Shown in pieces: positions 1 to 64,000 of a DNA stretch of 64,000 nucleotides. Both the position numbers and the translations under genes were made by a program. This DNA is from Janthinobacterium sp. CG3. GTDB taxonomy: Bacteria > Pseudomonadota > Gammaproteobacteria > Burkholderiales > Burkholderiaceae_D. The stretch covers positions 62,001 to 126,000 of the forward strand of contig NZ_KB467825.1 in assembly GCF_000344615.1 (NCBI RefSeq), given 5' to 3'. How positions within the stretch are numbered: the stretch's first letter is position 1; every line of letters starts with the position of its first letter. A model generated the notes under the pieces. That model did no database searches. It worked only from the letters and a program-made list of their open reading frames with translations, and was not told the origin of the DNA.

Positions 1-15
1 AGTTGCGTTCCATGC

Positions 16-783
16 TCATAGCCCCGTCACCTTGCGCACCAGCCAAAAATATAGACGATACGGCAGCAGCCGCGCCAAGCGCAAACTGTTGGTGAAACGC
101 TTAGGAAAATGGATGTGGAACTGGCCGCGTTCGACCCCGCGCAGCAGCTCCCAGGCGGCCGCGTCGGCAGTCATCAGCGCCGGCATGTTGAAGTCGTTGG
201 CGGCGGTCAGCGGCGTATCGACAAAGCCGGGATTGATCTGGTAGACGTCGATGCCGCGCGGCTGCAGGTCGAGGTACAGCGACTCGCTCAGGTTGATCAA
301 AGCCGCCTTGGTCGGCCCGTACACCAGCGCCTTCGGCAGGCCGCCGTAACCGGCTACCGAGGCGACGATGCCAAGGCCGCCGGCGCCCTGTTTGAGCAGC
401 ACCGGCAGCACCGCGTCGAGGCAGTTGAAGACGCCGCGCAGGTTCAGGTCGATCAGCCGGTTGGCCGCCGCCAGGTCGAAACTGTCGGCGCGCATTTCGT
501 TGTAGCCGCCGGCGAGCACCAGCACCAGGTCGATCCGCGGCCAGCATTCGCACAACTCGTCGCGCGCGCGCAGCACGCTGGCGTGGTCGGTGACGTCGAG
601 CGCCAGCGCCAGCGCGCGCGCCCGGCCGCCGCACCCCGCCTCCAGCGGCGCCAGCGTGCGCGCCGACAGGGCCACGTGCGCGCCCTGCTCCAGCAGCAGG
701 CTGGCGAGCGCCGCGCCGATGCCGCTGGAGGCGCCGATCAGCCACACGTGGCGGCCGTCCCAGTGGTCTATTTTGCGGTTCAC
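16..783 (-). CDS. Short-chain dehydrogenase/reductase (SDR), last visible gene of the lipid operon
   Basis: Classical SDR of about 255 residues. The N-terminal nucleotide-binding motif GASSGIG and the catalytic YGPTK (YxxxK) with an upstream Ser are present, so an NAD(P)-dependent oxidoreductase is well supported; the substrate is unknown. The GTG start at 783 overlaps the stop of the DUF3833 gene (GTGA), which fixes the start and implies translational coupling. A new ATG lies on the minus strand at position 13, three bases after this stop, so the operon may continue past the window edge. In this context the enzyme probably acts on a fatty acid or other lipid product; that is inference. Confidence 0.88.
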   Translation of the reverse strand: MNRKIDHWDGRHVWLIGASSGIGAALASLLLEQGAHVALSARTLAPLEAGCGGRARALALALDVTDHASVLRARDELCECWPRIDLVLVLAGGYNEMRADSFDLAAANRLIDLNLRGVFNCLDAVLPVLLKQGAGGLGIVASVAGYGGLPKALVYGPTKAALINLSESLYLDLQPRGIDVYQINPGFVDTPLTAANDFNMPALMTADAAAWELLRGVERGQFHIHFPKRFTNSLRLARLLPYRLYFWLVRKVTGL

Positions 784-1382
784 GGCGGCGTCCCGACGGG
801 CGCCGGCGGGCGCTTGTCGAACGACAGCGTGACCGCGCCCAGGCCGAAGCCGAACTTGCTCATGGCGGCCCGGTTCAGCATCACGCGTTCGTCGATGAGG
901 AACATCCAGTCCTCGAAATCGACGTTGTAGACCTTGCCGTCGAGCGGCAGCGCCAGCACGTATTTCCAACGCAGCGCGTTGCCCGACACCACCCCGACGG
1001 CTTCGCCGACCACGTCCGGCGCGGTGCCGACGAAGCGCCCCGGCGCCGTTTTGCGCAGCGTCCAGACGCGCTTTTGCTTGCTGCCGTCGGCGTAGCTGAA
1101 GTCCTCGTCGAGGGTGCCGACGTCGCCCTCCCAGTGGCAGCGCATCACCACCGTGAAGCGCTTGACGAGCGTGCCGGAGCGGTCCTGGAACATGCCGTGC
1201 GCGTCGAGCGTGCCGTTGAAGTAGCGCTGCACGTCCAGCAGCGGCGCCTCGGCGGCGTAGTGTTCCGGCCCGACCGGCGTCGAGCAGGCCGTCAGCAGGA
1301 GCGCCAGCGCCGCCGTGTGCAGCGCGCCGGCGAGTTTTTTCAGCGTCGTGCCGGCCGGTTTGGTGGAAGTTTTCAGCGTCAT
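780..1382 (-). CDS. DUF3833 family lipoprotein
   Basis: Protein of 200 residues with a lipoprotein signal peptide ending in the lipobox LTAC at about residues 29-32, so it should be lipid-anchored in the envelope. The rest fits the DUF3833 family, a lipocalin-like domain of unknown function often found beside SDR and CFA-synthase-like genes. It stops at 780 inside the GTG start of the SDR. The ATG at 1382 is preferred because it directly begins the signal peptide. A role in carrying or sensing a modified lipid is plausible but unproven. Confidence 0.85.
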   Translation of the reverse strand: MTLKTSTKPAGTTLKKLAGALHTAALALLLTACSTPVGPEHYAAEAPLLDVQRYFNGTLDAHGMFQDRSGTLVKRFTVVMRCHWEGDVGTLDEDFSYADGSKQKRVWTLRKTAPGRFVGTAPDVVGEAVGVVSGNALRWKYVLALPLDGKVYNVDFEDWMFLIDERVMLNRAAMSKFGFGLGAVTLSFDKRPPAPVGTPP

Positions 1383-1399
1383 GCAGGTCTCCGGTAAAT

Positions 1400-2656
1400 T
1401 CAACAATCGCGCAACGGCGCGCGCCACAGCAGCGCCGCCGCCAGCAGTTTCAAGGCGCACGGCAGCAGCGCATAAGCCGCCGCCAAGGCCGTCGTCGGAC
1501 CCTCCTGGCCGGGCCGGTAGCCGAGCCATTCGAGCAGCGGCAGGGCGATGCCGGCCGCCAGCGCCAGGTTCATTTGCACGCCCCAGTTCCACCAGCCGAA
1601 ATAGGCCGCCTCGCGCCGCCCGCTGTGGCCGGCGCGGGCGATCACGCCGGCCAGCAGCGCCGGCGGCAGCGCCAGGTCGGCGCCCAGCGTCAGACCCGAC
1701 AGCAGGCAGATGGCGCCGAAGCCGAGCGCGGCGCCGGCGCCCAGCGCGTAGGCCCAGACGAACACCAGCGCCGACAGCAGCATGCCGCCGACCCAGGCGC
1801 GGGCCTCGCCGAAACGCCGCGCCAGCGCCACCCACAGCGGCATCGAGGCCGCCGCCGCCGTGAAGTACAAGATCAGGAACAGGCCGGCGTGGCGCCCGAG
1901 GCGCAGCCGGTCTTCGGCGAAAAACAGGAACAGCGTGGCGGGAATCGCCGCCGCGACGCCGTTCACCAACAGCACCGCGAACAGCGCGCGAAACGCCGCG
2001 CCGCCGAACGGCGCCGCCAGCGCCGAGCGGCCCGGCGCGCTCGCCGTCGCCACGTGCGCCAGCGCCGGCGCGGGCGGGCGCGGCGCGCGCGCCAGCAGCA
2101 GCGCCCCGGCCAGCAGCAGGCAGGCGCCGAACGCCAGCGTCAGGCCGTCGTAGCCGAGCCAGGCGGCCAGGCCGGCCGCGGCGATGACGCCGAGCAGGCC
2201 GCAGCCCTCCCTGACGGCCGTCACGCGGCCGCGCTCGCCGGCCGCCTGCGTCAGCGCCGCGCCCCAGCTCTGGTGCGCGATGGTGGCCAGCCCGAGGCCC
2301 GCGTACACCAACAGCAGCGCCAGCAAAAACCAGCCGAGCGCGCCGGCACCGCCCAGCGCCGGCGGGTGGAACAGCGCGCCAAAGCCCAGCAGCAGCGGCG
2401 CCAGCGCCAGACCGACATAGCGCGCGTACGGGCGCCGCGCCCGTTCCATCCAGGCGCCCAGCGCCGGGTCGACGAAGGCCGCCAACACCCGCACGGCCAG
2501 CAGCGCCAATCCGATGGCGGCCAGGCTCAAGCCGCCGCGGCCGGCGTAGAACTGCGGCGCGTAGACGTACACCGGCAGCGCCACCATGGCCAGCGGCAGG
2601 CCGAACAGGCCGTAGTTGAGCAGCGCCGCCGGCGCCAGCGGCCGCGGCGCGCTCAT
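1400..2656 (-). CDS. MFS transporter of the GPH (sugar/cation symporter-like) type
   Basis: Very hydrophobic protein of 418 residues with about twelve predicted membrane segments and the MFS_2/GPH-type layout. The ATG at 2656 overlaps the stop of the chalcone-isomerase-like gene (ATGA), so the two are translationally coupled. GPH-type transporters of this kind recur in operons with flavin amine oxidase, DUF1365 and CFA-synthase-like genes. The substrate is unknown; the operon context suggests a lipid-related compound rather than a sugar. Confidence 0.85.
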   Translation of the reverse strand: MSAPRPLAPAALLNYGLFGLPLAMVALPVYVYAPQFYAGRGGLSLAAIGLALLAVRVLAAFVDPALGAWMERARRPYARYVGLALAPLLLGFGALFHPPALGGAGALGWFLLALLLVYAGLGLATIAHQSWGAALTQAAGERGRVTAVREGCGLLGVIAAAGLAAWLGYDGLTLAFGACLLLAGALLLARAPRPPAPALAHVATASAPGRSALAAPFGGAAFRALFAVLLVNGVAAAIPATLFLFFAEDRLRLGRHAGLFLILYFTAAAASMPLWVALARRFGEARAWVGGMLLSALVFVWAYALGAGAALGFGAICLLSGLTLGADLALPPALLAGVIARAGHSGRREAAYFGWWNWGVQMNLALAAGIALPLLEWLGYRPGQEGPTTALAAAYALLPCALKLLAAALLWRAPLRDC

Positions 2657-3240
2657 CGGCGCGGCGCGGCGTCCAGCAGCAGCGCCTCGCGCAGCTCGCC
2701 GGCGCTGCTGGCGGGGTCTAGCCAGATCGCGAAGAAGGCCCGCGCGAAGGCCGCGTCGGGCACCTCCGCGAGCGCTTTGCCGTCGAGGTAGAAGCGGGCG
2801 CCGGCGCCCGGCAGGTAGGCGCCGCTGATGTGCGTGCCCTCTTGCACGTCGGGGAAGATGCGCTCCATGGTTTGCAGCCACGCCTGGCGCTGGGCCGCGC
2901 TGCCGGCGCCGATTTTGCGCATCTGCTCGACGCTGGCGGCGGCGATCCTGGCGCCGTCGAGCGCGCGCTGGTAGCGCAGGTCGAGCACGAACGGCGCCGC
3001 CTCGGGCGCGCCGCCGCGATACCCCTGCTCGCCGACCCACAACTGGGCGTGGTAGATTTTCAGGCCGAACCAGCTGTAGCCGCCCTGCCCGGCCAGCCGC
3101 GCCTGCGGCAGCGCGCGGGCGATGTGCGCGGCCGGCGCCGACTGCGCCGGCTGCGCGGAGACTGCCTCGGCGGCGACCGCCGACGCGCCCGGCGGCGCCG
3201 CCAGCAGCCACGCCAGTGCAGCCAGCGCGGCCGTTCTCAT
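2653..3240 (-). CDS. Chalcone isomerase-like periplasmic protein
   Basis: Protein of 195 residues with an N-terminal signal peptide (about residues 1-25) followed by a chalcone-isomerase-like fold, recognisable from the segment around WFGLKIYHAQLWVG and the later LDLRYQRAL region. Bacterial members are not known to be chalcone isomerases; related folds bind fatty acids. It is coupled at both ends: its ATG overlaps the stop of the methyltransferase gene and its stop overlaps the MFS start. A periplasmic fatty-acid-binding role is inference. Confidence 0.82.
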   Translation of the reverse strand: MRTAALAALAWLLAAPPGASAVAAEAVSAQPAQSAPAAHIARALPQARLAGQGGYSWFGLKIYHAQLWVGEQGYRGGAPEAAPFVLDLRYQRALDGARIAAASVEQMRKIGAGSAAQRQAWLQTMERIFPDVQEGTHISGAYLPGAGARFYLDGKALAEVPDAAFARAFFAIWLDPASSAGELREALLLDAAPRR

Positions 3241-4496
3241 TGCTTCACCAGCGTGAACTGCATCACGTCGGTGTTGCCGGCGCAGAAGGCGGCCTCGCAA
3301 TAAGCCAGGTAAAACTCCCAGGTCAGCACGAAGCGGCCGTCAAAACCCTGCTGTTCCAGCGCGGCGCGCCGGGCGCAGAAGCCGGCGCGCCACTGGCGCA
3401 GCGTCTCGGCGTAGTCGGGGCCGAAGCGGAACTCGTCTTCCACGCGCAGGCCGTGCTCGGCGGCGCAGCGGCGGAACTCGGACGGCGACGGTAGCATCCC
3501 GCCGGGGAAGATGTATTGCTGGATGAAGTCGGTGCCCTTGCTGTAGCGCTCGAACAATTCGTCGGCGATGACGATGGTCTGGATGCAGGCGCGCCCGCCG
3601 GCCTTCAGGTTGCGCGCGACGCAGGCGAAATAGCTCGGCCAGTAGCGCTGGCCGACCGCCTCGAACATCTCGATCGAGGCGACGGCGTCGTACTCGCCGG
3701 CGCTGTCGCGGTAGTCGCACAGTTTCAGGTCGGCGCGCCCGGCCAGGCCGGCGTCGGCCAGGCGCGCCTGCGCGTAGGCCAGCTGCTCGGTCGACAGCGT
3801 CAGGCCGGTGACGTGGGCGCCGTGCTCGCGCGCGGCGGTCTCGGCGAAGCCGCCCCAGCCGCAGCCGATTTCCAGTACGCGCGCGTCCGGCGCCAGTTGC
3901 AACTGGCGCGCGATGCGGCGGTACTTGGCCATCTGCGCGCGTTCCAGGTCGAGGTCCGGGACAGCGCCGGCGGCGCGCTCGAACAGCGCGCTCGAGTACG
4001 TCATCGACGGGTCCAGCCAGAGCCGGTAGAAGGCGTTGCCGATGTCGTAATGGGCGTGGATGTTCTTCTTGCTGCCGGCGCGGGAATTGCGGTTCAGCAG
4101 ATGCTTGACGCGGTACAGCAGGCTGCCCCACCAACTGCCGTAGACCAGCGCCTCGATCCCGGCGCGGTTGCGCGCCAGCAGCTCGATCAGGCCCGCCAGG
4201 TTGTCGCTGCGCCAGTCGCCGGCGATGAAGGTTTCGGCGAAACCGATGTCGCCGGAGCGCAGCGCGGCGCCGCACAGGTTCCAGTTTTTTAGTTCCAGCG
4301 TGACCGGGAACGAGCCGTCGCCGTACAACTGGCAGGCGCCGTCGGGGGTTTTCAGCAGCAGCGCGCCGTGCTTGAGCGCGCCCAGCATTTTCAAGATCAG
4401 GCGGCTCGCGGCCGGCATTGCGCGGCCGTCGAACTTGACGTGGGCGTCGGCGGCGGCCAAGCCGGTGGCCAGGGTGGGCAGGGAGTCGGAGCTCAT
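3237..4496 (-). CDS. Cyclopropane-fatty-acyl-phospholipid synthase-like SAM methyltransferase
   Basis: Protein of 419 residues with the CFA synthase layout: an N-terminal lipid-binding region and a C-terminal SAM-dependent methyltransferase with motif I VLEIGCGWGGFAE at about residues 200-212. Family members methylate or cyclopropanate unsaturated acyl chains of membrane phospholipids. Beside a flavin amine oxidase and DUF1365 the product may be a methylated or furan-type fatty acid rather than a simple cyclopropane. The start at 4496 gives the family length and overlaps the DUF1365 stop by four bases. Confidence 0.9.
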   Translation of the reverse strand: MSSDSLPTLATGLAAADAHVKFDGRAMPAASRLILKMLGALKHGALLLKTPDGACQLYGDGSFPVTLELKNWNLCGAALRSGDIGFAETFIAGDWRSDNLAGLIELLARNRAGIEALVYGSWWGSLLYRVKHLLNRNSRAGSKKNIHAHYDIGNAFYRLWLDPSMTYSSALFERAAGAVPDLDLERAQMAKYRRIARQLQLAPDARVLEIGCGWGGFAETAAREHGAHVTGLTLSTEQLAYAQARLADAGLAGRADLKLCDYRDSAGEYDAVASIEMFEAVGQRYWPSYFACVARNLKAGGRACIQTIVIADELFERYSKGTDFIQQYIFPGGMLPSPSEFRRCAAEHGLRVEDEFRFGPDYAETLRQWRAGFCARRAALEQQGFDGRFVLTWEFYLAYCEAAFCAGNTDVMQFTLVKQ

Positions 4497-5302
4497 CGGG
4501 ATACCTTGTGTGCGGGTGGGGCGGGTTTCGGAAAAAACGGCACGCGCCGCAGCCACAGCCGCAGCGCCTGCCAATGGATCTTGGCGACGACGCCAAAGCT
4601 CATCAGCGGATAGGCCAGGAAGGCGCCGGCCACGGCCAGGTCGCCGCTGCCGCAGTCGCGCCCGGACAGGCTGGTTTGCAGCAGCGCCCCGTTGTCGTCG
4701 TCGTAGTCGACGCAGGCCAGGTGCCGTTCGCATGGCGCGCCGTGGCGCGGCCGCGGCGCGCGCATGAAGCGGAAGCGGTAGCCGCCCTGCACCTGGCAAA
4801 ACGGCGAGACGTGGAAGATTTTGCGGGCGCTCAGTTCGGCGCCGTAGGGGATCGCCGCGCCGGTTTCAAGCAGGTATAGGTGGCGTTCGCCGAAGGTGTT
4901 GCGCACGTCGCACAGCACGGCGCGCAGGGCGCCGTCGGCGCGGTGGCAAAACCAGAAGCTGATCGGGTTGAAGACGTAGCCGAGCACGCGCGGCATGGTT
5001 TGCAGCCAGATTTCGCCGTCGGCGTCGGCCACGCCCTCGCCGCGCAGCAGCGCGTCGATCCAGGCCAGCAGCGGCTGGGCGCCGTCGCCGTGGTCGCGGT
5101 CGCGAAACGACAGCAGATTGAAGCGGTTGCGCGACAGCAGGCGCGCGCCGAAGCCGGCCTCGCCCATGCTGCGCAGCGGCAGGCGCAGGTAGTAGATGCC
5201 GTAGCTGAAAAAATGCGCGCGCGGGCGCAGGCGCTTGTGGCGCACCTGGCCGACGCACAACTGCGGCGCGTTGGCGCCGGCCGGGGCGGGTTCAGGCCGC
5301 AT
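4493..5302 (-). CDS. DUF1365 domain-containing protein
   Basis: Protein of 269 residues matching DUF1365, a family of unknown biochemical function nearly always encoded between an FAD-dependent amine oxidase and a CFA-synthase-like methyltransferase, as here. Conserved-looking parts include the N-terminal VGQVRHKRLRP, the NPISFWFCH segment and KIFHVSPF. The ATG at 5302 lies inside the last codons of the amine oxidase gene (11-bp overlap). No signal peptide is seen. It probably helps synthesise the same modified fatty acid; this is inferred from gene neighbourhood. Confidence 0.88.
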   Translation of the reverse strand: MRPEPAPAGANAPQLCVGQVRHKRLRPRAHFFSYGIYYLRLPLRSMGEAGFGARLLSRNRFNLLSFRDRDHGDGAQPLLAWIDALLRGEGVADADGEIWLQTMPRVLGYVFNPISFWFCHRADGALRAVLCDVRNTFGERHLYLLETGAAIPYGAELSARKIFHVSPFCQVQGGYRFRFMRAPRPRHGAPCERHLACVDYDDDNGALLQTSLSGRDCGSGDLAVAGAFLAYPLMSFGVVAKIHWQALRLWLRRVPFFPKPAPPAHKVSR

Positions 5303-6584
5303 AGTCGAGCGCCGCCGTCCGCGCCAGCGCCATCGCCACCGCCAGGCCGGACTTCAGGCCGTCCTCGTGGAAGCCGTAGCCGGTCCAGGCGCCGGCGAAC
5401 CAGGTGTGCTGGCGGCCCTGGAACGTGGCCAGGCGGGCCTGGGCGGCCACCGCCGCAGCGTCGAACACCGGGTGCGAATAGGCGAACTCGCCATGCACCT
5501 GGGCCGGGTCGGGCTCGTCGAGCGGATTGAGCGAGACGATCACCGGGCGGCACCGCGGCAGCGGTTGTAGCAGGTTGATCAGGTAATGCACGCACACCTG
5601 CGGCGTGGCGCCGGCGCGGCCCTGGTAGTTCCAGGCCGACCAGGCCTTGCGGCTGGCCGGCAGGCAGCCGGTGTCGGTGTGCAGCACGGCGCGGTTGGGC
5701 TGGTAGCGGATCGCCTCCAGCACCGCGCGCTCGTCGTCGCGCACGTCGCCCAGCAGCGCCAGCGACTGGTCGCTGTGGCAGGCCATCACCACGTGGTCGA
5801 AATGCTCGGTGCCGGCGGCGCTGCGCAGCGCCACCGAGCGGGCGCCGTCGCCGCCGAGCCGGCGCACCGACAGCACCGGGCTGGCCAGGCGCCGGTCGGG
5901 AATGCCGGCCAGCAGCTTCTCGACGTAGACGCGCGAACCGCCGCGCACGGTGCGCCACTGCGGCCGGTCGCTGACCTGCAGCAGGCCGTGGTTGTGGCAA
6001 AAGCGGATGAAGGTCGACAGCGGGAACGCCAGCATCTGTTCGGCCGGGCACGACCAGATGCAGGCGGCCATCGGCAACAGATACCAGTGGCGGAAGGTGG
6101 CGCCGTAACCGTTGGCGTCGAGGAAGGCGCCGAGCGGGACGTCGGGCGCGGCGCCGGCCAGCGCCAGCGCGCCGGCCTGGCGGTTGAAGCGCAGGATGTC
6201 GCGCAACATGCGCAAAAATCGCGGGCGCAGCAGGTTGCTCCTTTGCGCGAACACCGTGTCGAGGCTGCCGCCGGCCCATTCCAGCACGCGCGCCCCGGCG
6301 CCGGGGCCGACCGGCATCTTGACCGAGAACGACATGTGGCTGTCGACCGCCTCGACGTCGAGCTGCTCGAACAGCTTGACCAGGTTCGGATAGGTGGCGT
6401 GGTTGAACACCAGGAAGCCGGTGTCGACCGCGTGGGTGACGCCGTCGAGGCGCAGGTCGACCGTATGGCTGTGCCCGCCAAAATACGCGCCCGCCTCGAA
6501 CAGCGTGACCTCCTGCCCCGCCTGCACCAAACGATGGGCACACGATAAACCTGAAATTCCGGCACCAACGACTGCTATTTTCAT
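5292..6584 (-). CDS. FAD-dependent amine oxidase-like protein, first gene of the lipid operon
   Basis: Flavoprotein of about 430 residues with an N-terminal Rossmann motif VVGAGISGLSCA, as in the NAD(P)/FAD-binding amine oxidase family. Proteins of this group next to DUF1365 and CFA-like enzymes are thought to act as fatty-acid desaturase- or oxidase-like enzymes. Two in-frame ATGs are possible, 6596 and 6584. I prefer 6584 because it begins the family-typical MKIAVVGAG and has GGCGGA upstream. It heads a seven-gene operon driven from the divergent control region at 6597-6700. Confidence 0.88.
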   Translation of the reverse strand: MKIAVVGAGISGLSCAHRLVQAGQEVTLFEAGAYFGGHSHTVDLRLDGVTHAVDTGFLVFNHATYPNLVKLFEQLDVEAVDSHMSFSVKMPVGPGAGARVLEWAGGSLDTVFAQRSNLLRPRFLRMLRDILRFNRQAGALALAGAAPDVPLGAFLDANGYGATFRHWYLLPMAACIWSCPAEQMLAFPLSTFIRFCHNHGLLQVSDRPQWRTVRGGSRVYVEKLLAGIPDRRLASPVLSVRRLGGDGARSVALRSAAGTEHFDHVVMACHSDQSLALLGDVRDDERAVLEAIRYQPNRAVLHTDTGCLPASRKAWSAWNYQGRAGATPQVCVHYLINLLQPLPRCRPVIVSLNPLDEPDPAQVHGEFAYSHPVFDAAAVAAQARLATFQGRQHTWFAGAWTGYGFHEDGLKSGLAVAMALARTAALDYAA

Positions 6585-6605
6585 TATATCCGCCATAAAA
6601 ACCTA

Positions 6606-6622
6606 TTTTGTCCAGGACAAAA
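6606..6622. promoter_or_regulatory. Perfect inverted repeat, candidate operator
   Basis: TTTTGTCC-A-GGACAAAA is a perfect 8-1-8 palindrome between the amine oxidase start and its likely promoter. A third copy of the half-site TTTTGTC lies at 6666-6672 and overlaps the -35 region on the minus strand. This layout is what a repressor of the minus-strand operon would use. The obvious candidate is the MerR/B12 regulator encoded divergently. The assignment is inference from position. Confidence 0.55.
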
Positions 6623-6636
6623 CGCCTTCCTATCGC

Positions 6637-6665
6637 ATAATCCAGCAAACGTTGATGAAAGTCAA
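6637..6665 (-). promoter_or_regulatory. Candidate sigma-70 promoter of the lipid operon
   Basis: On the minus strand TTGACT (6660-6665) is followed after 17 bases by GATTAT (6637-6642), a reasonable -35/-10 pair. Transcription would begin near 6630, and the palindrome at 6606-6622 would lie just downstream of the start. The half-site GACAAAA sits immediately upstream of, and touching, the -35 box. Confidence 0.45.
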
Positions 6666-6887
6666 TTTTGTCTGGCGGCGTCGGTGGTAGCGCGCTTCAC
6701 CGGTATATACGCGGCAGTGCTTAGCGTCGGATTCAACTATTTGCAGCCATGCAACAAAATGCGGAGTGCGCGAAGGGCGGTGCCGGAGAGCGACGCCGGC
6801 GCCGCCTGCGCCTGCCTTATAGAAAAAGGTAAAATGCCAATCCCATCCAGCGTGGATGTATTTATTAGCAGGCCGGGCCGGGCCGCG

Positions 6888-6899
6888 CCCCCCCCCCCC
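6888..6899. repeat. Run of twelve C in front of the MerR-type gene
   Basis: A homopolymer of 12 C on the + strand, 27 bases before the ATG at 6927. If translation begins at the upstream in-frame ATG at 6834, the run encodes four prolines inside the protein and slippage would shift the frame. If 6927 is the start, the run lies in the leader. Long homopolymers can slip during replication and are also prone to sequencing error. Confidence 0.8.
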
Positions 6900-6926
6900 G
6901 GCGGGCCGATCCGGCCGCAGCACCTT

Positions 6927-7874
6927 ATGGACACTGACATTCCACCCTTAGCCGTAGCGAGCAGCATCAGCGATGTCGAACGCGACACCGGCCTGGCCAA
7001 GGAAACCCTGCGCGTGTGGGAACGCCGCTACGCTTTCCCGCAGCCGCGGCGCGATCCCTTCGGCGAGCGCGTGTATCCGGCCGAGCAGGTGGACAAGCTG
7101 CGCCTGGTGAAGCGCTTGCTCGACCTGGGTTTCCGCCCCGGCAAAATCATCGGCCACAGCAGCGCGCAACTGCAGGCGCTGGCCGAACAGAACGCCGGCG
7201 CCGCGCGCGCCGGCGCCGCGCCGCCCGACCCGCGCGTACGGCACTGCCTGGCGCTGTGCCAGGGCCACGATATGGAGGCCCTCGGCGCGGCGCTGCTGCA
7301 GGCGCTGCCGGAGATGGGTTTGCGCGACTTCGTCACCGCGCTGGCGGCGCCGTTGACGACCCTGGTCGGCGACACCTGGGCCTGCGGCCAACTGGCCGTG
7401 TTCGGCGAGCACCTGTATACGGAATTGCTGCAAAGGGTGTTGCGCCACGCGATTTTTTCGATGCCGCGGGCGGCCCGGCCCGGCCCGCGCGCGCCGCGCA
7501 TTCTGCTGACCACGCTGCCGCAGGAGCGCCACGGCCTGGGCCTGCTGATGGCCGAGGCGCTGTTCCTTGCCGAGGGCGCGCATTGCACCTCGCTGGGCGT
7601 GCAGACGCCGCTGCAAGACATCGTCGACGCCTCGCTCAGCCAGCGCAGCGACGTGATCGCGCTGTCGTTTTCCGGCGCGATGAACGCGCGCCAGGCCGCC
7701 GACGGCCTCGGCGAACTGCGCGCCCGGGCGCCGGCGGGCGTCGAGCTGTGGGCCGGCGGCAGTTGCCTGGCCCTGCAAAAGCGCCCGCCCGCCTTCGTCC
7801 GCGTGCTCGATCTGGCGCAGGTCGCGGCCGCGCTGGCCGACTGGCGCCGGCGCCACCGTGGCGCGCCGGCATAA
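6927..7874 (+). CDS. MerR-family regulator with B12-binding domain (CarH/LitR photoreceptor type)
   Basis: N-terminal MerR helix-turn-helix (about residues 13-70, with ETLRVWERRY and a following RPGKII), then a helical-bundle and cobalamin-binding module. The CarH signature W-x9-EH is present (W151, E161-H162), as is ExHxxG with H202 as likely lower cobalt ligand. Known CarH/LitR proteins bind adenosylcobalamin, repress in the dark and release DNA in light. The gene is divergent from the lipid operon, its probable target. The ATG at 6927 lacks a clear ribosome site; the in-frame ATG at 6834 has AAGG just upstream and would add 31 residues containing the poly-C-encoded prolines. The residue after W151 is Ala, not the His of Thermus CarH. 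Confidence 0.85.
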   Translation: MDTDIPPLAVASSISDVERDTGLAKETLRVWERRYAFPQPRRDPFGERVYPAEQVDKLRLVKRLLDLGFRPGKIIGHSSAQLQALAEQNAGAARAGAAPPDPRVRHCLALCQGHDMEALGAALLQALPEMGLRDFVTALAAPLTTLVGDTWACGQLAVFGEHLYTELLQRVLRHAIFSMPRAARPGPRAPRILLTTLPQERHGLGLLMAEALFLAEGAHCTSLGVQTPLQDIVDASLSQRSDVIALSFSGAMNARQAADGLGELRARAPAGVELWAGGSCLALQKRPPAFVRVLDLAQVAAALADWRRRHRGAPA

Positions 7875-7994
7875 TGTTGCCAAATGAAACAAGGCGGCGG
7901 CGGCCCGCCGGCCCGCTCTGGTAGAATAGCCGCTGTCGATTCACCCGCCCGGCGCCGCCGGGCCTGCGCTTGAAGCGTCCCCAACCACACTCCC

Positions 7995-9041
7995 ATGTTT
8001 AGTTTCTTCAAGAAAAAACCAGCCCCCACCCCCGTTGCACCGCAACCCGCCGAGATCGCCGCGCCCGTTGCCGCCGCCCCGGCCGCGCCCACGCCCGCCG
8101 TGGTCGCGCCGATCGCCGCCAGCGCCAGCCTTGACGCCGTCAAGAAGCAGAGCTGGATAGCGCGCCTGAAGAGCGGCCTGTCGAAGACCTCGTCGACGCT
8201 GAGCGTGTTGTTCGTCGGCGCCAAGATCGACGACGACCTGTACGAGGAGCTGGAGGCGGCGCTGCTGATGTCCGACGCCGGCATCGACGCCACCGCCTTC
8301 CTGCTCGGTGAGCTGAAAAAACGCGTCAAGGAGGACAAGCTACTCGACGCCGCCGCCGTCAAGGCCGCGCTGAAGGTCTTACTGACCGAGCTGTTGCTGC
8401 CGCTGCAAAAACCGTTCGAGCTGGGCCGCCACCAGCCGCTGGTGATGATGATCGCCGGCGTCAACGGCGCCGGCAAGACCACCTCGATCGGCAAGCTGGC
8501 CAAGCACATGCAGGCCAACGGCCAGTCGGTGCTGCTGGCCGCCGGCGACACCTTCCGCGCCGCCGCGCGCGAGCAGTTGATGGTCTGGGGCGCGCGCAAC
8601 AACGTCACCGTGATTTCGCAGGAGTCGGGCGACCCGGCCGCCGTCGCCTTCGACGCGGTGCAATCGGCCAAGGCGAAGAAAATCGACGTCGTCATGGTCG
8701 ACACCGCCGGCCGCCTGCCGACCCAGTTGCACCTGATGGAAGAATTGAAGAAGATCAAGCGCGTCATCGGCAAGGGCATGGAGGGCGCGCCGCACGAAAT
8801 CCTGCTGGTGATCGACGGCAACACCGGCCAGAACGCGCTGACCCAGGTCAAGGCCTTCGACGACGCGCTGCAACTGAGCGGCATCGTCATCACCAAGCTC
8901 GACGGCACGGCCAAGGGCGGCGTGCTGGCGGCGATCGCCCGGGTGCGCCCGGTGCCGGTGTACTTCATCGGCGTCGGCGAGCAGATCGAGGACTTGCAAC
9001 CCTTCGTGGCCGCCGAATTCGTCGAAGCGCTGCTCGGATAA
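7995..9041 (+). CDS. ftsY: Signal recognition particle receptor FtsY
   Basis: SRP receptor GTPase of 348 residues. It has a short acidic/Pro-Ala-rich N-terminus starting MFSFFKKK, a helical N domain, and the G domain with P-loop GVNGAGKTTSIGKLA, the DTAGR motif and the guanine motif TKLDG. It docks ribosome-SRP complexes at the membrane for co-translational insertion. It lies four bases before ftsE, the usual ftsY-ftsE-ftsX(-rpoH) order of proteobacteria. A possible -10 (TAGAAT) lies at about 7921, with no convincing -35. Confidence 0.97.
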   Translation: MFSFFKKKPAPTPVAPQPAEIAAPVAAAPAAPTPAVVAPIAASASLDAVKKQSWIARLKSGLSKTSSTLSVLFVGAKIDDDLYEELEAALLMSDAGIDATAFLLGELKKRVKEDKLLDAAAVKAALKVLLTELLLPLQKPFELGRHQPLVMMIAGVNGAGKTTSIGKLAKHMQANGQSVLLAAGDTFRAAAREQLMVWGARNNVTVISQESGDPAAVAFDAVQSAKAKKIDVVMVDTAGRLPTQLHLMEELKKIKRVIGKGMEGAPHEILLVIDGNTGQNALTQVKAFDDALQLSGIVITKLDGTAKGGVLAAIARVRPVPVYFIGVGEQIEDLQPFVAAEFVEALLG

Positions 9042-9045
9042 GCCG

Positions 9046-9708
9046 ATGATCGAATTCGAGCACGTCAACAAACAATATTCCCCCGACGCCACGGCGCTGA
9101 GCGACATTTCGCTGTCGGTCGCGAAAGGCGAGCTGGTGTTTTTGGCCGGCCCGTCCGGCGCCGGCAAGTCGACGCTGCTGAAGATGATCGCGGCGATGGA
9201 GCGCCCCACTTCCGGGCGCGTCATCGTCAACGGCCAGGACATCGGCAAGATCAAGCCGGCCGGCGTGCCCTTCCTGCGCCGCAACCTGGGCTTGATCTTC
9301 CAGCAGCAACGCCTGCTGACCGACCGCTCCATCCTGGCCAACGTCATGCTGCCGCTGCTGGTCACCGGCGCCTCCAAGGCCCAGGCCGAGCAGCGCGCCC
9401 GCGCCGCCCTGGACAAGGTCGGCCTGCTGGAACGCGCGCTGGCGCGGCCGCTGGCGCTGTCCGGCGGCGAACAGCAGCGCGTGGCGATCGCCCGCGCCAT
9501 CGTCAACCGGCCGCAGATCATCCTGGCCGACGAACCCACCGCCAACCTCGACCGCGCCAGCGCCGACAAGGTGCTCGACGCCCTGAAAGCCTTCCATTCG
9601 GTCGGCGTGACCTGCCTGATCTCGACCCACGACGAACGGGTGATCGAATCGGCGGCGCGCGTGATCCACCTGAAACTAGGCCACATCGTCAGCGGGGAGG
9701 ACGCATGA
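9046..9708 (+). CDS. ftsE: Cell division ATP-binding protein FtsE
   Basis: ABC ATPase of 220 residues with Walker A GPSGAGKST, signature LSGGEQQR and Walker B ILADEPT. With FtsX it forms the divisome complex that activates periplasmic peptidoglycan hydrolases through EnvC-type partners. The ATG follows the ftsY stop by four bases, and the stop overlaps the ftsX start (ATGA at 9705-9708), so the three genes form one operon. Confidence 0.97.
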   Translation: MIEFEHVNKQYSPDATALSDISLSVAKGELVFLAGPSGAGKSTLLKMIAAMERPTSGRVIVNGQDIGKIKPAGVPFLRRNLGLIFQQQRLLTDRSILANVMLPLLVTGASKAQAEQRARAALDKVGLLERALARPLALSGGEQQRVAIARAIVNRPQIILADEPTANLDRASADKVLDALKAFHSVGVTCLISTHDERVIESAARVIHLKLGHIVSGEDA

Positions 9709-10625
9709 AAAGCTGGTTCCGCCAACACGGCTTCGCGCTCGGCTCGGCCCTGATCCACCTGCGCAAGGCGCCCGGCAGCTTCGTCTTCAACATCTTCGTC
9801 GTCGCCATCGCGCTGGCGCTGCCGTTCGCCGGCGTGACCTTGCTCGACAACGTGCGGCCGATGTCGGAGCAGATGTCGGTCGACCCGGAATTGAGCCTGT
9901 TCCTGCAACCGGGCGTGCCGCGCGAGCAGGCCGTGGCGATGGCGCCGGCGCTGCGCCGCGTGCTGGCCGACGGCAAGGCGAAAATCGTCTTCGTGCCGCG
10001 CGAGCAGGCGCTCGACGCGCTGAAGAACAAGAGCGGCCTGAGCGACGTGCTCGACACGCTGGGCGACAACCCGCTGCCCGACAGCTACGTGCTCAAGCTC
10101 GACGCCTTCAAGAACGCCGCCGACGCCGGCCGGGTCGACGCCGTCGCCGAGCAACTGCGCGCGCTGCCGGGCGTCGATTCGGTGCAGGTCGATTCGGCCT
10201 GGGTCAAACGCCTGGCCGCGCTGCTGGGCGTGCTGCGCCTGGCGCTGCTGCTGCTGGCGGTAACGCTGGGCACGGTCGTCATCGCCGTGGTGTTCAACAC
10301 CATCCGCCTGCAAGTGATGACGCAGCGCGACGAGATCAGCGTCTCCAAGCTGATTGGCGCCACCGACACCTTCATCCACCGGCCGTTCTACTATACCGGC
10401 GCGCTGCTGGGCCTGTGCGCCGGCGGCGTCGCGCTGGGCGCGGTGGCGCTGGCGTTGCGGCCGTTGAACGTCGCCATCGCCGAGTTCGCGCGGCTGTACG
10501 CGTCGGAATTCCAATTGGCGCCGCTGGAGCCGCTGGCGATGGCCGGCCTGCTGGCGCTCAGCGCCGGCCTGGGGCTGGTCGGCGCCGTGCTGTCGGTGCA
10601 ACGCCACCTGGCGCGGCTGAATTAA
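9705..10625 (+). CDS. ftsX: Cell division protein FtsX (permease-like)
   Basis: Membrane protein of 306 residues. A first membrane segment near residues 25-45 is followed by a periplasmic domain of about 120 residues and three more membrane segments, the FtsX layout. It partners FtsE, whose stop overlaps its ATG. The conserved cytoplasmic stretch with TQRDEISVSKLIGATD matches the FtsX C-terminal permease domain. Confidence 0.96.
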   Translation: MKSWFRQHGFALGSALIHLRKAPGSFVFNIFVVAIALALPFAGVTLLDNVRPMSEQMSVDPELSLFLQPGVPREQAVAMAPALRRVLADGKAKIVFVPREQALDALKNKSGLSDVLDTLGDNPLPDSYVLKLDAFKNAADAGRVDAVAEQLRALPGVDSVQVDSAWVKRLAALLGVLRLALLLLAVTLGTVVIAVVFNTIRLQVMTQRDEISVSKLIGATDTFIHRPFYYTGALLGLCAGGVALGAVALALRPLNVAIAEFARLYASEFQLAPLEPLAMAGLLALSAGLGLVGAVLSVQRHLARLN

Positions 10626-11112
10626 TGGCGCGCCGGCAACGCTGAAAAAACCGCGGCGCCGGTGCGCCCCGGCGGCGCGCACATTCCCGCCCTTTCTTAA
10701 GCCAGTCTTCAGTAAGCTCTCCCATACTGTATCGCGCTGACGCACGGAAGAACTATCCCTGCGGCGTCCACTCTAAGTTTTCAAGTGGATAGTGCGGCAA
10801 AGACCCTCTGTTATTTGACGTGGAGCAAGGATTGCTGAAAAGACAGTGTGCTTCCGACTTTAAACATCACCATCGCGTATGATAGGTTCATAGTATTTAT
10901 GCTATCGTCGCGATTAGTTGACGCGATTGGCACTCTCCACGGCAGAGTGCTAATATACGCAACAATCATGGTCGGGACGCGGTTTAAGCAAGATGACGCC
11001 GCCCCCGCCTCCGGCAAGACGCAACAGGTAACAAACCGTAACAGTCCGTGTCGACCCCGGACCCCGATGGCACATTGGTAACAGAGCAAGACTACAAGAG
11101 CGAGGAAGATAT
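10626..11112 (+). other. Intergenic region ftsX-rpoH: rpoH control region and leader
   Basis: No credible gene is seen. It contains the CIRCE-bearing promoter at 10927-10956 and about 155 nt of transcribed leader before rpoH. Further upstream, two mutually exclusive small hairpins can form (TCCACT with AGTGGA, or CTATCC with GGATAG, at about 10753-10797). A weak heat-shock-like element with CTCCCATAC lies near 10720. The leader could fold over the GAGGAAG ribosome site at about 11100-11108 as in other rpoH genes, but I could not fold it. Confidence 0.5.
10927..10956 (+). promoter_or_regulatory. CIRCE element (HrcA operator) within the rpoH promoter
   Basis: TTGGCACTC-N9-GAGTGCTAA at 10927-10953 matches the CIRCE consensus TTAGCACTC-N9-GAGTGCTAA with a single mismatch and exact spacing. 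It overlaps a promoter made of TTGGCA (-35, 10927-10932) and TAATAT (-10, 10951-10956) with an 18-base spacer. HrcA, a heat-labile repressor dependent on GroEL, would therefore block rpoH transcription directly. Confidence 0.85.
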
Positions 11113-12012
<900 letters not shown>

Positions 12013-12031
12013 GCGACGCCGCGGCAGGCAC

Positions 12032-12061
12032 AAAAAAGGCGCTCACACGGGCGCCTTTTTT
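12032..12061 (+). terminator. Rho-independent terminator after rpoH
   Basis: An 11-bp stem (AAAAAAGGCGC with GCGCCTTTTTT) closed by an 8-base loop, ending in six T on the + strand. The six A on the left arm make it work on the minus strand too, where it would end the small convergent gene at 12106-12372. Confidence 0.9.
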
Positions 12062-12105
12062 CATGCCATCGGCAGGCGCCGGCGCCGGCCTTCGGCCTTC
12101 TGACT

Positions 12106-12372
12106 TTACGCGGCCAAGCCCTTGGCCAGCACGTCGGCGACCACCTCGTTCAGATCGACGCCGCGCTCTTTGGCCAGCGTTTGCAACTGCAGCACCAGGT
12201 CGCTGTTCAGCTTGACGGCGAACGGCACCAGGCCCAGCGCCTGGTCCAGCTTGCGCTGCTCGCGGCGGTCCAGCACGGCCACGTCTTCTTTACCGAAACC
12301 GGCCGCGCCAGGGGCGACCATTTTCCCCATGAGTTTTTTGGCATCGCTCTTCGCCATTCCGGTCTTTTTCAT
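12106..12372 (-). CDS. Conserved small hypothetical protein
   Basis: Protein of 88 residues, Lys-rich at the N-terminus, with a C-terminal half (SDLVLQLQTLAKERGVDLNEVVADVLAKG) that reads like a ribbon-helix-helix or coiled helical domain. GGA precedes the ATG in the expected place (GGACGGAAACA before the start). It has no signal peptide. It resembles small uncharacterised proteins of Burkholderiales; I do not recognise a function. Convergent with rpoH and sharing its terminator. Confidence 0.7.
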   Translation of the reverse strand: MKKTGMAKSDAKKLMGKMVAPGAAGFGKEDVAVLDRREQRKLDQALGLVPFAVKLNSDLVLQLQTLAKERGVDLNEVVADVLAKGLAA

Positions 12373-12525
12373 TGTTTCCGTCCTCGTTTATTTCAAAACG
12401 CCATTTTACGCAGTATCCGGCGCGCCATCGATTTTGTTTGCGCGCCACCGAAATGGCAATTTTGTTATCCTCGTCCCCGATCCACTGTGGCCGGCTCCCC
12501 GGCCCGCGGCACCGAAAGGAAGAAT

Positions 12526-12960
12526 ATGAAGCGAAACATTCTGCGTTTATGGCTGATCCTGCCCGCCCTGTGCGCCTGCCTGGCGCTGCTGGGCGCCTGC
12601 GGCGCGGCCAGCAGCGCCGCCGACAACCCGCCGGCCGGCAGCGTCACGCACGTGATGGCGGTCGGCCAAAGCGTGGCCGTCACCCCCACCGCCACCCTCA
12701 AGCTCGACCGGGTCAACGACAGCCGCTGCAAAACCGGCGCGGTGTGCGTCTGGGCCGGCTACGTCAGCTACAGTTTCACGCTGAGCGACGGCACCGGCGC
12801 GTCCTCGTTCACGCTGTCCGACTCGATGCCCGGCGGCAGCCCCGAAGTGACCCAGCAAAAACTCACGTTCACGCTGGTCTCGGTCGATCCCGCCGCGCCG
12901 CCGGCGCTGCACGCGCCGGAGCCGCATTACCGCGTCACCGTCAAAGTGACCATCAGCTGA
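12526..12960 (+). CDS. Small lipoprotein of unknown function
   Basis: Protein of 144 residues with a lipoprotein signal (hydrophobic segment then lipobox LGAC at about residues 22-25). The mature part is a beta-rich domain containing RCKTGAVCVWAG, a short two-cysteine motif seen in uncharacterised secreted proteins. AAAGGAAG precedes the ATG. The ATG at 12526 is chosen because it directly opens the signal peptide. Its last codons overlap the end of the convergent monooxygenase remnant. Confidence 0.75.
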   Translation: MKRNILRLWLILPALCACLALLGACGAASSAADNPPAGSVTHVMAVGQSVAVTPTATLKLDRVNDSRCKTGAVCVWAGYVSYSFTLSDGTGASSFTLSDSMPGGSPEVTQQKLTFTLVSVDPAAPPALHAPEPHYRVTVKVTIS

Positions 12961-13048
12961 CGCCGGCGCGGCGCAGCCGGTAATCGCGGAACACCGCGGC
13001 CCGCCTGGCCCCGGGATGCGGCCAGACTTCGAAAATAACCGCGATCAT
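12953..13048 (-). pseudogene. Internally deleted remnant of an antibiotic-biosynthesis-type monooxygenase (ABM)
   Basis: A 31-codon reading frame begins MIAVIFEVWPHPG, the usual start of small ABM-domain proteins, and passes straight into VFRDYRLRRAGVS, which matches the C-terminal VFRDYRLRVAG of the same family. Full members are about 100 residues, so some 60-70 internal codons, including the core of the fold, appear deleted in frame. The ATG overlaps the P450 stop (ATGA), so it was once the next gene of that operon. Family recognition is from memory of typical sequences. Confidence 0.6.
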
Positions 13049-14250
13049 GCTTGCCCCTGCGCGAGGTGGAAAACCGGAATGCGCGCGTTCACCGAGCGGC
13101 GGTAGCGCCACGCCAGCGCCCCCGGCGCCGGCGGCCGGCGGCGCCACTCGGCCACGGCCGCCGCCGCGATGCTGCACGCCAGCGCGTGGCCGGGGCAGGC
13201 GTGCGGCCCGTGGCCGAAGCCGAACACCCGCCGCGCCGGCCGCTCCAGCAAGAATTCGTGCGGCCGCGGGTTGGCGGCCGGGTCGCGGCTGGCGGCGGCG
13301 AGCAGCACCAGAATGGTCTGCCCGGCCGCGACGTCGACGCCGCACAGCGTGCCGGCCTGGGCCATGTAGCGCCGCGTGTTGTGCACCGGCGGGTCGAAGC
13401 GGCTGACCTCGTGCACCAGCGCGTCGACGCGCTCCGGCGCGGCGCCGACGGCGCGCGCCAGGCCGGGCTGGCTCAGCAAGGCGACGATGCTGTTGCCGAC
13501 CAGGCCAGCCGTCGCCTCGTAGGTTTGCGACAGCAAGCCGACCAGGTTGGCCAGGATGGCGCCGGCCCCGTCCCAGCCAACCTCGGCCGCTTCGCGCAGC
13601 ACCGCCTGCAACAGGCTGCCCGGCTGCGGCGCGGCTTGCCGCAGCAAGGCCTCAAAACTATGCAACAGTTGCTGCGCGGCGGCGTTGGCCCCGGCGATCT
13701 GCGCGGCGCTGCTCAGCGGCGACAGGCAGGCGACGAAGTCGGCCATCCAGGCCGCCAGCGCCGGCCATTGCGACCGAGGAAAGCCGATCAGGCCGGCAAC
13801 GGTATACAGCGGCACCTCGACCATCCAGTCGGACAGTTGCGCCGGCTGGCGCAGGTCGCGCGTCGCCGCCGAGGCGGCGGCGACGGCCGCGGCGCCGGCC
13901 CGCAACGCCAGCGGGTCGACGCCGGCCAGCGCGCGCTGCAAGGCCAGCTTGGGCTGGCGGTGGCGGGCGCCGTCGTTCATGCGCACCAGTTCGCCGAAGA
14001 TGGCGCCGGCGCCGCCCCCCGCCAGCGCCGCCGGCACCGGCTCGGCGAGCGGGCGCACGCGGCAGCGCGGCTCGCCCAGCACCGCCTCGACGGCGGCGGC
14101 GCCGGCCGCCAGCCACAGGCCCAGGCGCGCGTCGAACGCCAGCGCCGGGCCGGCCGCCAGTTCGGCGTAATACGGATAGGGATCGGCGCGCGTCGGCGCC
14201 GCCAGCGCATCGATTGCCGTCATCTGTTCTGTCATCTGCTCTGCTCTCAT
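13045..14250 (-). CDS. Cytochrome P450
   Basis: Soluble bacterial P450 of about 401 residues. The heme loop FGFGHGPHACPGH carries the Cys ligand near residue 350, the K-helix ExxR is EVSR, and the I-helix region holds YEATAGLVGN. No ferredoxin or reductase gene is adjacent, so electrons must come from elsewhere. Three in-frame ATGs lie close together (14250, 14235, 14223); the first is used. It is divergent from an ArsR-type regulator with a palindrome between them and is followed by an ABM remnant. The substrate is unknown. Confidence 0.9.
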   Translation of the reverse strand: MRAEQMTEQMTAIDALAAPTRADPYPYYAELAAGPALAFDARLGLWLAAGAAAVEAVLGEPRCRVRPLAEPVPAALAGGGAGAIFGELVRMNDGARHRQPKLALQRALAGVDPLALRAGAAAVAAASAATRDLRQPAQLSDWMVEVPLYTVAGLIGFPRSQWPALAAWMADFVACLSPLSSAAQIAGANAAAQQLLHSFEALLRQAAPQPGSLLQAVLREAAEVGWDGAGAILANLVGLLSQTYEATAGLVGNSIVALLSQPGLARAVGAAPERVDALVHEVSRFDPPVHNTRRYMAQAGTLCGVDVAAGQTILVLLAAASRDPAANPRPHEFLLERPARRVFGFGHGPHACPGHALACSIAAAAVAEWRRRPPAPGALAWRYRRSVNARIPVFHLAQGQA

Positions 14251-14259
14251 TGCATGTCG

Positions 14260-14277
14260 GGATACAGTGCAGTATCC
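14260..14277. promoter_or_regulatory. Inverted repeat between P450 and ArsR genes, candidate operator
   Basis: GGATAC-N6-GTATCC is a perfect six-base inverted repeat in the 65-bp space between the divergent P450 and ArsR-type genes. Its size and place fit an ArsR dimer operator controlling both. Function is inferred from position only. Confidence 0.45.
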
Positions 14278-14315
14278 TGGCATTCCCGCCGCAACGATTC
14301 GCTCACCAACGAAGC

Positions 14316-15011
14316 ATGGATGCAAAAAACGCCGACACCTCCCTGTCCGCCGTCGCCGGCGCCATCGCCGAACCGGCGCGGGCGCGCATGCTGTGCTGCC
14401 TGCTCGACGGCCGCGCCCGCACCAGCACCGAACTGTCGGTGGTGGCAGAGGTGAGTCCATCGACCGCCAGCGCGCACCTGAACCGCCTGCGCGACGAACG
14501 CCTGGTGCAGATGGTGGCGCAGGGCAAGCACCGCTACTACCAACTGGCCGGCGCCGACGTCGCCAAGGCCTTGGAAGCGCTGCTGGTGGTGGCCGGTTTG
14601 CCGCGCCCCGAATTCACGCCGAACACGCCAAGCCGGCTGCGCCACGCCCGCACCTGCTACGACCACATGGCCGGCTCGGTGGCGGTGGCGCTGCACGACC
14701 AGATCGCCGCGCAGGGCTGGTTGCTGGCGGCGGCGCCGGGCGCGGCCGACTACACGCTGTCGGCGCAGGGCGCGGCCGGCTTCGAGCGGCTCGGCCTGGA
14801 CTTGGCGGCGCTGCGCAAGCTGAGGCGGCGTTTCGCCTGCCCCTGCCTGGACTGGAGCGAGCGCCGCCCGCACATCGGCGGCGCGCTCGGCGCGGCGCTG
14901 CTGCAACTGGCGCTCAAGCGCGGCTGGGCCGAGCAAGACCTCGACAGCCGCGCGCTGAGCGTCTCGGCGGCCGGCCAGCGGCGCATGCTGGCCGCGTTCG
15001 CGCCGGCGTGA
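14316..15011 (+). CDS. ArsR-type winged-helix transcriptional regulator
   Basis: Protein of 231 residues. The N-terminal ArsR-like winged helix spans about residues 10-95 (EPARARMLCCLLDGRARTS, then SPSTASAHLNRL as recognition helix). A longer C-terminal domain contains CPCLDWSERRPHIGG, found in the larger ArsR-like regulators often paired with monooxygenases. The cysteines CPC could sense a metal or an oxidant, but the typical CVC metal site of small ArsR proteins is absent. Divergent from the P450, its likely target. Confidence 0.85.
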   Translation: MDAKNADTSLSAVAGAIAEPARARMLCCLLDGRARTSTELSVVAEVSPSTASAHLNRLRDERLVQMVAQGKHRYYQLAGADVAKALEALLVVAGLPRPEFTPNTPSRLRHARTCYDHMAGSVAVALHDQIAAQGWLLAAAPGAADYTLSAQGAAGFERLGLDLAALRKLRRRFACPCLDWSERRPHIGGALGAALLQLALKRGWAEQDLDSRALSVSAAGQRRMLAAFAPA

Positions 15012-15033
15012 CGCCGCCGCATGGAATCTGACC

Positions 15034-15049
15034 GGCTAACCCGACCTAC
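15034..15049. repeat. Fragment of the dispersed GTAGGTC/ACCTAC repeat
   Basis: GGCTAACCCGACCTAC matches the right end of the 86-bp repeats at 23942-24027 and 43068-43153. Only this half is visible here, between the ArsR and rhodanese genes. Confidence 0.5.
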
Positions 15050-15133
15050 GAAAATCGCACCGGCGCGCCGGCGGCTGGAGCACAGGCAGGCGTTAAAATA
15101 CGGGCTGATCCCTTTCCGCAGCAAGCCGCGCCG

Positions 15134-16069
15134 ATGCCCCCTTCCATGACGCAAACCATCCCCACCGCCTGGCGCGGCGACCTGGTGCGCTGGCGGCAGC
15201 TGGTGCCGCCGGCGTGGCTGGCGGCGCTGATCGCCGGCGCGCCGGTGGCCGCCGCGCCGGCCGGGCACTGGCGCCTGTTCGAAGTCGGCTGCGGCGACGC
15301 CGCGCTGTTTAGCGCCGGCCACATCCCCGGCGCCGGCTACCTCGACACCGCGCAACTGGAGCGGGCGCCGTTGTGGGACAAGGTGCCCGACCCGGCGCTG
15401 CTGCAACTGCTGCTGGCGCACGGCGTGCGCCACGACAGCACCGTGCTACTGTACGGACGCCATCCGCTGGCGGCGGCGCGCGCCGCGCACCTGATGCTGT
15501 ACGCCGGCGTCGCCGACGTACGCCTGCTCGACGGCGGCCTGGCGGCCTGGAACGGCGCCGGCGGCGCGCTGGCGACGGGCGCGGCGCGGCGCCACCCGCC
15601 CGCGGCCGCGTTCGGCGCGCCCTTCCCGGCCCGCCCCGACTACCTGATCGACACCGGCCGCGTGCGGCAACTGCTGCTGCAGCCGGACGGCGCGCTGGTC
15701 AGCATCCGCACCTGGAACGAGTTCATCGGCCGCACCTCGGGCTACAGCTACATCGACGCCCGCGGCGACATTCCCGGCGCGCGCTGGGGCCACGCCGGTA
15801 GCGGCGACGACGTCAACAGCATGAGCGAGTTCCACCACCCGGACGGCAGCATGCGCGACGCCGCCGCCATCCGCGCCATCTGGGCCGAGGCCGGCATCCA
15901 CGCCGGCCAGGACACCGCCTTCTACTGCGGCACCGGCTGGCGCGCCTCGCTGGCCTTCTACTACGCCTGGCTGATGGACTGGCCGCGCATCAGCGTCTAC
16001 GACGGCGGCTGGTGCGCCTGGAGCAGCGACCCGGCCAACCCGGTGCTGCGGCGCGACGGCCCGCCCTGA
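15134..16069 (+). CDS. Sulfurtransferase (two-domain rhodanese)
   Basis: Protein of 311 residues with two rhodanese domains. The first (about residues 30-160) is degenerate; the second carries the active loop YCGTGWRAS with the catalytic Cys near residue 261. Such enzymes move sulfane sulfur from thiosulfate or 3-mercaptopyruvate to thiols or cyanide. Unusually the region before the loop is long (SGYSYIDARGDIPGARWGH), as in larger thiosulfate sulfurtransferases. There are two possible ATGs, 15134 and 15146, neither with a clear ribosome site. Confidence 0.85.
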   Translation: MPPSMTQTIPTAWRGDLVRWRQLVPPAWLAALIAGAPVAAAPAGHWRLFEVGCGDAALFSAGHIPGAGYLDTAQLERAPLWDKVPDPALLQLLLAHGVRHDSTVLLYGRHPLAAARAAHLMLYAGVADVRLLDGGLAAWNGAGGALATGAARRHPPAAAFGAPFPARPDYLIDTGRVRQLLLQPDGALVSIRTWNEFIGRTSGYSYIDARGDIPGARWGHAGSGDDVNSMSEFHHPDGSMRDAAAIRAIWAEAGIHAGQDTAFYCGTGWRASLAFYYAWLMDWPRISVYDGGWCAWSSDPANPVLRRDGPP

Positions 16070-16093
16070 CTATCGCGCCGCCAGCTTCAACGC

Positions 16094-17167
16094 CTACTTG
16101 GCGGCGCCGATCTGCCAGAAGCCGTCGCGGCCGACCGAGGTGCGCGCCATGATCGCCGACGGCAGCGCGACGTTCAGCGCGGCCAGGCGCCGCGGGTCGA
16201 TCAGCACCGTCGGCTCCTCCTGCTTGAGGATGGGCATCACGTCCGGCTTGACGTGGCGCTGCAATATGCGCGCCGCCTGGTTGCCCGAGAGCGCGCCGAC
16301 GTAACCGAAATCGGCGCCGACATACAGCACCGCGCCGGGCAGGCGCATCAGCGCCAACGTCACCACCGGCACCTGGTTCTCGACGCCGAAATCGCCCAGG
16401 TCGGTGGCCGGCTCGTACTTGCGCAGGCCGTAATAGGTGTCCAGCGGCACGGCGAACATCTGCACCCCGCCCTGCCCGTACAACTGCTTCAGCGACGGCA
16501 CGATGCTGTCGCTCTTGCCCACCAGTTTGGACGACACGGCGATGCCCAATTGGCCGGCGCTGGATGTGGCGGCGTTGACGTTGGCGACGCCGTTTTCATC
16601 GTCGGTGTGGACCATGCCGATGCGCCGCACCTGCGGGAAAATCTGCTGCACCAGCTTGACCGTGTCGCCCATGTCGGTGTGCAGGGTGGCGCCGGTGACG
16701 CCCTCGCCGCCGTCGACCAGCGAGACGCAGCCGGCCTCCTTCGGATCGGCGACGGCCGTAAACACCAGCGGAATGCCGGCGTCCTCCAGAATGCCGCGGG
16801 CGTAGCGGGTGGCCGGCGTGCCGATGGTCAGCACCAGGTCGGGCTTGGCGGCGGCGATGCGGGTGGCCTCCTCGCGGATGCGCATCAAGACGCCGATCCG
16901 GCTCCAGAAGCCGCCCTTTTCGACGTCGAAATCGATCTTCACGCGGTTCAAGCGCAAATTTTTGCCCGGCACGATGCCATTGTTCTTCAACCCCGTCAGA
17001 AACCCCGTCATGGCCTCCTGGAACGGCTCGATGTCGGTGACCTGCAACACCTCGACCGTAAACACGTGCGTCTCCTCCATCGCGGTCGGCGCCAGCGCCT
17101 CCATCGCCCGCGCCGGCAAGGCGCCCGCCAGCAGTACCAGCGTCAATATACCTGCAACTTTGCGCAT
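16094..17167 (-). CDS. ABC-type substrate-binding protein (COG2984-like), orphan
   Basis: Periplasmic binding protein of about 357 residues with signal peptide MRKVAGILTLVLLAGALPARA and the two-lobed fold of the COG2984/TrpX-like group (LVLTIGTPATRYARG and later VGADFGYVGALSG). These proteins usually sit beside a permease and an ATPase, but neither is present here, so its transporter or sensor partner is unknown. The start at 17167 has GGAAAA upstream; an in-frame ATG at 17179 is an alternative. Confidence 0.82.
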   Translation of the reverse strand: MRKVAGILTLVLLAGALPARAMEALAPTAMEETHVFTVEVLQVTDIEPFQEAMTGFLTGLKNNGIVPGKNLRLNRVKIDFDVEKGGFWSRIGVLMRIREEATRIAAAKPDLVLTIGTPATRYARGILEDAGIPLVFTAVADPKEAGCVSLVDGGEGVTGATLHTDMGDTVKLVQQIFPQVRRIGMVHTDDENGVANVNAATSSAGQLGIAVSSKLVGKSDSIVPSLKQLYGQGGVQMFAVPLDTYYGLRKYEPATDLGDFGVENQVPVVTLALMRLPGAVLYVGADFGYVGALSGNQAARILQRHVKPDVMPILKQEEPTVLIDPRRLAALNVALPSAIMARTSVGRDGFWQIGAAK

Positions 17168-17520
17168 AATTTTTTCCATGTGAGATGTGAATTCGGATGC
17201 GGCCCGCACGCGGGGCGGGCCCGGCGCGGCCGGATCGCGGCAGCGCCAAAGAATCTGAACGGAACGTTGCGGTCCCGCCGTATGGAATAATTAGAACAGA
17301 AATGGTGCTTTTTTAGCAAACAGAATACTATCCCTGCGAGCCAATTTCGGTGCCGCCGAGCCAGCGCGCCGCTGCATAATGCCGGGCCGCCAATGCGTGC
17401 ACCGCCCCGAAGGACAGCGCCCCCGGATCGCTTTCCTCGCCGGCGCGTAAGTCGCGGATCAGCATCAGCGGACCGGATAAGAATAAAACGGACGCGGCGG
17501 CGGGCGCCGCCGCGGTGGCC
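17168..17520. other. Intergenic region without a recognisable gene
   Basis: It separates two minus-strand transcription units. I see no coding frame with support, no clear terminator and no repeat, apart from an A/T-rich patch at about 17286-17330 that probably holds the promoter of the downstream substrate-binding protein. Confidence 0.5.
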
Positions 17521-18102
17521 TTACAGGTGCGGGGTGATTTGCGGCATCAGGTCGTCGAAGGTGCGGCCGTTGCCGTTTTCGCCGATCGCGTGCATCTTCC
17601 ACTCGCCGTTGTGGCGGTACAGCTTGGCCATGATCTGCGCCGTGTGCGCGCCCTGCACCGACAGGTTGAAGCGCGCCACTTCCTGGTTGTTGCTGGCGTT
17701 GAGGATACGGCAGTAGGCGTTTTCCACCTGCGAAAAATTCTGGCCGGTGAAACTGTTGACGGTAAACACCAGGCTTTTCACGTTGGCCGGCACTTGGCTC
17801 AGGTCGACGTTGATCTGTTCGTCGTCGCCGTCGCCGGCGCCGGTGCGGTTGTCGCCGGTGTGGACGACGCTGCCGTCACGGCTTTTCAGCTGGCGGAACC
17901 AGACGATGTCGGACTTGTTGTTGCCCTCGTCGAACATCACGCACGACGCGTCCAAGTCGATCGCCTCGGTCTTCGCGCCAAAGCCGAAGAAACCCTTGGT
18001 CTTGATCGAATCCCAGCCCAAGCCCATGGTGATACGGCTCAGCGTGGCGCCGGCTTCCTTGTCCAGAGAGATTTTCTGGCCCTTGCTCAAATTGACTGAC
18101 AT
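17521..18102 (-). CDS. TerD-family protein (TerZ/TerD-like)
   Basis: Protein of 193 residues starting MSVNLSKGQKISLDKE, with the family core MGLGWD, DLDASCVMFDE and the calcium-binding segment GDNRTGAGDGDDE. TerD-domain proteins bind Ca2+ and belong to tellurite/stress-resistance operons; the molecular role is unclear. It is the third ter-type gene downstream of a DUF475 membrane protein. It differs from the TerD at 18916-19491 in carrying a KTKGFFGFGAKTEAIDLDAS insertion near the N-terminus. Confidence 0.9.
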   Translation of the reverse strand: MSVNLSKGQKISLDKEAGATLSRITMGLGWDSIKTKGFFGFGAKTEAIDLDASCVMFDEGNNKSDIVWFRQLKSRDGSVVHTGDNRTGAGDGDDEQINVDLSQVPANVKSLVFTVNSFTGQNFSQVENAYCRILNASNNQEVARFNLSVQGAHTAQIMAKLYRHNGEWKMHAIGENGNGRTFDDLMPQITPHL

Positions 18103-18132
18103 AGTAGCTCCTAGATGTTGTATGTATATAAA

Positions 18133-18828
18133 TTACGACTGCTTGCGCTGGGTCCAGTTCAGGAAGGCGGCGCGGTTGCGCGAACACACCAAAACCTTAC
18201 CCTGGCCCGAAAACTTCAACACCATGCCCTCGCCGCTGGTCTGGCTGTTGACCAGGTTGCCGAGGAAACCGCCGCTGCTGCCGGTGGTAATGGAAATTTC
18301 GTACTTCAACCGGCTGTCCCAACACACCACGTGGGAATTGTCGATGACGATGTCCTTGCCCGGCGTGACCTCCAGCTGCGACATCGAGCCGAAGCCGGAC
18401 ACCGCGACCTGGCCGCTGCCGGCCGTCTCGGTGATGAAAAAACCGCCGCTCTGCGCGAACAGCGCGTTGCCCAGGCTTTGCGTGCGCACCTTCAAGTCCA
18501 CACCCGAGCTGGCGGCCACGAAGGCGCCGTCGCTGAGCATGTACTGGTTGGCGCCGACGTCGACGATCTGCATCGCGCCCGGCAGGGTTGGCGAGAGCAG
18601 GCAATCGCCGTCGCCGCGCAGCGCCTCGATGTGCTGCTGGAAAAACGACTCGCCGTTAGCGAAGCGGCGCATGATGGCGCTGCCGATACCGCCGGTCATC
18701 TTGCCCTTCAAGTCCAGGTTGGACTCCATCATCACCATCGCGTCCGATTCGCAATAGATTTTTTCGCCCTTCGCAAGCGATACGTGCAGAAACGGGTCCA
18801 CATCCCCTGTGATGCTAAAAACTGGCAT
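18133..18828 (-). CDS. AIM24 / TIGR00266-like protein
   Basis: Protein of 231 residues of the AIM24 family (beta-helix-like), with motifs such as ESDAMVMMESNLDLKGKM near residue 27 and the glycine-rich GSSGGFLGNLVNSQ near the C-terminus. No signal peptide. AGGAAAG precedes the ATG at 18828. Members are often embedded in ter operons with TerD proteins, as here, but their function is unknown; membrane or stress association is assumed from context. Confidence 0.85.
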   Translation of the reverse strand: MPVFSITGDVDPFLHVSLAKGEKIYCESDAMVMMESNLDLKGKMTGGIGSAIMRRFANGESFFQQHIEALRGDGDCLLSPTLPGAMQIVDVGANQYMLSDGAFVAASSGVDLKVRTQSLGNALFAQSGGFFITETAGSGQVAVSGFGSMSQLEVTPGKDIVIDNSHVVCWDSRLKYEISITTGSSGGFLGNLVNSQTSGEGMVLKFSGQGKVLVCSRNRAAFLNWTQRKQS

Positions 18829-18915
18829 TTGAACTTTCCTTGTCGCCTGAAAGCAGGCCTGCGAATGCATCCAAGCTGGCCGCGGCCCGCCACGCGGACC
18901 GCGGCCAGGCGCGTA

Positions 18916-19491
18916 TTACACGCCGACGCCGAACGACGCCGCCAGAGGACCCAGGCCGCCTTTGTAGCCTTGGCCGATGGCCTTGAATTTCCAATCGGCG
19001 CCGTTGCGGTAGATCTCGCCGAAGACCATCGCGGTTTCCGCCGAACCGTCCTCGGACAGGTCGAAGCGGGCGATTTCGGTATTGCCGTTGGCGTTGATGC
19101 AGCGCACATACGCCTTCTGTACCATGCCGAAGTTTTGCTTGCGCGCTTCGGCGTCGTGGATCGTCACGCAGACCGAAATCTTGTCGACGTCGGCCGGCAC
19201 CATGGCCAGGTCGACCGAGACGGTTTCGTCGTCGCCGTCGCCGGCGCCGGTGCGGTTGTCGCCCGAGTGGGTGACCGAACCGTCGCTCGACTTCAGGTTG
19301 TTATAGAAAATCATGTCGAGGTCGGCGCGCACTTTGCCGTCGACCTTCAGCAGGAACGCGGAGCCGTCGATGTCGAACGCGGCGCCGTCGGTGGCGCGCG
19401 CATCCCAACCCAGACCAAGAACCATTTTCGACAAGCCCGGCGCTTCTTTGCTCAGATTAACGTTGCCGCCTTTTTGCAGACTGATTGCCAT
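18916..19491 (-). CDS. terD: TerD-family protein
   Basis: Protein of 191 residues starting MAISLQKGGNVNLSKEAP, close to canonical TerD, with LGLGWD, FDIDGSAFLL and the calcium-binding GDNRTGAGDGDDE. It is the first TerD after the DUF475 gene and is followed by the AIM24-like and second TerD-like genes on the same strand. Expected to be cytosolic and Ca2+-binding, linked to envelope or oxidative stress; tellurite resistance is not certain because terA, terB and the TerY modules are not in view. Confidence 0.9.
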   Translation of the reverse strand: MAISLQKGGNVNLSKEAPGLSKMVLGLGWDARATDGAAFDIDGSAFLLKVDGKVRADLDMIFYNNLKSSDGSVTHSGDNRTGAGDGDDETVSVDLAMVPADVDKISVCVTIHDAEARKQNFGMVQKAYVRCINANGNTEIARFDLSEDGSAETAMVFGEIYRNGADWKFKAIGQGYKGGLGPLAASFGVGV

Positions 19492-19658
19492 GATGTGTTT
19501 CTCCTATGTGATGAAAAAGTGTTGCTGTGCTTCATGAACACCTGGCGCCGCCGCCGTTCCGCCTTGCGGAGCCGGCACTGGCGCCTGGGTACTGCCGGCG
19601 GCGAACCGGTGTTCATCGATTGCCGCACTGATACTGCACTGTGATACTTAAGGCTTCG

Positions 19659-20705
19659 TTAGGCGGCCACTTCGAGCCCGCCCTGTTTGCGTTTGTAACG
19701 TACCGACGACCACAGCGACGCCAGGATGAAGGCTACACCAATCAGACCGGTAAAGATTTCCGGAATGTGGAATTTCATGCTCGCCAACATAATCACCGCC
19801 AGGATACCGATCGCATAGTGCGCGCCGTGCTCCAGGAAAACGAACTCGTCAAGGGTACCCTTTTTCACCAAGAACACCGTCATCGACCGTACGAACATCG
19901 CGCCGATCGCCAGGCCCAACATAATGATCACCACGTCCTTGGTGATCGCGAACGCGCCGATCACGCCGTCGAAGGAGAACGACGCGTCCAGCACTTCCAG
20001 GTACAGGAAACCGCCGATACCGCCGCGCTTGACCAGATCGCCGACATTGCTGCCGCTGTCCTCTTTTTCCAGCAAACCGCTGACCACGTCGACGCCGACA
20101 TACGTCAGCACGCCCCACAGGCCGGCCGTCAGCACCACCAGTTTCTGGCCTTCTTCCACCATCGACAGGCTGGCCATCAAGGTACCCAGCGCAAGCATCA
20201 CCGACACCGAGGAAATCTTGCCCAGCGCGCCCAGCTTTTCTTCCAGGCGGCCCAGCCAATGCATTTCTTTTTCATCGTCCAGCAGGAAGTTCAGGAACAC
20301 CAGCAGCAGGAAAATACCGCCGAAGGCCGCCACTTCCGCGTGGTGGTTGGTCAAGTGCGTCGAATAGGCTATCGGATCGTTCAGCGCCAGGTGCCACACT
20401 TCCATCAAGCCCAGGTCCGCGGCCTGCGCCACGATCACCAGCGGAAACAGCAAACGCATACCGAACACCGCGATGATGATACCTACGCCGAGGAACAACT
20501 TCTGCCAGAAATCGTCCCAGGTCTTCAGCACCGAGGCGTTGACGACCGCGTTGTCGAACGACAGCGACACTTCCATGATACCCAGGATGGCGGCGATACC
20601 CAGCGCCGACCACATGCCCGACATGCCGTTGTGGCTGTAACCCCACCAGCCTGCCACGGCCAGACAAACCGCCGTGACCAGGAAAGAAATTCTAAAATGT
20701 TTCAT
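19659..20705 (-). CDS. DUF475 / TerC-like integral membrane protein
   Basis: Protein of 348 residues with about eight or nine predicted membrane segments. Acidic residues lie inside membrane segments (MEVSLSFDNAVVNASV and LDASFSFDGVIGAF), the hallmark of TerC-like proteins, which are proposed metal exporters. The DUF475 subgroup accompanies TerD genes. It heads the minus-strand cluster and is divergent from a LysR-type gene; the 100-bp space between them must hold both promoters. Confidence 0.88.
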   Translation of the reverse strand: MKHFRISFLVTAVCLAVAGWWGYSHNGMSGMWSALGIAAILGIMEVSLSFDNAVVNASVLKTWDDFWQKLFLGVGIIIAVFGMRLLFPLVIVAQAADLGLMEVWHLALNDPIAYSTHLTNHHAEVAAFGGIFLLLVFLNFLLDDEKEMHWLGRLEEKLGALGKISSVSVMLALGTLMASLSMVEEGQKLVVLTAGLWGVLTYVGVDVVSGLLEKEDSGSNVGDLVKRGGIGGFLYLEVLDASFSFDGVIGAFAITKDVVIIMLGLAIGAMFVRSMTVFLVKKGTLDEFVFLEHGAHYAIGILAVIMLASMKFHIPEIFTGLIGVAFILASLWSSVRYKRKQGGLEVAA

Positions 20706-20805
20706 TGAAACCCCTTCATAAATAAGTCAACGAAGTGCAGTGTAACCAACATCGGATTATTTAAAAATAGGAGATAATCGAAGTATCACATCGGAAAAAC
20801 AGAAG

Positions 20806-21723
20806 ATGAAAACAACCGGACTCAACTTGCGACACTTGTATTTCTTCTGGGTTGTCGCGAAAGAAGGGGGCGTCACGCGCGCCGCCGAACGACTCGGGCT
20901 GGCGGTGCAGACCATCAGCAGCCAGTTGGCGCTGCTCGAACAATCGGTCGGCAAGTCGCTGCTGGCGCCGCAGGGGCGGCGCCTGGTGCCGACCGAGGCC
21001 GGCCGGCTGGCGCTCGGTTACGCCGACCAGATATTCCTGCTCGGCGAGCAGTTGCAGGACGCGCTGGCCGAGTCCGACACCGAGAAAATGCGCCTGACGG
21101 TCGGCATTTCCGACTCGCTGCCGAAACTGATCGCCTACCGCATCCTGGAGCCGACCCGGCACCTGGCGGTGCAGGTCAAGCTGGCCTGCTATGAGGATGA
21201 ATTCGAGTCGCTGCTGGCCGACCTGGCGCTGCACAAGCTCGACGTGGTGCTGACCGACCGCGCGGTGCCGAGCGGCGCCGGGGTGCGCGTGTTCAGCCAC
21301 CTGCTGGGCGAAAGCGCGATGAAGCTGTTCGGCGTGAAGGAATTGGCGCAGCGCTACCGCGGCGGCTTTCCCGGCAGCCTGAACGGCGCGCCGCTGCTGC
21401 TACCGACGCGCAACAACGCGCTGCGCGGGCGCATCGACGAATGGCTGGTGACGCACGGCGTGCGTCCGGACGTGGTGGGGGAATTCGAGGACAACGCGAT
21501 GCTCAACACCTTCGGGCGCAACGGCTTCGGGCTGTTTTTCGCGCCGGCCGCGCTGGAGTACGACATCAAGGAGCAATTCAACGCCGACATGGTCGGCGAC
21601 GTGCCCGAGCTGCGCGAGCACTTCTACGCCATCTCGGCCGCGCGCAAGATCGAACATCCGGCCGTCGTGGCGATCCTGGCGACGGTGCACAACGGCTTGT
21701 TTGCCAGCGCCAGCCGGGATTGA
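20806..21723 (+). CDS. LysR-family regulator, NhaR-like
   Basis: LysR protein of 305 residues. The N-terminal winged helix LNLRHLYFFWVVAKEGGVTRAAERLG with VQTISSQLALLE is characteristic of the NhaR subgroup, which responds to Na+/alkaline stress in enterobacteria. In Oxalobacteraceae such regulators are often beside unrelated genes. It is divergent from the DUF475-ter cluster, so control of that cluster is possible, but no Na+/H+ antiporter gene is nearby. Confidence 0.88.
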   Translation: MKTTGLNLRHLYFFWVVAKEGGVTRAAERLGLAVQTISSQLALLEQSVGKSLLAPQGRRLVPTEAGRLALGYADQIFLLGEQLQDALAESDTEKMRLTVGISDSLPKLIAYRILEPTRHLAVQVKLACYEDEFESLLADLALHKLDVVLTDRAVPSGAGVRVFSHLLGESAMKLFGVKELAQRYRGGFPGSLNGAPLLLPTRNNALRGRIDEWLVTHGVRPDVVGEFEDNAMLNTFGRNGFGLFFAPAALEYDIKEQFNADMVGDVPELREHFYAISAARKIEHPAVVAILATVHNGLFASASRD

Positions 21724-21741
21724 GGGGTTGGCGCGTTAACG

Positions 21742-21783
21742 CCCGGGGCGTCGCCCCGGGGCCGGGGCGTCAAGTCCGGCCCC
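21742..21783 (+). terminator. GC-rich hairpins between convergent genes
   Basis: A palindrome CCCGGGGCG-T-CGCCCCGGG (21742-21760) overlaps a second stem, GGGGCCGG (21758-21765) with CCGGCCCC (21776-21783), followed by a short T-rich stretch. It lies after the NhaR-like gene and before the end of the convergent SnoaL-like gene, and probably ends transcription from both sides. Confidence 0.55.
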
Positions 21784-21831
21784 GGTTCTTTGGCGTTGGT
21801 GTATGGCGGCTGTCACGGCGCGCCGGCTGGC

Positions 21832-22254
21832 TTACTGCTGCACCGGCGCGGCGCTGAAGGTCTTGTTGGTGATCTTCCACTCGCCGTCGATTTCCAGCAA
21901 CACCATGTAATCGGTGAACGTCACTTCCGGATACTCCAGCACCACCTTCGCGGTCGCGGCGTTGCCGGTGACTTCGAAAAACTCGATGCGGCGGGTGCGC
22001 TGCGCCTCGTCGGCGGCCGGCTGGCCCTGGAAGCGCGCGGAAAATTCGTCCACCGTCAGCGCGTGCAACTTGCCGTCGCGGAAGGAAACAATGCGGGCGT
22101 CCGGATGGAAGGCCTTGCGCATGTAGCTGGCCTCGCCGGTGATATGGCCGTTCAGGTAATCGTCGATCGGCGCGCGCGCCGCCGCCACTTCGGGGGCCAG
22201 CGGGATGATCTCGGCGTTAATGTCGGTCGGTTCGTGCAAGGCTGCAAATTTCAT
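21832..22254 (-). CDS. SnoaL/NTF2-like protein (putative lumazine-binding type)
   Basis: Protein of 140 residues with the cone-shaped NTF2-like fold expected from the pattern of IDDYLNGHITGEASYMRKAFHPDARIV and the C-terminal strands YPEVTFTDYMVLLEIDGEWKI. No signal peptide. GGAGAATTG before the ATG at 22254 fixes the start. These proteins act as small isomerases, hydrolases or binding proteins; the activity here is unknown. A perfect 19-bp palindrome lies 22 bases upstream of the start. Confidence 0.82.
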   Translation of the reverse strand: MKFAALHEPTDINAEIIPLAPEVAAARAPIDDYLNGHITGEASYMRKAFHPDARIVSFRDGKLHALTVDEFSARFQGQPAADEAQRTRRIEFFEVTGNAATAKVVLEYPEVTFTDYMVLLEIDGEWKITNKTFSAAPVQQ

Positions 22255-22275
22255 CAATTCTCCATGGAGTGAGGT

Positions 22276-22294
22276 GCAGAATCGACGATTCTGC
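22276..22294. promoter_or_regulatory. Perfect 19-bp palindrome upstream of the SnoaL-like gene
   Basis: GCAGAATCG-A-CGATTCTGC, a perfect inverted repeat with one central base. It lies between the SnoaL-like gene (minus) and the promoter of the MFS gene (plus). It could be an operator or a 5'-end hairpin. Confidence 0.5.
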
Positions 22295-22471
22295 CGGCGT
22301 AATGCTGTGCACGGTTCGTGCGCTGCCTGCAGCTTACCCGCTCCCGCCCGCGCCAACGCAACGGGAAAATGATGATCCCTATATGCGCCACGACATACAT
22401 GGCGCCGCGCCGGCGCGCCCGAGCGCCGCCGATTCACAAGGAAAGCTGATAAATCCATTCGAAAATACCGT

Positions 22472-22500
22472 TTGAATAATAGATTGAAGTCGATTGTAAT
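22472..22500 (+). promoter_or_regulatory. Candidate promoter of the MFS gene
   Basis: TTGAAT (22472-22477) and TGTAAT (22495-22500) are separated by 17 bases, a good sigma-70 match on the + strand, about 70 bases upstream of the MFS start codon. The rest of 22255-22569 shows only the palindrome and no gene. Confidence 0.55.
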
Positions 22501-22569
22501 GCAGCACTGGACACCGCATTCGGCATGGCGGCCGCCAGCCCAAGCAATCCACCCCAGGAGTCCAGCAAT

Positions 22570-23886
22570 ATGAGCAATACGATCGATATTCCCGATCTGA
22601 TCAACAGCAGCAAAATCGGCCGCTTCCAGACCGGCATGCTGGTCCTATGCGGCCTGTGCGTGATCATGGACGGCTTCGACGTCCAGGCGATGGGTTATGT
22701 CGCCCCGGCCATCATCGCCGACTGGCACGTCAGCAAAGCCAACCTGGGACCGGTGTTCGGCGCCGGCCTGCTGGGCATGCTGGTCGGCTCGCTGCTATTC
22801 AGCGTGGCCGCCGACAAGATTGGCCGCCGCCCGGTGTTGATCGGCTCGACCCTGTTCTTTGCGGTCTGCATGCTGCTCACGCCGCTGGCCGGCAGCATCG
22901 AGCAATTGCAGCTGATCCGCTTCGTCACCGGCCTGGGCCTGGGCGCGGTGATGCCGAACGCGATGGCGCTGGCCGGCGAATACAGTCCGCTGCGCAAGAA
23001 GGTCACGCTGATGATGCTGGTCTCCTGCGGCTTCACGGTCGGCGCGGTGCTCGGCGGCCTGCTGTCGGCCGCCCTGATTCCCACTTTCGGCTGGCAGTCG
23101 GTGTTTTACGTCGGCGGCGTGGCGCCGCTGATCATCGGCATCCTGATGTTCTTCCTGCTGCCGGAATCGATGCAATTCCTGGTGCTGCGCAAGAAGAACC
23201 TCAACCAGGTGGCGCTCTGGCTGAAACGCATCGCGCCCGACGCCGTCATCGACGGCGCTACCCGCTTCGTGGTGCAGGAAAAGGAGCACAAGGGCGCGCC
23301 GGTGTTGCAGTTGTTCCGCGAGGGCCGCGCCAAGATGACCGTGCTGCTGTGGGTGATGAACTTTATGAACCTGCTGAACCTGTATTTCCTGTCGAACTGG
23401 CTGCCCACCATCGCCAAGGACGCCGGGCTGTCGACCGCCAACGCGGTGCTCGCCGGCACCGCGCTGCAAGTCGGCGGCACCGTCGGCACCATCGTCATGG
23501 GCCAGCTGATCGACCGTTCCAGCTTCCGCCGCGTGCTGCTGCCCTGCTTCGTGGTGGCGGCCGTGGCGATTGCGCTGATCGGCCGCCCCGACGTGTCGCT
23601 GCTGTTCCTGTTCGCGACGATCGGCGTGGCCGGCTTTTGCGTCGTCGGCGGCCAGCCGGCCGTCAACGCCCTCGCCGCCAGCTACTACCCGACCACGCTG
23701 CGCTCGACCGGCATCGGCTGGAGCCTGGGTATCGGACGCATCGGCTCGATCATCGGACCGGTGCTGGGCGGCGAACTGATCCGCCTGAACTGGCCCAACA
23801 GCACCATTTTCCTGGTCGTGGCGATCCCGGCATTGGTGTCGGCGCTGATGGTATGGAGCATGCGGCGGCCGGCGCCGGCGGCTTGA
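22570..23886 (+). CDS. MFS transporter, aromatic acid:H+ symporter (AAHS) type
   Basis: Transporter of 438 residues with twelve membrane segments. The first-helix motif DGFDVQAMGY and the loop 2-3 DKIGRRPVLI mark the AAHS family (PcaK/BenK-like), which imports hydroxybenzoates and related acids with protons. No degradation genes are adjacent, so the substrate is open. The ATG at 22570 follows a candidate promoter by about 70 bases. An in-frame upstream ATG at 22525 lies near the predicted transcript start and is less likely. Confidence 0.88.
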   Translation: MSNTIDIPDLINSSKIGRFQTGMLVLCGLCVIMDGFDVQAMGYVAPAIIADWHVSKANLGPVFGAGLLGMLVGSLLFSVAADKIGRRPVLIGSTLFFAVCMLLTPLAGSIEQLQLIRFVTGLGLGAVMPNAMALAGEYSPLRKKVTLMMLVSCGFTVGAVLGGLLSAALIPTFGWQSVFYVGGVAPLIIGILMFFLLPESMQFLVLRKKNLNQVALWLKRIAPDAVIDGATRFVVQEKEHKGAPVLQLFREGRAKMTVLLWVMNFMNLLNLYFLSNWLPTIAKDAGLSTANAVLAGTALQVGGTVGTIVMGQLIDRSSFRRVLLPCFVVAAVAIALIGRPDVSLLFLFATIGVAGFCVVGGQPAVNALAASYYPTTLRSTGIGWSLGIGRIGSIIGPVLGGELIRLNWPNSTIFLVVAIPALVSALMVWSMRRPAPAA

Positions 23887-23941
23887 GACAAACCAACGGC
23901 GCAACCCCGGGTCGTTGCCTGATGCCGCCGAATAAAGTCGC

Positions 23942-24027
23942 GTAGGTCCGATGAGCGACAGCGTCATCCGACGCCGCGCCGCCGACGACGCCGGTCGGGT
24001 CGGGCCGTTCCGGCTAGCCCGATCTAC
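23942..24027. repeat. Dispersed intergenic repeat, copy 1
   Basis: An 86-bp element beginning GTAGGTC and ending GATCTAC, with internal GCGTCATCCGAC and CTAGCCCGAT. It has the same length and plan as the copy at 43068-43153. Ends and internal blocks are inverted (GTAGGTCCGAT against AGCCCGATCTAC), so RNA or single strands would form a long imperfect hairpin, as in REP/BIME-type elements. Confidence 0.75.
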
Positions 24028-24109
24028 AAAACGGCATCTTTGACGCTCGCGACACAAACAATACGGGTATAATTTTTTGAAGCAACTGGACAAACCAAGG
24101 GAAACGGCG

Positions 24110-24898
24110 ATGGCTGGCATGACAAGACGACGCGGCGCCGCCGGCTGGCTATGCGCCCTCGCGCTGCTGGGCGGCGGCCCCGGCGCGGGCGCCGCCGAAC
24201 TCCAGGTGCTGACAGAGGAAAACCCGCCGATCTCGTTTAGCGAAAACGGCAAGGCCGCCGGCCTGGGCAGCGATGTCGTCAACGCCATCCAGCGCCGCCT
24301 GAAGAGCGCCGTCGCGCCGCAAGTGCTGCCGTGGGCGCGCGCCTACGCCATCCTGCAGCAGGAGGCGAACGTGGCGCTGTTCGCGACCATGCGCACCGCC
24401 GAGCGCGAAGCCCAGTTCAAATGGGTCGGCCCGATCGCCACCGTGAAGACCGGCTTTTACGCCAGGCGCGGCGCCGGCGTGCACGTGGCCAGCCTGGCCC
24501 AGGCGAAGTCGGCGGGCGCGATCCTGGTGCCGCGCGAATATTATTCGCACCAGGTGCTGCTGCAAAACGGTTTCACCAACCTGCAACCGGTGACCCGGCC
24601 CGACATCATGGTGCGCATGCTGATGGCCGGGCGGCGCGAGCTGATGGTCGGCGACAACCTGACCATCGACGCGCTGCTGCTCAACGTCGGCGCCAAGGCC
24701 GGCGACGCCGAGCTGGTCTACACCTTCATGGAATCGCAGTACTACATCGCGTTTTCGCGCCAGACCGCGGACGCGCTGGTGCAGCAGTGGCAGGCCGGCC
24801 TGGACGGCATGAAGCGCGACGGCAGCTTCGGCGCCATCTACGCCAAGTGGCTGCCGGGCGAAACCGCGCCGGGGCTGCGGCCCAGCGCGGCGAAATGA
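24110..24898 (+). CDS. Family-3 solute-binding protein, orphan
   Basis: Periplasmic amino-acid-type binding protein of about 262 residues with a signal peptide ending near GAGAAELQVL and the SBP_bac_3 fold (LPWARAYAILQQ and MRTAEREAQFKWVGPI are typical of the stand-alone subgroup). No permease or ATPase is adjacent. A -10 TATAAT at 24068-24073 puts the transcript start near 24080, so the ATG at 24110, preceded by AGGGAA, is the right start. Such orphans may feed receptors rather than transporters. Confidence 0.85.
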   Translation: MAGMTRRRGAAGWLCALALLGGGPGAGAAELQVLTEENPPISFSENGKAAGLGSDVVNAIQRRLKSAVAPQVLPWARAYAILQQEANVALFATMRTAEREAQFKWVGPIATVKTGFYARRGAGVHVASLAQAKSAGAILVPREYYSHQVLLQNGFTNLQPVTRPDIMVRMLMAGRRELMVGDNLTIDALLLNVGAKAGDAELVYTFMESQYYIAFSRQTADALVQQWQAGLDGMKRDGSFGAIYAKWLPGETAPGLRPSAAK

Positions 24899-25040
24899 GT
24901 CGAAACTGAACAGCAAGGACGTAACCCAGGGGGCGGGCCTGAAGGCGCGACCCCGGCTGCCTGCCTCGGCTTGATTGTCAGCGTTGCCGGCCGGCGCTGG
25001 TCGCGGGTCGGCGTAGCCCTCCGCTGTGACGCGACGAGGA

Positions 25041-25068
25041 TAAGCCGACTGGCGTCGGCATCGGCTTA
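25041..25068. terminator. Hairpin between convergent genes
   Basis: TAAGCCGA-N12-TCGGCTTA, an 8-bp perfect stem that includes the stop codon of the histidine kinase gene. It lies between that gene and the convergent solute-binding protein. It lacks a T-run, so it is either a weak terminator or another member of the repeat family with AAGCCGAC ends. Confidence 0.45.
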
Positions 25069-26382
25069 CACCCCGTCCAACGGCAGTAGCAGGCGCGCCT
25101 CCAGGCCGCCGCCGGCGCGGTTCGCCAGCGCCAGGCTGCCGCCCAGCGCGAGCGCCAGTTGCTGCGCGATCGCCAACCCCAGTCCGGTGCCGCCGGTGGC
25201 GCGGTTGCGCGAGCCTTCGACCCGGTAGAACGGTTGCAGCACGGCGTACAGCTCGCCGGGGGGAATGCCGGGGCCGCGGTCGAGCACGGCGATTTCCACG
25301 CCGCCGCCGGGCGCCGCCCGCACCGCCACCTCCACCGCCGCCGCGCCGCCGAACTTGATGGCGTTGTCGAGCAGATTGCCGACCACCCGGCGCAGCGCGT
25401 GCGGCCGGGTGCTGGCCGCGCGCCCGACCCTGCCGCTCAGCGTCACGTGCTGGCCGACGTCGCGGTAGTCGCACACCAGGCTGTCGAGTAGCGCGTCGAG
25501 GTCGGTGCGGCAGGGCTTTTCGCTGGCGCCCCCGGTGCTGCGCGCGTAGGCGATGCCCTCCTCCACCATCACCTGCATCGCGTCCAGGTCGCCCTGGAAC
25601 TTGTCGCGCAGGGCCGCGCTGTCGAGCATGTCGGCGCGCAGGCGCAGGCGCGTGATCGGCGTCTGCAAATCGTGCGAGATGGCGGCCAGGATGTGCATCC
25701 GCTCGGCCAAGTGGGTGGCGATGCGGCGCTGCATGTCGTTGAAGGCGCGCGCGGCCCGCGCCACTTCCAGCGGGCCGTCTTCCGGCAGCGGCGCGCCGCG
25801 CTGCTCCGGCCCGAGCGCGTCGGCCGCGCGCGCCAGTTGCGCCAGCGGCCGGGTCGTCCAGCGCACCGCCAGCCAGGTGAACAGCGTCAGCATCAGCAAT
25901 TGCAGCGCCGACAGCAGCCGCGACCACGGCGACAGCGCCATCTCCGTCGCCACCAGTTCCACCGTCAGCGGGGTGGCGTCGGCCAGCCGCAGTTGCAGGT
26001 ACATGCGGCCGTCGCGCGCGCTGAGCGCCAGCGGATAGCGCGGCCCCAGCGCCGCCGCGACCGCGCCGCCGACCTGCAGCGCCAGCGGCGAGTGCAGCGG
26101 CGCGCCCGGCTGCGCCGGCGCGTCGGTATAGCGGTAGTTCTGGCGGGCGAAGCGCAGCCGCCACTCGGCGCGTTCGAGCGGCGCCACCCGCTCCAGGATG
26201 GCGACCGACGCGGCCAGGTCCTGCGCCAGGTAGTACACCATCATGTTCTTGCCGGTTTCGCGGCGCTCGTAGCGCAGCAGTTGCAGGTTCAGCGCGTAGG
26301 ACAGCGCCAGGCCCAGGCAGAGGATCGCGCTGAGGCGGCCGAACAGCGAACCCGGCCACAGCCGCCGCAGCGCCCCGCTCAC
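25066..26382 (-). CDS. Sensor histidine kinase, EnvZ/RstB-like
   Basis: Protein of 438 residues: first membrane segment near residues 13-32, a periplasmic domain of about 130 residues, a second membrane segment, HAMP, then the dimerisation domain with ISHDLQTPITR (phosphorylated His), and the ATPase with N box NLLDNAIKFG, G1 DRGPGIPP and G2 GGTGLGLAI. The GTG start at 26382 overlaps the response regulator stop (GTGA), so the two are co-translated. The signal is unknown. Confidence 0.93.
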   Translation of the reverse strand: MSGALRRLWPGSLFGRLSAILCLGLALSYALNLQLLRYERRETGKNMMVYYLAQDLAASVAILERVAPLERAEWRLRFARQNYRYTDAPAQPGAPLHSPLALQVGGAVAAALGPRYPLALSARDGRMYLQLRLADATPLTVELVATEMALSPWSRLLSALQLLMLTLFTWLAVRWTTRPLAQLARAADALGPEQRGAPLPEDGPLEVARAARAFNDMQRRIATHLAERMHILAAISHDLQTPITRLRLRADMLDSAALRDKFQGDLDAMQVMVEEGIAYARSTGGASEKPCRTDLDALLDSLVCDYRDVGQHVTLSGRVGRAASTRPHALRRVVGNLLDNAIKFGGAAAVEVAVRAAPGGGVEIAVLDRGPGIPPGELYAVLQPFYRVEGSRNRATGGTGLGLAIAQQLALALGGSLALANRAGGGLEARLLLPLDGV

Positions 26383-27128
26383 GCGTCGCCCGCGCCGGCG
26401 GCGCCGGCCTCCACCGCGGTCGAGAACACATAGCCCTCGCTGCGCACCGTCTTGATGTAGCGCGCCTCGCGCGAGTCGTCGCCCAGGCGCTGGCGCAGCC
26501 GGCTCACCAGGATGTCGATCGAGCGGTCGAACAGCTCGGCCTCGCGGCCCTGCGTCAGGTTGAGCAACTGGTCGCGGCTGAGCACCCGCCGCGGATGGTC
26601 GAGGAAGACCCGCAGCAGGCGGTATTCGGCGCCGCTCAGCGAAACCATGGTGCCGTCGGCGTCGAGCAGGTGGCGGCCGGTGGTGTCGAGCCGCCACGCG
26701 CCGAACGCCAGCACGTGCGCCGCCTCGGCCGCGCGCAGCGCCGGCGGCAGCATGCGGGTGCGGCGCAGCACCGCGCGGATGCGCGCCAGCAGCTCGCGCG
26801 GCGCGAACGGCTTGGTCAGGTAGTCGTCGGCGCCCATCTCCAGGCCGACGATGCGGTCGGCCTCCTCGTTGCGCGCGGTCAGCATCAGGATCGGCAGCGC
26901 CGCCGCCGCGCCGGCGCGCAGGTCGCGGCACAGGGTCAGGCCGTCCTCGCCCGGCAGCATCAGGTCCAGCACCAGCAGGTCGACGGCGGCGCCGGCCAGC
27001 GCGGCGCGCATGTGGCGGCCGCCGGCCGCCGTCGTCACCTGGAAGCCGTTCCTGCTCAGGTAGGCGGCCAGCAGTTCGCGGATTTCCGCGTCGTCGTCGA
27101 CGACCAGGATGTGATCTATGTGTTGCAT
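26379..27128 (-). CDS. OmpR-family response regulator
   Basis: Protein of 249 residues: receiver domain with the phosphorylated Asp in VLDLMLPGEDG, a Thr/Lys pair (MLTARN and LTKPF), then a winged-helix DNA-binding domain ending in RSEGYVFS. It is coupled to the kinase behind it by a GTGA overlap. The gene is divergent from a DUF2147 gene that is likely one of its targets. Confidence 0.94.
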   Translation of the reverse strand: MQHIDHILVVDDDAEIRELLAAYLSRNGFQVTTAAGGRHMRAALAGAAVDLLVLDLMLPGEDGLTLCRDLRAGAAAALPILMLTARNEEADRIVGLEMGADDYLTKPFAPRELLARIRAVLRRTRMLPPALRAAEAAHVLAFGAWRLDTTGRHLLDADGTMVSLSGAEYRLLRVFLDHPRRVLSRDQLLNLTQGREAELFDRSIDILVSRLRQRLGDDSREARYIKTVRSEGYVFSTAVEAGAAGAGDA

Positions 27129-27300
27129 ACCGCTTTATAGCCGATTTTCGCGCCGCGTCGGCGTTTTTTGTAACACAAGGTTTCCACCGCCGCCGCGGAT
27201 ACACTGGATTACAAAAAACCCACCCGCCGACACATGCGAGCAATCCCGCCGCGTTCCAATACGTTCTGGCGCTTGCCACCCAACCTACCAGGAACACACC

Positions 27301-27744
27301 ATGAACGCTACCCACTTGATCGCCGCCGCAATCGGCCTGGCCGCCGCCGGCTGGAGCGCCGCGCAAAGCCCGGCGCCGGCCGGGCGCTGGCTGACCGAAA
27401 GCGGCAACCTCGAAGTCGACATCGCCGCCTGCGGCCAATCCCTGTGCGGCACCGTCGTCAAGGTCATCGCCAACCGGTCGATGAGCGGGCCGGCGGCGGC
27501 GGCCATGGCGCCGCCGCCGGCGAACGCGCGCCCGCTGCTCGGCCTGGGCATCCTGCAAGACTTCGCCCCGGCCGCCGACGGCCAGTGGCAAGGCCGCATC
27601 TACAACCGCGAGCGCGACGCCAGCTACGATTGCCTGATGGGCCTGGCCGGCCCCGACCTGCTCCAGGTCAACATCGTGGTGTCGCCGGCGCTGCCGCCGA
27701 AGGTGCAGTTCTGGCGCCGCGTCGGGGCGCCGGCGGCGCCGTAG
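27301..27744 (+). CDS. DUF2147 secreted protein
   Basis: Protein of 147 residues with a signal peptide of about 22 residues followed by a DUF2147 domain (GRWLTESGNLEVDIAACG; CGTVVKV; a GRIYNRERDASYDC stretch near the C-terminus). Family members are periplasmic beta-barrel-like proteins of unknown function. AGGAACACACC before the ATG at 27301 supports the start. Divergent from the two-component system. Confidence 0.85.
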   Translation: MNATHLIAAAIGLAAAGWSAAQSPAPAGRWLTESGNLEVDIAACGQSLCGTVVKVIANRSMSGPAAAAMAPPPANARPLLGLGILQDFAPAADGQWQGRIYNRERDASYDCLMGLAGPDLLQVNIVVSPALPPKVQFWRRVGAPAAP

Positions 27745-27889
27745 CCGCGGCCAGCGGCGGGCCGGCGGCGGCGCCGGCCGACGCGACGGCCGGCGCCGGG
27801 CTTACCCCGGCGCAACTGTGGAATTGAAAATCCGCGTTGTTGTGCCGTCGTCGTTTATGATGCTTGTTTTAACAGCCATAACGGCACAT

Positions 27890-29227
27890 ATGCATAACGT
27901 TTTTCTGGTCGTACTCGCCCTGTTCCTGGTCGCCCTCAACGGTTTCTTCGTGGCCGCCGAATTCGGCATCGTCAAACTGCGCCGCACCCGCATCCGCGCC
28001 ATCGCCAGGTCGCAGGGCCTGCGCGGGCGCATCCTGGGCAAGGTCCATGGCGAGCTCGACGTCTACCTGTCGGCCTGCCAGCTCGGCATCACCCTGGCCT
28101 CGCTGGGCCTGGGCTGGGTCGGCGAACCGGCCTTCGCCAGCCTGCTTGAACCGCTGTTCGGCGCGCTCGGCGTGACCTCGCAGCAACTGATCCACGGCAT
28201 TTCCATCGCCTTCGCCTTCAGCGTCATCTCCTTCCTGCACATCGTCGTCGGCGAACTGGCGCCGAAAACCCTGGCGATCCGCAACCCCGAGGCCATCGGC
28301 CTGTGGTGCGCGCTGCCGCTGTACGGCTTCTACTGGTCGATGTACCCGGCCATCTGGGTCTTGAACGCCAGCGCCAACGCGGTGCTGCGCCTGGCCGGCC
28401 TGTCCGGCACCGGCGGCCACGACTCGCACTATTCGACCGAAGAGCTGAAGCTGATCCTGCGCACCAGCCAGCCGGGCGAAAAATTCACCCGCGACGAGCG
28501 CAACATCCTGGCCCAGTCGCTCGACTTCGAGCAGCTGACGGTGGCGGACCTGATGCGCCCGATCAACGAGGTGATCGCCCTGCACGCCTCCAAGTCGCTG
28601 CAAGAGAACCTGCAGACGGTGCTGCGCAACCGCTTCAGCCGCTATCCGTATTTCGACCAGAACGGCGACGACGTACTCGGCGTGATCCACCTGAAGGACC
28701 TGTTCTTCGCCCAACAGGCCGGCAAGCCGATCACCTCGATGACGCCGTTCCTGCGTCCGGTCGACATCATTTCGGCGCGCACCCCGGCGCTGGAGCTGTT
28801 CCGCCGCTTCCGCGACGGCGCGCCGCATTTCGCGCTGATCGGCGAAAAGGGCAAGCGCCCGCTCGGCTTCATCACGCTCGACAACCTGCTGGGCGCGATG
28901 GTCGGCGAAATCCGCGACGAATTCCGCCTCAACGAGAACGATTGGCTGCGCCAGCCCGACGGCACCCTGGTCGGCAAGGCCAGCCTGCCGATCTTCTCGC
29001 TTGAACGCATCCTCGGCATCGACATCGAAAACGAGGAACTCGGCCTGGACGACGTCGAGTCGGTCGGCGGCCTGATCATGGTCAAGCTGGGCGACATTCC
29101 CAAACAGGGCCAGCGCATCGACTTCGCCGACTTCGACATTGTCGTCAAGAAAATGAACGGGCCACGCATCGTCCTCATCAAAGTGATTCCGAAACTCGAA
29201 CGCCACGGGCCGGACGAGCAGGACTGA
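27890..29227 (+). CDS. Hemolysin-family CNNM/CorC-type membrane protein
   Basis: Protein of about 445 residues: an N-terminal DUF21/CNNM membrane domain with about four membrane segments (LFLVALNGFFVAAEFGIVKLR is typical), a pair of CBS domains (about residues 210-330) and a C-terminal CorC_HlyC domain. Members export or regulate Mg2+/Co2+; the name hemolysin is historical. The ATG at 27890 matches the usual family N-terminus. Upstream ATGs at 27857 and 27860 would add a short extension and cannot be excluded. Confidence 0.88.
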   Translation: MHNVFLVVLALFLVALNGFFVAAEFGIVKLRRTRIRAIARSQGLRGRILGKVHGELDVYLSACQLGITLASLGLGWVGEPAFASLLEPLFGALGVTSQQLIHGISIAFAFSVISFLHIVVGELAPKTLAIRNPEAIGLWCALPLYGFYWSMYPAIWVLNASANAVLRLAGLSGTGGHDSHYSTEELKLILRTSQPGEKFTRDERNILAQSLDFEQLTVADLMRPINEVIALHASKSLQENLQTVLRNRFSRYPYFDQNGDDVLGVIHLKDLFFAQQAGKPITSMTPFLRPVDIISARTPALELFRRFRDGAPHFALIGEKGKRPLGFITLDNLLGAMVGEIRDEFRLNENDWLRQPDGTLVGKASLPIFSLERILGIDIENEELGLDDVESVGGLIMVKLGDIPKQGQRIDFADFDIVVKKMNGPRIVLIKVIPKLERHGPDEQD

Positions 29228-29305
29228 ACGGCTGCGCCGGGCTAAACCTGTTGGAAGGCGGCCGCGCTTCTGCTAGAGTGGTGGCAACTTTGAGGGAAAA
29301 CCGAC

Positions 29306-30148
29306 GTGCTACAGCGCCTCCTCCTGTGCTGCACCCTGCTGGGCGGCGCCGCCGTCTCCCAGGCGCGCGAGCCCGCCGCGCCCGGCTGCGGCCTGCTCAG
29401 CGTCGGCTTCTACGACCACGGCGCGCTGCACTACCGCGGCGCCGAGGGCGGCTGGACCGGCATCGACCAGGACGTCGTCAACGAACTGGCGCGGCGCAGC
29501 GGCTGCCGCTTCTTCCCGCTGACCGAATCGCGCGTGCGCATCTGGGCCATGCTGCAAAGCGGCGCGCTGGACATGACGGTGTCGGGCATCGCCACCCCGG
29601 AACGGCATAAATACGCGCGGTTCGTCCCCTACCTGGCGGCGCGCAACTACCTGCTGCTGCCGAAGGGCGTGGCGGCGAAAGTGCGCAACCTCGACGAATT
29701 CCTGGCCGACCCCGGCTACAAGATCGGCGTCGTCAAAAGCTTCAAGCACGGCCCGACCTACGACGCCTGGCTCGACAAACTACGCGCCCAGGGACGGGTC
29801 TACGACGTCGCCGAATATACCGCCCTGATCAAGCTGCTCAAGATCGGCCGCGTGCAGGCGGTGCTGAGCCTGGCCACCAGCTGGGGCCAGCTCTTCAAAA
29901 ACCCCGAATTTAGCGACGCGTTCCGCGCCATGGACTGGGCGCCCAGGGACACCCTGGTGGGCGCGCTGGTGCTGTCGCGCCAGAGCGTGCCCTTGGAAAC
30001 CGTCGAACTGTTCGACAAGCACCTGCGCGAGATGCGCGCCGACGGCACGCTGAGGGCGATCTTCGAACGCCACGTCGACGCCGACCTGGCCGCCGGCATG
30101 CTTAACTACCCGAACGAGCCGGACGCCGACGCCCACGCCCACGACTAG
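29306..30148 (+). CDS. Family-3 solute-binding protein, orphan
   Basis: Periplasmic amino-acid-type binding protein of 280 residues with a signal peptide ending near AVSQA. Uses a GTG start at 29306 with GAGGGAAA upstream. The fold markers GWTGIDQDVVNELARRSG and MTVSGIATPERHKYARFVPY are clear. Like the protein at 24110-24898 it has no transporter partner nearby. The C-terminal tail is unusually rich in His and Asp (DADAHAHD), a possible metal-binding tag; that last point is speculative. Confidence 0.85.
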   Translation: MLQRLLLCCTLLGGAAVSQAREPAAPGCGLLSVGFYDHGALHYRGAEGGWTGIDQDVVNELARRSGCRFFPLTESRVRIWAMLQSGALDMTVSGIATPERHKYARFVPYLAARNYLLLPKGVAAKVRNLDEFLADPGYKIGVVKSFKHGPTYDAWLDKLRAQGRVYDVAEYTALIKLLKIGRVQAVLSLATSWGQLFKNPEFSDAFRAMDWAPRDTLVGALVLSRQSVPLETVELFDKHLREMRADGTLRAIFERHVDADLAAGMLNYPNEPDADAHAHD

Positions 30149-30195
30149 CCACCGGGGCCGCCGAGGCCGGCGCAAGCCGACCTACTACAACCGCG

Positions 30196-31242
30196 CTAGA
30201 GTTTCTCCGGCGGGATGCCGGTCCAGTTGCGCAGCAGGCCGTACAGCACCGCCAACAGCGTCGGGCCGATGAACAGGCCGACGAAGCCGAACGCCAGCAC
30301 GCCGCCCAGCACGCCGAGCAACACCAGCAGGAACGGCAGGCTGCTGCCGCGGCTGATCAGCATCGGTTTGACCACGTTGTCGACGCCGCTGATGAGGAAC
30401 AGGCCCCAGGCCAGCATGAAGATGCCCCAGCCGGTCTGGCCGTGGTTGAACAGCCAGACCGCGGCGCCGCCCCACAGCAGCGGCGGGCCGACCGGGATCA
30501 GCGAAAACAGGAAGGTGCCCAGGCCCAGCAGCGCCACCGCCGGCACGCCGGCGATCAGGAAGCCGAGCACCGCCACCAGCGATTGCGCCAACGCCGTGCC
30601 CAGCAGGCCGTACATGACGCCGCGCACGGTGCGGCTGACCGTCAGCGACACCTGCGCCGCGTTCTCGCCGATGATGCGCTGCATGCCGGCCGACAGCGCC
30701 GCCAGCAGCGCCTCGCCGTCGCGGTACAGGAAGAAGCTGACGAATACCGCCAGACTGGTCTGCGCCACGCCGCGGCCCAGCAGCAGGCCGCCGGCCAGCA
30801 CGAAGCGGCGCGCCGGTTCCAGCAGGTTCTTGGCCAGCTCCAGCATTTCAGCCTTGCTGCCGATCAGCCGGCTGACATACCCGTCCAGCGTCTCGCCGAC
30901 CAGCGGCACCTGCTTGAGCCAGGCCGGCGCCGCCAGCGAGCCGGAGTCGAGCGCAAGCTTGATCTGGTCGTAGATGCGCGCCACGTTGTCGGCCAGGTTG
31001 TAGGTCACCAGTGCCAGCGGCACGATGATCAACAGCACCAGCGACAGCGTCATGATGGCGGCGGCCAGATTGCGCCGCCCCTTCAGCCGCGCCAACAGGA
31101 ATTGGTACAGCGGCCAGCTGGAGATGCTGACGCAGGCGGCGAACAGCATCGCCGCCAGGAACGGCCGCAGCACGTAGAAGCAGCCGATCAGCAAAAACAG
31201 GATGGCGGCCATGCGCACCACCGCCTCGAAACGTTTTTCCAT
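30196..31242 (-). CDS. AI-2E family transporter (PerM/YdiK-like)
   Basis: Membrane protein of 348 residues with about eight predicted membrane segments and the AI-2E exporter-family pattern near the C-terminus (GVLGGVLAFGFVGLFIGPTLLAV). Family members have been linked to autoinducer export or Na+/H+ exchange, but the substrate of this one is unknown. It follows the sco gene by 50 bases and is probably the last gene of the cox assembly operon. A fragment of the dispersed repeat lies just past its end (about 30171-30186). Confidence 0.85.
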   Translation of the reverse strand: MEKRFEAVVRMAAILFLLIGCFYVLRPFLAAMLFAACVSISSWPLYQFLLARLKGRRNLAAAIMTLSLVLLIIVPLALVTYNLADNVARIYDQIKLALDSGSLAAPAWLKQVPLVGETLDGYVSRLIGSKAEMLELAKNLLEPARRFVLAGGLLLGRGVAQTSLAVFVSFFLYRDGEALLAALSAGMQRIIGENAAQVSLTVSRTVRGVMYGLLGTALAQSLVAVLGFLIAGVPAVALLGLGTFLFSLIPVGPPLLWGGAAVWLFNHGQTGWGIFMLAWGLFLISGVDNVVKPMLISRGSSLPFLLVLLGVLGGVLAFGFVGLFIGPTLLAVLYGLLRNWTGIPPEKL

Positions 31243-31292
31243 GCCTTACAACCCTTCTGGTGGAGTCAATCGGCCGGCCGGCGCGGCGGCGT

Positions 31293-31892
31293 TCAGGACA
31301 GCAGTTGCTTGAGGTCGTGGACGATGGGCGCGGCGCCCTGGCCGTGGCGCACGAACAGGCGCAGCTTGCCGTTGCGGTCGAACACGTAGCTGCCGGCGGT
31401 GTGGTCGACGGTGTAACTGCCGGGCGTCTTGCCGGGCACCTTGGCGTAGAACACCTTGAATTCCTTGGCCACCTTGGCGGTGGCGGCGGCGTCGCCGTAC
31501 AGGCCGAGGAAGCGTGTATCGAAAGCCGGCACGTATTCGGCCAGCAGGGCCTGGGTGTCGCGCTCCGGGTCGACGGTGACGAACGCCACCTGCACCTGCT
31601 CGGCCTGCGGGCCGAGGTCCTTCATCACGGCGGCCATCTCGGCCATCGTGGTCGGGCACACGTCCGGACACTGGGTGTAGCCGAAGAACACCACCACCAG
31701 CTTGCCCTTGAAGTCGGCCAGCGTGCGCGCCTTGCCGGTGTGGTCGGTCAGCGCGAAGTCCCTGGCGTAATCGAGGCCGGTCAGGTCGGTGTTCTTGAAT
31801 GCCAGCTTGGGCGCCGACGCCTGCTGGCCGCAACCGGTCAGCGCCAAGGCCATGGCCAGGGCCAGCAGGGTCGAGCCGAGGATTTTTTTCAT
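31293..31892 (-). CDS. SCO1/SenC family copper chaperone lipoprotein
   Basis: Protein of 199 residues with a lipoprotein signal (LTGCG lipobox) and a thioredoxin fold carrying the copper-binding CPDVC (CxxxC) and a distal His (VDHTAGSYVF). It delivers copper to the CuA site of cytochrome oxidase subunit II, encoded 8 kb away on the same strand. Last assembly factor of the ctaA-ctaB-sco block. Confidence 0.93.
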   Translation of the reverse strand: MKKILGSTLLALAMALALTGCGQQASAPKLAFKNTDLTGLDYARDFALTDHTGKARTLADFKGKLVVVFFGYTQCPDVCPTTMAEMAAVMKDLGPQAEQVQVAFVTVDPERDTQALLAEYVPAFDTRFLGLYGDAAATAKVAKEFKVFYAKVPGKTPGSYTVDHTAGSYVFDRNGKLRLFVRHGQGAAPIVHDLKQLLS

Positions 31893-31895
31893 GTT

Positions 31896-32789
31896 TTAGA
31901 GTTTGATGTAGTGGTCGACCAGCAGGGCCGCGAACAGCAGCGACAGGTAGACGATCGAATAGGTGAACGCCTTGCGGGCGATCAGGTCGGTGTAGTGGCG
32001 GTAGATTTTCCACGAGTGGCGCAGGAACACGGCGTTCAGCAGCACCGCCGAGACCAGGTAGATCATGCCGCTCATGTGCACCGCGAACGGCAGCAGCGTG
32101 GTGGCGGCCAACGCGATCGAGTACAGCCAGACGTGGAACTGGGTGAACGGCAGGCCGTGCGTCACCGGCAGCATCGGCAGGCCGGACTTGGCGTAGTCGT
32201 CGCGCCGGTACATCGCCAGCGCCCAGAAGTGCGGCGGGGTCCAGACGAAGATGATCAGCACCAGCAGCCAGGCTTGCATCGGCACGTCGTTGGCCACCGC
32301 GGCCCAGCCCAGCGCCGGCGGCATGGCGCCCGACAGGCCGCCGATGACGATGTTTTGCGGCGTCGCCGGTTTCAGTATCATGGTGTAGATGACGGCGTAG
32401 CCGACGAAGGTGACGAAGGTCAGCCACATCGTCAGCGGGTTCACCAGCGCGTACAGGATCCACATGCCGGCGCCACCGATGACGGCCGAGAACACCGCCG
32501 TCTGCGTCACCGAAATGTCGCCCATGGCCATCGGCCGGCGCGCGGTGCGCGCCATGCGCGCGTCGATTTCGCGCTCGGCCAGGCAGTTGACGGCGAAGGC
32601 CGCGCCGGCCAGCAGCCAGATGCCGACGGTGGCGGCGACCACCACGCGCCAGTCGGGCAGCTCGTCGGTGGCCATGAACATGCCGATGACGGCGCAAAAC
32701 ACCGCCAGCTGGGTCACGCGCGGTTTGGTCAGCGCCCAGTACTGGGCGATGCGGTGGGTGGATTTATGGGTAGCGGTCTGGGTCGTCAT
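31896..32789 (-). CDS. ctaB: Protoheme IX farnesyltransferase
   Basis: UbiA-superfamily prenyltransferase of 297 residues with about nine membrane segments. The first Asp-rich motif region is [19 protein letters not shown]. It makes heme O from protoheme IX, the substrate of CtaA encoded just upstream; the ATG overlaps the ctaA stop. Named ctaB in this context (cyoE in enterobacteria). Confidence 0.94.
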
Positions 32790-33946
32790 TGGTGGTGTTT
32801 CACAGGCGAAAATTGCGTGGGTGCGGCGCTGGAGGCGGCTCGGCGCGCAATCTCAAGTTGCAGCTTGGCCCGGTAGTTTAACATGGTCAGCAGCAGCACC
32901 AGCAACGCGGCGCCGCCGTTGTGCAGCACGGCGATGGCCAGCGGCCAGTCGAAGTAGATGGTGGCGATGCCGCTGCACGCCTGCAGCGCCAACACCGCGG
33001 CGATACCGCGCGCCAGCCGGTGCAGCGACGGGTGGCCCCAGGCGCGGTGGGCGGTGTAGCCTACGCCCAGCAGCAGCAGCAGCGCGAAGCTGCGGTGCAC
33101 CCAGTGGATCGCCGTCAGCGCCGAGAACGGCAGGTAGTGGCCGGCGGCGGTCTTGCCCAGCTCGCGCCACAGCGTGAAGCCGTGCTCGAAGTCCATCGCC
33201 GGCACCAGCGCGCCGGCGCACAGCGGGAAGTCGGTGCAGGCCAGCGTCGCGTAGTTGGTGCTGACCCAGCCGCCCAGCGCGATCTGCACCAGCAGCAGCA
33301 GCGCCGAGAACAGCGCCAGCGCGCGGACGCGCCGCATCACCGGCAGCGGCCCGGTGCGCGGCGGCGGCGGCGCCAGCGCGCTGTCCTGGCGCGCGCCCAG
33401 CCACACCAGCATCGCCAGCAAGCCCATGCCCAGCAGCAGGTGGATGGTGACGATCAGCGGCTGCAGCTTCAAGGTCACGGTCCAGGCGCCGAACGCGCCC
33501 TGCACGCAGACGAAGACGAACAGCGCCGTCGGCAGCCACGGCGAGAATTCGGCGCGCCGGCTGGCGCGCCACTGGCGCCAGGCCTGCGCCATCAGCGCCA
33601 CGATCAGCACGCCGATCGCCATCGCCAGGTAGCGGTGGATCATCTCGATCCAGGCCTTGGCCAGCGTCACCGGGCCGCTCGGCATCAAGGCCTCGGCGGC
33701 GCGGATCTCCTGGTGCGCCAGGAAGGGGTTGGCCAGGCCGTAGCAGCCGGGCCAGTCGGGACAGCCGAGGCCCGAATCGGTCAGGCGCGTGAAGGCGCCG
33801 AACATGATCAGGTCGAACGTCAGGAACACCGCGATCCACACCAGCTTGCGGTATTTGTGGGGGTCCGACGACGTCCACACCATCGCCAGCGGCAGCAGCG
33901 CGATCAGCAGGCCGGTGACGGCCAGTTGGGCCAGGGTCAGGTGCAT
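32786..33946 (-). CDS. ctaA: Heme A synthase (COX15/CtaA family)
   Basis: Membrane protein of 386 residues with eight predicted membrane segments and the CtaA hallmarks: [17 protein letters not shown] near residue 55 and later His residues in [20 protein letters not shown]. It oxidises the C8 methyl of heme O to make heme A. It lies between the SCO-like assembly gene and ctaB in the cox block, overlapping ctaB by four bases. Confidence 0.94.
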
Positions 33947-33949
33947 GGT

Positions 33950-34588
33950 TTAGCCTATCGCGGACGCTTTGAGCAGCTTGCCGATGTCCTTCTTCACCTT
34001 GGACGGGTCGGCGTCCTTCGGGAAGCGCATCATCAGGTTGCCGAGCGGGTCGATCAGGTACATGTGTTCGGCCGCGTTGCCGCCCGCCTCCACCGGCAGC
34101 CAGGCCTTCAAGGCCGGCGCCTGCACGCGCAGCATGTGGGTGCCGTCGAACTCGCGCATGACGGTGGTGTCGAGCGGCTGCCCGTCGGTGACCAGCCAGA
34201 CGCGCTCCAGACGCTCCATTTCCTTGCCCTGCATCAGGCGCAACTGGCGCATGGCGAACAACTGCTTCTTGCACGCCTGCTGGCAGTCGGACGGGCCGCT
34301 TTGCAGCATGATCCACTTGCCCTTGTAGGCTTCCAGGCCGGTCGGCTTGCCTTCCAGCGTGGTCGCGCCCAGCGCCGGGATCGGGTAGGCGCGCGGGTCG
34401 ATCAGCGCGCCGTAGTTGGTGCGTCCGCTCGGCTTGATCACGTAATAGGTGACGTAGGAGGCGATCAGCGGGAAGGCGCACACGCCCAGCACCATCAGCA
34501 GCTTCCAGCGGCCGCGGTTTTGCTGCTGCTGGTCCACTTGCGGGGTAGTCGGTTTAGTTTGGTCCACGGCGAAATCCTGTAAAAACAA
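33950..34588 (-). CDS. SCO-like thioredoxin-fold cytochrome oxidase assembly protein
   Basis: Protein of up to 212 residues with one membrane anchor (about residues 28-50) and a thioredoxin-like domain. It retains a CxxxC (SDCQQACKK) and a distal His (AEHMYLIDPLG), the two features that bind copper in SCO1. It is thus a second, divergent SCO-like protein in the same block. The start overlaps the surf1 stop by about 35 bases; a GTG at 34567 is an alternative that would shorten the overlap. Confidence 0.78.
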   Translation of the reverse strand: MFLQDFAVDQTKPTTPQVDQQQQNRGRWKLLMVLGVCAFPLIASYVTYYVIKPSGRTNYGALIDPRAYPIPALGATTLEGKPTGLEAYKGKWIMLQSGPSDCQQACKKQLFAMRQLRLMQGKEMERLERVWLVTDGQPLDTTVMREFDGTHMLRVQAPALKAWLPVEAGGNAAEHMYLIDPLGNLMMRFPKDADPSKVKKDIGKLLKASAIG

Positions 34589-35273
34589 AAAATAAAAGGG
34601 CCATCAACGCCAGCGCGTACCACTGGAACGCGTAGCCGCGGTGTTTGTCGACGCCCAGCGCAGGCGCCGGCCAGTCGCGCACCAGCGCGTCGCCGGCCGC
34701 CGCCGCGCCGCTCTGCTCGATGATGAACGGCTGCAGGCGCAACCCGCTGGCCTTGACCAATTCGCCGATGTCAAGGTTTTGCACGATGGCGTCCGGGCGC
34801 AGCGGCGCGGCGGTTCCCAGTTGCATCACGTGGCCGGCGTTGAGCCTGGCGATGCCCTCGATGCTGACAACGCCGGCCGGCGTCGCGTAGACCGGCAGGC
34901 GGGCGCGGTCGGCGCTGTGGCGCGGCAGCCAGCCGCGCGCCACCAGCACGTGCTGGTCCGAGCCGGCGATTTTAAACGGCATTAACAGGTAAAAGCCGGC
35001 GCGGCCCTGGTAGGGCCGGTTGTCCAGGTACAGCGCCCAGCCCGGCACGAACTGGCCGCTGACGGCGACGCGGCGGAACTCGACCTGCGCCGGCGCCAAC
35101 GGCCGCGGCCCCAGCGCCAGCGGCGCGGCGGCGTTGCCGGCGGCCAGCCTGGCCTGCAGCGCGGTTTTTTGCGCCGCGCGGCGGTCCTGCCACTGGCCCA
35201 GCGACACGCCCAGCGCCACCACCAGCAGCGTGGCGACGAAGGGAATCCACCTAAAACGGAAACGGATACGCAT
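34554..35273 (-). CDS. SURF1 family cytochrome oxidase assembly protein
   Basis: Protein of 239 residues with a membrane segment at each end and the SURF1 family pattern between them (LGVSLGQWQDRRAAQK near the N-terminus, YLDNRPYQGRAGFYLLMP in the middle, KHRGYAFQWYALALMALLFF at the end). It helps insert heme A into subunit I. First gene of the block surf1, SCO-like, ctaA, ctaB, sco. The start at 35273 lies 37 bases from the divergent DUF2909 gene. Confidence 0.92.
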   Translation of the reverse strand: MRIRFRFRWIPFVATLLVVALGVSLGQWQDRRAAQKTALQARLAAGNAAAPLALGPRPLAPAQVEFRRVAVSGQFVPGWALYLDNRPYQGRAGFYLLMPFKIAGSDQHVLVARGWLPRHSADRARLPVYATPAGVVSIEGIARLNAGHVMQLGTAAPLRPDAIVQNLDIGELVKASGLRLQPFIIEQSGAAAAGDALVRDWPAPALGVDKHRGYAFQWYALALMALLFFVFTGFRRGPN

Positions 35274-35310
35274 TACAATGGAGTCCTCATCAAAACCACC
35301 ACCACCATCC

Positions 35311-35511
35311 ATGAAAATCGTCGTCGCCATCGCCTTCATCCTGATCCTCGGCAGCCTCGGCTCGGCGCTGTTCTACCTGATGCGCGACAAGGGCAAAAGC
35401 AACCGCACGGTGCACGCGCTGGCCCTACGCGTCGGCTTGTCGATCACGCTGTTCCTGCTGATCCTGCTCGGCTACAAGCTCGGCTACATCACCCCCACCG
35501 GCATCCGCTGA
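35311..35511 (+). CDS. Twin-transmembrane DUF2909 protein
   Basis: Small protein of 66 residues: two hydrophobic segments (about 3-23 and 40-58) separated by a charged loop RDKGKSNRT. It matches the DUF2909 family that is nearly always divergent from surf1 in beta- and gammaproteobacteria. Probably a small accessory membrane protein of cytochrome oxidase; function is not established. Confidence 0.85.
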   Translation: MKIVVAIAFILILGSLGSALFYLMRDKGKSNRTVHALALRVGLSITLFLLILLGYKLGYITPTGIR

Positions 35512-35513
35512 AC

Positions 35514-35574
35514 ACCGGGGACAGACCACGATTTCCGGGAAAGTATTTCCCGGAAATCGTGGTCTGTCCCCGGT
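35514..35574. repeat. Perfect 61-nt inverted repeat (hairpin)
   Basis: Two perfect 29-base arms (35514-35542 and 35546-35574) around a 3-base loop GTA. The arms begin ACCGGGGACAGACCACG. Sequences of the type GGGGACAGACCACG recur as intergenic repeats in many proteobacteria and may be REP-like units moved by Y1-type transposases; none is encoded here. It begins two bases after the DUF2909 stop. Confidence 0.8.
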
Positions 35575-35622
35575 ATTGCTTGGCTTAACTGTTGCCATAA
35601 CAACCAAACAAGCCGCCACGAA

Positions 35623-35658
35623 AAAAGCCGCACGCGGGGTCCCCAGCGTGCGGCTTTT
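35623..35658 (-). terminator. Terminator of the cox structural operon
   Basis: A 13-bp perfect stem (AAAAGCCGCACGC with GCGTGCGGCTTTT) and a 10-base loop; on the minus strand it ends in TTTTTT. It lies 36 bases after the ctaE stop. It would also stop transcripts of the convergent DUF2909 gene. Confidence 0.88.
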
Positions 35659-35694
35659 CAACGAGGCGGTCGCCCGCCGCCGATTGCAAGCAGA

Positions 35695-36561
35695 TTATAA
35701 CCAATATACGACGACGTACAGGCCGAGCCAGACGACGTCGACGAAGTGCCAGTACCAGGCCGCGCCTTCGAAGCCGAAATGCTGCTCCGGCGTGAAGTGG
35801 CCCTTCATGACGCGGTACAGAATCACCGACAGCATGATCGCGCCCAGGGTCACGTGGAAGCCGTGGAAACCGGTCAGCATGAAGAAGGTCGAACCGTAGA
35901 TGCCCGAGGTCATTTTCAGGTTCAGCTCGCTGTAAGCGTGCATGTATTCGTACACCTGGAAGCCCATGAAGACGGCGCCCAGCAGCACGGTGGCGGCGAG
36001 GAACAGCGCGGTTTTGGCGCGCTGGCCTTCGCGCAGCGCGTGGTGCGAGATGGTCAGCGTAACGCCGGACAGCAGCAGCAGGGCGGTGTTGATGGTCGGG
36101 ATGGGGAAAGGACCCATGGTGGTGAATTCCTGCACCACGCCGGCCGGGCCGGTGTTGCCCCAGTGGGCGGCGAAGTCCGGCCAGATGAATTTATGGTCCA
36201 GATCGCCCAACCACGGCATCGAAATGCTGCGGGCGTAGAACAGCGCGCCGAAGAAGGCGCCGAAGAACATCACTTCGGAGAAGATGAACCAGCTCATGCT
36301 CCAGCGGAAGGAGTAGTCGATGCGCTGGCTGTACAGGCCCTTTTCGGATTCGCCGATGGCGTCGCCGAACCAGAAGTACAGCACCGCGATGGCGCCGAAC
36401 AGGCCGACGAACGTCAGGTACGGACCCCAGCCGGCGTCGTTGACCCACGCCGAGGCGCCGATCATCGTCAAGAGCAGGCTCAGGCCGGCCAGCATAGGCC
36501 ACTTGGATGGGCCTGGCACGAAGTAGTACGGCGCGGCGGCGTGTGTTGAACTCATCTTCAT
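35695..36561 (-). CDS. ctaE: Cytochrome c oxidase subunit III
   Basis: Protein of 288 residues with seven membrane segments; the conserved stretches WSMSWFIFSEVMFFGAFF and LTGFHGFHVTLGAIML identify COX3. Part of the aa3-type oxidase with subunits I and II upstream. Last gene of the structural operon ctaC-ctaD-small-ctaG-DUF2970-ctaE and followed by a terminator. Confidence 0.96.
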   Translation of the reverse strand: MKMSSTHAAAPYYFVPGPSKWPMLAGLSLLLTMIGASAWVNDAGWGPYLTFVGLFGAIAVLYFWFGDAIGESEKGLYSQRIDYSFRWSMSWFIFSEVMFFGAFFGALFYARSISMPWLGDLDHKFIWPDFAAHWGNTGPAGVVQEFTTMGPFPIPTINTALLLLSGVTLTISHHALREGQRAKTALFLAATVLLGAVFMGFQVYEYMHAYSELNLKMTSGIYGSTFFMLTGFHGFHVTLGAIMLSVILYRVMKGHFTPEQHFGFEGAAWYWHFVDVVWLGLYVVVYWL

Positions 36562-36611
36562 CTCCTAAATCAATCTGTATTCGGTGAACTGCTAATTTTT
36601 TTTACTGATGT

Positions 36612-36821
36612 TTACAACACGACAAACTTGACGATGCCGATCAGGACGCCGACCAGGCAGGCCACCGCCAGCAAGCCGGCGATGACGATGTGGACCGGGT
36701 TCAACTTGGCCGCGTCGGCGTCGAAATCGCTTTTGCGGCGCAGGCCGGTGAACGACCACACCACCGCCTTCAGCGAATACAGGAAGGACGCCTGCTTCGG
36801 CCGGTTTTTCAACTCGCTCAT
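36612..36821 (-). CDS. DUF2970 small membrane protein
   Basis: Protein of 69 residues with a single membrane segment near the C-terminus (about 45-68) preceded by SLKAVVWSFTGLRRKSD, the DUF2970 signature. The family sits between ctaG and subunit III in betaproteobacteria and is assumed to help oxidase assembly; this is from gene neighbourhood. Confidence 0.88.
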   Translation of the reverse strand: MSELKNRPKQASFLYSLKAVVWSFTGLRRKSDFDADAAKLNPVHIVIAGLLAVACLVGVLIGIVKFVVL

Positions 36822-36843
36822 GCCGCCATCCCCGTTGTCATGC

Positions 36844-37398
36844 TCACTGCGCCTGGCTCAGGCCGGCGATTTCAAAAAACGTGTACGACAGGGTGATGGT
36901 CTTCACGTCCTTCGGCAGCGCCGGGTCGATGAAGAACACCACCGGCATCTGGCGCGCCTCGTTCGGTTTCAACGTCTGCTGTTTAAAGCAGAAGCATTCG
37001 ACCTTCTTGAAGTGCGGCGTCGCGCTTTGCGGCGCGTAGCTCGGTATCGCTTGCGCGTTGACCGTGCGCGCCTGGGTGTTGACCACTTCGTACATTACCG
37101 TCGCCAGTTCGCCCGGGTGCACCTTCATGCTGTTGACCACCGGGCGGAAGCGCCAGGGTCCCTGCGCGTTGCCGTCGAAATCGACGGTGACGGTGCGGCT
37201 CTTGTCGACCTGGGTGTTCTTGTCGTACTCGACCGTGCCGTCCGGTTGGGTCAGCACGTTCACGCCCAACACCTCGCAAATCTGTTTGTAGACCGGGATC
37301 AGCGCGTAGCCGAAGCCAAACATCAACACCGCGACGACCAGCAACTTGCCGAGCATCTTGCGGTTCAAGCCTTTGACTTCTTGCGCGTCGTCGCTCAC
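36844..37398 (-). CDS. ctaG: Cytochrome c oxidase assembly protein CtaG (Cox11 family)
   Basis: Protein of 184 residues with one N-terminal membrane anchor and a periplasmic Cox11 domain bearing the copper-binding CFCFKQQ motif near residue 138. It delivers copper to the CuB site of subunit I. The start is GTG at 37398, one base away from the stop of the 35-residue assembly peptide. Confidence 0.94.
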   Translation of the reverse strand: MSDDAQEVKGLNRKMLGKLLVVAVLMFGFGYALIPVYKQICEVLGVNVLTQPDGTVEYDKNTQVDKSRTVTVDFDGNAQGPWRFRPVVNSMKVHPGELATVMYEVVNTQARTVNAQAIPSYAPQSATPHFKKVECFCFKQQTLKPNEARQMPVVFFIDPALPKDVKTITLSYTFFEIAGLSQAQ

Positions 37399-37399
37399 G

Positions 37400-37507
37400 T
37401 CAGCTCAGCCAAATGTGCTTGACGAAGACGGAGAGGAAGAACACCAGCGCGATCGAGCCGATGATCAGGCCGGTCTTCAGGTTGTTCGGTTTTTTCTGGT
37501 CTGACAT
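37400..37507 (-). CDS. Cytochrome oxidase small assembly protein (35 residues)
   Basis: A 35-codon gene on the minus strand: charged N-terminus MSDQKKPNNLKTG, one membrane segment (about residues 14-29) and the end VKHIWLS. It sits between ctaD and ctaG. Length, sequence and position match the tiny oxidase-assembly proteins annotated at this place in Burkholderiales. It is too short for most gene finders. Confidence 0.8.
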   Translation of the reverse strand: MSDQKKPNNLKTGLIIGSIALVFFLSVFVKHIWLS

Positions 37508-37568
37508 GGCAGTCTGCTTTTCGTTCAATCAAGTGCGGGCCGGATGACGCTCCGGCCCGTCAACGCCA

Positions 37569-39164
37569 TTATTTTACCGTCGGCGGGGTTTCAAAGGTGT
37601 GGAACGGGGCCGGGCTAGGCACGGTCCATTCCAGGCCTTCGGCGCCGTCCCATGGCTTCGCTTCGGCTTTTTTGCCGCCGCGGATGGTCGGGATCACGAC
37701 GAAGAACAGGAAGTACACCTGGCACAGGCCGAAGCCGAAGGCGCCGATGGTGGCCCACATGTTGAAGTCGGTGAACTGCGCCGGGTAGTCGGCGTAGCGG
37801 CGCGGCATGCCGGCCAGGCCCAGGAAGTGCATCGGGAAGAAGGTGATGTTGAAGGTCACCAGCGAAGCCCAGAAGTGCACCTTGCCGCGGAATTCGTTGT
37901 ACATGTGGCCGGTCCATTTCGGCGACCAGTAGTAGAAACCGGCGAACAGGGCGAACAGCGAGCCGGCCACCAGCACGTAGTGGAAGTGCGCCACCACGTA
38001 GTAGGTGTCCTGCAGTTGGATGTCGATCGGCGTCACCGCCAGGATCAGGCCGGTGAAGCCGCCGATGGTGAACACGAAGATGAAGCCGACCGCGAACAGC
38101 ATCGGGGTTTCAAACGACATCGAACCGCGCCACATCGTGGCGATCCAGTTGAACACTTTGACGCCGGTCGGCACCGCGATCAACATCGTCGCGTACATGA
38201 AGAACAGCTGGCTGGTCACCGGCATGCCGGTGGTAAACATGTGGTGGGCCCAGACGATGAACGACAGGATGGCGATCGACGCGGTGGCGTAGACCATCGA
38301 GGCGTAACCGAACAGCGCCTTGCGGGCGAAGGCCGGCAGGATCTGCGAGACGATGCCGAAAGCCGGCAAAATCATGATGTAGACTTCGGGATGGCCGAAG
38401 AACCAGAAAATGTGCTGGTACATGACCGGGTCGCCGCCGCCGGCGGCGTTGAAGAACGAGGTGCCGAAGTGGCGGTCGGTCAGGGTCATGGTGATGGCGC
38501 CCGCCAGTACCGGCATGACGGCGATCAGCAGGTAGGCGGTGATCAGCCAGGTCCAGCAGAACATCGGCATTTTCATCAAGGTCATGCCAGGGCAGCGCAT
38601 GTTCAGGATGGTGACGATGATGTTGATCGAACCCATGATCGACGAGGCGCCCATCAGATGCATGGCGAAAATCGCCATGTCCATCCCCGGTCCCATTTGC
38701 GTCGACAGCGGCGCGTACAGCGTCCAGCCGGCGGCGGTGGCGCCACCCGGCACCAGGAACGAGGTCGCCAGCAGGATCGCCGCCGGCGGCAGCAGCCAGA
38801 ACGAGAAGTTGTTCATGCGCGCGAACGCCATGTCGGAGGCGCCCACTTGCAGCGGGATCATCCAGTTGGCGTAGCCGACGAAGGCCGGCATGATGGCGCC
38901 GAACACCATCACCAGGCCGTGCATCGTGGTCAGCTGGTTGAAGAACTCCGGCTGGAAGAACTGCAGGCCCGGCTGGAACAACTCGCTGCGGATCAGCAGG
39001 GCGAGAACGCCGCCCGACATCAGCATGACGAAGGAGAACCACAGGTACAAGGTACCGATATCTTTATGGTTGGTTGCGAACAACCAGCGTTGCAGGCCGT
39101 GCGGGTGATCGTGGGCGTGATCGTGGCCGTGGTCGTGCGCGTGATCCACTGTGCTTGTGCTCAT
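37569..39164 (-). CDS. ctaD: Cytochrome c oxidase subunit I
   Basis: Protein of 531 residues with twelve membrane segments. The heme-copper centre is intact: [10 protein letters not shown] holds the CuB His and cross-linked Tyr, and further CuB and heme ligands lie in VWAHHMF and VAHFHYVL. The N-terminus carries a short His-rich stretch ([17 protein letters not shown]) that could bind metal but may be a lineage decoration. It follows ctaC by 13 bases. Confidence 0.97.
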
Positions 39165-39177
39165 ATGAAGCTCCTAA

Positions 39178-40389
39178 TTACTTGCGTGCAGCCAGAACTT
39201 CGGCTGGTTGAACGATGTTTTCTTCGGCCTTGTTCGACCAGTTGTTGCGGGTGTAGGTGATCACCGCCGCAATGTCCGTATCCGACAACTGCTTCCATGC
39301 TGGCATTTCCGACGGGTAGGCGCCGCTCTTCTGGCCGTGCAACAGTACCTTGATCTGCTCGGCCTTCGGACCGTTCACCACTTTCGAGCCGTCCAGCGCG
39401 GCGAAGGCGCCCGGCAAGCCCTTGCCGTTGGCCTGGTGGCAAACGATGCAATTGGTGGTGTAGACTTTTTCGCCCTTGGTTTTCAGCTCGTCGATGGTCC
39501 AGGTCTTGCTTGGATCGTCGGCCAGCGCGGCCATTTCTTTCTTCTTGCCGTCCACCCAGACTTTATAGTCTTCGGCCGAGACCACATTGACGACGATGGG
39601 CATGAACGCGTGTTCCTTGCCGCACAGCTCGGCGCAATTGCCGCGGAACTTGCCGACGTGGTCGGCCTTGAACCAGGTGTCGCGCACGAAGCCCGGAATG
39701 GCGTCTTGCTTGACGCCGAAGGCCGGCACCGACCAGGCGTGGATGACGTCGTTGGCGGTCAGGACGATGCGGATTTTCTTGTTAACCGGGACCACGACTT
39801 CGTTGTCGACTTCGATCAGGTAGTTGTCGCCGCGTTTCTCGCTCGGCTGCACGCCGGGCGAACCCACTTGCGCGCGCGGGGTCGACAGGTTCGACAGGAA
39901 GGCAATGCCCTCGCCTTCGCCCTTGAGGTAGTCGTAGCCCCATTTCCACTGCATGCCGGTGGCCTTGATGGTGATGTCGGCGTTCGAGGTGTCCTTCATG
40001 CCGACCACGGTGCGGGTCGCCGGCAGGGCCATGCCGATCACGATCAGGAACGGCACCACGGTCCAGGCGATTTCGACGGTGGTGCTTTCGTGGAAGGTGG
40101 CCGGCTTGTGGCCCAGCGATTTGCGGTGTTTGAAGATCGAGTAAAACATCACGCCGAACACGGCGACGAAGATCACCAGGCAGATGATCATCATCCAGGT
40201 GTGCAGATCGTAGATCTCGTGCGCGATTTGCGTCGCCGGTGGTTGCAGGTTCATTTCAAACGGAACTGGTCCGCCCGTGCCCGCATACTTGCCCGCCGCC
40301 GCGGCGGTATCGGCCGCCCACGCCGGGACGCCGGCCGCTGTCAACGACAGCCCGAGCATCAACGATTGAAGTCGCTTTGCATGTTTCAT
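39178..40389 (-). CDS. ctaC: Cytochrome c oxidase subunit II with fused cytochrome c domain (caa3-type)
   Basis: Protein of about 403 residues. Signal peptide, two membrane segments (about 60-85 and 100-125), then the CuA cupredoxin domain with CAELCGKEHAFMP ligands, and a C-terminal extension with a c-type heme site CIVCH and a distal Met in SEMPAW. The cytochrome c fusion makes this a caa3-type oxidase, able to take electrons directly from upstream carriers. The start at 40389 opens the signal peptide. First gene of the structural operon. Confidence 0.94.
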   Translation of the reverse strand: MKHAKRLQSLMLGLSLTAAGVPAWAADTAAAAGKYAGTGGPVPFEMNLQPPATQIAHEIYDLHTWMMIICLVIFVAVFGVMFYSIFKHRKSLGHKPATFHESTTVEIAWTVVPFLIVIGMALPATRTVVGMKDTSNADITIKATGMQWKWGYDYLKGEGEGIAFLSNLSTPRAQVGSPGVQPSEKRGDNYLIEVDNEVVVPVNKKIRIVLTANDVIHAWSVPAFGVKQDAIPGFVRDTWFKADHVGKFRGNCAELCGKEHAFMPIVVNVVSAEDYKVWVDGKKKEMAALADDPSKTWTIDELKTKGEKVYTTNCIVCHQANGKGLPGAFAALDGSKVVNGPKAEQIKVLLHGQKSGAYPSEMPAWKQLSDTDIAAVITYTRNNWSNKAEENIVQPAEVLAARK

Positions 40390-40690
40390 GTTTTCCCCAA
40401 CCACCCAAAAATAAAAATATTTTTTTAAACGGCGCCGGGATTCGACCATCCGAACCGCCGTCGCTCCGCTAACTGCGCCACGGCCATGTTGCCGCCTTGC
40501 GCTAAACACCTACAGGTCCCATGCCGGCCCCGCGCGACAAAAACACATCGCACGAAAAGTCCGGCTGGAACCTTGACATCGCCACCGGTGAACCTATATC
40601 ACCCATGAACGCTGGCTTACCCTTGCCCGTTTGTCGCCCCGGCCGCCCGAGCTTTCGGGCCGCGTCCAGTGCTGACAAAATTAGTCAACG

Positions 40691-40720
40691 ATTATAATCA
40701 AGAATTCCACACTTCATCAA
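40691..40720 (-). promoter_or_regulatory. Strong sigma-70 promoter in front of the cox operon
   Basis: On the minus strand TTGATG (40715-40720) and a perfect TATAAT (40691-40696) are 18 bases apart. The transcript would have a leader of about 300 nt before ctaC. TTGAT-TATA-ATCGT overlaps the -10 and matches the left half of an FNR/ANR box, so oxygen-dependent repression is possible but weakly supported. The rest of 40390-40806 contains no gene I can support. Confidence 0.6.
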
Positions 40721-40806
40721 GGGATAATCCACTCTGCGGGACCGCATTCGCCCCTTTCACACCCCTTTGCAACGATAGTAGAGCCGCCGCATCGGCCCAG
40801 TCCGGT

Positions 40807-41718
40807 TTATTTCGGTTTGCGCGGCAAATCGAAGCGGATAATTGCCTCGCCGGCCTGGGTCGTGCGCGGCGCCGGCCGGAACGCGTGGCCGTAAATAATC
40901 TCGAAACTCAGCCCCAGCGTGCCGTCCGGCCGGCGCAGCGCCCGCAGCGCCGCCAGCATGCGGTCCCAGGCCGCCCTGCCCATCAGGCCGCGGCGGCGCG
41001 TCTCCAGCGGATTGCCGCCCCAGGCGCGCACGTCGGCCAGCAAGGCGGCGGCGTTCGGGTAGGTGACGGTGATGGTTTCCATGTCCAGCACCGGCGTCGA
41101 AAAACCGACCTCGACCAACATGTCGCCGAAGTCGTGCATGTCGACGAAGGGCAGCGCCGGCGCCGCCAGGCCCGCCGCGGCGAACGCCGCGCGCAGCTCC
41201 TTGAAGGTGTCCGGGCCGAAGCAGGAGAACATCAGCAAGCCGTCGTTGCGCAGCGCGCGGCGCCATTCGGCGAAGACGCGGTCGGGCAGCGGATGCCAGT
41301 GCAGCGCCAGGTTGGACCAGACCAGGTCGAGCGTGGCCGGCCCCAGCGGCAGCTGGGAGAAGTCGCCGCACAGCAGGTCGATGCCGGCCTTGGCCGGCAG
41401 CATCTTGCTGAGGAACTGGTTCAGCGCCGCCAGCTTGGTGGCCGGCGCCTTGGCCGCGCCGACCATCGCCGCGGCGGCGTCCAGGCCGAGGATCTGCGCC
41501 GCCGGGAAGTCCTTTTGCAGCAGCGCCAGGTCCAGGCCCGGCCCGCAGCCGGCGTCGAGTACGCGCTGCGGCGCGATCTTCACCAGCGTCAGGCGCTCGT
41601 GCATGCGCGCGGCGATCTCGCGGCGCAGGAAATCGGACGGCTGCACGCGCGCCGGCCGCGAAAACAGTTCACGCACGCGCACCGTGTCGATCGGCGCGCT
41701 CATTTTGGGCGGGGTCAT
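40807..41718 (-). CDS. BioC-like SAM-dependent methyltransferase
   Basis: Protein of about 300 residues. Class I methyltransferase with motif I VLDAGCGPGLDLALL near residue 55 and the post-motif SNLALHWHPLPDRVFAEW, which fits malonyl-ACP O-methyltransferase BioC. The neighbour comF (divergent) is often beside biotin genes in betaproteobacteria, but no other bio gene is in view. Starts at 41718 (MTPPKMSAPID) or 41703 (MSAPID); neither has a clear ribosome site. Confidence 0.78.
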   Translation of the reverse strand: MTPPKMSAPIDTVRVRELFSRPARVQPSDFLRREIAARMHERLTLVKIAPQRVLDAGCGPGLDLALLQKDFPAAQILGLDAAAAMVGAAKAPATKLAALNQFLSKMLPAKAGIDLLCGDFSQLPLGPATLDLVWSNLALHWHPLPDRVFAEWRRALRNDGLLMFSCFGPDTFKELRAAFAAAGLAAPALPFVDMHDFGDMLVEVGFSTPVLDMETITVTYPNAAALLADVRAWGGNPLETRRRGLMGRAAWDRMLAALRALRRPDGTLGLSFEIIYGHAFRPAPRTTQAGEAIIRFDLPRKPK

Positions 41719-41776
41719 AGTTGAATCGGATGAAGGTGAGATAATGCCGGCAGTGTACATGGAACGAGGCCAAGCG

Positions 41777-42526
41777 ATGCGAGACCGTGCGCCGTTCGAA
41801 TGGCGCGCGCTGGGGCCGGCCCTGCTGCGCGCGCTGCTGCCGGCCGCCTGCGCGCTGTGCGGCGGGCGCTGCGACGGCGCGCTGTGCGCGCCCTGCCAGG
41901 CGCAGTACCTGGGCCGGCGCCGGCCGCGCTGCCGGCAATGCGCCAATCCGCTGCCGCACGACGGCGGCGCCGACGGCGGCCCGTGCGGGCGCTGCCTGGC
42001 GCGCCCGCCGGCCTTCGACGCCACCGTGGTGGCGGCCGACTACGCCGCGCCGGTCGACCAGTTGCTGCTGCAGCTGAAATTCGGCGGCCGCCTGGCGCTG
42101 GCGCCGCTGTTTGCGCGACTGCTGCGCGACGCCGTGCTCGAACGCGGCGACGTCGCGCTGCCCGCCCTGCTCTGCCCGGTACCGCTGGGGCCGCGCCGGC
42201 TGGCCGAGCGAGGCTTCAACCAGGCGCTGGAAATCGCCCGGCCGCTGGCGCGCGCGCTCGGCGTCGCGCTGCACCCGGCGCTGGCGGCCAGGGTCCATGA
42301 CACGCGGGCCCAGAGCCGGGTCGCGCCGCACGAGCGCGGCCTCAATATGCAACAGGCGTTCGCGCTGGCGCCGCACGCCGCCGCGCTGCTGCGCGGGCGC
42401 CACGTCGGCGTCGTCGACGACGTCATCACCAGCGGCCGCACGCTGGGGGAGCTGGCCGCCACGTTGAAACGCCACGGCGCCGCGCGCGTGACCAACCTGG
42501 TCTTCGCGCGCACGCCGCCGCACTAG
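41777..42526 (+). CDS. ComF family phosphoribosyltransferase-like protein
   Basis: Protein of about 249 residues. The N-terminus has a zinc-ribbon-like set of cysteines (CALCGGRCDGALCAPC, then CRQCANPL and CGRC) and the C-terminus a type I phosphoribosyltransferase loop GVVDDVITSGRTLGE. ComF proteins take part in DNA uptake during transformation in several bacteria. GAGGCCAAGCG before the ATG at 41777 supports this start; an ATG at 41759 is also in frame. Confidence 0.88.
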   Translation: MRDRAPFEWRALGPALLRALLPAACALCGGRCDGALCAPCQAQYLGRRRPRCRQCANPLPHDGGADGGPCGRCLARPPAFDATVVAADYAAPVDQLLLQLKFGGRLALAPLFARLLRDAVLERGDVALPALLCPVPLGPRRLAERGFNQALEIARPLARALGVALHPALAARVHDTRAQSRVAPHERGLNMQQAFALAPHAAALLRGRHVGVVDDVITSGRTLGELAATLKRHGAARVTNLVFARTPPH

Positions 42527-42550
42527 TGTTTACTTAATAAGGAGAATGAA

Positions 42551-43021
42551 TTGTTTCACGTCGTCTTGGTAGAACCCGAAATCCCGCCCAACACCGGCAA
42601 CGTCATCCGCCTGTGCGCCAACACCGGCGCCCAGTTGCATCTGATCGAACCGCTCGGCTTCCCGCTCGACGACGCCAAGATGAAGCGCGCCGGCCTCGAC
42701 TACCACGACTACGCCACCATGAAGGTGCACGCCAACTGGGACGCCTTCATCGCCGCCACGTCGCCGGACCCGGCGCGCATGTTCGCCATGACCACGCACG
42801 GCTCGTCGCCGTTCGGCCAGGCCGCGTTCCAGCCGGGCGACGTGTTCGTGTTCGGCTCCGAGACCAAGGGGCTGGACCCGGCGCTGCGCGCATCGTTCCC
42901 GCCCGGCCAGCGCATCCGCCTGCCGATGCGCCCGGACAACCGCAGCCTGAACCTGTCGAACACGGTGGCGGTGGTGGTGTTCGAGGCGTGGCGGCAGAAC
43001 GGCTACGCCGGCGGCGCGTAA
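42551..43021 (+). CDS. trmL: tRNA (cytidine(34)-2'-O)-methyltransferase
   Basis: SPOUT methyltransferase of 156 residues. It opens MFHVVLVEPEIPPNTGNVIR and ends with LNLSNTVAVVVFEAWRQ, the trefoil-knot SAM site of TrmL. It methylates the wobble base of tRNA-Leu isoacceptors. The start is TTG at 42551, preceded at the right distance by AAGGAG. It lies 24 bases after comF. Confidence 0.92.
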   Translation: MFHVVLVEPEIPPNTGNVIRLCANTGAQLHLIEPLGFPLDDAKMKRAGLDYHDYATMKVHANWDAFIAATSPDPARMFAMTTHGSSPFGQAAFQPGDVFVFGSETKGLDPALRASFPPGQRIRLPMRPDNRSLNLSNTVAVVVFEAWRQNGYAGGA

Positions 43022-43067
43022 GGCGGCGTTTGCGGCGAAGCGCCGGGGCCGAGCCAATTGGCGCCTG

Positions 43068-43153
43068 GTAGGTCGGATCAGCGAAGCGTCATCCGACGTC
43101 AGGGCCGCCGTCGACGCCAGTCGGGTTGCGCCCCTTGGGCTAACCCGAGCTAC
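43068..43153. repeat. Dispersed intergenic repeat, copy 2
   Basis: An 86-bp element, GTAGGTCGGATCAGCG at the left and GGCTAACCCGAGCTAC at the right, with GCGTCATCCGAC inside. Its plan and length match the copy at 23942-24027. It sits between trmL and the convergent rfaE2 gene. Confidence 0.8.
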
Positions 43154-43170
43154 ACAAGCTGTCGGCGCAT

Positions 43171-43647
43171 CTAGCCGCCGCGCACCTTGCTAAGCAGCTT
43201 GCTGGTGGAGCGGTCGTGCGCGAAGTCGATCGCCACCGCCTGGCCGCCGTAGGCCAGCACCGCCCGCCCTTCGGGGATCGCCGCCATGTCGTAGTCGCCG
43301 CCCTTGACGTAGATCTGCGGCCGGGTTTCCTGCACCACTTCGAGCGCGCTGTCCTCGGAAAACGGCACCACCAGGCTGACCGATTCGAGCGCCGCCAGCA
43401 CCGCCATGCGGTCCTCGCAGCCGTTCAGCGGCCGGTCGTCGCCCTTGCCCAGGCGCTTGACCGAGGCGTCGGTGTTGATCGCCACCACCAGCGAGGCGCC
43501 CAGCGCGCGCGCCTGCGCCAGGTAGGTCACGTGGCCGCGGTGCAAAATGTCAAACACGCCGTTGGTGACGACGACCGGCTTGGGCAGCGCGGCGACGCGC
43601 TCCCGCAAATCGTTACGGCTGCAAATCTTGGTTTCGAATTCGGGCAT
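43171..43647 (-). CDS. rfaE2: D-glycero-beta-D-manno-heptose 1-phosphate adenylyltransferase
   Basis: Nucleotidyltransferase of 158 residues with the HxGH-type site GVFDILHRGHVTYLAQARALG and the later STSKLLSKVR. It corresponds to the C-terminal domain of HldE and makes ADP-heptose precursor for lipopolysaccharide and possibly the innate-immune signal ADP-heptose. As usual in betaproteobacteria it is a stand-alone gene. Confidence 0.93.
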   Translation of the reverse strand: MPEFETKICSRNDLRERVAALPKPVVVTNGVFDILHRGHVTYLAQARALGASLVVAINTDASVKRLGKGDDRPLNGCEDRMAVLAALESVSLVVPFSEDSALEVVQETRPQIYVKGGDYDMAAIPEGRAVLAYGGQAVAIDFAHDRSTSKLLSKVRGG

Positions 43648-43685
43648 GGCTCATCTAGGTTGGGGTGGGTGGGGCCGGCGCTTTG

Positions 43686-44873
43686 TTAATGGCCCGGTTC
43701 TTCCTTCTCGTCCTCGGCGTCGATCTGCATGCTGAACTGGTCGGCCGCGCCTGCCGCCGCGCCGCCCGGCTCCTTGCGGTCGCCGCGCAGCTTGATCTGC
43801 AGGCGCAGGCCGTTGGCCGAGTCGGCGTTGCGGATCGCCTCGTCGTAGCCGATATAGCCCTTATTATAGAGTTCATACAGCGCCTGGTCGAAGGTGCACA
43901 TGCCCAGTTCGCGCGATTTATGCATAATTTCCTTGATCGCCTGGAAATTGCCCTTCAATACCATCTCGGCGATCGTCGGCGTGTTCAGCAAAATCTCGAT
44001 GGCCGCCTTGCGGCCCTGGCCGTCCTCGGTGCGCACCAGGCGCTGCGAGACGATGGCGCGCAGGTTCGACGACAGGTCCATCAGCAACTGCCCGCGGCGC
44101 TCCTCGGGGAAGAAGTTGATGATGCGGTCCATGGTCTGGTTGGAGTTGTTCGCGTGCAAGGTGCCCAGGCACAGGTGGCCGGTCTCGGCGAAGGCGATGG
44201 CGTGCTCCATCGTCTCGGTGTCGCGGATTTCGCCGATCAGGATCACGTCCGGCGCCTGGCGCAGCGTGTTTTTCAGCGCGTTGTGCCACGACAGCGTGTC
44301 GACGCCGACCTCGCGGTGGGTGACCAGGCAACGCTTGTTCTTGTGCACGTACTCGACCGGGTCCTCGACGGTGATGATGTGGCCGGCCGAATTGGCGTTG
44401 CGGTAGTCGATCATCGCCGCCAGCGTGGTCGACTTGCCCGAGCCGGTGCCGCCGACGACCAGCACCAGGCCGCGCTTGGTCATGATGACGTCCTTGAGCA
44501 CCTCGGGCAGCTCGAGCTTCTCGAAATTCGGTATTTCCGAGGCGATGGTGCGCACCACCATCGCGACGTTTTGTTGCTGTACGTAGACATTGACGCGGAA
44601 ACGGCAGACCTCGGGCAGCGAAATGGCGAAATTGCACTCCATTTCCTGCTCGAACTCGCGCTTTTGCTTGTCGTTCATGATGGCCAGCGCCAGCGCCCGC
44701 GTCACCTCGCCGCTCAGGCGCTGCTGGCTCAGCGGCTTCATCGCGCCCTGCGACTTGATACTGGGCGGGAAATCGGCGGAAATGAACAAGTCCGAGCCGC
44801 CCATGTGGTGCATCACCTTGAGCAGCTTGTGGATGTAGGCCAGCGCCTCTTCGGGGCCAAACGTGGATGACAT
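43686..44873 (-). CDS. PilT/PilU-family type IV pilus retraction ATPase, unlinked PilU paralogue
   Basis: Protein of 395 residues with Walker A GGTGSGKST and Walker B region LIGEIRD, the PilT fold. It lacks the AIRNLIRE motif that marks PilT and carries PTIAEMVLKGNFQAIKEIM at the equivalent place, so it belongs with PilU. A canonical pilT-pilU pair lies at 50510-52707, so this is a second PilU-like gene. An acidic tail of about 25 residues follows the domain. No pilus genes adjoin it. Confidence 0.88.
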   Translation of the reverse strand: MSSTFGPEEALAYIHKLLKVMHHMGGSDLFISADFPPSIKSQGAMKPLSQQRLSGEVTRALALAIMNDKQKREFEQEMECNFAISLPEVCRFRVNVYVQQQNVAMVVRTIASEIPNFEKLELPEVLKDVIMTKRGLVLVVGGTGSGKSTTLAAMIDYRNANSAGHIITVEDPVEYVHKNKRCLVTHREVGVDTLSWHNALKNTLRQAPDVILIGEIRDTETMEHAIAFAETGHLCLGTLHANNSNQTMDRIINFFPEERRGQLLMDLSSNLRAIVSQRLVRTEDGQGRKAAIEILLNTPTIAEMVLKGNFQAIKEIMHKSRELGMCTFDQALYELYNKGYIGYDEAIRNADSANGLRLQIKLRGDRKEPGGAAAGAADQFSMQIDAEDEKEEPGH

Positions 44874-45047
44874 GCGCGCCTTTCCGCGAGGGGGCAGTGG
44901 GGATGCCGGCCGCCGCCGCCCCTCGGTCCGGCCGGCGTCCTATTCCGCTACAATACCCTTTCTTCGCCGCATTTTGGCGTTTTCGGCGCCGCTGAAAGCT
45001 TGCTTTCAATCGTTGCGCTACGGCTCAGCCTGTGCTTCAATAACTTT

Positions 45048-45986
45048 ATGACACTAACCGAACTCAAATACATTGTTGCTGTCGCGCGCGCGAAACACTT
45101 TGGCCACGCCGCCGAAGCCTGTTTCGTTGCGCAGCCGACGCTGTCGGTCGCCATCAAGAAACTCGAAGACGAACTCGGCGTGGTGTTGTTCGAGCGCGGC
45201 GGCGCCGAAATCTCGGTCACGCCGCTGGGCGCGCAAATCATCGCCCAGGCCGAACGGGTGCTGGAGCAGACCGCCGCCATCAAGGAACTGGCGAAACAAA
45301 ACAAGGACCCGCTGGCCGGACCGCTGCGCCTGGGCGTGATTTACACGATCGGGCCGTCGCTGCTGCCGCCGCTGGTGACGGCGATGATCGCCAAGGTGCC
45401 GCAAATGCCCCTGATCCTGCAGGAAAACTTCACCGTGCGCCTGTTGGAACTGCTGCGCCAGGGCGAGCTGGACGTGGCCGTCATGGCCCTGCCGCTGCCC
45501 GAACACGGCATGTCGATACTGCCGATGTACGACGAGCCCTTTGTCGTGGCGATGCCGAAAAGCCATGACTGGGCCGCCCGCCACAGCATTCCGGCCGAGG
45601 ACCTGAAGGCGGAAAACATGCTACTGCTGGGCAATGGCCACTGCTTCCGCGACCAGGTGCTGGAAGTGTGCCCGGAAATGGCGCGCTTCTCCACGCCCGG
45701 CAACGGCATGCAGCGCACCTTCGAAGGCTCTTCGCTGGAAACCATCCGCCACATGGTCGCCAGCGGCATTGGCTTGACCGTGCTGCCGCGCGCCTCGGTG
45801 CCGGACATGGACACGCGCGACGGCCTGCTGCAATTCCGCCCGTTCGACAGCCCGGCGCCGTCGCGCCGCGTGGTCATCGTCTGGCGCAAAAGCTTCACCC
45901 GCAAAGCCGCCATCGACGCGCTGTGCGACGCCGTCGCCGCCTGCCACCTGCCGGGCGTGACGCACCTGAACGGCGCCGCCAAATAA
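45048..45986 (+). CDS. oxyR: Hydrogen peroxide-inducible regulator OxyR
   Basis: LysR-family protein of 312 residues. The N-terminal helix-turn-helix LTELKYIVAVARAKHFGHAAE with PTLSVAIKKLE is OxyR-like. The redox cysteines are at residues 199 and 208 (GHCFRDQVLEVCP), the exact E. coli positions. It forms a disulfide on exposure to H2O2 and activates katG/ahpC-type genes, none of which are in this window. The ATG at 45048 gives the family N-terminus MTLTELKYIV. Followed by ubiA on the same strand. Confidence 0.94.
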   Translation: MTLTELKYIVAVARAKHFGHAAEACFVAQPTLSVAIKKLEDELGVVLFERGGAEISVTPLGAQIIAQAERVLEQTAAIKELAKQNKDPLAGPLRLGVIYTIGPSLLPPLVTAMIAKVPQMPLILQENFTVRLLELLRQGELDVAVMALPLPEHGMSILPMYDEPFVVAMPKSHDWAARHSIPAEDLKAENMLLLGNGHCFRDQVLEVCPEMARFSTPGNGMQRTFEGSSLETIRHMVASGIGLTVLPRASVPDMDTRDGLLQFRPFDSPAPSRRVVIVWRKSFTRKAAIDALCDAVAACHLPGVTHLNGAAK

Positions 45987-46034
45987 CGCAAGCGATTTGC
46001 GATAATGCCGCCTTGCCTCGAATTGACCGACCAC

Positions 46035-46895
46035 ATGAAGAATAAACTGGCGCTGTATTTCCGCCTGATCCGGCTCGACAAACCCATCGGCACGGTGTTG
46101 CTGCTGTGGCCGACGCTGTGCGCGCTGTGGCTGGCCGCCGCCGGCGCGCCGGACTGGCGCCTGCTGCTGATTTTCACGCTGGGCACCTTCCTGATGCGCT
46201 CGGCCGGCTGCGCCGTCAACGACTATGCCGACCAGGATATCGACAGGCACGTCAAGCGCACCGCCGAACGCCCCCTCACCAGCGGGCGCATCAGCGGCAA
46301 GGAGGCGCTGGCCGTGGCCGCCGTGCTGGCCCTGCTGGCGTTCGCGCTGATCCTGCCGCTCAACGCGCTGACCAAGCAATTGTCGGTGGCCGCCGTCGTC
46401 ATCGCCGCTACCTATCCGTATTTCAAGCGCTTCTTTGCGCTTCCGCAAGCCTACCTCGGCATCGCCTTCGGCTTCGGCATCCCGATGGCCTTCGCCGCCG
46501 TGCAAAACGCGGTGCCGTCCGTGGCCTGGTTGTTATTGCTGGGCAATGTGTTCTGGGCCGTCGCCTACGACACCGAGTACGCGATGGTCGACCGCGACGA
46601 CGACTTAAAAATCGGCATCAAAACCTCGGCCATCACCTTCGGCCGCTACGACGTCGCCGCCGTCATGGCCTGCTACCTGGCCGCCGGGCTGATTTGGCTG
46701 GCCTGCGGCTGGCAGCTCGGCCTGCGCGGCTGGTACCTCGCCGGCCTGGCGCTGGCGGCCGGCTGCGCGCTCTACCACTACACCCTGATCCGCGGGCGCG
46801 AACGGATGCCCTGCTTCGCCGCCTTCCGCCACAACAACTGGCTCGGCGCGGCCGTGTTCGCCGGAGTCGCGCTCGACTACGCGTTCCGCCCCTAG
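46035..46895 (+). CDS. ubiA: 4-hydroxybenzoate octaprenyltransferase
   Basis: Integral membrane prenyltransferase of 286 residues with the first Asp-rich motif [15 protein letters not shown] and the second in [16 protein letters not shown]. It joins 4-hydroxybenzoate to a polyprenyl chain in ubiquinone synthesis. The start at 46035 gives [19 protein letters not shown], the family N-terminus. It is 48 bases after oxyR and is followed by a terminator. Confidence 0.95.
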
Positions 46896-46904
46896 CGCGG
46901 ACGT

Positions 46905-46931
46905 AAAAAAACGCCCCTCGGGGCGTTTTTT
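46905..46931 (+). terminator. Rho-independent terminator after ubiA
   Basis: A stem of A-tract plus CGCCCC pairing with GGGGCG and six T, with a small loop. It ends the oxyR-ubiA unit; the A-run makes it effective for the convergent small peptide gene too. Confidence 0.9.
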
Positions 46932-46964
46932 GCCGGCGCAGCTGGCGCCCGCCGCAACGACGGC

Positions 46965-47147
46965 TTAACCCCAAAGCGCGCAAATCCGCTCCCAACGATC
47001 GCAGGCGCCGGGAACGCCGTCCGCGCACTCGCTTAACAGGTCGCCGCAATAGGTATCGCTAGGCCGGGCCGTCGCGCTGCCGCTAAAGGCGGCGGCGAAA
47101 CCGACAGAGACGAAAAACACGAACACAGCTTTTTTGACAGAGATCAT
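46965..47147 (-). CDS. Small secreted four-cysteine peptide, paralogue A
   Basis: Protein of 60 residues: signal peptide MISVKKAVFVFFVSVGFAAAFSGSATA, then a mature part of about 33 residues with four cysteines in the pattern C-x6-C-x7-C-x6-C (YCGDLLSEC, then GACDRWERIC). AAGGAA before the ATG. The spacing of its cysteines is identical to that of the next upstream gene, so they are a tandem duplication. Two disulfides are likely once exported. No family recognised. Confidence 0.72.
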   Translation of the reverse strand: MISVKKAVFVFFVSVGFAAAFSGSATARPSDTYCGDLLSECADGVPGACDRWERICALWG

Positions 47148-47251
47148 TGGTATTCCTTGGAAGTGAATGAATCGACGAAAAACCTCGGTGGTGCGGCAGA
47201 GTGCATTCTTGATTAAGCATTCAATATTCGAATAATTGGTTTTGCCGCGGG

Positions 47252-47419
47252 CTAGATCGTTTGGCAAACCCGCGTCCAGTGCAGACAGGCGGCGCTATTG
47301 CCCTCGATGCAATCGCCCATCAGTTGCTCGCAGTATTCGAAGTCACGGGCCTGTGCGATACCGCCGGCGAAACCGAGGGCGACGAAAAACACAAGCATTG
47401 CTTTTTTAACAGAGATCAC
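47252..47419 (-). CDS. Small secreted four-cysteine peptide, paralogue B
   Basis: Protein of 55 residues with a GTG start at 47419 and AAAGGGAA upstream. Signal peptide (ISVKKAMLVFFVALGFAGGIAQA) closely follows paralogue A, including the identical start ISVKKA. The mature part has YCEQLMGDC and AACLHWTRVC, giving the same C-x6-C-x7-C-x6-C pattern. Its GTG start and small size make it easy to miss. An A/T-rich promoter-like stretch lies upstream. Function unknown. Confidence 0.7.
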   Translation of the reverse strand: MISVKKAMLVFFVALGFAGGIAQARDFEYCEQLMGDCIEGNSAACLHWTRVCQTI

Positions 47420-47762
47420 GATTGTTCCCTTTGCTTGAACGAAGACGATAAAAAAACCAGGTGCAGACCTAAAATTTTAGCATTGAATAAATATTTATAA
47501 TTCGAAAAAGTAATATAAATATAATATTTTAAGATAAGCAGGGCGCAGCGAAGAAAAAATCGCCGACGCGCTCGTTCACGTCGCCTCGGACGGAAATTGC
47601 AACAATCCGCGCATTTTCCGGCAGCGCGGCGAACCGGGCCTCGCTGTACAATTTCAGACGGCGCGCGGCACCCGGTCCGCGCGATTGAGATGGCGCAAAG
47701 CGCCGGTTTTTCCGGTCCCTACACTGATCTTTCCCTGTCCTTTTTCTTCGATGAGGTAATCC
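47420..47762. other. Intergenic region with an A/T-rich island
   Basis: From about 47470 to 47545 the sequence is very A/T-rich compared with its surroundings, and on the minus strand it contains several -10-like boxes just upstream of peptide B. Toward the right a TACAAT box (about 47656) may serve the DUF883 gene. I see no further gene in it. Confidence 0.5.
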
Positions 47763-48125
47763 ATGAATTCAACCCAAACCAGCAATGGCGGCGACAGCGG
47801 CGCCGACCTGAACGCGCACGCCGGCGCCGGCGACGCCCGTGAAAAGCTCATGAGCGACATGAAAAACGTCATCCATGACGCCGAGGACTGGCTCGGCAAA
47901 ACGGGGACGCGCAGTGGCGAAGAAATCAACGCCGTCAAGGAACGCTTCGAGCACACACTGCAAACGGCGAAGACCGACCTGATGAAGCTGGAGGCGAGCA
48001 TGATGGCCAAGGCCAAGCTGGCGGCCCAGGCCACCGACACCTATGTCAACGACAATCCGTGGAAATCGGTTGGTGTGGGCGCGGCGGTCGGTATCTTGTT
48101 CGGTTTGCTGGTTGCGCGCCGCTAA
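47763..48125 (+). CDS. DUF883 (ElaB/YqjD-type) membrane-anchored protein
   Basis: Protein of 120 residues: a hydrophilic helical part (about residues 20-95) and a C-terminal membrane anchor VGVGAAVGILFGLLVARR, the DUF883 hallmark. Family members ElaB and YqjD anchor to the inner membrane in stationary phase and can bind ribosomes. It forms a set with the YqjE- and YqjK-like genes downstream, as in enterobacteria. Confidence 0.88.
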   Translation: MNSTQTSNGGDSGADLNAHAGAGDAREKLMSDMKNVIHDAEDWLGKTGTRSGEEINAVKERFEHTLQTAKTDLMKLEASMMAKAKLAAQATDTYVNDNPWKSVGVGAAVGILFGLLVARR

Positions 48126-48163
48126 CACCGGCCAGCGCCTCTCGGCCTAAACAAAGGTATTCC

Positions 48164-48538
48164 ATGGCAATCGGACACACATTGGGCAGGATGGCGGCCA
48201 CGCTGGTGGCGATTGTGCAGACGCGGCTGGAACTGGCGGCGGTGGAAATGGAAGAGGAGTCGCTACGCTTCCTCGGCTACCTGGCGCTGGCGCTGCTGGC
48301 GATGCTGTGCCTGGCCATAGCCATCGTGCTGGCGGCCTTCCTCGTCATCGTCCTGTTCTGGGACACGCACCGGATCGCCGCCATCGTCGGCGCCGCCGGC
48401 GGCTTCGCCGCGCTGGGTCTGATCATCGGCATGGGCGTGCGCGCCAGCTTCCGCCACAAACCGAAACTGCTGTCGTTTACGCTGGCCGAGTTGCACAAGG
48501 ACGTGGCGAGCATGAAAAGCCTGGGGGAGGCCCGGTGA
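48164..48538 (+). CDS. YqjE-like (DUF1469/putative actinobacterial holin-type) membrane protein
   Basis: Protein of 124 residues with two central membrane segments (about 40-65 and 70-95) between amphipathic helices, matching the DUF1469 family (often called phage holin family, though it is not a holin here). AAAGG precedes the ATG at 48164. Middle gene of the DUF883-YqjE-YqjK trio; its stop overlaps the next start. Confidence 0.85.
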   Translation: MAIGHTLGRMAATLVAIVQTRLELAAVEMEEESLRFLGYLALALLAMLCLAIAIVLAAFLVIVLFWDTHRIAAIVGAAGGFAALGLIIGMGVRASFRHKPKLLSFTLAELHKDVASMKSLGEAR

Positions 48539-48831
48539 GCGGCCGGCTGTTGGCCAGGCGCGACGCGCTGATCGGCAAATGCGATCGGCAGCGCCAAGCC
48601 TTGGCGGTCGAAGCGAGAAACCTGCTGGCGCCGCTGGACCGCGACCACCTGCGCGCGACCCTGGGCGCGCGCCTGAAAATACCGCTGATCCTCGGTGGCG
48701 CCGCGCTGGGCTTGCTGGCGACGCGCCCGAAACGCATCCTGCCGATGCTGATGACCGGCGCCGCGCTGTGGAAAAGCGCCCGCGGCGCGCTGCCGCTGGT
48801 GCAGCGCATCGCCAGCCGCTTCACGCGATAG
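48535..48831 (+). CDS. YqjK-like protein
   Basis: Protein of 98 residues with a GTG start at 48535 overlapping the previous stop (GTGA), so translation is coupled. The N-terminal helix is charged (RRDALIGKCDRQRQ), and a hydrophobic segment LKIPLILGGAALGLLA lies in the middle, as in YqjK-like proteins. Function unknown; membrane association and stress response are inferred from its partners. Confidence 0.75.
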   Translation: MSGRLLARRDALIGKCDRQRQALAVEARNLLAPLDRDHLRATLGARLKIPLILGGAALGLLATRPKRILPMLMTGAALWKSARGALPLVQRIASRFTR

Positions 48832-48852
48832 CCCCAACAAACCACGGCTGGC

Positions 48853-49698
48853 TCAGGCAACGCCGCCCAGCTCCTCGCCCATTTCCTTGCCGCGCTGCGC
48901 GGCCGCCCTCACCGCCGCCTTGATCGCCGCCTTGACGCCGCTGTCCTCCATGCTGGTCAACGCCGCGTAGGTGGTGCCGCCCTTGGACGTGACGCGCTCG
49001 CGCAGCAAGGCCACCGGCTCGTCCGACTGGGCCGCCAGTTGCGCAGCGCCAACGAAGGTCGCCAGCGCCAGCTGCGTGCCCTGCTGCGCCGTCAGGCCCA
49101 GCTCGGCCGCCGCTTCCTGCATCGCCTCGATGAAGTAAAACACATAGGCCGGGCCGCTGCCCGACACCGCCGTGACCGGGTCGATCAAGGCTTCGTCGTC
49201 CAGCCACACGGTGGCGCCGACCGCCTTCAAGATGGCGTCGGCCGCGTCCTTTTGCGCGGCGTCGACGCCGGCGCTGGCGACCATGCCGGTGATGCCCAGG
49301 CCGATCAGCGCCGGCGTGTTCGGCATGCAGCGCACGATGGCGGCGTAGCCGCCCAGCCAGCGCGACAGGTCGGCGCCGCGGATGCCGGCGGCGATCGACA
49401 GGATCAGCGCTCGCTTGGCGCCGCCCAAAAACGGCAGCAGCTGCGCCGCCACTTCGCGCATGCTTTGCGGCTTGACCGCCAGCACGACGACGTCGCAGGC
49501 GCCCAGCGCCGCGTCCGCCGCCGGCGCGGTGGTGACGCCGAACTGGCCGCTCAGCCTGGCCAGCGAGGCGGCGTTCGGGTCGACCACGTGGATGTTGCCG
49601 CCCGCGGTCAGCTTGCCGGCCAGGCCGGCGATCAGCGCCGCCGCCATATTGCCGCCGCCGATAAAGGCGATTTTCAATTCAGTGTTGCCTGTGTTCAT
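48853..49698 (-). CDS. proC: Pyrroline-5-carboxylate reductase
   Basis: Protein of 281 residues with Rossmann motif FIGGGNMAAALIAGL near the N-terminus and the C-terminal dimerisation helices including DPVTAVSGSGPAYVF and LRERVTSKGGTT. Catalyses the last step of proline synthesis with NAD(P)H. GGAGACGGAAC before the ATG at 49698. It directly follows yggS, the usual pair. Confidence 0.94.
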   Translation of the reverse strand: MNTGNTELKIAFIGGGNMAAALIAGLAGKLTAGGNIHVVDPNAASLARLSGQFGVTTAPAADAALGACDVVVLAVKPQSMREVAAQLLPFLGGAKRALILSIAAGIRGADLSRWLGGYAAIVRCMPNTPALIGLGITGMVASAGVDAAQKDAADAILKAVGATVWLDDEALIDPVTAVSGSGPAYVFYFIEAMQEAAAELGLTAQQGTQLALATFVGAAQLAAQSDEPVALLRERVTSKGGTTYAALTSMEDSGVKAAIKAAVRAAAQRGKEMGEELGGVA

Positions 49699-49723
49699 GT
49701 TCCGTCTCCGTTGCTGTGTATGG

Positions 49724-50431
49724 TTAAGAGTAATCTCGCGAGCCAAAGATGGCGCTGCCCACACGCACGATGGTGGCGCCCTCGACGACCGCGGCGCGCA
49801 TATCGGCCGACATGCCCATCGACAAGGTGTCGAGCGCCAGCCCGTCGCCGCGCAACTGCTCGTACAGCAGGCGCAACTGGCGGAACGCGGCGCGTTGCCG
49901 CTCGAACTCGGCGGCCGGCTCGGGTATCGCCATCAAGCCGCGCAGACGCAGGTTCGGCAACGCGGCGACCTGCTGCGCCAGCGCGCGCAATTGCGCGGGC
50001 GCGACGCCGCTCTTGCTGGCCTCGCCGCTGATGTTCACTTGCAGGCAAATATTCAGCGGTGCCAGTCCGGTCGGGCGTTGCTCCGACAGGCGCTGGGCGA
50101 TTTTTTCGCGCTCGACCGTGTGGACCCAGTCGAAATGCTCGGCGATCGGCCGCGTCTTGTTGCTCTGGATCGGGCCGATGAAATGCCACTCCAGCTTGGC
50201 CCGCGGCACGGCGGCGGCGACGGCGGCGATCTTGTCGATCGCTTCCTGCAGATAATTTTCGCCGAACGCGCATTGGCCGGCGCGCACCGCCTCGACCACC
50301 GCGTCGGCGCCGAAGGTCTTCGAGACGGCCAACAGGGCGACGCCTTCCGGCGCGCGGCGCGCCTCTCGAACGGCGGCAACGATACTATGATGGACTGCTT
50401 GCAAGTTCTGCTCGATTGTGGACATAATCAT
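49724..50431 (-). CDS. yggS: YggS family PLP-homeostasis protein
   Basis: Protein of about 235 residues with the PLP-binding Lys in LLAVSKTFGADAV near residue 35 and the conserved GENYLQEA and HFIGPIQSNK. It has the alanine racemase-like barrel alone and buffers pyridoxal phosphate rather than acting as an enzyme. Two ATGs at 50431 and 50425 are close. Divergent from pilT. Confidence 0.93.
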   Translation of the reverse strand: MIMSTIEQNLQAVHHSIVAAVREARRAPEGVALLAVSKTFGADAVVEAVRAGQCAFGENYLQEAIDKIAAVAAAVPRAKLEWHFIGPIQSNKTRPIAEHFDWVHTVEREKIAQRLSEQRPTGLAPLNICLQVNISGEASKSGVAPAQLRALAQQVAALPNLRLRGLMAIPEPAAEFERQRAAFRQLRLLYEQLRGDGLALDTLSMGMSADMRAAVVEGATIVRVGSAIFGSRDYS

Positions 50432-50509
50432 TTTGCGGGGTAATGTAAAGCAATACCGGTGAACAGGACCGGGCCTTGCGCCCCTTCACTGCAGGCACAG
50501 GGATTATAA

Positions 50510-51553
50510 ATGGACATTTCCGAACTACTCGCATTCTCCGTCAAGAACAAAGCCTCCGACTTGCACCTGTCGGCCGGCCTGCCGCCGATGATACGGGTGC
50601 ACGGCGACGTGCGCCGCATCAATCTGCCGCCGCTGGAGCACAAGGACGTCCACGGCATGATTTATGACATCATGAACGACGGCCAGCGCAAGGCCTACGA
50701 GGAAATGCTCGAATGCGACTTTTCCTTCGCCATTCCCGGCCTGGCGCGCTTCCGCGTCAACGCCTTCAACCAGGAGCGCGGCGCCTCGGCGGTGCTGCGC
50801 ACGATCCCGTCCAAGATCATGAGCCTGGAAGAACTCAATTGCCCGCGCATCTTCACCGACTTGGCGCTGAAGCCGCGCGGCCTGGTGCTGGTGACGGGGC
50901 CGACCGGCTCGGGCAAGTCGACCACGCTGGCGGCGATGGTGAACCACGTCAACGAAACCGAGTACGGCCACATCCTGACGATCGAAGACCCGATCGAGTT
51001 CGTGCACGAGTCGAAAAAATGCCTGATCAACCAGCGCGAAGTGGGACCGCACACGCTCTCGTTCAACAACGCGCTGCGCTCGGCGCTGCGGGAAGACCCC
51101 GACGTGATCCTGGTCGGCGAGCTGCGCGACCTGGAAACCATCCGCCTGGCGCTGTCGGCCGCCGAAACCGGCCACTTGGTGTTCGGCACCCTGCACACCT
51201 CGTCGGCCGCCAAGACCATCGACCGCATCGTCGACGTGTTCCCGGCCGATGAAAAGGAAATGGTCCGGGCCATGCTGTCGGAGTCGCTGCAGGCGGTGAT
51301 TTCACAGACGCTGCTCAAGACCAAGGACGGCAGCGGCCGCGTCGCCGCGCATGAAATCATGATCGCCACGCCGGCCATCCGCAACCTGATCCGCGAAGCC
51401 AAGATCGCCCAGATGTATTCGGCGATCCAGACCGGCAGCAACGTCGGCATGCAGACGCTGGACCAGACCCTGACCGACCTGGTGCGACGCAACGTGATCT
51501 CGGCCGCGGCCGCGCGCTCGGCGGCCAAAACGCCGGACAATTTCCCGGGTTAA
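50510..51553 (+). CDS. pilT: Type IV pilus retraction ATPase PilT
   Basis: ATPase of 347 residues with Walker A GPTGSGKST, Walker B region LVGELRD and the PilT-specific AIRNLIREAKIAQMYSAIQTG near the C-terminus. It depolymerises the pilus and powers twitching. It is 17 bases before pilU and divergent from yggS, the common pseudomonad/betaproteobacterial arrangement. Confidence 0.96.
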   Translation: MDISELLAFSVKNKASDLHLSAGLPPMIRVHGDVRRINLPPLEHKDVHGMIYDIMNDGQRKAYEEMLECDFSFAIPGLARFRVNAFNQERGASAVLRTIPSKIMSLEELNCPRIFTDLALKPRGLVLVTGPTGSGKSTTLAAMVNHVNETEYGHILTIEDPIEFVHESKKCLINQREVGPHTLSFNNALRSALREDPDVILVGELRDLETIRLALSAAETGHLVFGTLHTSSAAKTIDRIVDVFPADEKEMVRAMLSESLQAVISQTLLKTKDGSGRVAAHEIMIATPAIRNLIREAKIAQMYSAIQTGSNVGMQTLDQTLTDLVRRNVISAAAARSAAKTPDNFPG

Positions 51554-51570
51554 TCATCAAGGACCACACC

Positions 51571-52707
51571 ATGGAACGCGACCAAGCTTCAAAATTCATG
51601 TTCGACTTGCTGCGCCTGATGGTCAGCAAGCACGGTTCCGATTTGTTCATCACGGCCGGCTTTCCGCCCGCCATCAAGATCGACGGCAAGCTGACGCCGG
51701 TGTCGACCCAGGTACTGACGGCGGCCCACACCACCGACCTGGCGCGCTCGATCATGAACGACAAGCAAACCGCGTCGTTCGAGCTGAGCAAGGAGGCCAA
51801 CTTCGCCATCAGCCCGGGCGACCTGGGCCGCTTCCGCGTGTCCGCCTTCGTGCAGATGAGCTGCGTCGGCATGGTCTTGCGCACCATTACCACCGAGATC
51901 CCCAAGCTCGAAGCGCTCGGCCTGCCGGCGGTGCTGCAGGAAGTCGTCATGAGCAAGCGCGGCCTGGTCATCATGGTCGGCGCCACCGGCTCGGGCAAGT
52001 CGACCACGCTGGCGGCGATGGTCGGCTACCGCAACGAGAACAGCTACGGCCACATCATCACGATCGAGGACCCGGTCGAGTACGTGCATCCGCACAAGAA
52101 TTGCATCGTTACCCAGCGCGAGGTCGGCGTCGACACCGACGACTGGGCCACGGCGCTGAAAAACACGCTGCGCCAGGCGCCGGACGTCATCCAGATCGGC
52201 GAAATCCGCGACCGCGAAACCATGGACCACGCCATCGCCTTCGCCGAGACCGGCCACCTGTGCCTGGCCACGCTGCACGCCAACAGCGCCAACCAGGCGC
52301 TCGACCGCATCATCAATTTTTTCCCCGAGGAACGCCGCCAGCAATTGCTGATGGACCTGTCGCTGAACCTGAAGGGCATGATCTCGCAGCGCCTGATTCC
52401 GCTCAAGGAAAGCAAGGGCCGCTGCGTGGCCATCGAAATCCTGTTAAATTCACCCTTGATCTCGGACCTGATCTTCAAGGGCCAGGTGCACGAGATCAAG
52501 GAGCTGATGAAAAAATCGCGCGAACTGGGCATGCAGACTTTCGACCAGTCGCTGTTCGACCTGTTCGAAGACGACAAGATCAGTTATGAAGACGCCTTGC
52601 GCAACGCCGACTCGGTCAACGATTTGCGCCTGTCGATCAAGCTGCAAGGCAAAGCCGCCCAAACCCGCGACCTGTCGGCGGGAACGGAACACCTGGGAAT
52701 TATCTGA
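51571..52707 (+). CDS. pilU: Type IV pilus ATPase PilU
   Basis: Protein of 378 residues with Walker A GATGSGKST and Walker B region IGEIRD. It lacks the AIRNLIRE motif, which distinguishes it from PilT. It assists PilT-driven retraction. Transcribed with pilT. Its stop codon overlaps the ATG of a glutathione peroxidase gene by one base. Confidence 0.94.
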   Translation: MERDQASKFMFDLLRLMVSKHGSDLFITAGFPPAIKIDGKLTPVSTQVLTAAHTTDLARSIMNDKQTASFELSKEANFAISPGDLGRFRVSAFVQMSCVGMVLRTITTEIPKLEALGLPAVLQEVVMSKRGLVIMVGATGSGKSTTLAAMVGYRNENSYGHIITIEDPVEYVHPHKNCIVTQREVGVDTDDWATALKNTLRQAPDVIQIGEIRDRETMDHAIAFAETGHLCLATLHANSANQALDRIINFFPEERRQQLLMDLSLNLKGMISQRLIPLKESKGRCVAIEILLNSPLISDLIFKGQVHEIKELMKKSRELGMQTFDQSLFDLFEDDKISYEDALRNADSVNDLRLSIKLQGKAAQTRDLSAGTEHLGII

Positions 52708-53201
52708 TGACGACTGCGAACACCATGTTGGACCTCAGCGCCGACAGCCTGGCCGGCGCGCCGGTGGCATTGAACCAGTACAAGGGCAAAGTCCTGCTGA
52801 TCGTCAACACCGCCAGCAAATGCGGCTTCACGCCGCAGTACAAGGGGCTGGAGGAAGTCTACCAGCAGTTCAGAGACCGGGGCGCGGTGGTGCTGGGCTT
52901 TCCCTGCAACCAGTTCGGTGCGCAGGAGCCGGGCAGCGCCGCCGACATCGGCAGCTTTTGCGAAAAGAACTTCGGCGTCACCTTCCCGCTGTTCGCCAAG
53001 ATCGACGTCAACGGCGCCGCCACCCACCCGCTGTTCGCCCAGCTGAAGAAACAGGCGCCCGGCCTGCTCGGCACCGAGGCGATCAAATGGAACTTCACCA
53101 AGTTCCTGGTACGCAAGGACGGCACCGTCTACCAGCGCTACGCGCCCACCACCGCCCCGGCCGAGCTGGTGGCCGACATTGAAAAACTGTTGGCGCAGTA
53201 A
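52707..53201 (+). CDS. Glutathione peroxidase (Cys type)
   Basis: Protein of 164 residues. The catalytic tetrad is intact with Cys instead of selenocysteine (NTASKCGFTPQ), Gln in FPCNQFGAQE, Trp and Asn in IKWNFTKFLV. Reduces peroxides with glutathione or thioredoxin. The ATG overlaps the pilU stop (TGATG), so it is translated from the pilT-pilU transcript. No signal peptide. Confidence 0.93.
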   Translation: MTTANTMLDLSADSLAGAPVALNQYKGKVLLIVNTASKCGFTPQYKGLEEVYQQFRDRGAVVLGFPCNQFGAQEPGSAADIGSFCEKNFGVTFPLFAKIDVNGAATHPLFAQLKKQAPGLLGTEAIKWNFTKFLVRKDGTVYQRYAPTTAPAELVADIEKLLAQ

Positions 53202-53315
53202 AGCAGCAGTCGGCGGCGTATTTTTTTGCAATCGTTTGCAGTTCGGCACGCCTTTCACCCGCCTTTTCGGTGATAATGCTGGCAGATTTAGCGTGCCGAA
53301 CCGGACCAGACAACG

Positions 53316-55439
53316 ATGCCAGTATTGCGGAAAATCATAGAGGCATGGATGCGGATGGGAATCTATTCCCGCCTGTTCACCCCCATCTTCTTCCTCATCG
53401 TCGCCGTCTCGGCGGTGCGCTACAAACTGCTGATCGACGCCGAAACGGCCAGCGTCAGCGCGCGCTACCGCGCCGAGGCGCAGCAAATCGGCAAATACCT
53501 CGCCGCCACGCTGGTGCCGATCGCCGGCGAACGCGACGCCGCCGCCTTCCGTGCCATCCTCACCAGCGCGCTGCCGCTGAACGGCGACATCGCCAGCATC
53601 GGCTGGGACGGCCCGCGCCAGCACCTTGACATCCACAACCCGACCGCGCCGCGCCCGCTCTACCCGGACTGGTTCGGCGCGCTGACCGGCCTGGGCGAAC
53701 TGCGCACCAGCTTCCCGGTCGCGCTGCAGCCGGGCGGCAGCGGCACGCTGTCGCTGCGCTTCGCGCCGACGCTGCCGGTCAACCGCATCTGGGACGCCCT
53801 GCTCAAGCAGGCCGGCATCAGCGCCATCAGCATCTTGCTGATTTATTTGCTGCTAGGCCTGATCCTGGCCGCCAACCGCCACATGCTCAGGCAACTGGCG
53901 CTGGCCGCCGAGCGCTTCCAGCACGGCGACTACAGCGCGCGCATGGACGTTGGCGGCACGCCCGAGTCGCGCGCGCTGGCCGGCACCTTCAATAACATGG
54001 CCGCGCAGGTGCAGACCCTGGTGAACTCGCTGCGCGCCAGCGAAACCAGCCTGGGCGACCAATTGGCGCAAACGGTGCAGATGCAAAGCGCGCTGCAACA
54101 AATGTCGTGGCAGAACTACCACGACGTGCTGACCGGGCTGCCGAACCGCACCGCGCTGGCGGCGCGCTTCGAACAGGAGCTATTCCTGGCGCGCGAGCGC
54201 CAGCACCTGCTGGCGGTGTGCCTCATCGACCTCGACCATTTCAAAGGCGTCAACGACCGCTTCGGCGCCGAGTCCGGCGACGACATCCTCAAGCAGGTGG
54301 CGGCGCGGCTGCACGTCTTCGCCGGCCAGCAACACTATGCGGCGCGCCTGGCCGGCGACGAATTCGTCCTGCTGCTGGCCGGCCAGAGCGAGCTCGACGC
54401 GGTCGAACGCGGCGTCGCCCAGTTGCTGCGGGAGCTGGCCCAGCCCTACCAATGCGACGGCCAGCCGCTGGCGCTGTCGCTGAGCGCCGGCGTCGCCGTC
54501 GACGCCGGGCGCGAAAGCAGCACCGAGACGCTGCTGCGCCACGCCGACCACGCCGTCTACCAGGCCAAGCTGAGCGGGCGCAACCGCTACCACTTCTTCG
54601 ACGCCGGCCTCGACGAGGAGGTGCGCACCCACCACAACCAGCGCACCGAGATCCGCCAGGCGCTGCTGGCCGGCGAATTCCGCCTGTACCACCAGCCGAA
54701 GGTAAACATGCGCGCCGGCACCGTGGTCGGCATGGAGGCGCTGCTGCGCTGGCAGCACCCGCGCCGCGGCGTGCTGGCGCCGGTGCAATTCCTGCCGATG
54801 GTCGAGCACACCGACCTGATCATCGACATCGGCGAATGGGTGCTGCGCCAGGCGCTGTGGCAAATGCAGCGCTGGACCGCGGCCGGGCGCCACTGGGTGG
54901 TCAGCGTCAACATCGCCGCGCGCCACTTCCAGCAGCCCGACTTCGTCTCGCGCCTGAACGCCATCCTGGCCGAATTCCCCGGCGTGCGCGCCAGCATGCT
55001 CGAACTGGAGATCCTCGAATCGTCGGCGCTCGACGACATCGAACACGTGCGCCGCGTGATGACCGCCTGCCAGGCGCTCGGCATCACCTTCGCGCTGGAC
55101 GACTTCGGCACCGGCTATTCGTCGATGTCCTACCTGAAGCGGCTGCCGGCCAACATCCTGAAAATCGACCAAAGCTTCGTGCGCAACATGCTCTCCGACC
55201 AGGACGACCTGCACCTGGTGAGCGCCGTCATCGGCTTGGCGAAATCGTTCAACCTGGCGGTGATCGCCGAGGGCGTCGAAACGGTGGCGCACGGCACCCG
55301 TCTGATGGCGTTGGGCTGCGACCTGGCGCAGGGCCACGGCATCGCCCGGCCGATGCCGGCCGACGCCGTGCTGAAGTGGGCGGCCGGGTTCGCGCCGGCG
55401 CCGGCGTGGCGCGCCGTGGCCGGGCGCAACGCCGCGTAA
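53316..55439 (+). CDS. GGDEF-EAL domain protein with periplasmic sensor (cyclic di-GMP turnover)
   Basis: Protein of 707 residues: membrane segment near residues 22-40, a periplasmic domain to about 165, a second membrane segment and HAMP (about 185-245), then GGDEF (AGDEF near residue 347, first Gly replaced by Ala, a variant still found in active enzymes) and EAL (MEALLRW near 473, DDFGTGYSS, AEGVET all present). Both synthesis and breakdown of c-di-GMP are possible. Transcribed after a 114-base gap from the peroxidase gene; it is close to the pilus genes it may affect. Confidence 0.93.
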   Translation: MPVLRKIIEAWMRMGIYSRLFTPIFFLIVAVSAVRYKLLIDAETASVSARYRAEAQQIGKYLAATLVPIAGERDAAAFRAILTSALPLNGDIASIGWDGPRQHLDIHNPTAPRPLYPDWFGALTGLGELRTSFPVALQPGGSGTLSLRFAPTLPVNRIWDALLKQAGISAISILLIYLLLGLILAANRHMLRQLALAAERFQHGDYSARMDVGGTPESRALAGTFNNMAAQVQTLVNSLRASETSLGDQLAQTVQMQSALQQMSWQNYHDVLTGLPNRTALAARFEQELFLARERQHLLAVCLIDLDHFKGVNDRFGAESGDDILKQVAARLHVFAGQQHYAARLAGDEFVLLLAGQSELDAVERGVAQLLRELAQPYQCDGQPLALSLSAGVAVDAGRESSTETLLRHADHAVYQAKLSGRNRYHFFDAGLDEEVRTHHNQRTEIRQALLAGEFRLYHQPKVNMRAGTVVGMEALLRWQHPRRGVLAPVQFLPMVEHTDLIIDIGEWVLRQALWQMQRWTAAGRHWVVSVNIAARHFQQPDFVSRLNAILAEFPGVRASMLELEILESSALDDIEHVRRVMTACQALGITFALDDFGTGYSSMSYLKRLPANILKIDQSFVRNMLSDQDDLHLVSAVIGLAKSFNLAVIAEGVETVAHGTRLMALGCDLAQGHGIARPMPADAVLKWAAGFAPAPAWRAVAGRNAA

Positions 55440-55458
55440 GCTCAAAAACAGCGGCGCC

Positions 55459-56712
55459 TCAAACGGCCGGCGCCGCCAGCGCGTCGTCGATCAACTCGAT
55501 CCAATGCTTGACCGGCGTCTCGGTGCCCGACTGCAAATGCACCTGGCAGCCGACGTTGGCCGAAACGATCAGCCCGGCCTCGGTGTCGGCCAGAGCGGCC
55601 AGCTTGCGGTCGCGCAGCTGCAACGCCAGCTCCGGCTGCAAGATCGAATAGGTGCCGGCCGAGCCGCAGCACAAATGGCTGTCGCCGCACAGCCGCACGT
55701 CGACCCCGGCGGCGCGCAGCAGGCCTTCAACCTTGCCGCGGATCTGCTGGCCGTGCTGCAGGGTGCAAGGCGGATGGTAAGCCACCCGTTGCGCGGCCTT
55801 GCCGGCGCCGCCGCCGGCCAGCTTGCCGGCCAGCTCCGCCTGGAACTGCGGCAGCACCTCGCTCAAGTCGCGCGTCAGCGCGGCGATGCGTTGCGCCTTG
55901 GCGGCGTAGGCCTGGTCGTGCGCCAGCAAATGGCCGTAATCCTTCACCATCACGCCGCAACCGGACGCCGTCATGACGATCGCCTCGACCGCGTCGGCGC
56001 CGGCCACATACGGCCACCAGGCGTCGATATTGCGGCGCACGTCGTCCAGCGCCGCCTCCTGCTCGTTCAAATGGTGCCGCAGCGCGCCGCAGCAGCCGGC
56101 CTTGCGCGCCACCAGCAGTTGCACCCCGAGCGCGTCGAACACGCGCGCGGCGGCGGCGTTGATGTTCGGCGCCAACGCCGGCTGGGCGCAGCCGGCCAGC
56201 ACCAGCATCTTGCGCGCGTGCGTGCGCGTTGGCCAGCGCCCGGCGAAGGCGAGGCGCGGCAGCTTGTCCTGCATCGGCTTCGACAGCACCGGCTTGACCA
56301 ACTGCCCGGCCCGCAGCGCCGCCGTAAACAACCACCGGCGCGGCAAGCCCTGCTTGAGCACGAAACGCATCGCCCGTTCGGCCAGCGGGCGCTGCACGCG
56401 CTGCTCGACAACCTTGCGGCCGATGTCGAGCAGGCGCCCGTACTGCACCCCGGACGGACAGGTCGTTTCGCAGTTGCGGCAAGTCAGGCAGCGGTCCAGA
56501 TGGGTCTGGGTCTTGACCGTCACCGGCTCGCCCTCGAGCACCTGCTTGATCAAGTAAATGCGCCCGCGCGGGCCGTCCAACTCGTCGCCCAGCAACTGGT
56601 AGGTCGGGCAGGTCGCGGTGCAAAAACCACAGTGGACGCAGGCGCGCAGAATCGCTTCGGCCTCGGCGCCCTCGCGGGTGTGTTTGATAAAATCGGCGAG
56701 ATTGGTTTGCAT
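55459..56712 (-). CDS. glcF: Glycolate oxidase iron-sulfur subunit GlcF
   Basis: Protein of 417 residues with two 4Fe-4S sites (CVHCGFCTATCP and CLTCRNCETTCP) near the N-terminus and two CCG-type cysteine domains in the C-terminal half (AGCCGALRH, SHLCCGSAGTY). It passes electrons from GlcD/GlcE to quinone. Last gene of the glcDEF operon, six bases after glcE. Confidence 0.94.
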   Translation of the reverse strand: MQTNLADFIKHTREGAEAEAILRACVHCGFCTATCPTYQLLGDELDGPRGRIYLIKQVLEGEPVTVKTQTHLDRCLTCRNCETTCPSGVQYGRLLDIGRKVVEQRVQRPLAERAMRFVLKQGLPRRWLFTAALRAGQLVKPVLSKPMQDKLPRLAFAGRWPTRTHARKMLVLAGCAQPALAPNINAAAARVFDALGVQLLVARKAGCCGALRHHLNEQEAALDDVRRNIDAWWPYVAGADAVEAIVMTASGCGVMVKDYGHLLAHDQAYAAKAQRIAALTRDLSEVLPQFQAELAGKLAGGGAGKAAQRVAYHPPCTLQHGQQIRGKVEGLLRAAGVDVRLCGDSHLCCGSAGTYSILQPELALQLRDRKLAALADTEAGLIVSANVGCQVHLQSGTETPVKHWIELIDDALAAPAV

Positions 56713-56718
56713 GGTCGG

Positions 56719-57801
56719 CTAACTTAACAGATCCGGCTGAACGGATACGGCGGGGTACATCCGCCCCGGATTGAACACCCCGGCCGGGTCGAACGCCAGC
56801 TTCAGGCGCTGGTGGATGCCGGCCACGGCCGGCGCCAAGGGATGAAACACGCCGACACCCTTGTCGCCGCCGCGAAACAGCACGGCGTGGCCACCGGCCG
56901 CCGCCACGCTGCCGCGGATGCCGGCGGCGGTGGCGGCGTCGCCGCCGGCCTTCAGCCAGCGCTGCGCGCCGCCCCACTCGACCAGGTGCTCGCCCTTCAA
57001 AATAATGGCGCTGGCGGCCGGCGGCAGCGACAGGCGCCACAGCGGGCCGGCGTCGGCGAAAAAGGCGTGGGTCTGCTCGCGCAGGCTGGCCCAGAACGCC
57101 GCCGCGTCGGCCAACTCCTCGCCGCCCAGCTCGCGCCGCGCCGCCGCCACCGCCGCGTCGGCGCCGGACAGGCGCACGCTCAGCGCGCCGTCGTGCCAGC
57201 AACTGGCCGAGATCGGCAGCGGCCGGCCGGCCCATTCGTTGAGCATGCGCAGCGCCGCGATTTCATCGGCTTCAAAGCGCAGGCTGGCCACGCACAAGGG
57301 CAGCGGCAGCACCTTCAGCGATACCTGCAAAATCAGCCCCAGCGTGCCGAGCGATCCGGCCAGCAGGCGCGACACGTCGTAACCGGCGACGTTTTTCATC
57401 ACCTGCCCGCCGAAGGTCAGCACCTCGCCCTTGCCGTCCATCAGCACCGCGCCCAGCATGAAGTCGCGCACCGCGCCGGCGCTGGCGCGGCGCGGCCCCG
57501 ACAGCGCGCTGGCGACGACGCCGCCGATGGTCGCGCCCGGCCCGAAATGCGGCGGCTCGAACGCCAGCATCTGCCGTTTCTGCGCCAGCGCCGCCTCGAT
57601 CTCGGCCAGCGGCGTGCCGCAGCGCGCCGTGATCACCAGCTCGGTCGGCTCGTAGTCGACAATGCCGGCGTAGGCGCGCGTGTCGAGCAGTTCGCCGGCC
57701 GGCGCCTGGCCGTACCAATCCTTGCTGCCGCCGCCGCGCAGGCGCAGCGCGGTGCCGGTGGCGCCCGCCGCCAGGATGCGCGCCCTGAATTGTTCGATCA
57801 T
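56719..57801 (-). CDS. glcE: Glycolate oxidase subunit GlcE
   Basis: FAD-binding protein of 360 residues related to GlcD but shorter, with FGPGATIGGVVASALSG and the FAD-binding stretch ITARCGTPLAEIEAALA. The ATG at 57801 opens MIEQFRARILAA. It is the second flavoprotein subunit of the complex that oxidises glycolate to glyoxylate. Confidence 0.92.
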   Translation of the reverse strand: MIEQFRARILAAGATGTALRLRGGGSKDWYGQAPAGELLDTRAYAGIVDYEPTELVITARCGTPLAEIEAALAQKRQMLAFEPPHFGPGATIGGVVASALSGPRRASAGAVRDFMLGAVLMDGKGEVLTFGGQVMKNVAGYDVSRLLAGSLGTLGLILQVSLKVLPLPLCVASLRFEADEIAALRMLNEWAGRPLPISASCWHDGALSVRLSGADAAVAAARRELGGEELADAAAFWASLREQTHAFFADAGPLWRLSLPPAASAIILKGEHLVEWGGAQRWLKAGGDAATAAGIRGSVAAAGGHAVLFRGGDKGVGVFHPLAPAVAGIHQRLKLAFDPAGVFNPGRMYPAVSVQPDLLS

Positions 57802-57824
57802 CTCTTGCACACTCGCTCCAAATC

Positions 57825-59315
57825 TTAAAAACGCGGCAAATGCGCGAACTTCAACTGACCGCCGGCCACATGCATCTTGCCGAATTCGGCGCAGCGGTTC
57901 AGGGTCGGAATCGCCTTGTCCGGATTCAGCAGGTAGGCCGGGTCGAAGGCGCGCTTGAGCGCCGTGAACGCGGTGATTTCCTGCGCCGTGAACTGGACGC
58001 ACATCGAATTGATCTTTTCCATGCCGACGCCGTGCTCGCCGGTGATGGTGCCGCCGACCTCGACGCACAGCGCCAGGATCTCGGCGCCGAAGGCCTCGGC
58101 GCGCGCAAACTCGTCGGGCTGGTTGGCGTCGAACAGGATCAAGGGATGCAGGTTGCCGTCGCCGGCGTGGAACACGTTGGCGCAGCGCAGGCCGTACTTC
58201 ACCTCCATCTGGGCGATGCCGGTGAGCACCTGCGCCAGCCGCTTGCGCGGAATGGTGCCGTCCATGCAATAGTAATCGGGCGAAATGCGGCCGGCCGCCG
58301 GGAAGGCGTTCTTGCGCCCGGACCAGAACTTCAAGCGCTCGGCCTCCGAGCCGGACACCGAGATGGCGCTGGCGCCGGCGCCGCGCAGCACCGCCGTCAT
58401 GCGCGCGATCTCCTCCTCCACCTCCTCGTGCGTGCCGTCGGCCTCGCACAGCAGGATGGCGGCGGCGTCGAGGTCGTAGCCGGCCTTGACGAAGGGCTCG
58501 ACCATGCGCGCGCTGGTCTGGTCCATCATCTCCAACCCGGCCGGGATGATGCCGGCGGCGATCACGTCGGCCACCGCGTTGCCGCCGGTGACGATGTCGC
58601 CGAACGAGGCCATGATCACGCGCGCCGTCGCCGGCTTGGGGATCAGCTTGACAGTGACCTCGGTGACGATGCCGAGCATGCCTTCGGAACCGATAAACAC
58701 CGCCAGCAGGTCCAGGCCGGGCGCGTCGAGCGACTCGCCGCCCAGCACCACCACCTCGCCGTCCATCGTTACCATGCGCACGCGCAACACGTTGTGCACG
58801 GTCAGGCCGTACTTGAGGCAATGCACGCCGCCGGAATTCTCGGCGACGTTGCCGCCGATGGTGCAGGCGATCTGCGACGACGGGTCGGGCGCGTAGTACA
58901 GGCCGTGCGGCGCGGCGGCGTCGGAAATGGCCAGGTTGCGCACGCCCGGCTGCACCACCGCCGTGCGCGCGTAGGCGTCGACGCGCAGGATATGGTTCAG
59001 GCGCGCGGTCGACAGCACCACGCCGTCGGCGATCGGCAGCGCGCCGCCGGACAGGCCGGTGCCGGCGCCGCGCGGCACGATCGGCACGCCCAGCGCGCGG
59101 CACACCTTCAGCACCGCCAGCACCTGCTCCTCGTCGTCGGGCAGCGTGACCACCATCGGCAACCGCCGGTAGGCGGCCAGACCGTCGCATTCATACGGGC
59201 GCGTGTCCTCGGCATCGGCCAGCACGCAACGCTGCGGCAGCACCGCCAGCAAAGCGGCCACGACGGCTTGTTGACGGGCCGCGCTGAACGCCGCACCGGA
59301 CGGGGTACTGCTCAT
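57825..59315 (-). CDS. glcD: Glycolate oxidase subunit GlcD
   Basis: FAD-linked oxidase of 496 residues with the FAD-binding loop PRGAGTGLSGGALP near residue 83 and the C-terminal GDGNLHPLILFD and TGEHGVGMEKI of the VAO/PCMH family. Catalytic subunit of glycolate oxidase. First gene of glcDEF on the minus strand. The start at 59315 gives the usual family length. Confidence 0.93.
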   Translation of the reverse strand: MSSTPSGAAFSAARQQAVVAALLAVLPQRCVLADAEDTRPYECDGLAAYRRLPMVVTLPDDEEQVLAVLKVCRALGVPIVPRGAGTGLSGGALPIADGVVLSTARLNHILRVDAYARTAVVQPGVRNLAISDAAAPHGLYYAPDPSSQIACTIGGNVAENSGGVHCLKYGLTVHNVLRVRMVTMDGEVVVLGGESLDAPGLDLLAVFIGSEGMLGIVTEVTVKLIPKPATARVIMASFGDIVTGGNAVADVIAAGIIPAGLEMMDQTSARMVEPFVKAGYDLDAAAILLCEADGTHEEVEEEIARMTAVLRGAGASAISVSGSEAERLKFWSGRKNAFPAAGRISPDYYCMDGTIPRKRLAQVLTGIAQMEVKYGLRCANVFHAGDGNLHPLILFDANQPDEFARAEAFGAEILALCVEVGGTITGEHGVGMEKINSMCVQFTAQEITAFTALKRAFDPAYLLNPDKAIPTLNRCAEFGKMHVAGGQLKFAHLPRF

Positions 59316-59432
59316 TGGAGTGGGAAAGGCGTGGTCATGCCACGATTGTAAGCACAAACGCGGCTCACCGGAGGATTCTTCCGCAGCGGCGCGTCTAGTT
59401 CATGCCGCGCCATCAAAACCAGCGCACGGATA

Positions 59433-59825
59433 TTAGTCGCTTAACTTTTTCAGGGCCGCGCCAATCGCGCCGGGATTGAATCCCTGAATGCGCCGGTTGC
59501 CGATCAGCAGAAGCGGCACGCCGCCGCCGCCCAACTTGGCGAACTCGGACTTCGCTTGCGGCGATTGGTCGATATCGAGATCGGTAAAGGGAATGTTGTT
59601 TTCCGCGAAATGGGCGCGCGCCTTGGCGCAGAAGCCGCAGCGGGTGGTGCCATACAACACCACCTTGACGTTTTTGTCGGGGAAGTAAGCCGCGTAGTCG
59701 CCTTCGGTATAGGCCGGCTTGAGAGCGGCCGGGAGCAGAGACAAACCATAGCCGGCGCCCAGTCCCAGCGCCACGATCAAGCCATAGCCGGCCAAGGTCT
59801 TAATTCTATTCTTTAGCATTGTCAT
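59433..59825 (-). CDS. Membrane-anchored glutaredoxin-like protein
   Basis: Protein of 130 residues: an N-terminal membrane segment (about residues 11-32) and a glutaredoxin domain with the active site TTRCGFCAKAR and the later GGGVPLLLIGN (cis-Pro in GVPLL). The anchor probably places the domain outside the cytoplasm. Such proteins act as periplasmic thiol-disulfide exchangers. Starts at 59825 or 59819. Confidence 0.85.
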   Translation of the reverse strand: MTMLKNRIKTLAGYGLIVALGLGAGYGLSLLPAALKPAYTEGDYAAYFPDKNVKVVLYGTTRCGFCAKARAHFAENNIPFTDLDIDQSPQAKSEFAKLGGGGVPLLLIGNRRIQGFNPGAIGAALKKLSD

Positions 59826-60239
59826 CCGGGTCCTTAAGTCTCACGGAACTGTCGATAGCAGCCGCCTTCCAACGCTCGCGACGGCGCATAGCCACCAATT
59901 GAATCATCCAACAAAAATGCTGAATAAGCAAAATTGTTTTCCATTTAAGTAAAAGATAGCGTGATCACAATGCCAAGTCAAGCGGAATAATTGCCCGTCC
60001 CGAAGTGACAATCGGTGACATTTCCTCCGCCTGACTTCCCCGCCAGCGCGGATTTCGCAACGCTTGGCGCGTCCAGCCAAGCCCTTAAGCACGCACGCCC
60101 CTTGCAGGGAAAATATTGATTTATTTGCACGTAAACAGTGCCGGCCATAGCGCATTCCTGAGACAATAGCGTTCTATTCCGCCGCCCCCAAGTCCGGACG
60201 GGGCGGTGCGGCCTTGGATTGTATATTTTAAGAAGAACG
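59826..60239. other. Intergenic region, start of lower GC
   Basis: No gene is supported. The GC level falls from about here. It holds A/T-rich stretches (for example 59926-59960 and 60110-60130) that probably contain the promoter of the thioesterase gene. It marks the change from core chromosome to the presumed acquired locus. Confidence 0.5.
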
Positions 60240-60995
60240 ATGAAATCAGACTCTTGGTTAGGACGGGCAACCGGCCCGCGGCGAAAATTCCGATTGTTTT
60301 GCTTCGCCTACGCGGGCGGCTCGTCCAGCATATTCTCGCGCTGGCAGGACATGGTCTCCCCTGAGATAGAGATTTGCGCAATCAGACTGCCCGGTCGCGG
60401 CGCGCGCTTTAACGAAAAGCCAATCAGGTCGTTTCCCCAGTTGATTGAAGTGCTAGCCTATGTGATCAAGGACAATAGCGACCTGCCCTTCGCCTTTTTT
60501 GGCCATAGCTTAGGCGGCTTAATTGCATTCGAACTGGCACGGCATTGCCTCAGAAATAGCATCCCGCCGCCAACGATGCTATTCCTTTCCGCCTCTTCCG
60601 CGCCGCAATTACTTGACCTCAAAGAAAAATTCTCCGACCTTGCCGACGACGAGTTGATCGAAAAACTCAAAGCTTATAACGGCACTCCTATCGAAATTTT
60701 GCAAAATCGAGAGTTGATCGGACTGTTCCTGCCGCCCATCCGAGACGATTTTTCTCTTCTTGAGAGTTTTCAGTATAAACCGTTCGATAATTTTGACATC
60801 CCTATCACCGTACTAGCCGGAAAACTAGATAAAGAAGTCTCACCGGAGAAAATTTTCGGATGGGCGGAAGAGACTGCGGCGGCATGCAATTTCAACTGGT
60901 TTGAAGGAGATCACTTTTTCATCAACACCGAGAGTGAAAAAGTTCTGGAAACGTTGAATTTGGATTTAACCAGGCTACTTAAAACCTGTTACTAG
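60240..60995 (+). CDS. Type II thioesterase (GrsT-like)
   Basis: Alpha/beta hydrolase of 251 residues with the nucleophile elbow GHSLGG (Ser90), an acid in LAGKLDKEVSPE and a His in EGDHFFIN, the layout of stand-alone thioesterases that free stalled intermediates from NRPS or PKS carrier domains. The N-terminus CFAYAGGSSSIFSRW is characteristic. The neighbourhood has a free ACP and an acyl-CoA dehydrogenase, supporting a biosynthetic locus. Base composition is lower in GC than the core genes. Confidence 0.88.
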   Translation: MKSDSWLGRATGPRRKFRLFCFAYAGGSSSIFSRWQDMVSPEIEICAIRLPGRGARFNEKPIRSFPQLIEVLAYVIKDNSDLPFAFFGHSLGGLIAFELARHCLRNSIPPPTMLFLSASSAPQLLDLKEKFSDLADDELIEKLKAYNGTPIEILQNRELIGLFLPPIRDDFSLLESFQYKPFDNFDIPITVLAGKLDKEVSPEKIFGWAEETAAACNFNWFEGDHFFINTESEKVLETLNLDLTRLLKTCY

Positions 60996-61029
60996 CTCTG
61001 AAAGTCGTATCAATTCGACGGCAGCGTGC

Positions 61030-62778
61030 TCACTTCGCGGCCATCTTGAACGGCAATATGGAAATGAATTGATCAGCTGCATGCATATCTTTTAATTTGT
61101 CAAACGCATTGTCGAACAACGGCGAATCTACGGAGTAATTTTCCACTTTCAACAACCTGGCTAGTGCCAAGAGCAACCATTCGCCGCGAGAGAAATAGGC
61201 ATCCAGGATATCCCGATTGTACAGCCACATTTGCAGGCAGGATGCGGCGGCATGGCAAGAACAATATTCCTCGGCGAGTTCGAATACCACAGGCGATTTC
61301 AAACGGCCCCTATCGGATCGCACCCCCTCGTCCTGCACTCTGTTCAAGATCGACGCAAGAGCCTGGGCGATCCGGTCGGAGAAACCGAGCAGCTTATCGA
61401 CCAGTAGGCGGTTGCCGACGGATTGTTCTTTAAGAGTATGCAGAAGCTCTACGCATCGCGGCAAGCCTTGTAGCACGTCATCCTGCCCATGATTAAACAA
61501 TGCAAGCTTGGCGGCGTCGAATGCCGGCAATTCGGTCCCCAGGCAAAATACCTTGTCGAGACGGTCGGCGAGTCCCTCATTCCCCTTGCTGCCCCCACCT
61601 GAGCCACTCAACAAAAAACGCAGTTGCAAAGCGATATTTTGAAGATTGACCGCCGTGTTTCCGTCGAAAAGACTAATGATCGCACTGTCGCGCAAGGTTT
61701 TCTGGAAGATTGCCTCGTTTCCTTCCCTGAGATAATACCGCGCCCCCAACAGCGACGACAAATCATGCATCATGTTTTCAGTCGTAACGGGAACAAAATA
61801 TTTCACCACAGACGACCAGGTGCTGAACTGCTCAGGCACGATATGCAGTCCGCGAGCCGCGGCAGTCGTCACGCAGTCATTAATCAGCATGTCGAGAAAG
61901 GCATTCACCAGTTTTCTTCGCACGGCTGGAATGTCCGTTATGCTGCCTCCGTATAGAGCGCGCGAAAGGGAAAAATCGAGGGTCGTGAACAATGCCGTGT
62001 TGGCGCTGCCGAGGGCCAATGCGGCGCACATTGTCCGGGTCACCTGCAATGACTTGAGCGTCAACTCAAGCCCGGACCCGGGCATTCCAATGATTGCATC
62101 CGATGCAACAAAACAGCGATCAAACGTGATTCCGCAGATATCCGCTCCGCGGATACCGTGGGTTTTTAATTTAGGGATGTACTCGTAGTTATTTTTATCC
62201 AGTTGCTCTTTATCCAGGACAAACAAGGAAAATCCTCTAGGCCCGCCCTGCGCGGAGGTTTTTGCGTACACCACCATCGCCGCGCTACGTTGGGCGTTAT
62301 TAATCAACCATTTTTGCCCCGAGAGCAGAAAGCCGCCGTCCACGCTTACTGCGCTAACTTCACAGGCAAGGAGGTCGCTGCCGTGTTCTTTTTCAGTCAA
62401 GCCAAAGGCCACCGGACCGCCGCCCTGGACAGTTCTCGCCAGCCCCTCCTTCTGGGCTTGTGTACCGGCCAGCCAAACAGCCGCCGAACCGAGGTAAATC
62501 GCGGTGTGCGCAATCGCGGCGGTCAGATCTCGTCTGGCGACGACCTTCACTATTGCGACCAGCTCCTGAAACGAGTGCAGGCGGCCGCCAATGGCGGGGG
62601 GGATATAGTAAGAAGCCATCCCCCAAGTATTCAGCGCCTCGTATAGCGCCTCAGGAAAGCTCTCCTTTTCATCGTCAAGAAGTGCCTGACGATAAGAAAA
62701 TGGATTCTCTTCCCGTCGGGGGTCGCCCAAGTGTTTTTCAAGGTCTTCCGCCGCGCGATGTACCACGTTGTTTTCCAT
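61030..62778 (-). CDS. Long acyl-CoA dehydrogenase-family protein
   Basis: Flavoprotein of 582 residues: an ACAD fold with FGLTEKEHGSDLL (about 125-137), then a C-terminal extension of about 190 residues beyond the usual 380-390. At the place where many ACADs have the catalytic Glu in YEGT, this protein has FDGN (Asp372), a possible change of mechanism. It likely acts on an acyl chain held on a carrier protein or CoA in a biosynthetic pathway. AAGGG before the ATG at 62778. Divergent from the ACP gene. Confidence 0.85.
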   Translation of the reverse strand: MENNVVHRAAEDLEKHLGDPRREENPFSYRQALLDDEKESFPEALYEALNTWGMASYYIPPAIGGRLHSFQELVAIVKVVARRDLTAAIAHTAIYLGSAAVWLAGTQAQKEGLARTVQGGGPVAFGLTEKEHGSDLLACEVSAVSVDGGFLLSGQKWLINNAQRSAAMVVYAKTSAQGGPRGFSLFVLDKEQLDKNNYEYIPKLKTHGIRGADICGITFDRCFVASDAIIGMPGSGLELTLKSLQVTRTMCAALALGSANTALFTTLDFSLSRALYGGSITDIPAVRRKLVNAFLDMLINDCVTTAAARGLHIVPEQFSTWSSVVKYFVPVTTENMMHDLSSLLGARYYLREGNEAIFQKTLRDSAIISLFDGNTAVNLQNIALQLRFLLSGSGGGSKGNEGLADRLDKVFCLGTELPAFDAAKLALFNHGQDDVLQGLPRCVELLHTLKEQSVGNRLLVDKLLGFSDRIAQALASILNRVQDEGVRSDRGRLKSPVVFELAEEYCSCHAAASCLQMWLYNRDILDAYFSRGEWLLLALARLLKVENYSVDSPLFDNAFDKLKDMHAADQFISILPFKMAAK

Positions 62779-63114
62779 ATTTGCACCCTTGTATGGCCTT
62801 ACAGACAGCATCGACATGCGGCTTAGCACATTTTATTTCACTGTAGCAAGCATTCACTCTTTCACCGAATTGCCGCCTCGGATATGTGAGAATATTATAT
62901 AATAGTAAACAATTTCAATATGAGCAACAAGCTGATCTCCCTTCGGCGAAGCGCGCCGCCGGCCTCAGGATTTCGCTTGATCAGCGTTGTTAATTGCTAT
63001 ACCATGCATTTTTATCATTACATTAGATAGTTCAGCCCTTCGGCAGAGCTATGCCACACCCTTCGTAGCACCCGCGCTTTCACATCACATTACAAAACAT
63101 CATGGTGGAGATCT
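62779..63114. other. A/T-rich divergent control region between acyl-CoA dehydrogenase and ACP genes
   Basis: The segment near 62890-62905 (ATTATATAAT) gives a -10-like TATAAT on both strands, but no -35 with correct spacing is clear. No gene is seen. It likely controls both divergent genes. Confidence 0.5.
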
Positions 63115-63396
63115 ATGGCTGAGGTACATACCGCGCTCGCATTGGAGCATACTGTCGAATCGATTCAGTCCTGGATTGTCGAGCGCACGGCTAGCTTGCT
63201 CGGAGTGAAACCCAGCAAGATCAGCGTAAGCGACCGACTGTCCGACTTCGGCCTGGAGTCAGTTGAAGCCTTCACCCTCTCCGGCGAACTGTCCGATTTA
63301 TTGAATTTGAAACTATCCCCGACGCTGGCCTGGGATTTTTCAACCATTGCCGATTTGGCCGAGTATCTCGCCGCTGAAGAGAAAAAGAGTCGCTAA
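63115..63396 (+). CDS. Acyl carrier protein
   Basis: Protein of 93 residues with the phosphopantetheine site DFGLESVEA (Ser49) in a four-helix bundle pattern. It differs from the housekeeping AcpP (GLES and not the DSLD type), so it is a specialised carrier of a secondary pathway. GGTGGAGAT-like ribosome site before the ATG. It follows the divergent ACAD gene and precedes a membrane protein gene by 80 bases. Confidence 0.9.
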   Translation: MAEVHTALALEHTVESIQSWIVERTASLLGVKPSKISVSDRLSDFGLESVEAFTLSGELSDLLNLKLSPTLAWDFSTIADLAEYLAAEEKKSR

Positions 63397-63476
63397 CGGA
63401 CGCAATTGCCATCTATGAAGCCACCATCCGCTCCAGTGCTGGAACAGCACCTTCGCCTCCCGCCTCACGCAAATAA

Positions 63477-64000
63477 ATGATCGAAATTCTCTTGCGCAGC
63501 CGGCTGCGATGGTACGCCCTCGCTACCGGCCGCCTGTTGCTGCGACGCTGGCAGGCACTCCTGCTGACTCTCGCCGTACTTGCGCCTATGGGTGTTTCGC
63601 TGCTATCCCAGGTTAAATCGCTGGCCTTTCCGGTGCTGCTGTTAATGTCGCCGGAAGATAGCTTTGCGTGGCGCTATACATATATCTGCACCATGCAGGC
63701 GCTCGCGGTGATCTGGATAATGATGCAACGCGATCAAGTCGGCGGTGGCGAATTCATGCAGTACGCGCAGTCCCTTCCGTTGACGCGCAAGCAGCGGAGC
63801 ACGGTCGACCTGCTCATCGTGTCGACCGCAAACAGTCCCCTATTCCTCATGCCGATTGCGGCAATATGCTGGTTCTTCGTCCAGGATCAGAGCGCATTCG
63901 CATGGCTCCTGCACTGTCTGTTCATCCTGGTTTTTTTGGTGCTGATGACCATCACCCAACTTCAAGCCCTGCATCGACAATATACCGCCTGGACCGGCAT
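63477..64000 (+). CDS. Partial multi-pass membrane protein, cut by the window end
   Basis: Open reading frame of at least 174 codons without a stop before the window edge. It starts MIEILLRSRLRWYALATG and has several hydrophobic segments (about residues 25-58, 70-88, 121-165). Its charged N-terminus and paired segments resemble the permease part of ABC exporters, or the uncharacterised membrane proteins adjoining ACP genes in such loci. The assignment to a permease is tentative. Confidence 0.6.
   Translation, partial: MIEILLRSRLRWYALATGRLLLRRWQALLLTLAVLAPMGVSLLSQVKSLAFPVLLLMSPEDSFAWRYTYICTMQALAVIWIMMQRDQVGGGEFMQYAQSLPLTRKQRSTVDLLIVSTANSPLFLMPIAAICWFFVQDQSAFAWLLHCLFILVFLVLMTITQLQALHRQYTAWTG

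Follow-up and report, generated by a model that had tools for sequence, protein, structure and literature searches.

The nearest described counterparts of the locus reported here are lipo-initiation cassettes of FAAL, acyl-CoA dehydrogenase (ACAD) and acyl carrier protein (ACP), which a 2021 review, in the excerpt available, gives for friulimicin, laspartomycin, taromycin and malacidin (PMC9113097). The same excerpt describes ACADs encoded between FAAL and ACP genes as introducing double bonds into the lipid, mentions disruption of the friulimicin LipB gene, and states that mechanistic studies of these FAAL-associated ACADs had not been reported (PMC9113097). The rotihibin cluster, in the excerpt of its description, contains a thioesterase, an ABC permease and ATPase, a FAAL, two ACADs, an ACP and MbtH (PMC8552735). 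As for the assembly line, SolF of solanimycin is described in part of its source as a Gly A domain with a flavin monooxygenase between A8 and A9 (PMC10204066).

Here, a window of 64,000 nucleotides from Janthinobacterium sp. CG3 (the host; contig NZ_KB467825.1, abbreviated C2, whose coordinates equal the window position plus 62,000) was analyzed together with its continuation to the right. With good confidence, we propose that the window ends in a lipopeptide cluster of the hybrid NRPS-PKS type, about 62 kb long and acquired horizontally, and that the window genes are its accessory, lipo-initiation end. This proposal is based on gene content, domain order outside gaps, the insertion site, absence in the relatives searched and a recurrent ACAD-FAAL-ACP neighbourhood. 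The find is real and useful, though its general kind is already known.

An insert between glcD and pduO

A 63.1-kb insert separates the divergent genes glcD and pduO (C2 ~121,365-184,512); its left 4.6 kb occupy 59,365-64,000 of the window, and the remainder lies to the right. The distance between the two genes is 63,218 bp in the host versus 104-549 bp in 37 relatives, and the site is empty in every other genus genome in which both flank genes were found (37 of 37). In BLASTN comparisons with seven relatives, the left matches stop at C2:121,264-121,367 (five of the seven at 121,361-121,367), and the right-hand matches restart at C2:184,513-184,575. DNA synteny is lost at about window position 59,364 (C2:121,364), so the gene of a 130-aa glutaredoxin-like protein (59,433-59,825, minus strand; PF00462, 1.5e-11) lies inside the insert. 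The glutaredoxin gene of the genus is located on the other side of pduO, in convergent orientation, in all 25 relatives where it was found (61-66% identity).

The sequence-only reading had the locus start at 59,826 and named a glcDEF-glutaredoxin border; the actual border is that of glcD and pduO, near 59,365. Its suggestion of acquisition by transfer is supported by the empty site, and the insert can be regarded as a horizontally acquired, transferred cluster as far as sequence comparison tells. Consistent with that suggestion, the region is not conserved among relatives: at E<=1e-60, the long ACAD of the window is absent from the other genus genomes (0 of 39) and the other family genomes sampled (0 of 194), and was found in 3 of 398 other order and 6 of 368 other class genomes, all four samples overlapping. 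The locus is a clean, testable case of what would be a whole lipopeptide pathway, placed at a defined position in the chromosome that is unoccupied in the checked relatives.

A tRNA was rejected as insertion target, as none was found in the two stretches holding both borders. Among the gene models, none was recognised as an integrase. The right edge of the insert carries a DDE transposase element (C2:183,505-184,461, with one N gap inside; assigned by a PF01609 match on another copy of the element), flanked on both sides by the 10-bp duplication CCCCGACAGC. Since the element has a duplication of its own, it most likely transposed there on its own, and it was rejected as the insert's carrier.

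The drop in base composition noticed earlier, from about 59.8 kb, is real. GC content is 53.0% over 59,365-64,000, while 274 sliding 4.6-kb windows further left reach no lower than 60.2%, so the drop holds at the 4.6-kb scale. The fifty-nine 1-kb windows leftward have a mean of 66.7% (sd 4.7, minimum 53.8), and an isolated 1-kb window of low GC also occurs in that sequence. Because the whole insert has 63.3% GC, low GC is restricted to the accessory genes (48-61%, versus 64-67% for the synthetases and FAAL). This difference means that the cluster may be a mosaic instead of one transferred unit, and composition was rejected as sole argument for transfer, given that only the accessory end of the insert is low.

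Window genes and the long ACAD family

The thioesterase, long ACAD, free ACP and multi-pass membrane protein recognized from the letters alone were all confirmed by Pfam matches, ORFs and hydropathy. The type II thioesterase (60,219-60,995, plus strand; PF00975, 1.4e-43) has 258 aa from a TTG start, with an alternative possible ATG start 21 bp downstream, and a GHSLG motif at residue 95. The 599-aa ACAD (61,030-62,829, minus strand; PF02770/PF00441/PF02771) and the free-standing 93-aa ACP (63,115-63,396, plus strand; PF00550, 5.1e-13) diverge around an A/T-rich spacer of 285 bp and 43.5% GC (62,830-63,114), a probable control region. The arrangement first described, genes divergent about an A/T-rich region, therefore applies to ACAD and ACP, whereas thioesterase and ACAD are convergent. 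Promoter-like matches, which are consensus matches only, occur on both strands at 62,870-62,918, and 59,300-64,000 contains 8 such sites versus 3.1 +/- 1.8 in shuffles, a weak excess.

The ACP carries the phosphopantetheine site DFGLES at residues 44-49, including the phosphopantetheine Ser, and its best NCBIfam match, far under the family cut-off, is the N-terminal end of Pks13, a FAAL-loaded carrier. The membrane protein begins at 63,477 on the plus strand and continues past the window (63,477-64,000, to C2:126,700; 407 aa in full, from the ORF and contig extension). A simple hydropathy scan detected about 8-10 hydrophobic stretches in it, and a Pfam search of the 407 aa gave no match. The next gene encodes an ABC ATPase (C2:126,710-127,372; PF00005, 1.3e-21), with which the membrane protein would probably form an ABC exporter pair. 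The main operon is encoded on the minus strand, with its downstream end at the window end.

The ACAD consists of a canonical ACAD fold followed by about 190 extra C-terminal residues. In a fold search with its AlphaFold2 model (mean pLDDT 83.5), residues to about 408 form the standard ACAD fold and the C-terminal 190 are barely covered, the best Z being 35.4 to 3pfd (rmsd 1.7 over 368 residues). In alignments with PDB structures and homologues, Asp389 occupies the column of the catalytic Glu of SCAD/MCAD-type enzymes, and ACAD activity is therefore not assured. Asp is found at this column in 16 of 20 long sequences, window ACAD included, and His in the other four; some homologue frames extend upstream of the true start, which leaves the counted column unaffected.

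Fifteen stretches with ACAD homologues were examined. A FAAL (>=335 bits) is present in 10 of them, most of which also match NRPS, and an ACP in 9; the ACAD lies between FAAL and ACP in 7 of the 15 (7 of the 10 with a FAAL). No clear FAAL was found in the other five, namely L100, L101 (37 bits only) and L117-L119, the last three being order-level homologues that share with the cluster only ACAD and ABC ATPase matches. The order FAAL-ACAD-ACAD-ACP is annotated on a Burkholderia glumae plasmid and also on a Streptomyces plasmid.

Synthetases beyond the window and the proposed pathway

Extending the contig rightward revealed a flank that is not merely housekeeping fatty-acid genes. By Pfam, the core synthetases start 8.5 kb past the window end, and these NRPS and PKS megasynthases bear out the earlier view of the window as the edge of a secondary-metabolite locus. 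The cluster contains two FAALs, two PKS modules, an FkbM-type methyltransferase fused to a PKS, several NRPS modules (codes read as Gly, Ser, Ala and Asn/Asp), a terminal thioester reductase, exporters, a PPTase and MbtH. NRPS C-A-PCP and PKS KS-AT-ACP modules share this one locus, as defines a hybrid NRPS-PKS cluster. The NRPS region has seven 100-N gaps, within C2:158,000-172,100, and one chimeric stretch, which leaves the number and order of modules uncertain.

One FAAL is stand-alone (C2:179,752-181,563; AMP-binding and PF23024), and the other, with the same two matches, is the N-terminal domain of a 2,575-aa FAAL-ACP-KS-AT-DH-KR-ACP protein. Both are 38-50% identical to ligases near ACAD homologues; two of these ligases carry a FAAL annotation. 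Three parts of a lipo-initiation system are present: a FAAL in the cluster, a free ACP and a long ACAD of a FAAL-associated family. The usual, not strictly defining, FAAL-ACAD-ACP adjacency is absent, as one end of the cluster holds the FAALs and the other the ACAD/ACP pair, with 55 kb between the stand-alone FAAL and the ACAD. One Gly NRPS module has a built-in luciferase-like flavin monooxygenase (PF00296), which begins after A8 and ends before A10 of the Gly-coded A domain, the SolF-type arrangement. The code of this domain, DILQLGMVWK, was read by motif; we take these to be the code positions and the code to mean Gly.

Instead of a lipid starter, the window ACAD and free ACP might serve a hydroxymalonyl/methoxymalonyl-ACP extender pathway as FkbI/FkbJ-like proteins; the FkbG-K gene set is known for methoxymalonyl/hydroxymalonyl-ACP supply. 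An FkbH-like HAD protein (a HAD match and a DLDHT motif, hence presumably FkbH), a short ACAD and a 3-hydroxyacyl-CoA dehydrogenase are indeed grouped together in the cluster, and no free carrier other than the window ACP occurs in the gene models examined. However, that short ACAD, a separate protein of 392 aa with Glu at the catalytic position (C2:141,381-142,559), already adjoins the other two members of that group, and the long family of the window ACAD has a FAAL nearby in most stretches examined (10 of 15), so we consider an extender role improbable.

It is likewise unlikely, if anything slightly more so, that the cluster is silent or decaying, having lost its function after acquisition. 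The transposable element with its 10-bp duplication at the right edge and the NRPS array broken by the seven N gaps would fit such a history. Against it, no internal stops occur in any of the 23 gene models tested (23 of 23), in which the gapped array is represented by its last 1,263 aa only, and each of its other pieces has an open frame. Moreover, the gaps are located between A-domain repeats that are near-identical, and they are probably breaks in the assembly, not mutations. Finally, that the window genes belong to ordinary fatty-acid metabolism and lie next to glcDEF by chance is hardly credible: ACAD, ACP and thioesterase folds do occur in primary metabolism, and the ACAD core matches SCAD/MCAD-type structures, but none of the 39 other genus genomes has the ACAD, the genes lie in the 63-kb insert alongside NRPS/PKS genes, and a FAAL, mostly accompanied by NRPS matches, occurs in 10 of the 15 homologue stretches.

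For the lipopeptide cluster, we infer the following scheme in all its reactions, its monomer order and its export. A FAAL, either the stand-alone one or the domain of the 2,575-aa protein, would adenylate a fatty acid and load a carrier, which for the stand-alone FAAL would be the free window ACP. The 599-aa ACAD may then desaturate the acyl chain on its carrier, and the type II thioesterase would clear stalled or wrong acyl groups from carriers. One PKS module would extend the chain, and the NRPS would add Gly, Ser, the monomer of at least one incompletely assembled module, Ala, Gly and Ala, with alpha-hydroxyglycine as the putative product of the Gly module with the flavin monooxygenase. The second PKS module, with its fused FkbM-type methyltransferase, would be supplied by the FkbH/ACAD/hydroxyacyl-dehydrogenase set, and the last module is predicted to be of Asn/Asp type with a methyltransferase. 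The terminal reductase would release the chain as an aldehyde or alcohol, for export by MacB-HlyD-TolC-type and other ABC transporters. Most likely, the product would be a fatty-acid-tailed peptide.

Comparison with described systems

Like the host, the friulimicin, laspartomycin, taromycin, malacidin and rotihibin clusters, as far as the excerpts describe them, combine FAAL, ACAD and free ACP, and rotihibin also shares MbtH, the type II thioesterase and the ABC permease/ATPase pair. By the same excerpts, the host differs from these cassettes in having its own split to opposite cluster ends, with two FAALs, and one long ACAD where taromycin, malacidin and rotihibin have two; its line is an NRPS-PKS with a terminal reductase, and LipB, Tar5 and RthI are likened by description only. 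The acinetin 505 operon A1S_0112-0119 resembles the host in its FAAL-like ligase, ACAD, free ACP and NRPS; it has eight genes and a thioesterase domain on the NRPS, and no PKS is named in the part of the text available (PMC5376624). An Acinetobacter record, which may or may not hold that operon, has a same-family ACAD (34%) between FAAL and ACP, together with NRPS.

Solanimycin of Dickeya solani shares with the host the Gly A domain with monooxygenase, and alpha-hydroxyglycine occurs in solanimycin B; in the excerpt, its PKS is trans-AT, its cluster has no thioester reductase, and FAAL and ACAD are unnamed (PMC10204066). Among 391 other family genomes, 13 have the Gly monooxygenase domain. In stretches from 4 of these 13 (5 contigs), neither the window ACAD nor the terminal reductase was matched among the best non-overlapping matches, and the same cluster in family relatives was rejected for the four. 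One of these four genomes has a FAAL, thioesterase, ABC exporter, MbtH and PKS of similar type. Among the matches listed and the parts seen of the openly licensed PMC literature, no published cluster has the same part set.

The NRPS locus on B. glumae plasmid p48s3p (NZ_CP100289) resembles the host in its Ser- and Gly-type codes, thioester reductase, FAAL, ACP and an ACAD of the same family (39%). It is smaller, with two ACADs, a P450 and no PKS annotated in the stretch, and the luciferase-like monooxygenase lies between A4 and A5 of the Gly A domain, versus after A8 in the host. Rhizobacter sp. Root1221 shares with the host an ACP-reductase fusion, FAAL, two long ACADs and a luciferase-like monooxygenase as parts, whereas its monooxygenase is stand-alone and its carrier fused to the reductase; within the 21-kb stretch, neither condensation nor PKS domains were matched above 60 bits. 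In the host and these two loci, a little-studied ACAD family is tied to FAAL, ACP, luciferase-like monooxygenase and thioester reductase, which suggests where new lipopeptides might be sought. Tentatively, the host, B. glumae plasmid and Rhizobacter loci could be members of an undescribed lipopeptide class with a FAAL/Asp-type-ACAD starter, assembly-line alpha-hydroxyglycine and reductive release to an aldehyde or alcohol, in which the ACAD family would use Asp in place of Glu as the base when acting on carrier-bound chains. In summary, the locus appears to be a transferred, uncharacterised hybrid lipopeptide cluster, with known parts in an unusual combination.

The insertion site and its borders

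Using glcD and pduO, we searched the flanks in 40 genomes of the genus, the host Janthinobacterium sp. CG3 (6.27 Mb, seven contigs) counted, taking the best match per genome and excluding weaker second glcD matches in G196, G208 and G215. At the cut-offs used, pduO was found in 40 genomes and glcD in 38; the two without a glcD match, G213 and G220, are 88% and 82% complete. In all non-host genomes having both genes (37 of 37), glcD and pduO are divergent neighbours with a gap of 104–549 bp, whereas they lie 63,218 bp apart in the host. On contig NZ_KB467825.1 (C2; window position plus 62,000), BLASTN synteny ends at C2:121,361-121,367 in five of seven relatives, at 121,264 in a sixth and at 121,291 in the seventh; it restarts with these seven at C2:184,513-184,575. 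These limits place the insert at about C2:121,365-184,512 (63,148 bp), with its left edge near 59,365 in the window instead of the previously proposed ~59,826, and the glutaredoxin gene (59,433-59,825) is inside it. From 59,365 to the window end, GC content is 53.0%, whereas the fifty-nine 1-kb windows left of the insert average 66.7%, one of them falling to 53.8%. The base-composition drop reported before is real, since the lowest value among 274 sliding 4.6-kb windows to the left is 60.2%.

At the right edge lies an IS-like element with a DDE transposase (C2:183,505-184,461; PF01609 on another copy), terminal inverted repeats and a 10-bp target duplication. In a DNA search, its right part occurs at 12 places of the host genome including this one at 98-100%, and at two more at 73-77%. 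No tRNA was found in L009 or L017, the stretches holding the two borders. Left of the insert, window positions 43,789-44,799 and 51,940-52,327 are paralogous (~67-75% DNA identity through relatives), as seen from cross-matches in the synteny BLAST.

The genus glutaredoxin, with 61-66% identity to the host copy, is located on the far side of pduO and convergent in all relatives in which one was found (25 of 25; 39 searched), and the host genome has a single glutaredoxin match. Among the five genomes with PduO closest to that of the host, G196 has a match, while none was found in G208 (just 83% complete), G215, G195 and G220 (just 82% complete). From this far-side position, the single host match and the patchy nearest relatives, the host copy may have arrived together with the insert.

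Gene content of the insert

All four genes named in the sequence-only reading were found: a type II thioesterase (60,219-60,995, plus strand), a 599-aa acyl-CoA dehydrogenase (ACAD; 61,030-62,829, minus strand), a free 93-aa acyl carrier protein (ACP; 63,115-63,396, plus strand) and a 407-aa membrane protein that starts at 63,477 (plus strand) and extends past the window end. From the left end, the insert contains glutaredoxin, these four genes and an ABC ATPase, followed by an outer-membrane efflux protein, a PPTase, a MacB-like permease and ATPase, an HlyD-like adaptor and an ABC exporter. Next come an NRPS (C-A-methyltransferase-PCP-thioester reductase), an FkbH-like HAD protein, a second ACAD (392 aa), a 3-hydroxyacyl-CoA dehydrogenase, a PKS (KS-AT-KR-ACP-FkbM methyltransferase) and an NRPS with a luciferase-like monooxygenase. 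An NRPS array with seven 100-N gaps and a 2,575-aa FAAL-ACP-KS-AT-DH-KR-ACP protein (FAAL; fatty acyl-AMP ligase) precede the right-end genes, namely a stand-alone FAAL, a zinc-dehydrogenase-like protein and MbtH. Extending the contig rightward reached NRPS and PKS megasynthases, the first of which starts at C2:134,475, 8.5 kb past the window end. No internal stops exist in the gene models tested (23 of 23), with the gapped array represented by its last 1,263 aa only.

The seven gaps (C2:161,984-170,033) fall within near-identical A-domain repeats. In the piece ending at C2:163,546, the first 26 residues match exactly the FAAL domain of the 2,575-aa protein and are followed by an A domain; this junction indicates that the piece is chimeric, which makes the number and order of modules provisional. 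The gaps and the chimeric piece probably reflect assembly collapse of a repetitive NRPS.

The gene cluster is genuine and combines known parts in an unusual way; among the openly licensed papers listed in the literature searches, none describes such a cluster. The sequence-only reading was right about a secondary-metabolite locus and its transfer, but not about the border position or the glutaredoxin placement.

The long acyl-CoA dehydrogenase and its neighbourhoods

At E<=1e-60, the long ACAD was found in the host alone among 40 genus and 195 family genomes (12 of the latter being other genus members), in the host and 3 others among 399 order genomes, and in the host and 6 others among 369 class genomes, these samples overlapping. 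At the catalytic Glu position of SCAD/MCAD, 16 of 20 long sequences (window ACAD plus 19 homologues) have Asp and four have His, three of these four being second genes of tandem pairs; the short ACAD of the cluster has Glu. In PDB alignments, Asp389 of the window ACAD is opposite the Glu of 3pfd and 4n5f. The AlphaFold2 model, built with ten sequences, has a mean pLDDT of 83.5, and its residues ~20-408 form a standard ACAD fold (Z 35.4 to 3pfd, rmsd 1.7, 368 residues).

We compared the ACAD with 15 other homologue-bearing stretches: all matched non-host genomes of the order and class searches (9 of 9), five hand-picked for diversity and annotation from 65 plasmid records with a match, and one of 32 loci (Rhizobacter sp. 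Root1221, 37%), the other 31 (Chloroflexi/Anaerolineae MAGs, 21-25%) being left out. A FAAL match of at least 335 bits was detected in 10 of the 15 (L042, L097, L098, L099, L111-L116); L101 gave only 37 bits, and none was found in L100 or in the order-level L117-L119. ACP matches occur in nine of the 15 stretches and thioesterase matches in three (L100, L101, L115). The ACAD gene is located between those for FAAL and ACP in 7 of 10 FAAL loci, and FAAL-ACAD-ACAD-ACP is the annotated order in one Burkholderia glumae and one Streptomyces plasmid. The rotihibin cluster contains a thioesterase, ABC permease and ATPase, FAAL, two ACADs, ACP and MbtH (PMC8552735). These neighbourhoods and this gene set speak for a lipo-initiation role of the window genes but do not prove it.

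The same ACAD occurs at 34.5% identity in two records, NZ_CP077849.1 (plasmid-labelled, 3.66 Mb) and CAKLQH020000009.1 (Acinetobacter phage-labelled, 128 kb), an indication that these plasmid and phage collections include mislabelled chromosomal DNA.

Predicted monomers, monooxygenase and related loci

Signature residues of A domains were read by motif, following the position scheme and code meanings of the literature. The code DILQLGMVWK (Gly) is shared by the first A domain and the monooxygenase-bearing one, alike at 198 of 200 residues. DVWHISLVDK (Ser) was read in another A domain, DLFNGALTYK (Ala-like) in two A domains that show no difference over 300 residues, and DATKVGEVGK (Asn/Asp-like) in the reductase module; one more A domain, interrupted by a gap, was read in part.

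The monooxygenase domain is commoner than the ACAD (host and 13 others among 392 family genomes, E<=1e-50), and in the stretches from 4 of these 13 genomes no ACAD or reductase match was found. In other genera of the family, this Gly-type luciferase-like monooxygenase domain recurs at 57-70% identity in large NRPS loci on G1070:C17, G177:C27, G115:C51 and C67, and G1066:C1 (genome:contig; stretches L128-L136); G1070 additionally encodes a FAAL, thioesterase, ABC exporter, MbtH and PKS of similar type.

The host cluster and the loci of the B. glumae plasmid and of Rhizobacter, all found through their ACAD, have FAAL, long ACAD, ACP, thioester reductase and luciferase-like monooxygenase in common, and could possibly represent one class, three being too few to prove it. 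The B. glumae plasmid (NZ_CP100289.1) is typed conjugative, and its locus reads NRPS-reductase-FAAL-ACAD-ACAD-ACP. The B. glumae monooxygenase, like that of the host, is built into a Gly-coded A domain; its place is between motifs A4 and A5, whereas the host domain follows A8. In this placement the host domain resembles SolF of solanimycin, whose monooxygenase, also after A8, converts glycine to alpha-hydroxyglycine (PMC10204066).
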